A stretch of 64,000 nt of DNA, from contig JAQGBZ010000113.1 in NCBI GenBank assembly GCA_034687125.1, forward strand, positions 117,085 to 181,084. The letters are read 5' to 3'. Source of the DNA: Neelides folsomi (taxonomy: Eukaryota > Arthropoda > Collembola > Neelipleona > Neelidae). The position numbers and the translations under genes are program-made. The notes beneath the pieces are model-generated. The model made no database searches and had not been told where the DNA came from. It saw only the letters and a program-made list of their open reading frames with translations. Of this stretch, positions 1-64,000 are shown in pieces; within the stretch, counting starts at the first letter, position 1, and the number at the start of each line of letters is the position of its first letter.

Positions 1-400
1 ATTTCTTTAGTGATGGTCACTGGACTTGGAACATAGGGAGTTTTCTTTCGTTTCGGCCAATATTTCTTCAATGGAGTCTCTTCATATTCCCCATATTTGT
101 TGATTTTCTTCTCAACGTTCCGATCAACAATTATGGCAAGAGGTGGATGAAAAATTGCAGATTTTCCTTCAACGTTCGGTTCTTCTTCTGAACTTCCTAT
201 GACCTATTTAGCCACCATAATCATTTTGTAATCTTTATTAAGTAAAAATGTCGTTGTGTGCATATTATGTAATTTAATTATAATATAAATTGTAAAAAAT
301 GTAAAATTAATTTATAAATATGAGAATTGTTGTTTTCACTTACGAAGGTAATGAAGAGGAATGAGGGGAGAAAGAGGAGACAAAGGGAACTCTTGATCAT
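1..400 (-). CDS. 5' end of a secreted protein gene, unknown function (partial)
   Basis: Two exons can be read on the minus strand. Exon 1 (400-344) starts MIKSSLCLLFLPSFLFITF, a typical signal peptide, and ends at a GTAAGT donor in phase 0. Exon 2 starts at 203, after CTAAATAG, in phase 0 (VIGSSEEEPNVEG...) and stays open to the window edge. It passes through a basic, proline-containing stretch (LKKYWPKRKKTPY) and ends near VPSPVTITKE. A TATA-like box lies about 90 bp upstream of the ATG. I recognise no domain in the roughly 86 residues visible. The rest of the gene lies outside the window. Signal peptide and splice phases are seen directly; that the product is exported is inferred. Confidence 0.6.
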
Positions 401-490
401 TTCTGCTAAATAACGGGTAATAAATCTCAGTGACGCGTGTGAGAAAACGATGATTTAATGGTTGTTTGGGAAAACTTGTCACTCCTCATC

Positions 491-499
491 CTTTTTATA
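491..499 (-). promoter_or_regulatory. Candidate TATA box of the gene at 1-400
   Basis: On the minus strand this reads TATAAAAAG, about 90 bp before the ATG at 400. That spacing leaves room for a short 5' UTR. It is the only TATA-like motif noticed close to this start. Confidence 0.4.
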
Positions 500-1529
500 T
501 CTCTTAAGAGTGAAAGCTGCACTTTCAAAACGAACGACCGAAGGACAATTGTGACCTAGAAAATTTTCTACTACAACATATTTGGATTTTTTTCAGTTGA
601 TTGAACTCTTTTTATTATGTTTTTATTATTAAAATCATTCTCATGTTTTTATTTACATAAGAAACACCGTTGGATGTGAAAAGTTCCTCGTATTATCCAC
701 ACGTGTATTGTTGTTATTATTTATGTGAGTAGAAATTCATTACATCGTTTTGATATTCATTTAAAAATATTACATCCTCAACTTCACTTTATTAAAGTGG
801 TTCAAATGTGGCGTTTATAGGAGAGATGTTTTTTTATTTAAATGAGCTCTCAGCTTAGGATTGTCGTTGTCGTTATACAATTGCACGCATATGTTATTTT
901 TTACTTTCATATTCATTTGAATTAATCATCATAATAAAGAAAGTTAAGGATGAAAAACAAAAGGCTTTAAAAGTACTCAGAAAGATCTTTTTTGAGAATT
1001 TACTGTCCGCCTCAAGCTCCAAAATAATAAAATTTTAAAGAAATGGAGGAGTTTTATTTGGATAATTTGAATTTTTGAAATGGACCTCTTAAAAATTGTT
1101 TGTAAAAGGACTTTTCAGGGAGATTAAAGAAAAGGAACGGTTTTCTTTCTTATTTACTCTCTGGTTTACGCATATATTTGTAATCATAATATATCCACAT
1201 TGATTAGTTATTTATTCTTACCAATATACTCGTTTTCTATTCATTTTAACAAATCAATATGATACTAAAAATCAATATCCTTGTTTAAATTTTGAATCAG
1301 AAAACTCAGAAAAGGTAAAGAAAGAAAAGTTAATAATGTTTAAAAAGTGTCAGAAATTTTATTCGCAATATAAAATTGAAGATTTACGTTTAACGTATTA
1401 GGTATATACTTATATTATATCCCTTATTTGAATTTAACTACTTGTATAGGTATAAAAATAAACAGAATATTTTTGAAGCCTCTTTAAGCATCCATATGCC
1501 CAAGCGCTAAGCAATACATGATACCTACT

Positions 1530-1575
1530 TATCCCCTATGTATTATACTTTTAAAAGCATAATACATAGGGGATA
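1530..1575. repeat. 46-bp near-perfect palindrome
   Basis: The left arm at 1530-1552 (TATCCCCTATGTATTAT and on) is the reverse complement of the right arm at 1553-1575, with one mismatch and no spacer. The outer 17 bp are perfect. It could fold as a 23-bp hairpin. It sits in a gene-poor spacer and may be the fused ends of a small inverted-repeat element. Confidence 0.7.
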
Positions 1576-4500
1576 ACAATAAATATAGTCGAACGTAATA
1601 ATAAAATCTTCGGATTTTGTATTCACTTCACCCATCAAAATCTCGTGAGTGGGATTTTGAGAGTTTGAGCCATATGGCTTTTTCCATTTATGTTGCATAT
1701 TTCTGAATCTCTTCTAGTGGAATTGTAAGGATTACATGAAGTTGTGAAGTCATTCATCCTGAAATTTCCACAGACTCAGATTCATAGCTTTCATAAGAGA
1801 TTCTATGGAAAAGTACTCAGCTTGTCAATATGGGATACATATTGTTAGTACTTATAGGTATTGTATGTACTGTACATATACTTATTTTACTTATACTAGT
1901 AATATTATCCTAACAATATATTGCTTATTCTTATCAGATCTGCTCGTGCATGATAGACATATTATAGGTATTTTATATAATATGTATACTATACTCATCG
2001 TATTACATTTTAACATGATTAGTAAAAATATAAATATTCTATAAATTATATTGTAAACACAACACTATTTTATATGTAATGTATATGTACATACAACAGT
2101 AATGTAGTATAGAATAGGTTGAATGAACTAACTGAAAGAATACCAAAAATACCAATATCAATGGAAGTATTTATTATCATTTTATCATTCATAACATTCC
2201 TAAGATTTTGAATATTACATGGTAAGTGTAAGTGCGGTCAGTGTCAGTTTACATTTTGCGGTATGTGAATAAATTCGTCCACTTTATAAATAAATACCTA
2301 CCTTAACAAGGAGAGATATCCATATTATGTATTTATGTACATCAATGATGAATTATACTGTATAACTCAATAATTAGTTTCTTTTGAAGAAAGTTCATTA
2401 ATATTTAAATTTTAGATATTTTAAACTTTAGTTTTATGTTTGTGTTTTTTTTCTTTTTCGCTACTTCACTTTACTCCTCTACTTTGTACCTTTGGGGTAA
2501 ATTCAAGAAAGGCTTTCTCACTTTTTTCCCGCATAAGGATTTAAGAGATTTGGAATTTGGAATCCAATTTAACTTTTTAAACTCCCAGTGGAAAACTTGA
2601 ACTTTTTAATAAAATAGTTCCTGGATCTTCCATTTGTCTTCTTAAGTTTAGATCTTGAACCTCAAAGTCAGGGTAAGTTAAAGCTGACTAAACACCCCTA
2701 TTTATTTTTATGCCTCTACAATAACAATTTATACAAACTTAAGATAAAAACCGCATTGATTGAATAAGAAAACGGGCAAGAACTTTAAGGGGAAATGTAA
2801 TAAATGAAGAAAGCATAAATTCGGATTCAAGCCAGAGTTGGGTTTAAAAGAGATTATAAAAGAGTTTGGTGAGATTTCGCAGCGTCAAGTCTCGGCGTAT
2901 GATAAGCTCAATTGGAAAAGTTTAAATAATTCTTCTTCTTTCTCCACGATGAGTTTATTTCTATTAAGCCCCTAGTAAATTCCTAATAAGACGATTACAA
3001 AACTTGGTGGTGAAATGCCAGGGTGGGAAACAGAGTTGAGATCTTGGGATCTAAATTGAAAAACTCCAGTTAGATTTAACCTTTTCCATATCTCCTTTAA
3101 TTATTCTCATAAAAGTTAAACAATTTAAGCTATGCTCAGATTCAACCTTTATATTTGTCAATTTCACCCAACAACGCCTTTTAGACCTACCATAATACAA
3201 CCATTAGACCCAATGTACTTAATATATTTTTCAATACTGTAACTTACAGTATTACCTTACTCAACTGTAAGGTGCATTAATTAAATGTAAGCAAAAGTTT
3301 TTGCTGGTATTGAATTATTCAAAACAAAATCCTTTATTGAATCTACTAAAGAAAATTAAATAGGCAATGGGAAACTATCCTGAGATTTCCTTTTCGAATA
3401 TTGTATACATGTAATATATAGTAAGTAATATATATTATGTAATAGGTACAAGACACATTATAAAAAGGCCCATCCAAGCCATCCATGCTTTGTTAGGTAT
3501 TCGTTAGATATTTACGTTGGTATCTACTCGCCTACACAATTTTTTCTGCCTCAAGAAATAAAAGTTTCGAGATTCTTTTTAGAGAAAGAAATGAAATGAC
3601 ACAACAAAACAAAAATCCTTTTCAGGTGTATTATGTGGAGTTTCAGTAAAAAGAGAAAAACCATTACCTATACAATACACTTATTTATACAGATAGGTAT
3701 ACGTTCATGAGTATTTTATTGGAATTACACTTTTTATTTGAAATATATCAAATAAAGAATAAATTACATTCTTAAAAGATTTGAATCCTAATGCTCTAAC
3801 ATTAAGTAGCTTCTTGTATCTCTTATTACAAAATACAGTTAATAAAGTAAAAATATTTAAATGTAAGTTCATGTTGAATGTAGTTGTAAGTTATGTATAA
3901 CATTTTAAGAATATCTACATTTTATTTTCGGAGTATTTTAGTATATTTTATTATGTATTTTTATATTATTTTTATATTGATATTTATATATTATCCAAAT
4001 GGTACAATTAATCGTTTATGCCAGACTGGTCTTTTAACATAATATGTCTCTGTCTGGGCTTTGGAACAGATTCATATAATAAATGCCTACTAAATATGTA
4101 TATCCATATCCAATGATAGCGTACTACATAGATGTATGGCTACAGATTTACAGTACCCGCAGTGAGAGTGAAGGACTCGGCGCCGAGAACTTTTAACTTT
4201 CAAGGATGAAGCAAAGCGAAAGTAAAAAGAGCCAAAAAGATTTAACTCGAGGTTAACCTCCAATGCGGAAATTGACAACACAATTATCTTCCCTTAATGC
4301 ATTTTGATAGTCATCCCCAAGCAAAAATTTTGCTTAATACTACAATATAAATATGTAAGATATATTATAAGAATATAATCTGTACCTGTTTCAGAATAAT
4401 TTTGTAATTACAATGATACAACCAATTGGAAATTTTGGGCTTTTATAACGATTACATATATATTATTTATGTTATTATAATACTTATAATGACTACTAAC

Positions 4501-5279
4501 AATAAGCCGTTAAACTTTACTGTATTGTTATGTAGCATATAAATACGTGTATATAACACATTTTACATTAAAGGAGATAATAAATACAGGGTATGTAGAA
4601 GAGGGTATTAACTATTGTAAGTATATTTTCATGTTTTCAATATGTAAAAATAAGAATATGTGAGTTTAAAAGAGAGATGCTTAAGTAAATGTGAATGATA
4701 AATCAATAAATGGGTTTTATATTGCCTCAGTATTGGCAAGAAGAGTATATGAAAGAAAATAATAAAGTCGGGCATTTTTAGATCTTCAATAGGTAGAGTT
4801 ACATATTTGAAATCATTTTATTGTCGGTAGGTTCATTTATTGCCTCAAGTTACAATTAATAATTCTTTTCCAGGCCAGGCCACATACGCATACTCGAATT
4901 ATTCACGTATTCTAATCAAAAATAATAGGACACAATGCCAATACACAGATACAGATCTGTTGATATATCATATAAATAATATGGTAATAAGTACAAGTAC
5001 ACATTTTAAATCATATATTAAGCTATAATATTGTATATTTGGGAAGGAAATGCGATAGAAATTTCATATATGCAGTATATCTTATAGCAGAAGATCAGAG
5101 CAGATAGGTACATACACTCTAAAATATTTAATTATTTATATTTACAACATTAATATAAATTAAATCTCTTGAATATTTTTCTTATTGATCATTTACTCTC
5201 TATGTTTGTATTTACAATTACATTTTATTTGAGACAAAAATAACTTGTCCAAACTTATTTAACATACCTAATATGTATA

Positions 5280-5351
5280 AATAATATACGGTATATATTT
5301 GAATAAAATAAATAATATACGGTATATATTTGAATAAAACAAATAATATAC
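5280..5351. repeat. 31-bp tandem repeat, about 2.3 copies
   Basis: The unit begins AATAATATACGGTATATATT and is repeated at 5280 and 5311 with only one difference near the end of the unit. A third partial copy starts at 5342. It looks like a recent slippage-type duplication in AT-rich spacer. Confidence 0.8.
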
Positions 5352-6294
5352 AAAATCTAATATAGCATGCAACTTAAATAATTTTTAATGTAATTGAATA
5401 ATTACTACATATATTACAATCATATTGAATAAGTGGTTATGTTATGTAAACTAGAATTTAATACGTATAGATAAATATTTTTAATATATAATGAAAAATA
5501 TTTACTTATAACTGTATATAATATATTTACATTGTACAATAGTAAACACATTTATGTAAAGTAGTAAGTATAACTTTATTTACAAACACTACGTAAGATA
5601 TTACGGACTCATTTTTCATATTTTGTTAATATTACCTACTATCTACAAATATACGATATTATATGTATTGTACATATTTCATAGAAATATGAAATATTGT
5701 ATACTGCACATATTTTCATCATTATTCGAGATATATTGGAGAGCATTATACTACTTAATAAATACGTTATTTACTAATAGTCAGATATTGTCCTCAAATA
5801 TTTTCTTTTTATATATAGTATATGTATCAATATTATTGTTTGAATGAGGTTTTTTGTAGATCTTAATACCCATATTTGAAAAAAGCAATTAGATCATAAC
5901 AAGCCAAAATTAGATGCTGTTATTATTTCTTATAGCCCATTTTAACAACTTACACTGTCACAATTCATTATTTTTTAATTATCACTCTTCACACTAATCA
6001 ATTTATTTTAATATAATTAAGTAATTATTAGTACATTACATTATGTAAAATAATTGTATATTAATAATAAACTCTCATCTCTTTACTCATGAGTATGCAA
6101 GTTACGGAATAATGGAATTTCATTTTGAGATCATAAAGTAGTGAACAAAATTTATATTATTGTAATCTTGATAGTATAGTGTTTTTAGGTGATCTATGGT
6201 TGTGTATTGTCATCATTTATATACATAGTTCATATTGTCAGCAAGATCATTTGATACTTTAATAATATTACTTTGAAAGCTCTTGTGGAGTCAA

Positions 6295-8166
6295 TTAAGT
6301 GTAGGTGTATTTCCCGTAATTGCTGAGCGGATTCGGCTTCGTGAGAATGCCCAATTCTTCCTCTGTGGTGATGTAGGCAAAGGCCACCCAAAGGAAGTAA
6401 ATGAGGATGAAGAAGTCAAAGGTGAGGACCCAGAGATGGAATCGAAATGGAAATCCGCCCCACTTCCAATTACTATCACCTTGTGAGAGCAAGATAAGGA
6501 TGGACACGAACAAACAGAAGATCACAAGGAACGTGATGAGGATCCAACGTTTCGCCAATAAGTTGTCCTTCAAATTTAGTTTTAATTACTTTTCTTACAT
6601 TCAATTATTCACGCCCTCCTTCCAAACTCTAATTGGGACTCTAAAGATATATGTAGGTATGTTATTATTATGAAACTTGAGAATTCCGTAAGTTTATAAC
6701 GAGCAAGTACAATGTATTGTATTTGTATGTAAAATATTTACGCATCGGTAAATATTTGCCTGAACATTTTAAAATAATAAAGTAGGTATGTATAATATAC
6801 TTAATATACAGATATATAGCATCTGTATATTAAGCGTTTTATAATGTTGATCTGGAAGAACATTGTTGGACAATAGCAATATATTATGTACATGTATATA
6901 TAATAAATGGTAACATTAAGTACATATACTGATGGAGCACATTGCTATTTGTGATTTTAGACAAAGACGTTGAGAATAAAAGGATTTTAACTTTTTGTGG
7001 GTTCTAGGAAACGTTGGAATTTAAGTGTTTTAAAATGCAAGTCATGTTTCTAATTTTGTATCCGAATGTTAGCGAACATCAAAAATGCATGAGACTCTAA
7101 GGGAGCATGTGAAATGGAGAATGGGGAAATATGTAATGAAGTGAAGTAAGTTGTAAATAACAAATGGATTTCAACCTTTGGCCTTCCACCGTTTAGTGAC
7201 GCAAGGAGAGTGATTGCCGATACGAGTTGGAAAGAAGCTCCGGCGAGACCGATGAATCCGCAACTCCAACATACTTTCTCAATCTCTTCCAAATCGGGGA
7301 GGTCCCAGTCCCAAGTGATGAAAAAATACTCGAACAAACTCCCGAGGACGTAGAGATACTCCGGGCTACAATAATAAATATTCATTTCAATTACAATTTC
7401 CTAATCCCTTCATTTCACAATCCAACAACTCCAATTGAATATTTTCTCTTTATTTATTAAACATCCGATTAATCGACTCAAAGGATGAAAAATATAAAAT
7501 AATCAAAGATGGTCAGCGTACTTGTTAGAAAAATAAGGGTTGAGCGAGAGGAAAGAAGATGACGTGATATTTCCAGCTTGGATGGCTCTATAGTCTTGTA
7601 ACAGAATTTTCCCGTATGTAATTACTCTTGACCTCATGCCAGTGTTCATTTTTTCTCGAAAGGAACGATATTCGTCTCGAACTGGGACGTCGTGGAGATC
7701 TGCACCCGTTTTGATCATCCAGCCTTGAAGAATGACAACGAGGATCGCCAAGCCCTGATTTTATCCAAAAAAAATAATGAAATCACAGATTATAAAATGT
7801 AATAATATAATACAATAATAACTATCTACAATAGTTGTAATGAATAAATTAACTATAAACTATTATACTTATAAAAAAGATTTGTAAAAAAGGGGCAGTT
7901 TTTTTTATTATTTAAAACCAATTTAAAATTTTTGATATGCATTGAATCAAATTATAAATTATTAATCGAACATTGAATATTAATAATCTACGGCTCTGAG
8001 CTGCAACTTTCACTGAAAAATATGCGTAAACCCCCGCGGGTGGGTACAAAACATGCGGCACAGAGAGTCGTTATAATGTGAACAATGTAAATATACTTAC
8101 CATGGAGGCCGTGGCGGCGATCCTGATTGCGATGTGAATTGAGCAGCAACATGGGTTCGGAATCAT
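6295..8166 (-). CDS. Four-helix membrane protein, NPCC tandem family, copy A
   Basis: Four exons (8166-8101, 7754-7522, 7365-7176, 6567-6295) join in frame to give 253 residues. The N-terminus is MIPNPCCCSIHIAIR, followed by helix 1 (about residues 9-35). A hydrophilic loop leads to helix 2 (about 131-157), helix 3 (WILITFLVIFCLFVSILILL) and helix 4 (FFILIYFLWVAFAY), then a short acidic and polar tail. Copies B (10172-11235) and C (16734-19834) share the NPCC motif, the intron just after ATVSM/ATASM/ANLSM, and the last exon. The layout resembles arthropod four-TM proteins of the DUF4728 kind, from memory and unproven. Cysteines beside helix 1 could be palmitoylated (inference). The last acceptor (TTTGAAG) is pyrimidine-poor, so that junction is less certain. 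Confidence 0.72.
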
Positions 8167-10171
8167 TGGCAGGTTCACATGAGGATTTGACCCAATTCTT
8201 TCACCGACACTCTCCAGCCAAAAAGAAGAAGGCGGAAGTGGGGCAAATTCGACGATCAAACTGCGCAGATCCCCCTCAATATTGCATAACATACTGGGGA
8301 AAGGACGGCTTCATCTCGATCTCAAACTCCTTTTCATTCCGAGAAGAAAGTCCAAATTATGAGGATCATCAGGTCATAAAACGAATCTCCCCACCACTTT
8401 CCCTTCCACATAATCACTCAATGAGCTCAATAATGGCAATAATCCCACATTGTTAACTTATTTTACCAATATGGCTCAAAACGAACGTATGATGCAAACA
8501 TTGGTGGTTAATTGTTCATAATATCTTCAATATTGTGTAAATCTGATGAAGATTAAAGATACATATTTAAGTATAATTATTAACTTGTGCACTAAAGAGT
8601 ATTTTCATCAAATTAATTGTAAATTGAAATTATTCGGATCTACCAATTGTTCAGATCTTGGTATATAAATCTCATTATCGATTTTTATTCAAATTATCAA
8701 ATCTTTGTCTTTCTTTGTATTGCAGCCTTACACATTATAATGCATAGTTTAGGTATAAATGAAGGTGTATTTATTTAATAAAAGATAAATAACCTATACC
8801 TCTTTTAATATTTATTTCTTTACCTTAGTACTTACAGTATAATACATGTATATACACCACAATCACATACAATTAATAACATAACAATGCTATTGTTTTA
8901 TCCTTCTATATAAATTTTAGCTACGCAATTCAGGTACATTGTTCTAATCTAAAACATAAATCGGATATTAAATTATACACATACATACTTCCTTACCTAA
9001 TAATACTTATGAAATATTTACAATGGTGGGAATTGTACAATAAGGACGTCCAATGACAATGAGGGAAATATTATTAAATTCTTCACAAAGAGATTGGGTG
9101 TATGAAGAGGGATTTCTCCTATTGGATCCATTGAACGTCATTAATACGGCCTCGTTCCTTTTCAACCCTTTTGATTTGTTTTGTAAGAGGAGAAAGAGAA
9201 ATGACAGGTTTCACACAAGAAAGGAAATGGGAAAGAAAGAAGGAAAAGAAAAGTTAGAGGATTGTCTCTCAGAATTGAGAATGAAATCAATCGTTGTTGC
9301 AGGGGACCTGAGAAGGACCCTTTAATAAATCCAGTTAGGAAATAAAATAGATAGAAAGCTTTACATAGTTCCCAACAAAGTTCCCCTATAACCCCCAATG
9401 AGCATTCCTTTCATAAGCCCATATGGAGGAGAAATCTTGATATAGAACAAGATCTCCCAGATAGGATTAACCCTGTATTCTCTGTTAAACACAAGTTCCT
9501 TTCCCGTGAGTTTCATCCAATTCATTCGATTTCACGCCCATTCAACAACTCTGCCTCAAAAGACTTTCACCGAGACACAAAGTTGAACAAATGGAGAAAT
9601 TGACAATTTTTTATATTTGTTTCAAAAGCAGATGAAAAGTTTTTTGATGTCAATAAGAATTTCATTTATAAATGAAATATACCCGATCGATGCTTTATAA
9701 ATAAGAATATACCTGTACTTATGTACTCTAGGTATGTGTCTTATAACTTGTACGAAGTCTGACAAGAATTCAAGAAATACTTTCCATTAAATACATCAAT
9801 AAAATAAATATTAAGTAATAAATGTGCTATCCATTTTTATCATGTTATAAAATACATTTCTAAATAAATATTTATCTAATAAATTATAACTACATATTGT
9901 AATCTACTGATATGTAATATTGCTTATTTATTATGGTTTAAATTATTATTAAATCAGTACAATCATGAGATTTGAGATTTACAAAGTTGTTTTCAATTTG
10001 ATTATATAATAGTAGGTATCTACTATAAAAGTACGAGTAAGGAGTATTAATCAGATAAAAAACTGGCTAATTGGCTAAAAGGAGGTATAAAATCTTGAAT
10101 GTTCGTGTCTTCAAAGGACCCTTTCATTGACTTAAGTAATTAGGAATTAAAAATTAAGGAAATTGGGTCCT
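8167..10171. other. Spacer between NPCC copies A and B
   Basis: AT-rich, with short open frames on both strands that lack homology or consistent splice partners. No repeat or RNA gene was recognised. Confidence 0.5.
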
Positions 10172-11235
10172 TCAGACGTCGGCGAGAACGAGGAAAAAGA
10201 AATAAGTGGAGAGGATAAAATGGGCAGTGAGGAGAAGGAGGAAGAAATTAATTTCGTTCTCGTAGTCCTCCCCATTCCTCTCTTGGCAAAGGAGGAGGAC
10301 GATGGAGTTGAAAAGAGAAAAGATGACTCCGCAAGTCACCGCAGTCCAAATCTGAGACCAAGACTTGGATTCCTGTTCAAAATACAGAAGGAAGGTTTTA
10401 CACATCCAGCCGCTGTCTCCAATTCACTTCAAATCTCTCCACGTCTCCATTTCCCAAACAGGAGTTGATGCGAGAGGAATAAAAGTTAATGAGGAGTTCA
10501 ATTCCTTGGGAGAAAATGAAAAGGATGACATCTTTGCTTTTCTCCCCAAATCCTATTTCTTTCCAGCTTGGTCAAATTGGTTGGCATGAATTGTTAATTA
10601 AATAATCCTGGCATTTAATCTCAAGTTAATCAAGACCTTGCTCTAGTCGATTCCGTTAAATAGCTCGATAGACAATGAATACCAAATTGGAGCTGAGCAA
10701 TACACAATACATTGTACATATGGTATTCTTGTACAATCCTCTGCAATGGAGAGGTTTAAGGGAAATTTGGTCTTTGGGCGTATTTGTTGTGCTTTCAAAT
10801 TACCTTGTTGTGGAAGATGAGAAGGAAAAGAGAAACGAAGAAATGAATGAAGAGGGTTACGAGCGTGAGGAGACCAGCGGAGAATAAAGTGTTTGAGTAG
10901 ACATTCCTCGTTCTCAATTTCTCCTCTAGGGAAGTGTAAAAAGGAGAAGTGGAAACGAGCTCTTGAATTTCATCCTCCTCCAAATCTGGGAATAATTTTT
11001 TAACCGGATCTTCAAGGATTTCCGAAGAGATGCAAATGATACGGAAAGACATCCCACCTACAGCAATTGCTAATCCCTATTTCATTCATTAAGTTTTAAT
11101 ATTCATAATTGGCAAAAATAAAATAATGTTTTATTAATTTATTATTGATTTAAATGATAAAAACCTCACCATTGAAAGATTTGCTATGAATTTGACAGCA
11201 GTATGCAAAGGAATGCAACATGGGTTGATGACCAT
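10172..11235 (-). CDS. Four-helix membrane protein, NPCC tandem family, copy B
   Basis: Three exons (11235-11170, 11076-10804, 10372-10172), all joined in phase 0, give 179 residues. Exon 1 is exactly 22 codons, as in copy A: MVINPCCIPLHTAVK...NLSM. Exon 2 begins GLAIAV (copy A: GLAILV) and already contains helix 2 (about residues 84-110), so it equals A's exons 2 plus 3 with the intron absent and the loop about 50 residues shorter. The last exon begins ESKSWSQIW after a good acceptor (CTTCCTTCTG...ACAG) and carries helices 3 and 4, ending FFFLVLADV. It lacks copy A's C-terminal tail. Function unknown; a membrane location is inferred from hydrophobicity. Confidence 0.72.
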
Positions 11236-13300
11236 TTTAAAATTTAAAATCTTTTTGTGTGATTATTTTATTACAATCGATAAATTTACGTGCGGTTTTT
11301 TACTTTTGCTCTTTAAACTTTTAAAGCTACGGTTATACGCTATGATTTGGATTGCTTATATTGTATTTTTATAAAAAATAAGTTCAAGTTAGCGTAAGTT
11401 CAATTGAAAAAAATCCAATCCTGCCCAACTCAACTTTGTTCTTCTTTCTTGGCATTGAATCGAATTTGTGGAAGAAGCGGAAAGAAACGGATGAGCTGAA
11501 AATAAAATGATTCTCTGCGCAGTGGAACTCCTCTTGCCAAAATCTCTTCCTATCACAAAAGTGGGTAATTGAATACTCAATTTGTAATTGCATAACAAGA
11601 GAATTTTTATAATCCGCCTCTATAACTTCCGTTCAACGGAAAAACAAAACCATGTGGACGGAATTTGGGGAAAGAGGGCAAAGGATGTGTGCGGAGAAAT
11701 AAATTTATACACGCTCAGGGCCCACCAATACATGGGAGAAGATCTTTCATTTTTACTTTTCACTTTTACAGCTTTTCCCACTCTCACAATTCAACTTTTT
11801 TTTATCTTCACTGACTTTGAGTATTCATGTTTGAAAATTGTATTACTTATATTCCCTTAATCCACACTTTGAAATTTTGGGAAGAAAGAGAATAAAAAAC
11901 TTTTTTGACAGAAGATTCCACTCTCAATTGAAACTTTCCCAACTGTTAATATTTACATGTCTAAGTACATGCGTTTTCATTATATCAATGGTTAATAAGA
12001 ACTCAAAATTCTAATCAAGTTTTTGGAGTGGTTGGAAAATAAAGTTTACAGAATGAGTAATATGATAATACACGCATTTACATTTGTCTGATTGATAAAT
12101 ACGTGTAGTGTATGAAATGAGTTTTTGGAGTTGTTGAGAATGATTTAATGAGATTCCATTCAAATGATCTTCTTCGCTCCTCCGCCCACTTTAGACCTTT
12201 CTACGCCTCCTTTTTGGCTTTTGATGGGAAAAATTGAGAAGAAGAGAAAATGTGAGAAAATTTCACAATTTTTTGTCGAGATTCCGGGTGGGGGAAAGTA
12301 AAGAGGCGTGAGATGAAATGAATGGAAGCATATGGATGTCATTTATCACATCTTTCAAAAACCGTCTTCACATTTTGCCCTTTCTGCGTATCATTGCCCA
12401 CAAATTACAACCTTGCGGCATAATATGAAAATTATTCATTTTAAACTTCTCTTTTTGTCACCTGGGAAGTTTCGATCACTAAACACGTCACATTAGTAGC
12501 TCCTATTCAATACAACGGCGGCTAATTTGACTCGAAATTGTATAAACTTATATAGCTTCTTTTGTAGTAAATAGTAAATCCTATATAAATTCAAGTGTAT
12601 CAAATGCCAATGAATCAATGAGTAATGCATGTAAAGATTTGAAAAGAAAGGAATGATTAAAATTTGCGAATTAACTGTAATCTAAAAGTGCAATGATTGA
12701 CTTGGATTTGGATGGATGGAACAAGGGAAAGGAAGAGTATTTTTATTTGTTTCACCATCCATTTGATTCTTTTTGGCCCAAATTCGGGCCACCGAGGAAC
12801 AACGGAGAAGCGGAGAGACAGCGACCGTTCCTCCCCGTTGAAACAACTAAATTGAATTACTCGCTTCCTTACGGCCTCAAGAGGTATTATGATAGTTCAA
12901 ACTCAATTCCACCCTCACTCCATTTGAATCCGGAATGTTTGTGATAAAAATGAGGTTTTTATTTAAAGGAAAAGACCTTCGAGTGAAGTCGAGAAGAACG
13001 AGAGGTTTCCCAGGCCGAAACTCCTTCCAAATATCTTTTCCTTTGCCCAACTCGACTCCTTTATTGGAAGGCAAAAAATCCCTAAATCCCATGCTATAAA
13101 ATCTCGTAAGTTTCCTCAACTTATCTCAATATTCGACCTTATGTCGAGAGTCCTTCCCAACATGTGTTGACCATACAGCCATGTATGTATAATTTATAAT
13201 CTATAATTTTTAAACTCCTTTTCCAGCTTCACAACTTTCTCCCAACTTCCAAAAATATCTCCCTAACTTATGACTATTAATTTAAAATTGTTTTGAGCAG
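11236..13300. other. Spacer with no assignable gene
   Basis: Moderately GC-richer patches at 12160-12340 and 12690-13110 hold open frames of up to 83 codons on both strands. None shows a family signature or clear splice partners. A missing upstream exon of the Nup98-like gene could lie here, but I see no FG repeats. Confidence 0.4.
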
Positions 13301-13994
13301 AAGTTCGTCCCAAGTCAAATGGGAAATCTGGGGTGATTTTAACCCGGGAAGACACTTACTGCTATCCAGATATAGCTCATCTAGACCAAATGACACAAGA
13401 TAACGGAACGTGCATAGTGAATGGATTCGAAGTTGGGCATGTCGGAGTTGGGCGAGTCGTGTTCTTGGGCCAGATTGACGTCGCCAGATTAAATGTTGAT
13501 GAGTGTGGTGAGAAACGTGATTTTCTCTCCAATTTCTCCTTCAATTTACAATAAAAGTTTTTCCATGTGCATATCTAAACTGTATCTAATACAGATATCA
13601 TAAATACAGATACATTGATAAATACATACATACTTATACATACATAGGATAAATATATAGAGTACATACATGTTTTAGTATTATTGTTATGTATTATATT
13701 GTCAAATGAAGCTGACTCAGATTTTATTTTATTCAAGTTCGGTTCCATCCCTTGAGCCTAGAGTTAATTGGGAGCGAAGGGTTTAAATTCGTGGAGAACC
13801 ACAGGCCACAAGCCTACGTCCTCCTATGCGGAGTCTTGCCTTTAATAGAAACTGGAGAAATTGTTCAAGACGTGAACTCAATTTATTCGATGCAGTTTGA
13901 ACAAAGACTCCGTCGTGCGTGTGAGGCTGACAACACTACTTTTATCAACTACGAGCCTAAAAATGGAATTTGGTCCTTCATTGTAATATTTTAA
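13301..13994 (+). CDS. Nup98 autoproteolytic-domain (peptidase S59) relative, C-terminal exons
   Basis: Exon 13301-13507 (after TTTTGAGCAG) and exon 13738-13994 (after ATTCAAG) join across a GTGAGA donor and read VRPKSNGKSGVILTREDTY...LNVDECVRFHP...FINYEPKNGIWSFIVIF-stop. This covers the Nup98 C-terminal domain: the opening LTR..YY-P.I..L box, GxVxFxGxIDVxxLNVDE, and the closing F.xYEPxxGxW.F. Nup98 homologues end this domain with His-Phe|Ser and cut there. Here the frame stops at I-F, so catalytic His and Ser are absent. Exon 1 needs one base from an upstream exon that I could not find, and no FG repeats are visible. It could be an uncut Nup98/Nup116-type gene, a partial duplicate or a pseudogene. 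It lies on the strand opposite to the NPCC genes. Confidence 0.7.
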
Positions 13995-16733
13995 TATTGA
14001 ACCTAATAACCATACATAAATAGTATAGCTTACGACAAACTTTTTTTATAATCTCGCCCTTTTTATGCGTATTTAAGTATAAGCAATAATGATAATCAGC
14101 TTGGATCTATTAAACAAACATTTTCCCATTTACATAATGCATTAATAGGAAAATTACCCTAACGCTCTTTTCTTTCCAGATCGAATTGGGAAATTCGGGG
14201 CGAAATCGGGAGTACTCAGGCAGAGACGCGGCTTTCCCCTCGTCTCCCAAAGAAAGAAATGAGACATTGTGAAAAACACACACGATTTCCCCCACCCCTT
14301 GCAAATTCCTCTTTCTCATCTGTCTCTATGAATTTCTAATGAAATCCACTGTCTCTTCAAACTCTCTTATTCTGTCTACTTGTACTTTACTTTACTGTAC
14401 TCAACTCACAGACTCAACTGAACCTCAAACGTCTCATCTTATAAAAATTATTTTTGAAAATACCCTCAAGTGAAACCCCTTTTACATAACTACTAGTATA
14501 TATTTACCATATGTGATGTCTACAAATTTGGACTATTTCCTTATAAAATGCTCAAAAATTCACATATTACTTCTTCAAATTGAGTGAAATATTTTACAAT
14601 GTTGAGCCATATGAAAATTGTACAGCGAATGAAAAATAAAACTAAAACTAAAATTGTGTCATAGAACACTACCAAATATTGGTATTTATGAAATGGGTTT
14701 TTAGAATAATTAAATATTAATTAACAATACGCTGTGGTGTGTTTGAATAGTGTGAATTATGATGATGTTTGATAAGTAAATATTTAGTTCTGGTGACTTG
14801 AACTTGAACCTTTCGAAGCTGGGGTAGCTTTAAATGTTTGTTTGAATTTTCATGTTGATGTTTAACAACATCTAACCAAAACAGTTTCGTTTGTCATTTC
14901 TCTTATTTCATTTCCAATTCAAAGAAATGAACATTTCCATTATTTTCCCTATTCCCCCCAAACAAATTTTATCCGCGTTCGAGTATAGAGGAAATGAGGG
15001 CTGTTGAATTTGAATTCTCCTTAAATATAAATTGAGCTCAGGTGGAGTTGGCAGCTTCAATAAACAACCTATCAAAAATTGAAAGGAGAAAAATGTTCTT
15101 TTCCCTATAAAAGGAATTACAGGGGAATGATTTGAAAATCTATTTCACTCGACAACTCATAATTTGAATAAAAACACTTCGTGTCTCTGAGAATTGAAAC
15201 GTGTGTTTAGAGCGGAATATTTAGTTTTGACATGACATTTCTCCACCAGTTTCCCTTTTATTCCTTTAAACGCCTCCTTCCACCTTTTGCTCCCTTTCCC
15301 TTTTCCTTCAAAATATTCAATTTTTGAGATAGGAATCTGCACCGAAGAGCTTTCTGGTTTTGAATGTTGATTGAGAACATTGCCTATATTTAATTTTTAA
15401 TTCATTGGATATACTTATATATGAATTCATAACTGTTTAAACTATAAACTTTGACTTTGTAGAGTTGAATGATGAATAAATGATTTATGAGAATGCCTTA
15501 AGGAATAAAAGCTTAATTGTCCTCATTATTTCATATACACAATTATTATTTGGTGTATTAATTTGATGAAAAGCGGCGCGATTCCCTGAAGCAATACAAA
15601 TTTATCGACTCTTACATTTCATAAATGTGTAGTTTGGGGAAAATATTACTTATAGGGTTCATAGCACATGGAATAGGTCTATAAAGAATAAATTGCACAT
15701 TAGTAAATATTATTTGCACTAGACGGAGGTTCGGTAATAGCCGTTGTATGCCTAGAATTAAAACAGAAGAGGGATGAATTATGAAATGAAGCTTTTGTTT
15801 GAGCCAAATATTAAATTATCTTTTACATTACAATTTGTACAAGAGGAGGCAATTAATATTAAAGTTTAAGAATATGGAGTTCATAGAAAACATTCAGTGA
15901 ACCGCAAATTTAATTATTTTCAATTACGAATTCATTTGTTTGTTCAAACGTGCAAAGAAATCTCTTGATGAATATTCAAAATGAATAAAAAGTATTCCAG
16001 TTCTGAGCAATTTCTTTATTTTATGGAAACTTTTATTATGTTGGAAAGTGTTTAACTTTTTAAATATCTTCCATTACATATTAATAATATTTATTATTTG
16101 TATTATTTTTGAGAGAGAATTGAAATAGACATTTTACTAACAGTTTACATGTATTAATACAAACAATACCATGAATTGAATATTTAAATATGTTTATGAT
16201 AAATGTTGGTAGGAGTATACGAGCGTATAGTTGAGGAAGTACTTGTTATTTATCTCTTATTACATGTAACATTACTTGAGTCATTTTTATTATTTATTTT
16301 ATAGATAACAGTACATGTTTGTGCAAAAACCAGCTTTGCCATCCATGCGAAACTAATCGTATTTTTAACAATCGGGAATTTTATTTTCGACCAGGGATTT
16401 ACCTTATTTATCATTTATATTGTTTAATAATGCATTTTTTACAGTAAATCTTTTACTCGATGTCTTGGATGTGTTTTTGTTCTTCTTGTGCAAAGCACAA
16501 TTTACACATTTACAGTAGATATATATAATTTTATATCATATAATATGAATGTATTTGTCAATGAGTACGCATGTGTATTATAACATACGCACTTAAATGT
16601 ACACGTACTCTTGTATGGAATTGTGTATGAGTTCGCATTTGTTTTCTTCATGGATGAATTTTGTGTGTGTGTCTGAGGATGAGTTTATGTGTTAGTGTAA
16701 TGTCTGATAGTGGAATTGTAAGTATGTAGTGTC
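13995..16733. other. Spacer with no assignable gene
   Basis: AT-rich. I found no downstream exon that would restore a His-Phe-Ser site to the Nup98-like gene. The end nearest 16733 is GT-rich and probably 3' UTR of NPCC copy C. Confidence 0.45.
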
Positions 16734-19700
16734 TCATTGTAGGACGGGTGGTAAGTCGATGGCTTCCTTAACGTATACGATGATGACCCAAAGGAAGTAG
16801 AGGAGCAGAAGGAAGTCGATGCCAGCGAAGCAGAGGAAAATGTCAACTGTCGTTGATTGAAACAAACTCGCGTCTTTTTGAGACGCCGCGAGGATCACTG
16901 CCGTCACGGCGATGACAAGGAAAAACGTTATTGCACACCACACTTTCGCTGGCGTTTTACTATCCTAAAATACATAGGGATTTTAATTGGCTTTCATCTC
17001 GACCTAATTGACTAAAATTGACTATACTTCATAACTTAAAGTTGATATTAAATACAAAGTAATTGAATATGAGGGCTATAAATTTCCTCAACAATGTTTA
17101 AATGAATTCCAAATTCTTGCGGCACATTTCTAAAGTTTAATATTACACATAGCTGAGGAAATTCTTTAAAGGTTCATGCTTTGCTAAGTATTTTATAGGT
17201 ATGCGCATTCTTCAAATACATTCGGATACTAAAAGATATGCCTAGGTATAATATAATGTAATATAATATTGCAAGTTTAATTGAGCCATTATTTAAAAAC
17301 TTTGACTTACTTTCTCTACTGAGCGGTACATGTAGTAAGAAGTTAAGAATCGTATTGTTCCACCAGTCAGAGACGTGATTCCGCAGATGAGTAAGATGTT
17401 AATGAGGTTCAATGTGTTCCCTGCGTCTTCTTTGCTCTCTTCTCTCGTCAGAGGCTCATCTCCTACGATGAGAGTTTTCAGTGCAAACCAAACGCCCAGT
17501 AGACCATATCCCGCTCCGAAAACCTGGAAAATGACATTCATTTTAAATCATTTTTGCGAAAGGCAATATTTATTTGAGAAATTGCATTTAAGAAGTATTT
17601 ATTTCAGTATGTAAATAGTTTCCACATTTTGGCCCAACTTGGATTTTGACATGATGACGTGGTTGTTGAAATAAAGTTTTCTTGACCTTTCCCCCTCACC
17701 AAGTTAACTTGTGAAGAATGTTTGGGGTAAGTTTAACCGTGTAGGAACAGTTTAATCGCCCCAGATATGAAAAAATGGGAAATGTTTCACGAGATCGTAA
17801 AATATATAAGAAGAATTTCATATATGGATTGAACTTTCATTTTGAAATTATTTTCTCTTCAAAGAGCCGAGGAAGGAATTTGAAATGCTTTGACTTCAAT
17901 AGTATTATATAGTGCTCTGTATTTACGCTATTTTCTAAAGTGAAGTGCCTAAAAAGTGAAGTACTTACTTATATTACTTCTATATATAGGAATTACTCCT
18001 CGTAATATTCCGATGGCCTTCCTCAACGAGACCTCATACACTTTAGAGAATCGAAGAAGCGATTCTTCATTGCGAGATGTTTCGCGTATAAACTCATATA
18101 TCTTAGTTATCACTTTAACAAGACAGACATATAAATAATACAAATGGCGAGATATATGATATATTTGGCTTTTGGCTGAAATTTGTGGAGGCTTTCTCCT
18201 CAACTCGCTTCGACTTCATACATAAGTAAATAGTTTATTTATTAATGTTTATAAAAACACATGCCGCATTCCTCTTATCCACTTAATGCCAAAATTTCAA
18301 TCACCACCCGAACCAACTCTTAATAATTTATTGCCCAAGAGGTGCGATTATTAAACTCCTCACTTATCTTTTATTTACCACTAGCTTCATTTGCAAGTGC
18401 ATCAAATTTCATTACTGGAGAATCCTCCCACTTGCAATATTATTCAAATTCATTTCAACTATTTCCATTTTTAATGTTGATAAAGTTCTGCCACTTTCCT
18501 TTGCAATTATTTTGTTCCTGAATAATGAGTATTTAGGTATTTAAGTATACTATTTAACTATTATAAAGTAAAATATGTACTCTTGTACGTAAGGATTTAT
18601 GTACCTGTATATGGTAGTATACAAAGAATGTATAATACTTAAATTGGAGATTTGTATTTTGATATTCTGATGTATAGTATGGGTAGTGAGGCCCCTCTTA
18701 CAATATTTAGGTAAAGTATGCGATTTAAATTTATATAGCAGTGAACGCGAGACCATAAAATGTAGGAAATGTAAATGTAGTGAAAACTTGATGTGAATAT
18801 CATGAGGAGGATGAAGGGAGGATTTTAGGATGAAATATCCTGAACCAGAGGTGATCACCGAACATCAAATTCCAACGAGGTTTACTTTGAGCTTCAGCAG
18901 TTAAGATTGAGAGGAAATGAGGAGTTAAGTCCTAAGTAGAGTGTTTAACTATGAATGCTTGTATAAACTCTTGAGCAAATTCCCATAAGCGGGAAGTTGG
19001 GTTGAGATATCTCTCTGTAAGTGAATGAGTGAGAGCTTGGGGGAATTGAAAGGTCGAGATATGATAGGAAACTGAATGGCATTCTTCCGACCTAGGAGAT
19101 ATTTAATAAGACGGATTTTCCTCATCGTTGAGCGGTGGATTAACTCTCTTGGTTTAATTCTTAATGGAAGTTTCTAGGAAGGTGTTGAAAACACTTGAAC
19201 TCTCCTATTGATTCTTCGGGGAAGTGGTTGAAGTTGGGAAGGCTCATTCCGAAACAACTCGAAATGAGTCAAAGACTGGAGGGAGAAATGGGAAGGACTT
19301 TGTCCGATAACACACTCATAATCAAAACTCATTCCCCTCCCTCCCAAAAACTCGGACTAAATATAATAGCGAGGAGAAATGGGGAAAGTTTGAAAGTGAA
19401 ATCACGCAAACACACCAAATGTTCATTAAGACGCCTTCCAAACCCCGAATGAACTTTAGCCAAAAACCAAGGATCCAACAAACAAATCCTTTTTTCATAC
19501 CAATTTCCAACAATTGAATTCAATCATGGGTGATTATCCCCATTTGGACATGATTAAATGGAGACGTTCTCGCGGGAGGTTTAAATATGTATGTAGTTAT
19601 CATTACCATTGAGACGGTGGCGACAGTCCTCACTCCCTTGTGGATCGAAACTTGACCGCAACAACAACAACAGGGGTTGACGGACAAGAAGGGGTCGAGG

Positions 19701-19834
19701 AAAGGCCCCCTCTCTGTTGGGCTCCAAGGCTCCAGGACGACCCGTTTCGAACACACGTTGCTCACCCAACTACTCCCGGCTTTCTGAAGAGAAAGAAACT
19801 TTCCCTTCTCCCTTCCCTCTGCGCAGAAACACAT
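16734..19834 (-). CDS. Four-helix membrane protein, NPCC tandem family, copy C
   Basis: Exons 19834-19607, 17523-17311 and 16964-16734 join in phase 0 to give 223 residues. The first exon carries SVNPCCCCCGQVSIHKGVR...TVSM just before a GTAATG donor, the same position as in copies A and B. Exon 2 begins VFGAGYGLLGVWFALK (helix 1) and ends MYRSVEK. It includes helix 2 (LINILLICGITSLTGGTIRF) without A's middle intron. The last exon begins DSKTPAKVWCAITFF and carries helices 3 and 4. Unlike A and B there is no Met right before NPCC. The start used is MCFCAEGREK at 19834, but a strong acceptor (TCTTTCTCTTCAG) within this exon suggests that the true N-terminus may come from an upstream exon. Confidence 0.68.
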
Positions 19835-21990
19835 ATCATGAGAGAGGTCTCATTGTAACACTCAAATACCTATACGTAACACTATTCCTTACAGACCATT
19901 ACCATACACACTTATACCATACATTTGCGATATATCATATCCGCCCTCGTATGGTATGGCCCTTTGGAGGGATCGCAACTTTACGCCAATTGGATAAGGC
20001 AAGCTCCTTACATTAAAAGAATGATATTACTACCAGTTTCTTTCCATCATATTAAATCTCGTCTATAATGCATTCAAACTCGGCCCTAACCTTCTAATCT
20101 AACATATAGATTCGATATTAATACGGAGGGATCTTCAATGGATAGATAAGATAGCCTTATCGTATATTCTCCTGTGTACAGTACAGTTCCGGTAAAAATG
20201 CAGGATTCCTTCGTATAGTACAAAGTGGGGATCCATACGGTATTTATATTCTTATACCAAGGCGTATGATACTTATTCTGGGAGTATTATTGTTTGATGC
20301 AAATTATTCTTTTTTTTCGGTCAGGAGAGATGATGGAAATGAGAGTCGTTTCCGAGATCATAGCCGGAGTTTCCTTCAAAGATGGTCTGAGCATTTGAGG
20401 CTGTAGGTGAGTTGGGTGAATGAGTCTCGCCGGGTTCTCGTGTTTGATTAATCTTGTCGGCTCTTCGTTACATTCCTCGTTAGGCCCCCTTTGGCCCGTG
20501 ACATTCCACTGGCCCTTCACTCCCCTTGGCACTCCCACGCGCATGGGTCCTTAAACTCAAAGGGCTCTTTCTTTCACTCCATGCGGGAGTCTACTACAAT
20601 CACAACGAGGGCTGAATCAATAAATTGATTCCAGGAGCCGACCCTTACAAATCCCTTAAGAAAACCCCATCATTCATTCATTCACTCTCCGACGCTCTCA
20701 GAATGATTTACAAGGACTTGGATGAATTTCCTCTTGGAAGAGAGAAAGAATACCTCGGGACATGATGATGAGCCATTTAGGGACGAAGGAAGCTCTTGGC
20801 CTTGAGAGAATGAAAATTCCATTAGGAGAAATTCATATGAGAGAGCGAGAGTTGGGAAGTCGGGGAAAATGCAACGATGCACAGAGGAGAAACTCCTTAA
20901 ATACCCCGTTCGTATACATACATGCACGTATATTAAACCCGGCTCCACTCCGACTGTTCCTTTCTTTATTCGTCGTCGAGAGAAAGAGTCATTGAAAGGA
21001 TTGTTATGTCTGCCACATTGAGACACACGTAAACGGACTCACTTTGCATGTCTAACATTCACATTAACTTTCTTACTAACTACATATGTAACAAGACTCG
21101 TTGTAATATCAACTACAACTACTTACAAACATCTGCTCATATTTGCATATTACCGAATATATATATATATTAAACCTGTATATTATACCCCGTGCATGAT
21201 CCGCTGTACTTTCCAAATTTTGCATAATACATTGAAGAAGTACACTGAATTGTATTAGAGCCATATTCCCAAAGTACCATAATAAAAGCAAGGCGTACTG
21301 GATACAAACCATTTGACCTCAACCTGAACACTTTTTTGGCATAGTGCTCTTATACTATAAAGTGTTTTTATATTTATATGCCTTAGTTGAGTAAGTGCTT
21401 ATAAATGGGAAGGTCGAATTTTTTAAATAAAATGTGTAGAATGAAATGGAAAAGTAAAGCAGCGGAAAGATTTTATTCTCGTAGGTCCCAAAATACACCT
21501 TTTTTGTAATATTATTCAGATTGGATTAAGTCGACCTTTCCCCCGCTGATTCAATTTAAGGTTTGACCCGTCTGCTGCAGAATTTAGAGAAACGTCAGAA
21601 GTCATCATAAAATGGAGCGGAAAGTTGAAGGGAGATTTGGGGGACTCAAATCCAGGGGAAACCTCTTCTGTTCAAATGCGGATATTATGCGGTAAATAGA
21701 GAGGGAAGATGAACACGAGGTTCATCATTTATTCACAACTCGATATTACTACAACCATTCAATTATACTTCGCCCAATTTATATTTACATTTAACTTTAA
21801 TCAAAATTCCAAATTTCAATATTTTATAATTTAATTCACTCGAATGTTAATCATTGAATAAATTTATTTAAAATGGAATATTAAAAAGGTATTATTTTAT
21901 ATTAAATGGTTCTTGATATTTTATAAATGAGTATGCTATTCAAATACATGTCTGTATTTATTATATACATAGGAATATGTAATATACTTA
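19835..21990. other. Spacer; possible upstream exon region of NPCC copy C
   Basis: A GC-richer patch at about 20290-20545 has an 85-codon minus-strand frame starting MRVGVPRGVKG. It might be a 5' exon, but no homology or matching splice sites support it. The remainder is AT-rich with nothing recognised. Confidence 0.35.
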
Positions 21991-22527
21991 CCGTATTGTT
22001 CCGATATTTGTCCGGGGTTCAATATGTGTCCGGGTCCGATATGTGTCCGGGGGGTAATCATGAGATTTTAAAAGGTGTCCGGGTCAATACATTTTAGGTG
22101 AGACATTTAAATATGACTAACGCTTTAATCGATCTCTAAATACCTCTATTTCTTTGTTATGCTTTAAAATTCTTTAAATGCAATGCCGAAACGACAGTTT
22201 ACTGTAGAATTTAAACTTAAAGTTATACAATATTCAGAAAGTCATAGCGGTGAAGCCACTGCTAAACATTTGAAAATTGAGACAAAAAGTATTCGACTAT
22301 AGAAAAAACAAAATCTGGAACTTGGTATGTTAATTTAACGCTATTAAGTTAAATTATATACTCAAATTCTGAAAAGGGACAGTCATTTGCTTCGGAATAA
22401 ATATAAACTATTATTAGATTTTATTTTATATATTTGTATCCGGTATGTGTCCGGATCCGAAATGTGTCCGGGGGTCATAAACACAATTTTAAAAGGTGTC
22501 CGGGGGACAGATATCAGAACAATACGA
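21991..22527. mobile_element. Decayed TIR DNA transposon, pogo/Tigger-like, 537 bp
   Basis: The left end CCGTATTGTTCCGATATTTG matches the reverse complement of the right end (CGTATTGTTCTGATATCTG) over about 22 bp. TA dinucleotides flank both ends (21989-21990 and 22528-22529), as TA target duplications of Tc1/mariner/pogo elements would. Inside each end, ATGTGTCCGG-type motifs repeat two or three times, and ATTTTAAAAGGTGTCCGG is shared by both sides. Between them, plus-strand 22183-22302 encodes MPKRQFTVEFKLKVIQYSES and 19 more residues, a helix-turn-helix of pogo/Brinker type, ending in an in-frame TAG after SIRL. No transposase catalytic domain remains, so it is non-autonomous. Confidence 0.78.
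22183..22302 (+). pseudogene. Transposase N-terminal helix-turn-helix fragment
   Basis: Thirty-nine codons follow the ATG: PKRQFTVEFKLKVIQY, then a helix with EATAKHLKIETKSIR, as in the DNA-binding heads of pogo/Tigger transposases. A TAG replaces what is usually a Trp after SIRL, and the frame continues only briefly (KKQNLELG). It lies inside the TIR element at 21991-22527. There is no DDE domain. Confidence 0.65.
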
Positions 22528-24763
22528 TATTATGTTTTAGTATTAGAAATTTTGTACCATTGTATTGTATTAATGTCAGTGTTTCTTATTCACTTAAGTA
22601 GGTATAAAGATGTAATGCATATTTGTAATGTATAGGATCTTTTAACTAAACATAATGTATGATATTTAATAACACATAACTAGTATGTTACCTATCTAGA
22701 GATAGAAGGATGAAATAGGAACATGAGGAGAAAATGAAGAGCGAATTGAAGGCCATTTCATTATTAAATAAAAAGCTCACCTTCACTTGCCTCTACGCTT
22801 CTTATTTATGAAAATTCCGTTAGCTTGAGTTAAATGCATTTGGTCTTCGCCACTCTCACTATCTCTTCCTCTAATACAATTAAGCTCGAGGAAATATGTG
22901 AGAAAATTTGTAAAGAAATTCAATAAATTTTTGTTTAATTGGGCCTCTTTAATTGACAGAAGGTAAGGAGTACCTTTTACTGGCTTACAACATTATATTA
23001 TTTAGTTTCCTTTCAATTTTCATAAAACATTATCATAAATAATAAATCACAGACGACCATTCTTTGTAAGAGAATTATCAGATTCTTTAAAGTTTCCAGA
23101 TCGTTGAATCAATATTAAGTTTAATCATTTACTGATAGTATTTAAATTAAAATACAAGATCTCACAATAAAATAATAGTAAAATTAGTAAAAATATATTA
23201 TGTAAAGATAAGATGCAACATTGGAATTTATTTATACAAAATATCTAGTCGATTCATATTAAACATTTACATATATATGTATGTATGGTGTATTGATAAT
23301 CACTTATCCAAAGTTCACAAGATGAAAATAATAGAATTACAAATTAAAATAATGTACTTTACAAATAATTATTTGGTACATGAGCACAACGTAGGATTGA
23401 TCAAATAATAATAATATCGCAAGATATGAATCGCATATTGTTTTTATTTCCTTTCCAAGGTTCAAGGCTTTGGAAATGGAAGAGGAAACGACGGCGTATG
23501 ATGTTAAATAAAATGATCGAAGTGGGAATCAAAGGGACAATTACATCCTCATTCACAATTCCAACATTGTTTACAACCATTCGGGAATTGTGCATTTGAA
23601 CATCATATAACTACATACAATATCAATAACAACAGTATTACACTATACAGTTTTGATATCCAAAGACCCTATACCGAATCTTCCCTTTTATGCTCATACG
23701 ATTTATTTATTTACTACTAGTATTGCTGCTCGAATATGATATTGTCTTTTTGAAGTCTCTTGAATGAGAGAGCCAGTGTTTTGTGTTTGGAATCTATATC
23801 TTATTTCATCTCCGTGAGTGGGTTGAATAAGAAGATTGTGAAGGGTGGAGAGGAGCCGTGACTCCTTTCACACAAGATCAATTTCTCATCTCTCTTAACG
23901 ACCTCTCCGCCTCCGACAATTTATACTCCACGATATGATTTATTCCCCCACTAAAAGACCTTCCGAAGACCCTAATGAAACATTCTTTTACTTATTAACT
24001 CATTTCCCTCACTCACAACTTTAATAATTATAATTTAAGACTTAATTACCTTCCACATTTATTTCTTAATTAATTTCACGCCGCCGAGCCCACAATGGCT
24101 TTATGGCTAAACAGACCTCAATAGCTCAATAAGCCTATTTAATGATAACTACTAAATAGTATAAGCAGATTATATTTGTTTGTTCTCTTAAGCATTAAGG
24201 ATCATAAAGTTAACAAAATGTATACATACAAGAATGCGTAACTGGAGGGAAAAGTTTATTATGGAAAAATGCCAGATTTAAAAGTAATTTAAATATTCAT
24301 TAAGCAGATAATACAATGTCAAATGCAGAACTAAATTTCATCAACCGTTTTAATTTATTAGCTATATAGACAGAATGCTATAGACAATTAATCGTCAAAT
24401 GTGATTAATGCTGCAGTGGTAATGTGCGAAATAACTACATAAGTAATAAGGTCCATATTGATAAGTTTATTTCCATATTTTGCATTCGAATAGTGGAATT
24501 GGGGAGTAATGGGTTTTGATTTCTGCGCAGCTTCTTCCCTTTAGCCAAACATGTTACATTGTCGTTACATGACAATTAATTGACCAGGGGCTTGTTAGGG
24601 AGTGAAGGAGCATTTCCAATAATCCCATGTTATCAGACTCATAAACGACAACTAATGATCATTTCATATGAATAGCGTGAAAGATGAACTTTTAACGCGA
24701 GGAATCGACATGAATTGGATGGGATTGGAATCCTTGAGGAATTGAAAGGGCCGAGGCGAATCT

Positions 24764-24886
24764 CAATTAATTTTCTCAAATCTTATTAAAACCTCGTGTA
24801 AATACGTAGGAATGATCTGAAGCGTATTTGTAAAAGAGCAAGAAGCCGTTGGGACCTTCGTCTCTGAGCTTCAATTCGTGAGGAAC
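24764..24886 (-). other. Possible exon, unknown
   Basis: After an acceptor-like CTTCCATAG, the minus strand reads VPHELKLRDEGPNG followed by FLLFYKYASDHSYVFTRG, then closes at TGA. A GTATTT donor could also follow DHSY. The segment is GC-richer than its surroundings, but another frame is open too and no homology is recognised. Confidence 0.22.
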
Positions 24887-26619
24887 CTATGGAAGATGAA
24901 TGGGGTTTTTAAATTTCAATGAAGGCCTTCTGGGAAAGACGTGCATAAATAATCAAATACAACGAAACTCACGTTACAAAGACACTTCTCATTCATACTG
25001 ATACCCAATTATAAATAAATAAATCCCACAGCATTTTTGGGCAAATAACATTTGAGTTAATTAAACCCCTGGCTTCCATGCATCATAAAGTTAAGTGACA
25101 ATTAGGATATTGTATGTATGCATTTTTTAACTGAACTTAGTCTTATTTACCATGCTTGGTATTGTTTACTAGTAGTTTATTATAAATTATTTGTACTTAT
25201 AGTACTGTAGTGTATTACATGGATTGGGCCGTTATTAAATAGTACTTGAATAAAGTTAATTAACTTTGAATGTGCTACAATGTAATAATTAATAAAACTT
25301 TAAATAAACATAATTAACCCATCCTTCCTTTACTCGCTTAAATAAATAATTATTAGAATTCTAGTATATCATCCAAAAATTAAGTAATCCAAAAACAAAA
25401 TCAAAAGTAATCTATAAGTGTGATTTAAATGAGTTAAATAACAATTTTTATCATTAAAATTAAACATTTTCTCATTTAACATGCTTGCAAAGGTAGCTTG
25501 GAAATAATTTGTTAAATTGCAATGAAATTGGAATAATTACTTTAAGTGTGATAACTGTTCCTAAATTATACGTAATATACACTTTTAAATATTGAATGAT
25601 TGTAAAATCGATTATCTGATAAATATCATGTAATTGTTTAAAATGTTCTTAAGTTTCGTGATGGAATACAAATGAGATTAAATGTGCATGAAATTCAGAT
25701 AGACATGTGAGTCTAGTGATCTTCAAGTGTTCAATATAATTAATGTTTTAATTAACGTGTTACTTTATTGGCTATAATTTACAATTCACATTAAGTAAAT
25801 GCTACTTGACTTGAAATATGTTATTATGATTTAAATACATCCAAGAATTATATAAGTAACTTCACAGAATCGTTGTATGATGCATAAAATGAACAAATCA
25901 ATAATAAAAAGTATGAACGAACACAAACACATTAACAGCATTGCACACGAAAACATTGAATCTGCTAATTACGACATAACCTAAGGAAAGGATATGATGT
26001 ATAAATGATACTGATTGAGTGTCAATACTCATGTGTACCAAATGGTATATCTCATCAACTCTATTTCGACATTAACCCTCTTAAATTAATTAAAAGTGAG
26101 ACTTCTTTTTTGTAAATATAAATTTAAGTATTTATGAAGGCTTTATTCGTCTTCAATAAAAATTTATTACTGATTCACTTTTTATTTCAACTTGTGAGTT
26201 GTGTATTCTTTCGTTTTTATAAAATAACCTGTGTCTTAATAGCACGATAGCAAAGAAAAACGCGTAATGTTTCATATAATCCATTTTAATCTCTTTCATC
26301 GACACATTCGGCCTAAATGAGTAATGAGATCCTCGGCTTCATTTTGAGCTCATTAACTCGTTAGGTCGCCATTGGACATTTAAAGCTATAGGATTTTTTA
26401 TGCAAACCATTTCCCTAATTTCACTTCTTCATTAAAGATCAAAGCGAATGATCTTTTTCTTTCCACTTAAGTCAATACATAAAAGTAGGTGTAGGTGAAA
26501 CAATACTTTATTATATAAATTATTCAGTAAAAGTGAAACATATTATTTCATACATTAAATGACTTCATATGACACTTACTTCATAAACTACAAGTCATAT
26601 AGGCGAACACGTGGGCAAA

Positions 26620-26820
26620 ATGCACTCAATAGCGGCATTGTTGTCTATAATAGTTTTTAATTATATTGGTTTACAAAGCGCTCCACCTCCACGAGAGAAC
26701 ACATGTCGACTTTGTACCATGGCCCCCATTTGTTCATTTGTCTTTTTCTTTATTGACCCTACTTGTTTCGAATCTTACCGAGCGAGTGTGTCAACTTGTT
26801 CAAGACACAAAAATCATTGA
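26620..26820 (+). other. Possible small secreted Cys-containing peptide
   Basis: A 66-codon frame starts MHSIAALLSIIVFNYIGLQS, which looks like a signal peptide, followed by APPPRENTCRLCTMAPIC and further Cys. A hydrophobic run (FVFFFI) in the middle and the lack of homology argue for caution. A GTACCA donor inside could make it a first exon. Confidence 0.25.
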
Positions 26821-27337
26821 CAACTATAATTCAACTCATTTAAGGTTTTATATAAAACTTCTTGGTATAGGATGCATAAAATATTTCTAAAAGGACCGTT
26901 GCGTTGTCTAATTAATCCTAAAATCCTAATGTCCTAATGTACATAATACTACAGATATAAAGAAAATGTTCATTAGATTGAATTCATTAGACCCTACTGA
27001 AGTAATAAGGAAGACATGAGAGAATTTAAATAATAAGGGAGCCCAAATGAATGCGTGAATGCAAATATGAATGAAATCAATGAAATGAAAACGAGAGCTG
27101 TATTGTATAATTGAATTTTCAAGTAATGGATTATTTCACTTATGCCATCAATGTGAAAGGTCAATTAATGAGATGATTTTTATGGGAATTACGGAGAATG
27201 CTGTTACACTTAACATCATTACAGTTTTCATTTTAATGTTTTTACAAGGGAAAGAAATCAAGATTTGCATTATATGAAAAGTGGACGAATTTACCCTTCA
27301 AATCACGGGAAAATAATTGATCCTATTAGTTAGGTAA

Positions 27338-27489
27338 TTAGTGATCGGGAGGTGTGGGAATGTAAACCGCTTTATCAACCCAAATACCAATTTGTTCCCA
27401 TCCATTATTTCCCACCCGAAATGAGGGATAATTACAATGGTCTTGACAGGCAGAAGGTCTCAAACACATTTTATTAATCTGAACAAAGC
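27338..27489 (-). other. Possible terminal exon with Cys residues
   Basis: After TATGTTTGTAG the minus strand reads HWSFVQINKMCLRPSACQDH, then CNYPSFRVGNNGWEQIGIWV..., ending PTPPDH and a stop. Composition is coding-like and GC-richer than its flanks. No upstream partner exon was identified. Confidence 0.3.
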
Positions 27490-28556
27490 TCCAATGTCTA
27501 CAAACATAAAAATTGTATGTTACAAACACGTAAATTACAAAGACGGTGGCAATTATAAACAAATACTAAAGATCTATACAAGCTATGATTTATACAACAA
27601 TTAAGTACGAGTTCTGATTCAGTGCTTTTATATTCGTATACTAACGATACAAGAGCGAACAGGGTATAGATAAATTATCTTTTATATCTTATATCAAACG
27701 CCTTTATCAAAATTATAGAGTTAAGTTAGGCCAATTTTTTCCTTCTGTTTGAAGCTATTTGAGGGTTCGAGGTTGATAATTTTGCATTAAGGAAACGAAT
27801 TCCCTGCGTAATTGAGGATGAGAAAAAAGGAGAAGGAATCGATTAAAGATTAAAAAGGATCCAAGAGATATTCAAAAGAGCCTTCTAAAGACAATCAGCA
27901 AAAAATGAAGCACCGTCCGCTCAAATTGGAACTCACAGGGTTAAAACACCATAATCTACCAACTTGAGCTCAACTATGGCTCAGAATATTTATTGAAGGA
28001 AATTGAGATCCACAAATATGCATTTAATATTCAACTATGTAATGTAGTTATTTTATATTGTATACTACGAAGCCCTAGTGGATCTTGACTTCATCCCTTA
28101 CATAGAATACGAGCTTATAACTAAAATCAAAATACAATTTATTCAAGGTATGTTCTGTAAATAAGATTGTCTCATTATTACCATTACATTATAGGGATGC
28201 TGAGATGAAATAAGTCATACGTTGAGGGCCAATTGTAAGTTATATAGGATTTAATGATGATTTGAGGTAAGTTCGCAGGGCCGTTTTTTACAGTGAGCTT
28301 TAGCAGAGAAAAAAAGCCTATAGCGTTGTGGAGGAGGAAATCAGAACGAGAAGGGCATTCACGACGCATCTCAACACGTACACTTACGTGTATTTCTCAT
28401 ACTAGGACCTTTTATTAACAAACAAAGTCGGGTGGCATTGTTGCAGAAGAGCCGTCGTCTACATCTACCATATGAGATGTACCTCGAGGAAACTAATGCT
28501 GTGATTCCCATCTCCATTGTTGCGGAGAGCAAATTGAAAGGGAGTTTGGAGCAAAG

Positions 28557-28564
28557 TATAAAAG
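28557..28564 (+). promoter_or_regulatory. TATA box of the cuticle-type gene
   Basis: TATAAAAG lies 89 bp before the ATG at 28653. This is a suitable distance for a start of transcription near 28590 and a UTR of about 60 bases. Confidence 0.65.
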
Positions 28565-28652
28565 GACAAAGTCGTCTCAACAATCTTCACACTCGCTCTT
28601 TTACAACTTTAATCAACTCTTCAATCTTCCTTCGACAAACCCTTCAATCAAC

Positions 28653-29637
28653 ATGAACTCCGTAAGAATTTAATAACAAGTGGATTTTCAAACTTTCGAG
28701 TTGTTCTCAATTTTGAATTTTGAAAAAGTTTTTTTCAACCAACATTGTCATCTTTAATAATAATTACCCGTTCGGATATTTCAGATCGTTATCGTCGTTC
28801 TCGCCATGGCTGCGGCCGCCCAAGCCGGACTTGTCGCCGGACCAGCTTATGCTGCTGCTCCATTGGCCTATGCTCCAGCAGTAAGAAACAATCCAATTTT
28901 CATATAATAATAATTTGCCCTTATCTTCACCCGACGTAACAGAGCAATAAATAACGTGATAATGAATAGGTCCATGCTGTTGCTGCTCCAGTGGCCTATG
29001 CTGCTCCAGCCGTCGTTAAGACTGTAAGTTACTAAACCTTTACACTCATGTGTGTTGCTGGATATAAGTACACGTTAATTTCATTTTATAAAAACATCTC
29101 ACAAAGCGGAATAGAAGTCGTGTTGGGATATATTCTATGGCTAGGTTGATATTTAATTGTTATATTAAAAAAGCACTATTTCCAGCACGCGATCGCTCCA
29201 GTTGCCTATGCTGCCGCCCCAGCCGTCGTCAAGACCCACGTAAGAACAACCCCAACATTATTTATATACTAAACTCCCAATATATAACCTTGATATTAAT
29301 TTTGTGAATTATTGTATCAATTATAGGCTTTCGCTGCACCAGTCGCTTACGCCCACGCTCCATACGCACACGCTCCATTGGCTTATGCCCATGCTGCCCC
29401 ACTCGCCTATGCTGCCGGACCAGCCGTCGTCAAGACTGTAAGGATCATTAAGAATGACTAACTAAAACTAACCATCAATTAATATAAGTTGTGTTCCAAG
29501 ACGAGACATGACGCATGCATTATTAACAGTTTATTTAATTTCTTTATATTTTTGTATTAAACAAGCCATATTTTCAGCATCACCTTGCTGCCCCAGTTGC
29601 CTATGCTGGACCCCACTTCGCTCACACCATCCTTTAA
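28653..29637 (+). CDS. Cuticle-type secreted protein with AAPVAYA repeats
   Basis: Six exons (28653-28661, 28785-28880, 28970-29023, 29186-29239, 29327-29437, 29578-29637), all with phase-0 junctions, give 127 residues. The start MNS-IVIVVLAMAAAAQAG is a signal peptide split by the first intron after three codons, a common arthropod cuticle-gene pattern. The mature part is short Ala/Pro/Val/Tyr/His modules: APAYAA..., AAPVAYA, APAVVKT repeated at exon ends, and YAHAPYAHAPLAYAHA in exon 5. It ends HFAHTIL. Such AAP(A/V) repeats mark low-complexity structural proteins of exoskeleton or other extracellular matrix. It has a TATA box upstream and AATAAA at 29700. There is no chitin-binding RR consensus, so direct chitin binding is not implied. 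Confidence 0.88.
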
Positions 29638-29699
29638 AGTGCTCAACTAGTGACTGTTTACAAAGCCAAAGCGTCCTCTCTTCTCAAGAACCATTATGA

Positions 29700-29705
29700 A
29701 ATAAA
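29700..29705 (+). terminator. Polyadenylation signal of the cuticle-type gene
   Basis: AATAAA lies 63 bases after the stop codon. Its position suits the 3' end of this short transcript. Confidence 0.6.
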
Positions 29706-30008
29706 ATGAAGGACTTAAACGTTACTTTGTTACATACCTACAAATACTCCTTCCTCCCACCACCACAATCACATCTTTTTTGTTTTGTTATTTGGACTTA
29801 CTCGAAATTATTTTGATACTGTGAAATAAATTTGGCAGAAATTTTTTTATTGAAAATATTCTCTTATATTTATTATCTTTTGTAAAATTGCACATTTATT
29901 TCTTCAATTGCATAAGACCCATTATAGGTACATACATAAATAGAGTAATCCTAATAATATACAAAATAAGAAAAATTAAATATAAAATTTAATATATGAA
30001 TTAACTTA

Positions 30009-31404
30009 TTAAAAATATAGTTTTCGATTTGATGAAGTTGTTAAATTGAACGATCCGTGTCGTCCAACACCGTTAACAAAATCGGTTGCTCCTTTTACAG
30101 ATTCCTATTAGAAAGAATTAAGTATCGTACAATTAAATAAATTAATATTATACAATTATTTTGAAAATATAGAAATGATTGAATACTTTTCGAATAATAT
30201 CGTTTCCCCTTTCCAATTCCAACTTAATGGCTTCTTCGAAAGAGGACGAATTGTACATTGCTTCGTAGGCTGATAATCGATCTCTGTTTAGGCACTCTTG
30301 AGGAAATTTAACAATGCTTGTTGCCAAATTCACAGCTTGTCCAACTCCCGTCCCACAAGCGACAACTTGATTAACAAGCCCCATACTATGAGCTTCGATT
30401 CCGTTAACACCTCTTCCAGTTATGATGAGGTCTAAGGCACGGCTAAGCCCAATCAAATGAGGAAGACGCACAGTGCCGCCGTCAATTAATGGAACTCCTA
30501 TTAAAAATACATTTTTATTTAATAAATATAAATATTTTAAGTGTAGAGCAAAATGAGTATCATTATTTTACCAAATCTCCTGCAGAAAATTCCCATCACC
30601 GCCGTTTCCTCCATAACTCTCATATCACACATCAATGTCAGTTCCATTCCTCCTATAATAGTTAATTAAATGCACTGCTACATAATTGACTCGACCAGAG
30701 GAAATAAATAAGGTTTAGAAATATACCAGCAACAGCGTATCCGGCTATCCCGGCAATGACAGGTTTAGAAAAAAATTTGTGTCTGCTCGGACCCTAATTA
30801 AGTTACAATAAAAAAATAGTTAAATAGCGTTTGATGTATTAAATTACCATTTTAAAAATAAATAATCCATTATTAATTTATTGACCATTGGGCCAGCTCC
30901 GTTTTTAGATGCGGGATTGTAAATAAATTCGTATTCTTCGGGTTTTTCCGAAACTTCTTTCAAGTCGAGGCCAGCGGAAAAACAACCACCTTTACCATAA
31001 AGGACAGCAACAGTGGCCTCGGAGTCATTTTCAAAATTTTCAAATGCTTCTCGAAGTCTTCGAGCAGTTTCAACATTGACACAATTTCTTTTCTCAGGTC
31101 TGTTTATTCCAATGGTGGTGATCCCCTTCAACTTTTCCACAATAACTTCGGCTAAATTGAAAGAGAAAAATATTATATTTCGTAATTAATTTTTATGAAC
31201 ACTCAAAAATATTTATATTGAAATAAATATTACCTATAATATAATTATTATTAATACTAGTAAATACTATACATTGATTGACTTACGTTCAGAAGCGTAA
31301 TACCTTTTTGAGATTTGTTTGTTGTGATTTTGATTCAAGCAAATTTCGGAATTTGTGGTCCTAAGAACAAATGCTCCTGTTCGAACAAATCGGCTTGTTA
31401 ACAT
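30009..31404 (-). CDS. Mitochondrial enoyl-CoA hydratase/isomerase-family protein, copy 1
   Basis: Six exons (31404-31287, 31151-30886, 30793-30727, 30652-30572, 30497-30187, 30104-30009) give 312 residues. The first about 40 residues are basic and hydroxylated (MLTSRFVRTGAFVLRTTN), like a mitochondrial presequence. The crotonase fold follows: ITTIGINRPEKRNCVN, the oxyanion-hole segment GGCFSAGLDL, then AGYAVAGGMELTLMCDMRV with the first catalytic Glu. The region of the second hydratase Glu reads FGVPLIDGGTVRLPHLIG, with no Glu, so classical hydratase activity is doubtful. It ends FVNGVGRHGSFNL. The exon-2 donor (GTCAAT) is weak, but the position is fixed by copy 2. Tandem copy 2 is upstream at 32288-33923. 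Substrate unknown. Confidence 0.9.
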
Positions 31405-32122
31405 CTTAATGAATGTGAATTATCAGTGAAAATGAAAATAACTATAAAATTATGATGCGTAATAAGGTGAATAATTTTAAATTTTAATCAGCTGGATTAA
31501 GAGTATATACAATTTACAATGAAAAGTTTTCCACTTTTCTTGCACTCTTTATCTTTATGGCTCAAGAAGATGGTCATTTAGTTGAGAGCGCGCCGCAGAA
31601 AACTTATAAAACTCATAACATGGAACAGGAATGGGGAAGTTGAGATTTCCATCCAGTTCTTAAAGCTGAAATCGAAGAGAAAGTTAATTGACCTTTCGGA
31701 GATAAAAATTATAGGGAGTGTTCTATTAGGATGATATGATTATAATGGCGTTTATGTATATTACAATCTTGCTATGATTTATTTAATTACAAATAAAAAT
31801 TCAGTATGATTTCGAAGTATTGAAAGCTGATTTTTTTTCAATTGCATTCAATCATAAATATATAAAGCTATACTTTAGATAACGTATTGTATTATACCAA
31901 GTATCATTGTCAATAACCTAAATTATATATAAATTTTACATAAATATTTTATACGTTAACAATAGAGGAAGGTTGTGAACATTATATGAATATAAATATA
32001 CTACATAATATACTGTCCAAAAAGTCCATTCATCTATGTATATTGTATATGAAAATGCTAATTGATGAGATACGATAATTTTATAATTAGTTTATCTTTA
32101 AGACGCATTTAATAAAGTTAAA
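31405..32122. other. Spacer between the two crotonase-family genes
   Basis: Upstream region of copy 1, AT-rich, with no clear TATA box or other motif. It ends at the mariner-type fragment. Confidence 0.4.
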
Positions 32123-32275
32123 ATGGATAATTATGATTTTGATTTAATTGAACAAAGAGCAGTAATAAAGTTTTTATCATTAGAAGGATTAAGAGGAACA
32201 AACACTCAAATGAACGGACTTATTGGACAGTATATTAATTCTCTAACATTTGTTTTGTTATATTTGACATCATAG
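32123..32275 (+). pseudogene. Mariner-type transposase N-terminal fragment
   Basis: A 50-codon frame starts MDNYDFDLIEQRAVIKFLSLEG, then RGTNTQMNGLIGQYI. The EQRAVIKFL.LEG stretch is typical of the Mos1/SETMAR-type N-terminal helix-turn-helix of mariner transposases. It ends at TAG with no catalytic domain following and no recognisable TIRs. It sits 12 bases from the 3' end of crotonase copy 2, on the opposite strand. Similarity is from memory and covers only about 25 residues. Confidence 0.5.
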
Positions 32276-32287
32276 TTCATAATTGAG

Positions 32288-33923
32288 TTAAAGTTTGGAC
32301 TTTGTTTGAAGATTGAAAGAGCCGTGACGCCCTGTTCCGCCAACAAAATTTTGAGCTCCTTTGACAGACTCCTACAAAGACAAAAGAGATATTGTATAGC
32401 TAATATAAGAAAGTGTACTTGTATATTGAATTGGTATATTTATAATTATGTAAACAAGTATAAGTTGATCTTATCCTATTTATTTTATTTATTTAAAATG
32501 AACAAAATAATCCAGTTAATCATTATCGATCCTATAATGATTAATGTAAAATTAAAGAGAAAATTGAATTAATTTGAGTGGTCCTCACATTTTCAACGAC
32601 GCTAACTCCGTTCCTCAGTTCATACTCTATTGCATCTTGAAACGATTTTGCGTCATACATGGCATAAAACGCTGATTCTCTGTCTCTTCTTAAGCACTCT
32701 TGAGGAAACTTGGAAATTTCTTTGGCTAATTCAATAGCTTGGCTAAAAGCTTCTCCTTTCTTCACAACTCGATTTGCCCACCCAAAAGATAATGCCTCTT
32801 TTGCACCGATTCCTCTACCAGTTAAAATCAAATCCATTGCTCTGCTCAAACCGATTAAATGCGGGAGACGAACAGTTCCTCCGTCCAAAAGTGGAACTCC
32901 TATTAAAATTTATAATTTACTTTAAAATTATAAATAATAACTATTAAAATATTGTATTATTGTTTTTACCAAATCTTCTACAAAAAACTCCAGTGATTGC
33001 ATCTTCTTCCATAACTCTCATATCACACATTGTAGCCAATTCTAGTCCACCTTTAATTTTCATTTGAATATAATAAAATTATAATTAACAAAAAGTTTTG
33101 AGAATTTGAATAAAAGAATTAATTTTTACCAGCAACAGCATAGCCATCAACTGCTGCAATAATAGGCTTCTCAATAAATCTTCTACTTGGACCCTGTTAA
33201 ATCAGAATATAACATTTCAGTAGTTATAAAATCATATAATTTAAATGTGAAAATCAAATTCATTTACCATTGGGCCACACTTTTCTGAATTGGTTGGATC
33301 AAAGTGTTTACTAGATTCGAAGTCAATCTCGGCAGGTTTTTCCGCAAGGGTATTAAGGTCAAAGCCGGCACAAAAAGTTCCCCCTGTTCCGTAAAAGACG
33401 GCGACGGGAGATGACTGGTCTTTTTCAAAATTCTTAAAGGCTTCCATCAGTTCTTTGGCAGTATCCAAATTAACACAATTTCTCTTCGCCGGTCGATTGA
33501 TTCCTATCGTCGTTATCGCGTCAACCATTCCAACTTCGATGTTTTTGTAACCTGTGCAGGAAATAAATATTGTCAAATTATCATTACTCTCATCATGAAA
33601 TCTGATTATAATATTTTTTAAAGTGCACAAATATTATTACATTATTTATTAAAATGTCATTTAATAATTTAATGCCTCTTATGGCTTCGAAGTTTAAATC
33701 TGTTTTGATGTGAAATGTAATGTAATGTATTTCGAAAATGTTTGACACTATAATTTATTCTTATTAAATATATAAGTATTTTAATGTAAATAGGTATACC
33801 TTGAGCTTGAGTATTTTGAGAGTAAAATCGATTTCCAGTTGGTTGGCTCATTGTAATTGTAATAATATTTAGATCTCTCTTAAAAACTCTCGTATTTTTA
33901 AAGATGAATGTTATACCAAACAT
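32288..33923 (-). CDS. Mitochondrial enoyl-CoA hydratase/isomerase-family protein, copy 2
   Basis: Six exons (33923-33800, 33551-33268, 33193-33130, 33050-32970, 32899-32589, 32371-32288) give 315 residues. Intron positions and phases match copy 1 exactly, and exons 4 and 5 have the same lengths (81 and 311 bp). The N-terminus MFGITFIFKNTRVFKRDL is a likely mitochondrial presequence. The core shows INRPAKRNCVN, GGTFCAGFDL, then DGYAVAGGLELATMCDMRV with the first Glu, and again FGVPLLDGGTVRLPHLIG lacking the second catalytic Glu. It ends GGTGRHGSFNLQTKSKL. It is clearly a tandem duplicate of copy 1. The shared loss of the second Glu points to a non-hydratase crotonase reaction or scaffold (inference). 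An alternative start is the Met in TITMSQ. Confidence 0.9.
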
Positions 33924-35966
33924 ACCCGTTGAGTATTAAGTGTTAACAAGTGAATAAAAATATATATCTCAAGTAATTATACTCATACTACAATATAATT
34001 ATCGATCAATCAATTGGCCTCTATTCTATCCACTTAACAGAAAAGTCAAAAGCTCAAAAGGTTTAAAGTTAAAGTTTGAAATGAGCTAATAAATGCAGGC
34101 GAAAATATATTTTATCATTTGAAACTGATTCATGGAATAGCACCATATCTAAACCATACGTACAATACTTTAAGCAAGCATCAATACATTAATTAAACAG
34201 TTTTTAATGTTGACAAGTTGACATATTATACATACATCAATAGGTATATCGTATAGTCAATACAAATAAATGCTGATTCAATATTTAATAACGATACTTA
34301 TATTTGAAACAAATGCCAGCAGTAGTACATCAATATAGAGTAAAGTATATATATTTATTTATCTAAAATCATACTAATATTTTATCCAAGCAGTACAATT
34401 AATTAAGAGCTTCGTCCGGTATCCAACTATTCATTAGAATTGAATCATTTAAGGGGTGGATTAACGCTAAGTTATTTAAGGTCCCTCAGTGGACTTGTCT
34501 TGCGGAACGGAATAAAAGAGGAAAGTCGAGTGAAGAAATCCCCAACACGTAGAGGATAGGATAGGAGTTTAACACATGAGAGACTGCGCAGAGGTTCGCA
34601 AAGTCCCATTTATCTGCAAAATTTACTAAAGGTAGTAAAGGTTTTCACATCATATGCGACCCACTCCATTAACATCTTTTTCCTCCATCACTCACCCTTC
34701 GTTCAAAGACCTTCAATTGGGACCACAAATCGGTCACAATTGAAATCCGGAACTCTTGAAAGTGAATTATTCCATAAATTGATCAGCTCTTTTCATTCCA
34801 AATTGAACTCCTTGGACTGGAAGACGAGAGAAGAGTTCATCAAAGGTAAAAAATGGAGTAATTTCTAATTATTCGAAATTAGTTCATAGAAAATATTTAT
34901 AAGAATCCTCCCTTTTACAAGTACTTGATTAAACTTCCATATAAGGACATGTACATTTTAAAATTTTTATTATGCTCCCTTTAAACTAAACTTTAATCGC
35001 TCAATTGATTCATCTCTCTCAGAAATATTATTTAATTTGTATGAAATAATATTGTATCGATATAAATGATCAAAACGGTTTTATATAAGTTCCTTATTTT
35101 TTATTTAGTAATATTAGTTATACAGAGCATGTTTTTAAAATAATAACATTTAAAGATTTTATATGTAAACCGCTGTAGATAACTGTATTATAAATATTAA
35201 AATAAGTATGATGGTTCATATCAAAGTGCAATTCATTATTGTCGAGGCGTGTTTAGATTTAACTTGAGATAAGTAGTGGAAAGTCATTTTGTATGTAATT
35301 TTGTATTCATTTATTCCGTTTTTTGAAAAAAGAATTGAAATCATGTCGTTTTCTCTCCCCCTAACCGCGTCCCTTTTAATTGTCTCTCCACACATATGCA
35401 TTATGGTTATTGAACTCGTTTCTTTCATGTAATGATTGACTCATCCTCCTTGACTTCCCTATCTGACGTCTTGAATCCCATCTGACGCAGCCAATACACC
35501 ACCCCGTCCCAACTCCCTTTAATACATTAAACTTCCCATTTACAATAATACTCACATTTCTTTTGTTTTGACCTTCACAGCTCACTTGAGTTGAAATAAT
35601 GGTTCTTTAATGACTTATTTCAACAGGAAACCCATTATTTATGAATTTTTACCCATCGTTCAATATCGTACGATTTAACAAAAGGTTAATTATTAATTAA
35701 CATTTTTGCATTTGTTATTCTCAATGAATTATCCGATGTTCTTGAGTTTCATATTCCCAATTTGCAAAATTACAATTATCTAAATTAAGGAGAAGTGTTG
35801 GTGGTATTCTACAAATACATGTACCGTGAAAATACATTTTTTGCAAGACTTTATATTAATTTTAAATAATATTATTTAGATCATTGAAGAGATCGAGAGA
35901 GTGCGAGTGTGAGAGTTGAGAATCTTGGAGATTAAATGGGAACAGACTTTTCAATTGTAAAGAAGA
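33924..35966. other. Spacer between crotonase copy 2 and Nedd4
   Basis: A GC-richer tract at about 34390-34845 ends ATCAAAG|GTAAAA and could be a non-coding first exon of the downstream Nedd4 gene. A TAA lies in frame just before the Nedd4 ATG, so its UTR must run upstream. Otherwise I see nothing recognisable. Confidence 0.4.
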
Positions 35967-39752
<3,786 letters not shown>

Positions 39753-39840
39753 AATTCAATTTTTTCTAAATATAATATATGCCCTAATTACGATTCGTTG
39801 AAAACGTTATTCCTTTCTCTGTCAAGTCATCGTCTCGTAA

Positions 39841-39846
39841 AATAAA
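39841..39846 (+). terminator. Polyadenylation signal of Nedd4
   Basis: AATAAA lies 88 bases after the Nedd4 stop, a normal distance for a short 3' UTR. Confidence 0.55.
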
Positions 39847-40615
39847 AGAGTTAGAACTATTTCACTATTTATTTTATTTGCAACAATGAATTTATATTTA
39901 TTGACCAGTTATTCTATAAATGTTAAATCAATATGTATTGAAATATTTCATTACACGCGTATTATATAAACTAATATAAATATAAATGTTTTATCATAAT
40001 CTAAGAAAATTGTGTAATAATATATTATAGTATATTAGAATTGAAATTATTCAATGGTTGAATGTAGGCTTGGTGCCTTCAAAACGTATGAGTTCTAGTG
40101 AATAAAAAATTCATTGTCATTACAAGCTTGTTCCATAATTTATTTGAATCACTCACCTTACATTAACTTTAAGTTAAAATCGTCAAAATATTTTTTCCGG
40201 ACTAATTGTAAATGTATTGGTAAAATTATCTGAAAAAATCATCGAGAATGACACATTTAGAATTTCACCAAAAGCCATGCAATTAGTTGAAATCATAGAA
40301 TTCATTTTATCGTTTGTATTCTTACAGAATCAATTATCCAAAATGCTATGCCCGGAGCCAGGACCAACTTATCCTGACACTTAATTAGCCTAACTTGGTC
40401 AAGAAATTGAGTCCTTGTTAATTGCTATTCAGTCTTATTAGTATAATATAATAAGTCTTGAAATGAAGGACAGAATCTATCCCTGAGCCTGAGTCCCACA
40501 TAGATTACTATATGCACATCTGCCGTATAGATGCGAAGATGTTGATGGAGATTTTCATGCGCATGAAGAGTCGGATTCTCCATCTTCGTCTTAAAGAATA
40601 GAAATAAAGGGAATT
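39847..40615. other. Spacer and probable 5' UTR of the Cys-rich gene
   Basis: AT-rich to about 40320, then GC-richer 40460-40610, consistent with a promoter or 5' UTR. No clear TATA box or coding frame. Confidence 0.35.
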
Positions 40616-41207
40616 ATGTCGTATTCTTTATTTATCCTCTTTTTTCTCTTCGTATTTGAAATTGATGGGAGTCCTGTAAGTGGTGGCCCCAATTTGAAGC
40701 CTCTTTTATCCTCAAAGACAAGAGTCAAGTCAAGGCCAAGAAATCCTCCAGGAGCCGAGAGATACGACGACTCCATCAACGATTACCTTACAGAGGTTGA
40801 TACTTTCTCTTTCTCCCTACACCTTTCTTTCTCTTCTTCAATATTTATCCATTTTAATAAACTTATAAATCAAATCTTATATTATTTTCTTGTAATTATA
40901 CAAAATAAGTTTGCCTATGTTTATAATGCATTAATTGTTATGTATGATAGTTCTCTATCTTTCGCTAATAATTTTCATTGTCTTGTAGAGAACATGTTGG
41001 TGGAATGAAATGTGCAAAGAGGAGTTTTCCTCAAAGTTCCGGTGCCGGTGTCCTTTATGGTCTTACTGTTCAAGCCCTGGAAGATATTACAATGCGTTTT
41101 GCAACATGTCAGGGACAGGTTATTTGTGGTCTCAACCGAAAAACCCCGAGCCACCTGCCTTTTACCCAAGGTCTTATTCAAAGTTCTCGAGAACAACTAG
41201 AAACTGA
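40616..41207 (+). CDS. Small secreted cysteine-rich protein
   Basis: Two exons (40616-40795, 40989-41207) give 132 residues. MSYSLFILFFLFVFEIDGSP is a signal peptide. A basic, proline-containing linker (KTRVKSRPRNPPGAERYDD) follows, then six Cys in a compact C-x5-C-x9-C-x-C-x5-C-x9-C array: TCWWNEMCKEEF...FRCRCPLWSYC...YYNAFC. The tail is aromatic and proline-rich (GYLWSQPKNPEPPAFYPRSY). Six spaced Cys suggest three disulfides and an extracellular role such as a peptide hormone, ligand or defence peptide; I cannot assign a family. The donor GTTGAT is non-consensus, so the join should be checked. Dibasic-like KSR and PR sites before the domain might allow processing. A polyA signal follows at 41355. 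Confidence 0.65.
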
Positions 41208-41354
41208 AGAAGCTCAAAATATAAACTCAAGAATCTCATTACACCAGTTACATGACTTAACTACTCAATAATACTAAAGCTAGTTGGTAAAAAAAACCAT
41301 GTAGCCAATAATTCCATATAAGTTACCTTTATGTACTGATAGAGCAAAATATTT

Positions 41355-41360
41355 AATAAA
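41355..41360 (+). terminator. Polyadenylation signal of the Cys-rich gene
   Basis: AATAAA lies about 150 bases after the stop codon, with another AATAAA-like motif just after it. Confidence 0.45.
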
Positions 41361-42011
41361 CAATAAAACTGTTGTATGAATCTTCAAAGTAATATAAAAA
41401 TAATCTTTGGTAAGTCTCTGTCACTGTACACTGTACATTCTACATAATGTATAGTAAAAATTATGTAAACTGCTCTTTGAAAAGTATAAAATTGTTATAG
41501 TTTGTAAATGCAAGATATAATTAAGTGAATAAAGAAGTTAATAATTATATGAAAATAACAGTTATTAACAATCATTATCATATAACTACATATTTTTCAT
41601 AAAAATATTTTCGCATTCATGTGCTTTAAGTATTTCTAAGTAGTTGTTTATGAGTATTTACTAGAGTTGAGTTTAGATCATTATAATATGCATATTCAAA
41701 CGATAAATATATTATGTGAATAGATGAAAACTATTGGAGTAATTAATCAAATAGTAAAAACGCATCAATACAAATATAATTTGAAGCATCTAAATATTAC
41801 GCATTTAACTATACAAGACGTATAAGAAACCGTATAGGAAGAAGCTGTGTTTTGGATCGATGATGTTCGTTGACGTCAAAGGGAAGGAGACGCGTCGTCG
41901 CGGAAAACAATTTTCTTCACTGCTGGACAACTTTAACACCTGCCGAGAATTTCGTTATTAAATAATAGAGTGCCATTCGACTTTGCACTCGTTAACATTA
42001 TCGTTCCATCA
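41361..42011. other. Spacer and promoter region of the PAL gene
   Basis: AT-rich until about 41830, then GC-richer. It contains the palindrome TGACGTCA described separately. No other gene seen. Confidence 0.4.
41871..41878. promoter_or_regulatory. Candidate CRE (TGACGTCA) upstream of PAL
   Basis: A full palindromic cAMP-response-element core lies 134 bp before the PAL start codon. CREB/ATF-type factors bind this core. Regulation of this gene by it is inference from position alone, as an 8-bp site can occur by chance. Confidence 0.35.
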
Positions 42012-44036
42012 ATGATCTTCTTCTCGATCTTACTCTTCCCTGCCCTCGTATTTGGGAAAGGTGAAGAAAACTATGTCGAGTCATTCCAAGATCTCCTAAA
42101 AAGAGATTTCAAGGAGAAAGTAAGATTTTTATATAAGCTCTCAATGACGCACGAATTATTATCTTCTTGAGAATTAAATCCTCATAAAAGAAAATTTTAA
42201 AAAGACTGAAATTAATCAATTCTAAATGTGGCGTTTACAGGTTGGAGAATTGATTCATCCTGAAGAGACGGTAGGATGGCCGATGGAAGAATATGATTTT
42301 GGACAAATATCTGCTGTTGACGTTGACAAGTCTGGAAACCCAATTATTTTCCATAGAGGAACCGTCGTTTGGGACTCAAAGTAAAATCCATTAATTAAGC
42401 CTGTCACTTATTCACACAAATAGAAATATCATACAAATCTAGATTGAAAGTGAGATAGATCTACAAAATACAATACCTATTTGGGAGTTGAAATATTAAT
42501 CAAATATCAATATCATGTATACTTTTTATGTACCAACTTGAAATTAAATTCAAGTATTGGACGCATCATGCTTACTACCAATAAATAATACTCTATGTAT
42601 TATTGTTTTTCCAGTTTTTGTCAGTTTTGATTTGTGGTTTTCCACAAAATAAATAAAACCATAAAATAACGATAAATGTGTAGCACAATACATACATGCT
42701 CACTTTACCCACACCCACATGTACAAATACTTATGTTAGGTAAGTGTACAGTATAAGTACATGTTACACAGATAGAGGTATAAATGTATTAGAAAGCATG
42801 AGAATATCTGTAAAAGGAATTTGAAGATGATTGGGTTAAATTATCTGTAATACCTTAATTAAATATCGACACATTTCTATCATACTAACATCCTCATTTA
42901 TTATCCAGTTCGTTCAACGACTCCAATGTCTACATGAGGGCTGATGAAGGTCCAATAGACGAAGACACAATTGTGGTTCTTGATAGCATCACAGGAAAGA
43001 TGTTGGGTTCATGGGGTGGAGGAATCTTTTATATGCCTCATGGACTTTCGCTTGATTCACATTCAAACCTTTGGCTTACGGACGTCGCGCTTCATCAAGT
43101 TTTCAAGGTTCCTTTTTGTACTTCTCGAAATTTTTAACTAATGATTAAAAAATAATTTATTTAATAATAGCTTTACAATTGATGTTCATTGTTAATTTTA
43201 GTTTGTACCTGGCCTAAACAAGCCTTCATTAACATTGGGAAAGGCATTTGAGCCGGGAAGCAGCAATGAACATTTTTGCAAACCCACTGATGTTGCCGTC
43301 ACTTCAACTGGAATTTTCTTTGTTGCAGATGGATATTGCAATTCTAGAATTATGAAGTTTACTAAAGAAGGGAAGTTTATTGGAAAGTTTGGAGAAGAAG
43401 GTACATAATTATGATTATTGGTAGATTTCAAATAATGTTTTACTATAAATATAATTATGAAAGCATATTAAATACCTTATTTGTAATGATAACTTTTAGG
43501 TTGGCTTTGGAAAGAAGGTAAAGGATCCACATTGGCCATCCCACACAGTTTGGCCCTTATTGAGGAAGAAGATGTTCTATGCATTGCTGATAGAGAACAT
43601 CGAAGGATCCTTTGCATAAATGCTGGACTGAAGAAAGCAGAAGCTTTTGGAGAAATTGTGAGTGTTGTGAACGGTGGACAAATTGGACGACCTTTTGGAA
43701 TTGCCTACTCAAGTAAATATTAAATAAACAATTTCATTACATTGGGTGGGTATGAAAAATTAAGGATAATTTTGAAACTTTGATTTAATTTTAATTTTAG
43801 ATAATGGTTATTTGTATGGAGTAAACGGCGGTGGATCTTCCCCTGCCAAAACACAGGGTTTAACAATTGACTGGCGAACTTCTTCCGTTATTGACTCCTT
43901 CACTTCTTCGAGATCCTTCATTTCCCCACATGACATTGGTGTAGATCGGGATGGGAAGGTGATTTTCATTTCCGAAATTGGCCCAAACCGACTTACTCGT
44001 TTCACTCTCTCGCCAGCACCTTTTTACGAGGAGTAA
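42012..44036 (+). CDS. Peptidyl-alpha-hydroxyglycine alpha-amidating lyase (PAL)
   Basis: Six exons (42012-42119, 42241-42380, 42909-43107, 43202-43400, 43500-43712, 43801-44036) give 364 residues. The signal peptide is MIFFSILLFPALVFG. NHL-type beta-propeller repeats follow, with the family's catalytic and metal motifs: HRGTVVWDS (active-site Arg), YMPHGLSLDSHSNLWLTD (zinc His), TDVAVTSTGIFFVADGYCNS with RIMKF (active-site Tyr), AIPHSLALI (zinc His), CIADREHRRI, and SPHDIGVDRDGKVIFISE (zinc His). PAL cleaves peptidyl-hydroxyglycine to amidated peptide plus glyoxylate, the last step of neuropeptide amidation in secretory granules. There is no monooxygenase (PHM) domain and no C-terminal membrane helix, so this is the separate, soluble arthropod form. 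The exon-3 donor (GTTCCT) is unusual. The ATG at 42012 is the only in-frame Met giving a signal peptide. Confidence 0.95.
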
Positions 44037-45365
44037 AAAGATAAACCGATGAACTGATTCACCAATCTGTATTATTGATTATTTATGGCATTATGAAGCT
44101 ATTTATTTCATTCACTTATTATCTAAAATATATGTAATACCTAGTTTCATAATATTTACATTAAGGGTTTGAGTTTATGTTAGAGTATGGATTTCATGTA
44201 CAATGTTCTCACGTACGCAAACAACTGTGCTAAATGTAAGTTGATTTAATGAGCGTTCATAAATCCCATATTGTGAACACTCCGATCACTCCTTGTACTC
44301 ATATACCTACATAGGTACTTCCCTAGTTTGAGTGTTTTGTTAGTTCCTACATTTTCAATAGAATTAAATATAACTTATTTAACTTTTGCATTACTTGCGT
44401 TAACATTCATCCTTTAAGAATTAAAGATTGTTGAAAATATTAAAATAAATACATAATAAAGTATAATTAATTTCTCACTCAATTATGTTTGTGATTTTAA
44501 ATTTAAATGCCACAAATCGAACTTTTTAAAAATATTATCAAAATAGATAATCGATATTATATGCATACCTAAAAGTAATTACCTAATTCATTAATAATAA
44601 TAAGGTACCTTATGTAAGTACATACTAGGATATAAGTATGGTATACTATAGTACATAGTATTATATCATATTAAAGTTAATTAGGACACTTATGATTAAA
44701 AATGAATCACGTTAAACTTTTCTTTTGAATAAATTCAAATTATTCATACTTTTGATATTTATTTCCATATTAAATGTGAATTTTTACAACTCATTAAACC
44801 TAGTTTATAAATATTTCTTTAAATTATTCGTTTGTAAAAAATCTTCGCTCTACTCTATTATGAGCGTTTGTAAATAGTATGTAAGAGAATAATATGTACA
44901 AGTAGTATAAGTATCACACATACATAAAGTAGATATTCAATATATAAAATAAAATGTGGACTAACATTGGCAATGCAATAGATCATTGAGGAACGAAACT
45001 CTTCATGTTGCAAAGGTAAGACAATCAAATTGATCGTGTACAAATATAACAAGTTCGTATTTGGAGACTGAACAAGATCTTGTGCATATAAAACTTAACT
45101 AATCAAGTAGTTTACCCAGTAGATCAAGTTGAATCATTATGAAACTATTCCAACTAGGTACATATACATTGGTTTAATATAAAAATATTTCTATCGAAGA
45201 TATCCATCTCATATTACATCCTTATGTGTACTTAAATGCTAATGTGTAGTTTATATGCAACTTGTGACTCAATTTCAATTACACACATAAAATTAACAAA
45301 TCCTCATCATGCATTCTAATAGTCTTCAAAAACCCCTCATACTTATTAGCTCTAAAAGATCCAGA
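44037..45365. other. Spacer between converging PAL and lipase genes
   Basis: AT-rich, made up of two 3' flanks. No gene, repeat or RNA recognised. Confidence 0.5.
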
Positions 45366-48300
45366 TTAATTTTTAGTTGAGCTTATTGCTATCATTTGCT
45401 TGGATTCTTTCAAAACCTTAAGGCACATCTGAGTCATTTCGGCGTTGAGTTCTTGAAGAGACAACGAATGGTTGAAAGAAAAAGTGATGAGTTGATCCTT
45501 GTAGCTGATTTTGGCCAAATTCGTTTTCGAACTTCTGCTCGGCATTTGAACTGACATTCGCGGACCGTGTCCAAATGGAAAAGCTGCTTTTGTTACCAAC
45601 ATATAGCTTCCAACTTTTGTACTGAAATAAAAAATTAAAATGTTATAAAATTATGATTAGAGTCACAACGGGTAAAAAGATAATTTACTTGTAAGAAAGA
45701 TGCTCTCCCATGAACTCTACGTCATTTCCTTCACAAGGACATTTCCCTTTAATGTAGCCATCAAAGGAATCGCATCGACAGGCAGGAAAGGCCAAAGGGG
45801 AACTGATGCTTTCCAAATAATATCTGTATGCACGTCCATGGCTGCACTCAAGAGCTAACGCAACCATCAAAGCAAAGTTTAAAAGGAATCCTTATTCATT
45901 CGATTTCAAGTATTTGTGCAATATTATACAAAAAAGCAAGTCTTAAAATAAAGTACCAAGTTATATGTTCTAGATAGCTAGGTAAGTATATGATTACCAT
46001 ACTACATAATACTTAATGTTAGTAATTACTTAGGAGTATTAAAAAATTAAGTAAGGGGAAAATAATACTTTCGTAAATGTAGATTTTATTGAGGGGACAT
46101 CCGATCTGTCGATTTCCTCCGTTTGGCCAAAAATCCACATGTCCAATTGTAGCATTGAGGCCTAAATGACCTCCAAAAAACAAGCTTTTCCCTCCGTTGG
46201 TGTGGATCACATCAACAAATTTCGCATCTGATTTATCAAGTTTATAAGCCTCTTCTTGATAAAGGAAAGTTGGACCGGCAGGGTCCAATCCGGTGATTCT
46301 CCCTATTTTACCCCCAACGGCTAAACCAGCCATTCCTTTGAAATTATTTACAAAATATGTTCAATGGAAAATTTACAAATTAATTGCAAAATGTTAATAG
46401 AATGCTGTGTATAATAAAAAAAAAGCAACCTGCGACATGAGCACCCCAAGAAAATCCTATAATATGAAAAGACTCCGGAGAAGCTTTGGAGTTTGCAAAG
46501 AGGAACTTGAGAAATTCGGCCACACGTTCGCCAGCGAGATTTGGAGCAGAAGTCCAGTAAAAGAGAGGAATTGCAAATAAGGAATAATCAACTATGAAAA
46601 CATTGAAATCTCCCAAAGACAAATACGCGTCTCTCATTAAAATGAGGTAAAATGTGGCCGAGGATTCTGTGGCGGTGTCTGCAAATCCATGAATGATCAC
46701 TTTCGTTTTACGCCGGCTGTCGAAGTTGCTGGTGCGAATGGAGTTCACATCTCCAATACGAATCTCATGAGCCAAGATAGGATTATTCCTAAAATGTGAA
46801 CAAAAATCTCGTTCGAATTAAATTATTAATTATATATTATAAAATTAAAAATTAAAATCATAGTTCGATGTTATGTTGTGTCAAATATTAACAAGATTGA
46901 TAGAGATACAATTTCGATTATCAATAATTATTAACTAGAGAAGGGAACTCAAAATTAAGCCCATCTTAGGTATTACCTACTTTAATAATAATTGTTTCAA
47001 GATCAAGAAGTTTCTCTTCAATTAATGATTCTCAACGTCTCAGCAAAATTACAGTTATGTACAATTATATAGGTAGTACCTCTATGATAGTTTCTCATAT
47101 TTAAATGCAGTCGTATCAACACCGGCTTTATTGGAATTGACTAGACTAAACTGTTAATACCAAACATGGTCCGGTATGATTGGGTCGCCCTTCAAATATT
47201 TTTAATTCAAGAATGGATTAATGTTAGCAATTAAGTTGATTTAATTTTGAATTAGGGACCAATTGTCTACATTCCTTCCAAATTTCAAGTGATTTCCTTT
47301 AAAAATGCAAAAGTTATTAAACTTTAAACTTAATTGACATGTAAATGAGTTTTCCAAAGAGGTCTACTTATTAAATCTTACTTTTAGGTAAAATTAATTT
47401 TTTAATCACAATCAAATTTTTTTATAATGGTTCTTTTGTTTGATATATTGCCATTGGTCTTATAAACAACATAGCATCTCATTTTTCAGCTTCGGAAGAC
47501 TCTGGCAAACATTTCAAGGTAGGACATTTTTCCACTCTTGCAGAGAATTCAACAAACCATTCAATGTTGTCGCATTTCTCTTAAAAACTCTTTATATTAA
47601 ATATGGAAATCCGAAAAATCCATCAGTGAAATATTCGGAGATTTGGTTGTGATTTCCTTTTTTTCGATCAGGTATGAAAGATCATTTTAAAATATTCTTC
47701 CAAATCCAACATTCCATCGATGGTTATGTGAATTGAGCCTTTGTCTCTTCAGTTCTCAATTTTCTTTCCCGTCTTAACTTTGGTGCTTGAAGACCATTTA
47801 CAATATCATTTCTTGCTATTCCTTCGTGATATTGAATTCACTAAACTGTTGAAAGTGATACTTCGAATGCATCACTTTCAAGCTCCGTTTTAATGAGTAA
47901 ACCGCTATGGAAAACTCATTTACATGTCGATTAAGTTTAAAGTTTAATAACTTTTGCATTTTTAAAGGAAATCACTTGAAATTTGGAAGGAATGTAGACA
48001 ATTGGTCCCTAATTCAAAATTAAATTAACTTAATTGCTAACATTTTCCATTCCTGAATTAAAAATATTTGAAGGATGACCCAATCATACCGGACCATGTT
48101 TGGTATACCGATAGGGAAAGGATTTGCGACTATACCATGTTACTTGATGCACTATTTTACTATACCTGTGTAGGTGAATTCTGGAGCCTTCGCATGTATT
48201 GAAAATTTTAAATTTTTGCGACACCAAATTATTTAATTGTATCATTTAATGTTATGATTTTTGCTTCATTATGTTATACCTCTATACATTAATTTAAATG

Positions 48301-49180
48301 TAAAGGGGTTAGACAATGTTGTTGAAGGTACATTTAAGTATGTATGAATGAAGTGCCGAGTGTGCATATGATCAGAAGACAGAATGAGTTCATTGCCTTG
48401 AGAAGAAACAAAATGAGTAAAAGTTGTTTTCGCTGTAATTTCAATCCTCTCAGTTCCGAAACGGCTCGAAATGTCTTTGCTCAAAGGCACGCGCCCTATT
48501 TCATCTTACGCAAGAGGAAGGTCAAGGTCGCACTTGACAAAATGCTAAATGAACTCCAATTTGTTAAATGTCCATTTTATCCTTCACGGTGTCATAAAGT
48601 AAAAGCAATTTGTACATGGGGAGCTTTTGAGCCCTATCCTTAATGCAATTCTCGGCTCTTCTAATCAACACTAATCCACACGCATGTTGTCACACTCTCT
48701 CTCACTCACCATTTTTATCTTTAGCTTTTTACATCTTAAAGTGATTGTGATTTATCTACGTTACGTAAAATTGTTTTTTTACTTGTTTAAATTTGACTGC
48801 GTAACATGAATTTGTAATTGTCGTTATTCGCAGACTCGCACTCACGACTCGCATTAACATTTAAATTATGTTATATTCCAAATAAACTTTGATAAATAAA
48901 TTATTCTTTATATTTATAATATTACTCATCGAAAATTGTAAAATCCCTCTTTATGAATTTAAAAATAATATGAAATTATTATTAGGAAGAGGAAGGGTCT
49001 CAAATACCGTGTCCATAATTTAAACCGGATGTAATGTTTCAAGTTGAGCCATCCGAAGAGATTCTTAGATGAGATTCCTTCTTCCTTCACTTGAGTTGGG
49101 TCATTTAGGATCCGGTAATGATTGTAAGATTCCTTTTCGGCCGCCTCGTACACCAAACTCACTTCACAAAACAACCACAC
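45366..49180 (-). CDS. Secreted lipase of the pancreatic-lipase/PLA1 family (5' end unresolved)
   Basis: Exons about 49161-49008, then 46788-46430, 46335-46069, 45854-45689 and 45621-45366 join in phase. The most 5' exon ends KHYIRFKLWTR and continues NNPILAHEIRIGD, the usual start of this family's fold. The nucleophile elbow is GFSWGAHVAG (family usually GHSLGAHVAG), so the G-x-S-x-G core is kept with Phe and Trp variants. Catalytic Asp is in ITGLDPAGPTF, and His in LECSHGRAYRYYLESI. It ends with a Cys-bearing segment and a short PLAT-like remnant. It hydrolyses acyl esters of glycerides or phospholipids, probably extracellularly. The signal-peptide exon was not found. The first exon's acceptor is uncertain (49180 marks only where its frame opens). 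The 2.2-kb first visible intron holds a 944-bp TIR element. Confidence 0.86.
47160..48103. mobile_element. 944-bp DNA transposon remnant with about 200-bp TIRs
   Basis: Left arm 47160-47360 begins CCAAACATGGTCCGGTATGA and is the reverse complement, with few mismatches, of right arm 47903-48103. TA flanks both ends (47158-47159 and 48104-48105), fitting Tc1/mariner-type insertion with long inverted repeats. The about 540-bp centre holds only broken frames on both strands, one of which, on the minus strand, resembles a degraded basic coding stretch. It lies inside the lipase intron, so it would be spliced out. Confidence 0.82.
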
Positions 49181-50446
49181 GTTTAATTACTTACATTTAA
49201 TATTAGTATAAAATATATCATGGCATCCTTCTCAGATTGCAGAAATTCCCGGCTTATAATGAAAAATGAACTGAAATCTACCTACAATCTTAAACGTTAG
49301 GATTTCAATTTAAAAGATTTAAAAGTTTAAATATAATGACTCCGAACATTAAGTATTTTGCTGAGATTAAACTTGAGAATGAATGGAATCAAAAAGATAT
49401 TTACCTTTAAAAAATATATTGGATTTAAAGCAAAAATAAAAAAAAACCCAAAGAAAACAGTTTACAAATACGAATGCAGTAAATATTTGATATTTCTCAC
49501 CATCAGTATATAACTAAATAATTCCTAATCTTTATATAAAGTTCCAAAATCTCTCGTTTATTAATTTTATTAAAAAAATTATTAATAAATATGTACCTTT
49601 TATGTAATGATATAAAATAATAAATAATACTAAAATTGCATTCAATTGAATGATAAAATCATTTTATCAACTTAAAATTTATTGGATATTATTTTTTTAG
49701 TTTTTTTCAAAAGTTAAATTATTTAAAATGAAAAAAATAATTACAGCCAAGATGAATTATTAAAGAGAGGAGAAGGAAGCGCAGCGGAACTCCCATTGGA
49801 TTCTTCTTCCATGCTCAACCTCAACAGTGCTACTGAGGAATGTTGAAGAGAAGCTCATTTGATATAAAAACAAGTTCGCCTTTACCTCAATTCATATTCT
49901 TAAGGGAGGCATTAATTTTATTTACTTTATGAATCGCGTGCATTCTCAACAAGTGGAGGGTTGAACGTGTGCCTTCTCGCCCAACAACCCCCATACATTC
50001 TCCCCCTTCTTAATAACGTCAACGTGAAAGTTAAAAGTGTTTGTCCAAACATTGGACCAAGTTTTATTATGCATCTTTAGTTTTTGCATAATTGAGGTTT
50101 AATAAATTAAATTAAATAATGATTTCAAATAATTTAAAAGCTTACCAATAATATCATTTATTTAATAGCTCATCAATCAGGTACAATTATTTTAATAAAT
50201 TCAACAATCTACACACTACAAGACTAAAAACTTTAAGGAAAATATAGTGCAAAAATAGCAATAAAGCAATCATAATAAAATATAACAATAAATGGATCAA
50301 TGAGCTAATAAGCTAAAGTTAAACAGATGAAGAATTAACAAAAAAATCTTTACCAAATATGGCAATAACAGTCAATAAGCGTAGATTCTAAAAATTAGTT
50401 TCATCATCGGTTTCGAAAAATTATGAGAAACTCAGACCAGAGAAAC
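49181..50446. other. Spacer between the lipase 5' end and the Gln-rich gene 3' end
   Basis: The missing signal-peptide exon of the lipase should lie here or in the uncharted part of its 5' intron. A minus-strand frame starting MEEESNGSSAALPSPLFNN near 49824 is open but not signal-like. The rest is AT-rich. Confidence 0.35.
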
Positions 50447-53400
50447 TCATTCATATAAAAATTTGAAAAGTGGTGATCGTCTGAGTCGAGCACTAAAAGG
50501 TTGTTCTAAATGTCTTCGGTCATTATGTGACCTCGTGTTCATCCTGGAATATCTCGGTTGAGTGAAAGTTGGCATTGGAGGAACGGGAAGAGCAATGGCG
50601 TTGTTTCCTTGTGCCTGGAATACATGGAAATGGGGCGGAAGGGGGACTTGGAAAGTTTGACCTCCGGCTCGAATAATGGCGGGCATTGGCATCTGCTGAG
50701 GCGGGAAATTTGAGCTACGTTGGTGAGGGGCTCGTTCAGTCTCATAATAATTTCTCCTGTTCATTGGTGGTGGGGCGTCAACTCTGCGCTCAATTTCAAA
50801 ATTCTTAGGCTGTTGTTTTTGAATGTTTTGATGGTTGTTGCTTTCTTGTTGAATATGATTTTGGACAAGTTTATGGAACGGCATTGGTCTCTGCTCAGGA
50901 GGGAGATACAATTGGGGATGAAGAGATGATTCTTGTGAAATGATGTTTTCATAATTCTCATTACGAATTGGACGATCAGAGTTGAAAATCATATCTTGGA
51001 GCTGTGGCATACCCATTTCTTGAATTTGGGGTGAAGACATGATGTCTTGAATTTGGGGTGAAGACATGATGTCTTGAATTTGAGGTGAAGACATAATCTC
51101 TTGGAATTGGAGTTGAGGTGTAATTCTTTCTCGCATTTGAGGAGGTGAAATAATTTCCTGGATGTTATTTGATCTAATTGGTGTTTGTACCTGGGCCGGT
51201 TCAGCTTTCACCGGTTCGGGTTCAGAAATTGATTTTTCTTCTTTTTCCTCATTATTTGAGATAATTGACATTGTGTACATTGGAGGAAGTTGTTCAGAAG
51301 TTGATTGGATTGAAAGTAACTGAGGTGCAGGTTCGGTTCTTTGCTGGGTTTCTGGAGCTGAAATTGTTTGAACTTGCTCTTGGACAATTTCTGGTTGAGA
51401 TCTCTCTGGTTGTTCATTGGTAGAAATGGACATTATTGGAATCCGAATATCTTCATTCTTTTGTATTATGTTTGGGTTGTTGACTCGGGTTTGGCTTAAA
51501 GGCTCAGCTTCCATAGGAGGAAACTCAACCTCTGAAGTGTCATTTTCGGGTTCAGCATTTGTCTGGTCATCTTGAGTTTGTGGTTGGTTATCTCCATGCA
51601 TCATGTCTTCGATCCCTTGTACTTCTGGTTGGAGATTGAGATGAAATAATGAGTTGGGTAATTGTTGGTTAGTATTCGCATTGTTTTCCACTTGCATGGT
51701 ATTTTGATATTGAGTGGTCGCAGGTTCAGGAATGTCTTCAAGAAGACTGACCGAGGTTCGAATATTGTCTTGACTATCCACTTGTTGGATCATTTGTGGA
51801 ATCTTTTGCATCATTAAACTCATTTGGAGTTGTGAAACTGACTCTGCTGGTGGACTCATAGTCTGAATACTCCGCTCTTCTTCTTCTACTTTTTTAACTT
51901 CTTCGACTTGCTGTCTTTGAACTGGAGCTGGCTCTACTTTTTCTGGCTCTGTTTGTTGGAGCTGAATCTCTTGCCGTTGTTGTTGTTGAAGTCGAACAGG
52001 AACAGAAATTATAGGTTGAGAATTTTCAATTGGCTGCTGAGCTGAGCTTGGCTGTGATTGTTGTTGCAATTGTTGAGCATTTGGATAAAATTGTTGCTGT
52101 TGAACTTTCTGTTGGACTTGTGGAGCACTTTGATATTGTGATTGTGGAGAAAATTGCTGTTGGACTTGAGGGACAATTTGATATTGAGGTTGTTGTTGCG
52201 CAGCTTGATATTGTTGTTGAGACGAAAGTTGTTGTTGCTGTCTTTGGAACATAATTGGAAGAGGCTCAATTTGTTCAATTTTTTGTTCTTGTGTTGTTTG
52301 TTGTTGAATTTGTGGTTGCTGAACTTGTTGTTGAACTTGTTGCACTTGTTCTTGTTGAACAATAGCTGGGAGAGATTGTTGTTGTTGAATTGGCTGCTGT
52401 TGAGAAATTGTAAAAGGCTTTACTTCTTCAATTTGTTGTTGTTGTTGTTGTTGTTGAGGTCGAGACCGTTGAGATTGTTGAGGGAGTTCTAATGACTGAA
52501 GCCCCATTGAAAGTTCGCGCTCATTTTCAATTTGGCTTTGTTGTTGTTCGGGTTGTAATTGTTGTTCCATGGGAAGTTCAAGATGTTGAAGGGCCATTGA
52601 AAGAGGCATTCCGGTATCCATTACTTCTCGGAGTTGTTGTTGTTGCTGTTGTTGGTGAAGTTGTTGCTGCTGTTGTTGGAGTTGACGCATTTGTTGATAA
52701 GCTGCTGCAATCGACTGGGATTCATCCAATGGGGATTTTTGTTGAGACTCAACGGGACTAACTTCTTTGGATCTTTCTTCCTTGGGTTGTTCATATGGAG
52801 TTGGAAGATTTTGCATCATTTGTTGCATTTGCATAAATTGAGCATTATTGCTGGCGAATGTTTGAGGCTGGGCGGGTTTGATTTGAACTGACTCTGTTAC
52901 TTTTATTACTTCAATTGGTTGTTCGTTTTGAGCCATTCTTTGTTGTTCTTGGATTGGAAGAGGAGGATGAGGAGCCATATTTAGCCTCAATTGCTCTCTT
53001 TGGAATAATTCTGGTTGAGCCATTTGTTGTGGCTGTTCTCTTGCTACTACTTGGCTTTCAACTTGTGGTTGCTGCTGTTGTTGTTGTTGGATTGGAATTT
53101 GGATGGGCATTTGCTGGAACATTTCAGGTGTCTGGAAAGTTCGCATCATTTGTTGTTGTGGAGGTGGAAGGAATGGATAAGCAAGTTGTTGCTGCATTTG
53201 AATAGGCATTTGCTGTTGTGGTTGGAATGCTGGAGCTGATTGAACACTCCGAATTTCCCCTTGTGGAAATTGTGGTTGTTGCATTTGAATTGGAAGTTGT
53301 GAGGGTTGAATTTCAGCCGGTCGAGCTCTTAATTCTGGTTGTGGCTCCCTTTGGATCATTTGAGGAATTGGGTTCACATTTTGAACAATTTCTTGTCGAG

Positions 53401-56400
53401 CCACTGAGGGAGGAATTTGAGGGAAATTATTTTCAACCGGAGTGGACTGAGGAGCGAAATTAATTTGCATTTGTTCTTGGAAATTTCTCATTTGTTGCAT
53501 TTGCATTGGAGTTAACATGTGTGGAGATTGGATAAATTGCATTGGCATCATGGCGAGGTTTTGGCCAACTTGAGGTTGTTGTTGTTGGGGTTGAATCATT
53601 TGAATCGGCTGTTGTGGAGTTTCTGGTGCTTGATGATTTTGAATCATTTGAGGATTTTGGAACATCATTGGCATAAGTGGAGAATTTGGTGGGCCATTTT
53701 GAAATTGTTGCTGGTAAGGTGAGACAAGTGACGGCATGGTTCTCAATAATGGATCTTGTTGTTGTTGCTGTTGTTGCTGCTGAATTTGTTGAATTTCAGG
53801 CTGAGCTTGCATTTGAGGAATTGCTTGATTCATTTGAATGATATTTGGTTGCTGAGGACTTTGTTGAATCATTGAGGGTTGAATTGAATTTTGCATTTGA
53901 ATATATTGTTGCTCGGATTGTTGTTGTTGAATTTGTTGCATTTGTTGTTGATGGAACTGTTGTTGAATTTGTTCTTGCTCTGATTGCTGTTGTCGCACTT
54001 GTTGTTGTTCCTGTTGTATTTGGTGTTGCTGTATTTGTTGCTGTTGTTCTTGCTGTTGTTCTTGCTGTTGTTGTTCTTGAAGCTGATTTATTTGCTGCTG
54101 TGCTTGTTGTTGTGCTAGCTGTTGTGCTTGCTGCTGTTGTACTTGATGTTGTTGTACTTGCTGTTGTTGTACTTGCTGCTGCTGTATGCGTTGTTGTGCT
54201 TCTTGCTGTTGTTGGAATTGTTGCTGAGCTGCAAATTGTGATGGGTAGAACATTTGAGGTTCTGAAAGCTGGCTCATCATGTTATCAATTTGCTCCCGTT
54301 CACTTTCATTTTCTTTCCCTTCAGAGACTCGAAATTCATTGACAGCTTGCGGATCTTCATTTTCCTCCACTGACCCTGAATTACCTTCTTGAAATTGTTG
54401 ATCTTCAACACTGCCACTTACGTCAGCCTCGCGATGATCTTGGGGTTGAGCTGCATTTAAACCCTCAACCTGCTCGGCCTGCTTGTTATCATTATTATTA
54501 TTATTCCCATTATGCAAGGAGAGGAGTTGGTTCGTGAATAAAGGAGTTGAGTCAGTTTCAATCTCAATCCCGACCGCTGGTTGACTTACGGCCATTTGCT
54601 GTTGAATATTTTCAACAATTTCCATTGCTTTTGCAGCCAACTCCTCTTTTTCTCTATTATCATTATCCTCATTATTAACAAGACCGTCAACATTGGCGTT
54701 GCTAATTGAAGATTCTTGAGGTTGGGAATCTGATTGTGTAGGCACTGTAGTTGTTGACTTCGTGGCCTGTTGTCCAACAATATGATTTTGAATTGCTTGC
54801 GAAAACAATTGCTCCGTATTCGTATTCAATTCTAATTTTACAATCATGGGACTTGGTTGATACAAGTTGGGGACGAAAGGAGTGATTGTGTACATTGGGC
54901 TCATTTGTCCATTTCCATTCATTAAATTCACCATTTGTCCGGTTCCATGTGGAGGACTCAACATCATGAACTGTTGTTGTCCGTTGGCTCCCTGTCGCAC
55001 CACCAATGAAGGGCTGTTGGTTAAAAAGTTGCTCATTGGATCCTCTTGGCCTGTAGTTGAATTTTTAACATCCGTAAGCATGTTTCCGAAAATATTGAGC
55101 GGAACTGGGCTTTGAACTACGTGGTGTGGCTTTTGATGTTGCTGCATGGACCCAAATAATAATGCTGGATTTAAAGGTTTCACAACTTCGTTTCTCGTGC
55201 TGGCACTCCCAGCGAGTTGTGAAAAAGAAGGCTCTTCAAGATCAACAATTGATTTCTTTTCATCTTTGAAGAGAGGAGATTTGATGTTGTTGCTCGTATT
55301 GAGAGAAGTTCCCTTCTCGATGGCTTGTTTCTCCACTTTGGAGGGATTTTTTCCCAAAGACTCGCTTTCCTCGTTATTTGGAAGGAGGAGATCATAGGGA
55401 CGATGTTGAGTTGGTTCTTTGCGAGAGAATATCCTTGAACTAGAAACATCCCGTTCTTCTGACGTCTCAAAGGAATCCTCCAGACTCGAAGTTTCCACAT
55501 CTTGATTGTAGGTGAGCAACTCTTCCTTTCTGACCTTCTTCACATCCGCTCTGTTACTGGGATTTTCTCTCTCGGTTGTATAATATTCCGGCCCCGACGG
55601 GCTTTTCAATTTCTCACTATTCGTCTCTGCGCTCACGCTGGTGGAAATGGAAACTTTGGTTTGCGACGTTTTGTTATTCATTCGCCCAGTAGTTGTCAAA
55701 TCCTCTCGACCCATCATTTTTCCAACAAAGTCCGAGTCCTTGGCCGTGGCTTGGAACTGACTATGGAAAATTTGGATTTCTTTGTCGTTGGGAGTATCGC
55801 CGATTTTGTGGGGCGGGTTGGTGAACATGACAATCTGGCCGTCTTGGATTACCGAGTAGTGCGGGTTCAAAACGAGTTTTGTACCTTCTTTGGCCTGGGA
55901 TGGAGTAGTAGAGTCCAAAGACATTGGAGTGGAAGTGGAACCAAGAGTCTCTTGAGGACTCACGGAGGTCAAAGGACTACTTGTTGTAGTTGTAGTAGTG
56001 GTGGTGGTTGTCGTAGTGGTGGAAATTGGAGTTGTCGTCGTTGTTGTAGTTGGAATTGTTGGAATTGGAGGATTGGCCACTTGGCTGTATTTAGGAGAAT
56101 AATTAACGTTTTTGAAAACCTCTTCCATTTTTTTCTTTTCTTCTGCTACTTGGATTTTATGGGTTTCGGATTCGGTTTTGAATTGCTCTTCTTCCTCGCT
56201 GGACGAAGGTGTAATTGGAATTTGCTGTTCAGCTTCGGGAATAATCGGACCTGGCATGGCCCATTTAGATTTATCTTCAACTTCAATCACTTCCTCGTGA
56301 GAATCTAAGAGAGAGGGATAATAAACCTTTTCTTGTTCAGCAGACTTTTCATAATTGCTATTCAAATGCTCTTTGCTCCCTGGCTCAATCTTTTCCTCTT

Positions 56401-57569
56401 GCTCATGGAGGATGGAAGGAGACACAACTTGGTCTTCTTTGTCATCAATGATAACTTTACCCGTTTGGGCTCCGGATTCGCCGAGTGGAAGAATCGTGAT
56501 ATTTTCTTTTAAACTTTCTCCTGATTTCTTCTCGGTGACGTTGACACTGTTAGCGATGTGATTTTTAAGGATTTTCTCGGCGAAGACCTTTGGGACTTTG
56601 AAGGAATCTTTGTACTTCATTTTACCATTTGGTTCCATTTCCACTTTGTACACTTCGTAGTCTGAAGGAACGTTTTGGAATTGACCGCCGCGTTGGTAGT
56701 CTTGCAATTTCTCAATTTCAGCATTTGGTAAAATGAGATCTTTGAAGTTTTCTTTGTCTGACTTCAACGGATTAAATTCAAATTCTTCTTCTTCGTCCTC
56801 ATCGTATTTCTTGAGAGAGTCGTCTTCGTCTTCATCTCCTTTACTATCCAAATTCTCCTCTGAAGAGTCATCAATGAATTCAAAGGATTCACCATCGTTC
56901 ATCAATTTCTCGATATTTTCTTGTTGGTTAATGGGTACATCTTGGTTCGCATGTTCAATCAAAATCTTCTCATTTTCCTTCGCTTCCCTTCCAGCTCCCT
57001 TGTTGAAAAAAGTGTGCAAGTCGACAAACTTTGAGGGCTCTTGGAAATTGAGATTTCCTAAGTTTAACTTTTCTTTGTCGTTTATTCCGAGCGTTATTAC
57101 TTTTGGACCATTTTTAGTGTAATCTTGAAACCTGGATAAAATTATGATTAATATTTAATTAGCCGTTATTTATTTTTATACATATTTATCTTGTAAAATT
57201 TAACTAATTTTTATATATAGTATAGATGTTGTTTCAATTTCAAGGTAGGTCTTTTAATCTAAGTAAGCTAATACACATTTCACATTATTATCTAAGGGCT
57301 TTATCAGTTAAATAAATAAATTTGAAATAGGTAATTACTCTGGGATGTGAACTTGTCCAATGAGCTTCTCAATTTCATCGTCACTCAATCCGAGTGATTT
57401 CGGGTCAACGAGTTCAACATCATCGGGTAAATTGTGGTTGATGACCTCTTTGCCGAAGATTATTGCGGTAATCTAATAAGTAGTTGGGTCAAAGTGAGTA
57501 TTATATGTAATTATATACAATTAATTCAATTTGTGATTTTACCTGGAGCAAGAGGAAGATCCGAATCAT
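50447..57569 (-). CDS. Giant secreted Gln-rich low-complexity protein (2281 aa)
   Basis: Three exons (57569-57543, 57472-57339, 57131-50447) join in frame. The first gives MIRIFLLLQ and completes a signal peptide with VITAIIFG. The N-terminal 300 residues are acidic (SEEEEQFK, DEDEEEEFEFN). A Thr-rich mucin-like tract follows (runs of Thr around TTTTTTPIST), then a Ser/Pro-rich part. About 1000 residues are then dominated by Gln runs interspersed with Met, Pro and Ile. Near the C-terminus four copies of a 9-residue SSPQIQDIM-type repeat occur, and the protein ends with a basic tail, RLRRSPLFKFLYE. No folded domain is recognised. The 6.7-kb third exon has no stop, so it is surely coding. Secretion is inferred. 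A matrix, mucus, cement or cuticle-associated role is possible but unproven. CAG/CAA repeats produce long antisense frames that are not genes. Confidence 0.9.
51019..51126 (-). repeat. 27-bp in-frame tandem repeat in the Gln-rich gene
   Basis: Four units start at 51019, 51046, 51073 and 51100. Three are almost identical; the last is degenerate. They encode SSPQIQDIM-type nonapeptides, and the near identity shows recent expansion. Confidence 0.85.
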
Positions 57570-59176
57570 GGTCGGGGTAAAAGGAGCAGCTCGAACGTTC
57601 CTCACCCACTGGGATTCATGAGTCAACTGAGTGTAGCCGGAATGCGACCATTAGGATAAAGAGTGTCACATTTAATTCTGGCTTGAGAACAGGATCGTTT
57701 GCTCCGCCTGAAAGTGATCTCAATTAGAGTCACCTCTCCCACAACACTCGATGAAAAGTGAAATTGGTCTTTTCATGCAACCCCTTCAACTTGCAGTTCT
57801 CCGTTAGTGAAAATTCACAAAGACATTAAACCTGTTTCCTCTCATTCCTTCCCAAAAAAATGATTTTGCCCTCCGTTTGATAAACATTGATGAATTTAAT
57901 GGTATTGAAGGAAATAATAACGATTGATTTTCATTCCTTCTCTTAAGACCTACATTAGCAGATAACTATGCAAGTACGCTCGTAGTAAAAGGAAATTGAA
58001 AACTACCATGTACAATTTTCTTATTGGCGCCTCCTTTGTTTCTCACTATTTTTTTCTGTCAAATACGAAATCTGGAATTAATGCGAGATTATTTGTTCTA
58101 TTAACTTTGTTGACCCCAACTTTCGATTATTATTGAGGATAAACTCGATTTCAAAACATAATTTAATGTTGATTGAAGTATGTTTTGATGTTTCACTTTG
58201 ACGTCCTGATCAGTATAAAGGAATAAGGATGCTTCTCTCATCATTGTTCTTGACGGCTCATATGATTAACTTTAATGGGGTTTGCTATAATTATTTTTGT
58301 TAAATCTCTAATGAAAGTGAAATGGGTAAATGGATCATTCCAAGGTCATATTTCATCTATCTAAAGTTGGAGAATAAAAATAAATGAATCTAAATTGAAA
58401 GTTGAATCTCCTGAATAGATAGTCTTGTTCGGTAGTTTCTTGAAACAGTGAGTGTATTTGTAAGGAGCATCTTTTCGCACGTCGCTTTCACTCTTTTATC
58501 GCTTTACAATCGTCGTGTCACATTCTTCTGCTTTATACAGTGTATGCATTTTGTTAATTTAGAGGAATCCTGAAATGTGTAAGGATTAAATTCATTCATA
58601 AATGCATTTATTTGACTATTCTCCACAATAAAGTTAAATGCAAAATACAGATATCAGATATCTCTGTATCTGTATTAGGTACTTATTTTTTATTCTAATA
58701 CGATTACTTTTTAGGAATATAATATGAATAATATCAATAAGAATTTTCATTACATTAAGAATTTCTCGAAATATAAATAAGTTAACAATTTAGGTCATTG
58801 TCATTACCATTAACCATTATGCTTAAGCAATAAATAAATAAATTTTTAATATTTATATAATTCTTTTTCGTAAGAATTCAACCATGAAATGAACTTAACA
58901 TTGATTTTCCAACATTAATTTTCAATTTATGTTTTCATGTAACATACTTCGAGGTACTATGATTGGTTTAGATCGGAAATGATTTTAAAAAACGAACCTT
59001 TTATCTTGATTAAATGGTTATGTTTACATTTATTCATCATGAGACTAAAGGTATATTAAATGATAAATCATCGCAAATCTTCATTCTTTTAGAAGCTTGG
59101 TATTAAAGTGGAAGGTTTATTATAATTGATTGATTTGTATTTTTGGAAGTGGCCGAATTACGGCTTTCCAATTCCA
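57570..59176. other. Intergenic region between divergent Gln-rich and ion-channel genes
   Basis: About 1.6 kb, with promoters of both genes expected here. No clear TATA box, gene or repeat was recognised. Confidence 0.4.
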
Positions 59177-61659
59177 ATGAAGCGAATTTTGAAGATTTTA
59201 TTTTTTATATCATATATTATTGAGGCTTCATCCAAATTTGAAATTCCACAGGATTATGTCAAAGGTTAATTTACAATTACCTACCTTAATTTTAATAAAT
59301 AGTATTAAAAGAATAATTTTGCTCCTATCATATACAGATTCTTTGCCTATTTCAAACGAAGGAAAAAAAGGTGTTGTAAATGTTAAATTCAACATTTATG
59401 TCGAAGCTATAAATCCTATTAAAGCAGCAGATATGGATTTTAGGTTGTAATAGTATTTATATCGCTGTAAAATTGATTATATTTATTTCATTATTCCTTT
59501 TCTTCCTCAATAAAATATTTTCATTACTATTCAATTATTTAATTTTAATTTTAGTTTATTCTACATTTTCAGAATGAAATTATATATTTTTCAATCCTGG
59601 GTAAGTTTTCATAATTTATTTAATCTATGTAAATTCTGAATTAGCACTTTAATGAAATTAATGATTATTTGACTTAATTGAAGGAGGACAAAAGATTGAA
59701 TTTCTCTGAAGATCAATTCGGAAATAATGAACATATTCTTCTTCCCCAAGAACTGACAGAACAGATTTGGCATCCTGATCCATTTATTGTCAATGCTAAA
59801 AACACGGGTTTCGTTTAGTTATTTTCACCAAACTGCATTATCGCATTATCAAATCAAACCACACTTATTCCAAACTCGAACATTATCTGTCTAAATAAAG
59901 TCCAAATTAACTTTTAGTATACCTTAATTATTAGTTACCAGACATTAAAATATTATTTCTAATCTGTTTAATTTATCTGAATTATAGAAGTTGGACAGCT
60001 TGTTCAGAAGCAAGTGAGCGTCTACATTTATAGAAATCAAACAGTGGCTTCTTCAACCAATTTGTTCGCTACTGTTGCTTGTGCCATGCAATTTCAGTAT
60101 TATCCGTATGACACTCAAACTTGTCCAATGATCATTGAAAGTTGTAAGTTGAAATGCCGGAATTTACAAATACTTTAATGCATACATAGTGTCATTCCGA
60201 CATAAAATAATTCCTAGATATTCAGAAATGGCATGATTAAAATTGAATCTATTAAGAATTAATCAATTAAAACATATATTTTATTTTTAAGATTCTTATG
60301 ACTTAACAAAAGTATTTTATGAATGGGCTCCAACGAATGCTTTTGTAATTAATCCACAATTAAGACTTCTTCAATTTGAAGTACACAGACCTCTTTACGT
60401 CAAGCAAGAAACTTTTGATCGACTCAAAGAAGGTCATCAATGATTGAACAAATTAAATTTTATTAATGATTCGTTCAAATAATAAGTATGTTAATTGATC
60501 GTAATTATTATTTATGTATTACTGTTATAGTATATCACCGATCAACATGAGAAAACTTTAATAAATTGGCCATTTTATAATTTAATGTTTATAGAAAGAA
60601 AATTTTCTCGGCTTATAGCTTTTTTTCGATTTGATCGACTTTTGGGGAATCATTTGATCCAAGTAAGTGAATGGGCCTCAATCTGAAATAAATACTTGTG
60701 CATTAATAATAAAACTATTCCGCTTTCATTTTTTATTGACGTTGGTTGAAATTCTTAATAGGTGTTTGCTCCCTGTTCTTTGGTCATTTCTTTAAGTTGG
60801 TTCAGTTTTTGGTTGGATATGGATGCCATTCCAGCGAGAGTTTCAGTCATTGTTACTTCGATGCTGACATTGGTCACTCAATTCAACGGATTGAAATTGG
60901 ATCTCCCTCCTGTGGCTTATGTGAAAGCAGTTGATATTTGGATGGCAGGCTGCATGATTTTCATTTTCGGAGCTTTGGGAGAATTCGTAATTGTGAAAGT
61001 CGTGTCAAACATCACAGAAGACAAAATTAAGGATTTTGAAGATAAACAAAAGGCTTTAGCCGCTGCAGAGAAAGAAACTATGTCACCAAATATCGACTTA
61101 GGAGACAAATTTTCATTGGATGAACCTCGAAACAAAAGCGAAGAGTTGGAAGGAATGACAAGAAAAGTTTGTTTCAATAATAACAAAATACAATTAAAAG
61201 TTCAAATTCTATAAACGTTTATATGAATCTCAATCTAATGATAAATAATAAGTGTTTAATGATATTTTGATATTTTTTTTATTATTTTAGCCATTTAAAT
61301 TAAGCCGTTTTATTGTGCTTGAAGATCTTGTGATCAAATCACCATCCAGCGGAGCTTACCCAAAACGAGGAAGTGTATTTGATCGAGAAAGAACAAAGGA
61401 AGATAATGAGGAAATTAATAGAAAAATATCAAAGTTGAAAGTTGAAATTTCAGCTTCTTTCTTAAACACCAAAATCCCTTTGGTTTGGGTTCAGTCGAAG
61501 AAGAACAAAAGGAAAGTTCTTTGGAAAGAAATCGACAGCATCTCACGTTGGGCTTTCCCAACAACCTTTTGCTTTTTCTCACTTATTTATTGGCTTGTAT
61601 TGTGGATTCATAGGAATTTTATGTTGCCTTCTGGGCCATACAATACTAACATTAAGTAA
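59177..61659 (+). CDS. Cys-loop ligand-gated ion channel subunit, anion type
   Basis: Nine exons (59177-59264, 59338-59443, 59573-59600, 59684-59807, 59988-60143, 60292-60432, 60595-60662, 60762-61166, 61291-61659) give 494 residues. The signal peptide is MKRILKILFFISYIIEASS. The extracellular domain shows FQSWEDKRLNF, IWHPDPFIVNAKN and the Cys loop C147-x13-C161 (CAMQFQYYPYDTQTC). M1 starts VFAPCSLVISLSWFSFW. M2 begins with AIPARV, the Pro-Ala-Arg signature of chloride-conducting glycine/GABA/glutamate/histamine-gated receptors. M3 (IWMAGCMIFIFGALGEF) follows, then a loop of about 120 residues and M4 (FFSLIYWLVLWIH). There is no second Cys pair in the loop-C region, unlike typical GluCl. The ligand cannot be told. 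The sequence is divergent in M2 (VTSMLTLVTQ). Confidence 0.9.
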
Positions 61660-62613
61660 GTGATGCAATACATTAACATAATATATTAAACAACAGTAAA
61701 GGAGTAGGTAAGTTAGATTAAATAAACTATACTTATGAGTATAAGTTAAATAGTGAAATAATGTACAAATATTTTTCAAAATCATTTCAAATATTTTGTA
61801 GATACCTACTTACCTACTTTAACCATCTTCATACGTAGAATAATATTGTAAATACATAGAATAGACGAAAGGAAAATATTTACGTAAGACTACTTGTATT
61901 TAAGGAAAGATTAACATTTTATCAGTAGCGTAAAGGCGAATGACTAGGAAAATATTAATACTTTCATAAGTATATTGGTGCTTAATGTAATGTAAATTGT
62001 AATACTTAAGCTAGTTATTGATTAATAATTATAAATGATATGAGTTAATCTGTAAACATGTGTATTTTATAATAAAGTATAACTTGAATTATTGTATGTG
62101 AGCGTATGTTTTTTTGACGATATTTGTACTATAACATAATAACAACACTTATGTGGGTACTACGTAGTAAGTATACTGATTCTTAAAGTGTTTAATTTCA
62201 AAATTTTGTGCACTTTGTTTAATAGATTATAAATTATAACAATACCATGTCTAGCATTTAATCTTATATTTATATATTGTATAATTCCATTTACGTTGAT
62301 ATATTATATCACATTATATTTATGTTGAAACTTCGAATGCTGATTGCTGACGCAAAAAGAATGTCAAGCTATTGAAAGATTAAAGTTCGAGAAAATATAA
62401 TAATTTACTCTTTGTACTTTATTGAAGCAACTCTCAAGCCAAACGAAAATATTATTTTGGTTTCTTCTATTTAGTTTTAAAACATCTAATAAATATATTT
62501 GCTATATATTTTTTCAAATAGTGACATTTAAAAATTCTTAAAATATCGAAGAATACAAATACTGCTACCTATAAAAATTATTTGTTTAACAGTATCATAA
62601 TCGGTTGATAAAC
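61660..62613. other. Spacer
   Basis: Very AT-rich 3' flank of the channel gene and upstream region of the CNPase-like gene. No recognisable motif. Confidence 0.5.
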
Positions 62614-63758
62614 ATGAAAGTTTTTATTCGAACTCTTGTTTTTATCGGATCTTCTCTTCTATTTGCCAGTGCTTTGGTAAGAAATTCTGTGTATTTTTAT
62701 TAAAATTGTTATTACAGACAGCCCACATATTATTAAACATCGTAGATAAATTATATAAATATAATAACTATATTTGTCGATAATTTTATTATTGTTTTTG
62801 CATAAAGATATTATCCTAATGCTGACATTATTGTTTCTTAAAATAATATGTTAGATTCAACGTTCTGATAAGCGTAATTCTGGAATCTATCAAGTTCAAT
62901 TGGAAGATTTTCATATTAATGACGTGAATTCGAGCTATCCATTATATTACGGATGGTTCTTGGACGAACAAACAGCAAACTCCCTTCAAGCGATCAAAGA
63001 CATTTTTTTCTCTAGTGCTTACCTCAATGTCAGCACATTTCGTTATTTCATAGATATTGCGTGTGAAAAGGAAGAAATTGATAATCCATTTAAATATTTT
63101 AAAAAACCGAGAGATCCAAATACCGGAGAATTTGATCCACTGTATCACATTACGTCAAAATTTTGCAACAGAGAGGATTGTTCTCCCTATTCTGATCATG
63201 TTAAAGATTTTCTCAATCAAACATTCAAATCTCATTTGGTCGGTCTGTTTATTACCGAAAGAACCTTTGGAATAAGAATTAATTTAACAGAAGAACAAAT
63301 ACCCCTCTTCGACAATAACAAATTTTCTCAAATGAACAACAATAAAAAAGAAATTTTGACAAATGAGAGAGATTATCCCGGATTTACTTTTCTTCCACAA
63401 GAACAAAATTTCAAACCAACAACGTCAAAGGCTCATATTACATTAGGATGCGCACCAGGTTTGTTGTTTGTACATATTTACTTTATTTGTTTTAATTATT
63501 TTTTAATATTGTATAAATATTTCATAGATTTTATTAATTGATTTAGGTGTTGAGGCTTATGTTACTGGAAATGATCTTATAAATATAATAATGCTCGAAT
63601 CGGATCCCGGAGTTGCTTATCTCGATTTTAAAATCAACGATGGAACTCAATTTGCCTCTACTTTGAGACAATACTTCACAAGAGAAGGAGAAACAGTTTT
63701 TGTTTTTTATCCTCATAATCAAATGATAATTGATACCCGCTTTGAAGAATATTTGTAA
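62614..63758 (+). CDS. Secreted CNPase-like 2H phosphoesterase
   Basis: Three exons (62614-62676, 62855-63458, 63547-63758) give 292 residues. MKVFIRTLVFIGSSLLFASA is a signal peptide. The rest matches the catalytic domain of 2',3'-cyclic-nucleotide 3'-phosphodiesterase: PLYYGWFLDEQT near residue 50, first H-x-T at 119-121 (YHITSKFC), second H-x-T at 215-217 (AHITLGCAPGVEAYVTG), followed by NDLINII. Both H-x-T motifs of the 2H fold are intact, so it should hydrolyse 2',3'-cyclic nucleotides to 2'-nucleotides. Vertebrate CNPase has an N-terminal kinase-like P-loop domain and a C-terminal lipidation site and is cytosolic/membrane-bound. Here neither is present, and export is predicted instead. 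Substrate outside the cell is unknown (inference: extracellular RNA products). Confidence 0.88.
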
Positions 63759-64000
63759 AGTTAAAACTCCGATCATTTAAGAATTTCTAATGCAATATAT
63801 TTATACTTATTTAGAGTACCATTTTACGATACATAAAATTTATTTTATTTGGTATATTGCTATACAACATATTACATAATGGAATCTTCAATAAATCATA
63901 ATCAATTTCGATTACAATTTTTATTTTTTCGAGTATATAAAAATACATTAATCCTTGGTAATATAAGGAAATAAAAGATTTATGATTTACTTCAAACCAT
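63759..64000. other. 3' flank of the CNPase-like gene
   Basis: AT-rich, with AATAAA at 63890-63895 as a candidate polyadenylation signal. Nothing else seen. Confidence 0.45.

What the first reader, a model, noticed from the sequence alone, without database searches (positions are those of the whole stretch)
62614..63758. A CNPase catalytic domain carried on a secreted protein
CNPase-type 2H phosphoesterases are known as cytosolic or membrane-attached enzymes of cyclic-phosphate ends. This gene encodes the catalytic domain with both H-x-T motifs intact, but behind a clean signal peptide and without the kinase-like domain. An exported enzyme for 2',3'-cyclic nucleotides would be unusual. It might act in extracellular RNA turnover with secreted RNases or, in a host-associated animal, on host cyclic nucleotides (speculative).
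Basis: partly seen in the sequence, partly recalled or inferred. Interest (0 to 1): 0.75.

Follow-up and report, generated by a model that had tools for sequence, protein, structure and literature searches.

The report
Probably secreted, kinase-free CNPase enzyme gene
An arthropod gene carries the catalytic part of an enzyme best known from vertebrate nerve myelin, with its active site largely intact, but behind what looks like a secretion signal and without the usual kinase-like half, which suggests an exported enzyme for cyclic-phosphate products of RNA breakdown.

Summary
Three exons (62614-62676, 62855-63458, 63547-63758, + strand, GT-AG introns) give a 292-residue protein. Pfam: CNPase PF05881, 72.4 bits, E 5.3e-20; best solved relatives are goldfish RICH and mammalian CNPase. 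Both H-x-T motifs are intact; mouse Tyr168 and Phe235 are kept, Arg307 is Lys, Val321 is Tyr. Exon 2 has no Met before the domain, and exon 1, the only fitting first exon found between the upstream channel gene and exon 2, reads as a signal peptide. Its donor is middling and missed my first cut-off. Leader-like exons are rare elsewhere: 2 of 87 candidates, at one site. No P-loop pattern lies upstream. The arthropod genome has one other CNPase-domain gene, modelled without kinase domain or leader, and an RNase T2 gene. Secretion and activity are inferred; transcripts, orthologues and a usable structure model were lacking. Most likely an exported or endolysosomal 2',3'-cyclic-nucleotide phosphodiesterase: a new variant of a known kind.

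The parts
62614..62676 (+). exon 1: start codon and signal-peptide-like leader, 21 codons
   Evidence: the only ATG-to-donor exon with donor score above -2, phase 0 to exon 2, between 61660 and exon 2; core hydropathy 2.37; donor TTG|GTAAGA scores 2.5 on a recalled textbook weight table (below the cut-off of 3 first used)
62677..62854 (+). intron 1, GT-AG, phase 0
62855..63458 (+). exon 2: start of mature protein and most of the CNPase catalytic domain, both H-x-T motifs
63459..63546 (+). intron 2, GT-AG
63547..63758 (+). exon 3: C-terminal part of the domain and stop codon; aligns with the paralogue to its last residue

Best explanation
The gene encodes an exported, kinase-free CNPase-type 2H phosphoesterase. 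Exon 1 directs the chain into the secretory pathway and is cleaved near A-S-A|L. The mature ~272-residue protein uses its two His-x-Thr pairs to open 2',3'-cyclic nucleotides or cyclic RNA ends to 2'-phosphates. The most likely setting is extracellular (gut or haemolymph) or endolysosomal RNA breakdown, downstream of RNases such as RNase T2 that leave 2',3'-cyclic phosphates. Shown here: domain, motifs, leader-like first exon, no kinase domain in the model, presence of an RNase T2 match. Inferred: secretion, activity, substrate and compartment.
For: PF05881 match far above cut-off; solved CNPase and RICH chains are the only matches better than E = 1 (23 of 29 listed); all four catalytic His/Thr residues plus Tyr168 and Phe235 equivalents kept. 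Exon 2 has no in-frame Met before the domain, so an upstream first exon is required, and the one that fits in the stretch after the channel gene reads as a signal peptide; in 190 kb of other contigs, both strands, 2 of 87 candidate initial exons did, both at one site. The paralogue shares the domain at 32% identity over 252 positions but starts with a Lys/Ser/Thr-rich region, not a leader. No membrane span after the leader (max 19-residue hydropathy 0.91) and no C-terminal prenylation-type motif (ends EEYL). RNase T2 match with WTIHGIW and FWGHEWLKHG in the same genome.
Against: No RNA data and no orthologue to show that exon 1 is used or conserved. The donor is middling: 2.5 against 4.6 for a donor in the channel gene; with the cut-off of 3 that I tried first, exon 1 was not listed at all, and the cut-offs were set after that, the 2.5 being exon 1's own score. 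Four N-glycosylation sequons in the mature part are no more than composition gives (shuffle mean 2.6, 25% of shuffles reach 4). Arg307 to Lys and Val321 to Tyr could alter affinity or specificity. Single-sequence AlphaFold of exon 2 was uninformative (pLDDT 34), so the cleft geometry is untested.
Confidence: 0.66

Rival explanations
1. The leader is a mitochondrial targeting sequence, so the product is a mitochondrial CNPase.
For: CNPase in vertebrate mitochondria is the subject of PMC7246452 (abstract start, passages). The leader has K2 and R6 and no acidic residue.
Against: The leader has a continuous hydrophobic core and a small-residue cleavage site, typical of secretion; mitochondrial presequences are usually amphipathic and richer in Arg (recalled). 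No predictor for mitochondrial targeting was run.
Confidence: 0.1
2. The real first exon is another one and the protein is cytosolic; exon 1 is a chance open stretch.
For: No transcript evidence; exon 1's donor is middling; the paralogue's model has no leader.
Against: The only other candidate with a positive donor score, 60585-60662, lies inside the span of the upstream channel gene, and its donor there is probably the channel's own (inference). A leader-like exon by chance is rare. An untranslated first exon with the start in exon 2 would lose most of the domain, because no in-frame Met precedes it. Not tested: first exons starting before 60001, non-ATG starts, other exon 2 acceptors, or a further internal exon.
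Confidence: 0.14
3. It is exported but is a binding protein or an enzyme of shifted specificity rather than a classical CNPase.
For: Two residues of the mouse ligand pocket region differ (R307K, V321Y). In mouse, R307Q and V321A raise KM (PMC4643303 passages).
Against: All catalytic His/Thr residues and the base- and ribose-contacting aromatics are present; R to K is conservative.
Confidence: 0.1

Closest known systems
Vertebrate CNPase catalytic domain (PF05881; mouse/rat/human chains such as 2xmi, 2ilx, 1woj)
   Same: sequence family, both H-x-T motifs, Tyr168 and Phe235 equivalents
   Different: the vertebrate protein carries an N-terminal domain with a P-loop (PMC5434554 passages) and is membrane-associated (PMC3290555, start of abstract in a listing); this one has a leader and no P-loop; R307K and V321Y
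Goldfish RICH (2i3e)
   Same: best solved match, E 1e-14
   Different: RICH proteins can bind membranes through a carboxy-terminal element (PMC10463786, start of abstract in a listing); none is evident here
Lancelet PNK/CPDase tRNA-healing enzyme
   Same: related cyclic phosphodiesterase domain (PMC5434554 passages)
   Different: has an active polynucleotide kinase domain and is discussed as a tRNA-healing or DNA-repair enzyme, hence intracellular (inference)
Second CNPase-domain gene of the same genome (G000 C110:98760 to about 100519)
   Same: domain, 32% identity over 252 positions, intact H-x-T pairs, no kinase domain in the model
   Different: Lys/Ser/Thr-rich N-terminal region of about 225 residues instead of a signal peptide; keeps Arg at the 307 position

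Membership tests
CNPase catalytic family (PF05881) | profile score above the curated cut-off | tested here: met
   72.4 bits against 25
CNPase catalytic family (PF05881) | two H-x-T motifs | tested here: met
   H119-I-T121 and H215-I-T217
CNPase catalytic family (PF05881) | motifs face one cleft in a bilobed 2H fold | tested here: inconclusive
   single-sequence model of exon 2 only, mean pLDDT 34.1
CNPase catalytic family (PF05881) | hydrolysis of 2',3'-cNMP to 2'-NMP | not testable with these tools
   needs an assay
Full-length CNPase (myelin type) | N-terminal P-loop kinase-like domain | tested here: not met
   no P-loop pattern in six contiguous frames of 58001-64000; of 4 AAA_33 matches in the genome (3 over the cut-off; 22 of 33 candidates scored) none is on this contig
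Secreted protein | N-terminal signal peptide, no later membrane span | tested here: met
   at sequence level only, by my own scorer with cut-offs set after a first run; SignalP not available
Secreted protein | experimental export | not testable with these tools
   needs expression or proteomics

The most novel reading that the evidence does not exclude
This arthropod lineage has split the CNPase family into a secreted and an intracellular kinase-free enzyme, the secreted one forming with RNase T2 an extracellular pathway that disposes of or recycles 2',3'-cyclic nucleotides (nutrient salvage, or quenching a damage signal).
Probability: 0.25. Interest if true: 0.65.

Novelty: new variant of a known kind. 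Interest (0 to 1): 0.42.

Why it matters
The physiological relevance of CNPase is still described as enigmatic (PMC10792529 passages). A compact kinase-free form sent into the secretory pathway would separate the phosphodiesterase from tRNA healing and myelin biology, and would give a simple enzyme with which to test whether extracellular 2',3'-cyclic nucleotides are waste, food or signal.

Tried and rejected
Relatives: the one viral-contig scan run found none (3 stretches matched a pattern, none confirmed). So conservation of exon 1 and a survey of arthropods were not done.

Structure: exon 2 alone gave a useless model (mean pLDDT 34.1), so no fold search was run on it. An alignment with the paralogue was not sent, because its loci came from the genome search and the fetch from genomes, which the structure tool's list of allowed sources does not name.

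Glycosylation as a sign of secretion was rejected: 4 sequons are not more than composition gives, and 0 in the paralogue's domain is no fewer than chance (34% of shuffles). An upstream kinase exon was rejected within the limits of a pattern search. Myelin link: 2 papers hold copepod, myelin and CNPase (listing only) and neither title concerns a copepod CNPase; not pursued.

Literature, listings only: CNPase with secreted and copepod (0 papers); with evolution, invertebrates, 2H phosphoesterase and RICH (15 papers); with invertebrate homologue terms (761, 20 listed); copepod and transcriptome terms (121, 20 listed); signal peptide and extracellular (37, 20 listed); secreted 2H phosphoesterase (3208, 15 listed); cAMP-adenosine pathway (21, 10 listed); arthropod (4). 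None of the listed titles and abstract starts describes a CNPase behind a signal peptide. The library is open-access only and the lists are capped, so this does not show absence from print.

Full report
Gene. Exons 62614-62676, 62855-63458 and 63547-63758 join in frame through GT-AG introns to a 292-residue protein. The window ends at the end of its contig; the coding region is complete within it.

Domain. Pfam gives one family at E up to 10, CNPase PF05881 (E 5.3e-20, 72.4 bits, cut-off 25, residues 50-240). Against solved structures, 29 distinct sequences were listed at E up to 10: the first 23 are RICH or CNPase (E 1e-14 to 2.9e-11) and the other 6 are chance-level (E 1.5-1.6). The C-terminal part encoded by exon 3 goes beyond the Pfam match but aligns with the paralogue to the last residue.

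Active site. By the numbering in PMC4643303 (passages) and the alignments, mapped: His230/Thr232 are H119/T121, His309/Thr311 are H215/T217, Tyr168 is Y52 and Phe235 is F124. Arg307 is K213 and Val321 is Y227. In mouse, R307Q has a raised KM with wild-type kcat, similarly to V321A, so a working enzyme with possibly altered affinity is expected. This is inference.

Leader. Exon 2 contains no in-frame Met before or in the first part of the CNPase domain (the first is in FSQMNNN), so a first exon upstream is needed. I enumerated ATG-to-donor exons from 60001 on, phase 0 to the exon 2 acceptor, with a donor table recalled from textbooks. The first run, with a cut-off of 3, listed one candidate, 60585-60662, and not exon 1. 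With the cut-off lowered to -2 there were four: 60585-60662 (4.6), exon 1 of this gene (2.5), and 60819-60911 and 60861-60911 (-1.3 each). The three others lie inside the span of the channel gene, whose last frame ends at 61659, so exon 1 is the only one in the stretch before exon 2. It scores as signal-peptide-like (core hydropathy 2.37, net charge +2 before the core, permissible cleavage site). In the window, 1 of 24 candidate initial exons with donor of at least 2.5 (9 on +, 15 on -) passed the leader test, and it is this one. In 19 stretches of 10 kb at one fixed position in other contigs (380 kb counting both strands), 2 of 87 passed, nested ATGs of one site. This supports exon 1, but it is a home-made test whose donor cut-off equals exon 1's own score. 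No membrane-span-like stretch follows the leader. N-glycosylation sequons are not enriched (4 observed, shuffle mean 2.6, 25% reach 4).

No kinase domain. No P-loop pattern occurs in six contiguous frames of 58001-64000; a motif split by an intron would be missed. Upstream lies a ligand-gated ion channel gene (PF02932 and PF02931). Four AAA_33 matches in the genome (3 over the cut-off; 22 of 33 first-look candidates scored) lie on contigs C586, C107, C31 and C308, not on the contigs of the two CNPase genes.

Paralogue. The genome of 75.1 Mb in 840 contigs shows two CNPase places by profile, and the protein search gives five exon matches that fall in the same two genes. Searches are by exon, so weak or split members could be missed. 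The second gene, C110:98760 to about 100519, models as four exons and 473 residues: a Lys/Ser/Thr-rich N-terminal region and a CNPase domain (PF05881, E 1.9e-16), with H-x-T motifs intact and Arg at the 307 position. The one P-loop-like match in the stretch C110:90400-100300 (ANLPKGKT, + strand) falls in the low-complexity region and is taken as chance. The model has no leader. A P-loop domain in unseen upstream exons is unlikely, because open frames on the opposite strand that look like another gene lie just upstream (by eye).

Setting. 39 Chitin_bind_4 matches mark the genome as arthropod (the link is recalled); copepod was not tested. One RNase T2 match passes the cut-off, with WTIHGIW and FWGHEWLKHG in adjacent open frames, which I recall as the catalytic motifs; it lies at the end of its contig, so the gene is seen only in part, and its own secretion was not tested. 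RNases of this type leave 2',3'-cyclic phosphates (recalled). The vertebrate 2',3'-cAMP-adenosine pathway, in which CNPase is involved in making 2'-AMP, and a cited paper titled 'Extracellular 2',3'-cAMP is a source of adenosine' give a precedent for such substrates outside cells (PMC7246452 passages and reference titles).

Verdict. Real gene, real domain, probably exported. It is a new variant of a known enzyme family, moderately interesting, with secretion and substrate untested.

Noticed in passing
window 50447-57154, - strand: A single open frame of 2235 residues, very Gln-rich in its middle, with strong strand composition skew over 52001-56000.
   Followed up: no
window about 59981-61660, + strand: Ligand-gated ion channel gene (PF02931, PF02932 in two of its frames) directly upstream in the same direction.
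   Followed up: partly
window 46380-46817, - strand: Lipase domain exon, PF00151, E 2.4e-17.
   Followed up: no
window 30148-30567 and 33241-33633, - strand: Frames resembling enoyl-CoA hydratase; the first matches ECH_1, the second was judged by eye and not scanned.
   Followed up: no
L003 about 4720-5720 (C110): Many short imperfect copies of a GGTAACCATTACCCG-type motif near the paralogue's locus, seen by eye.
   Followed up: no
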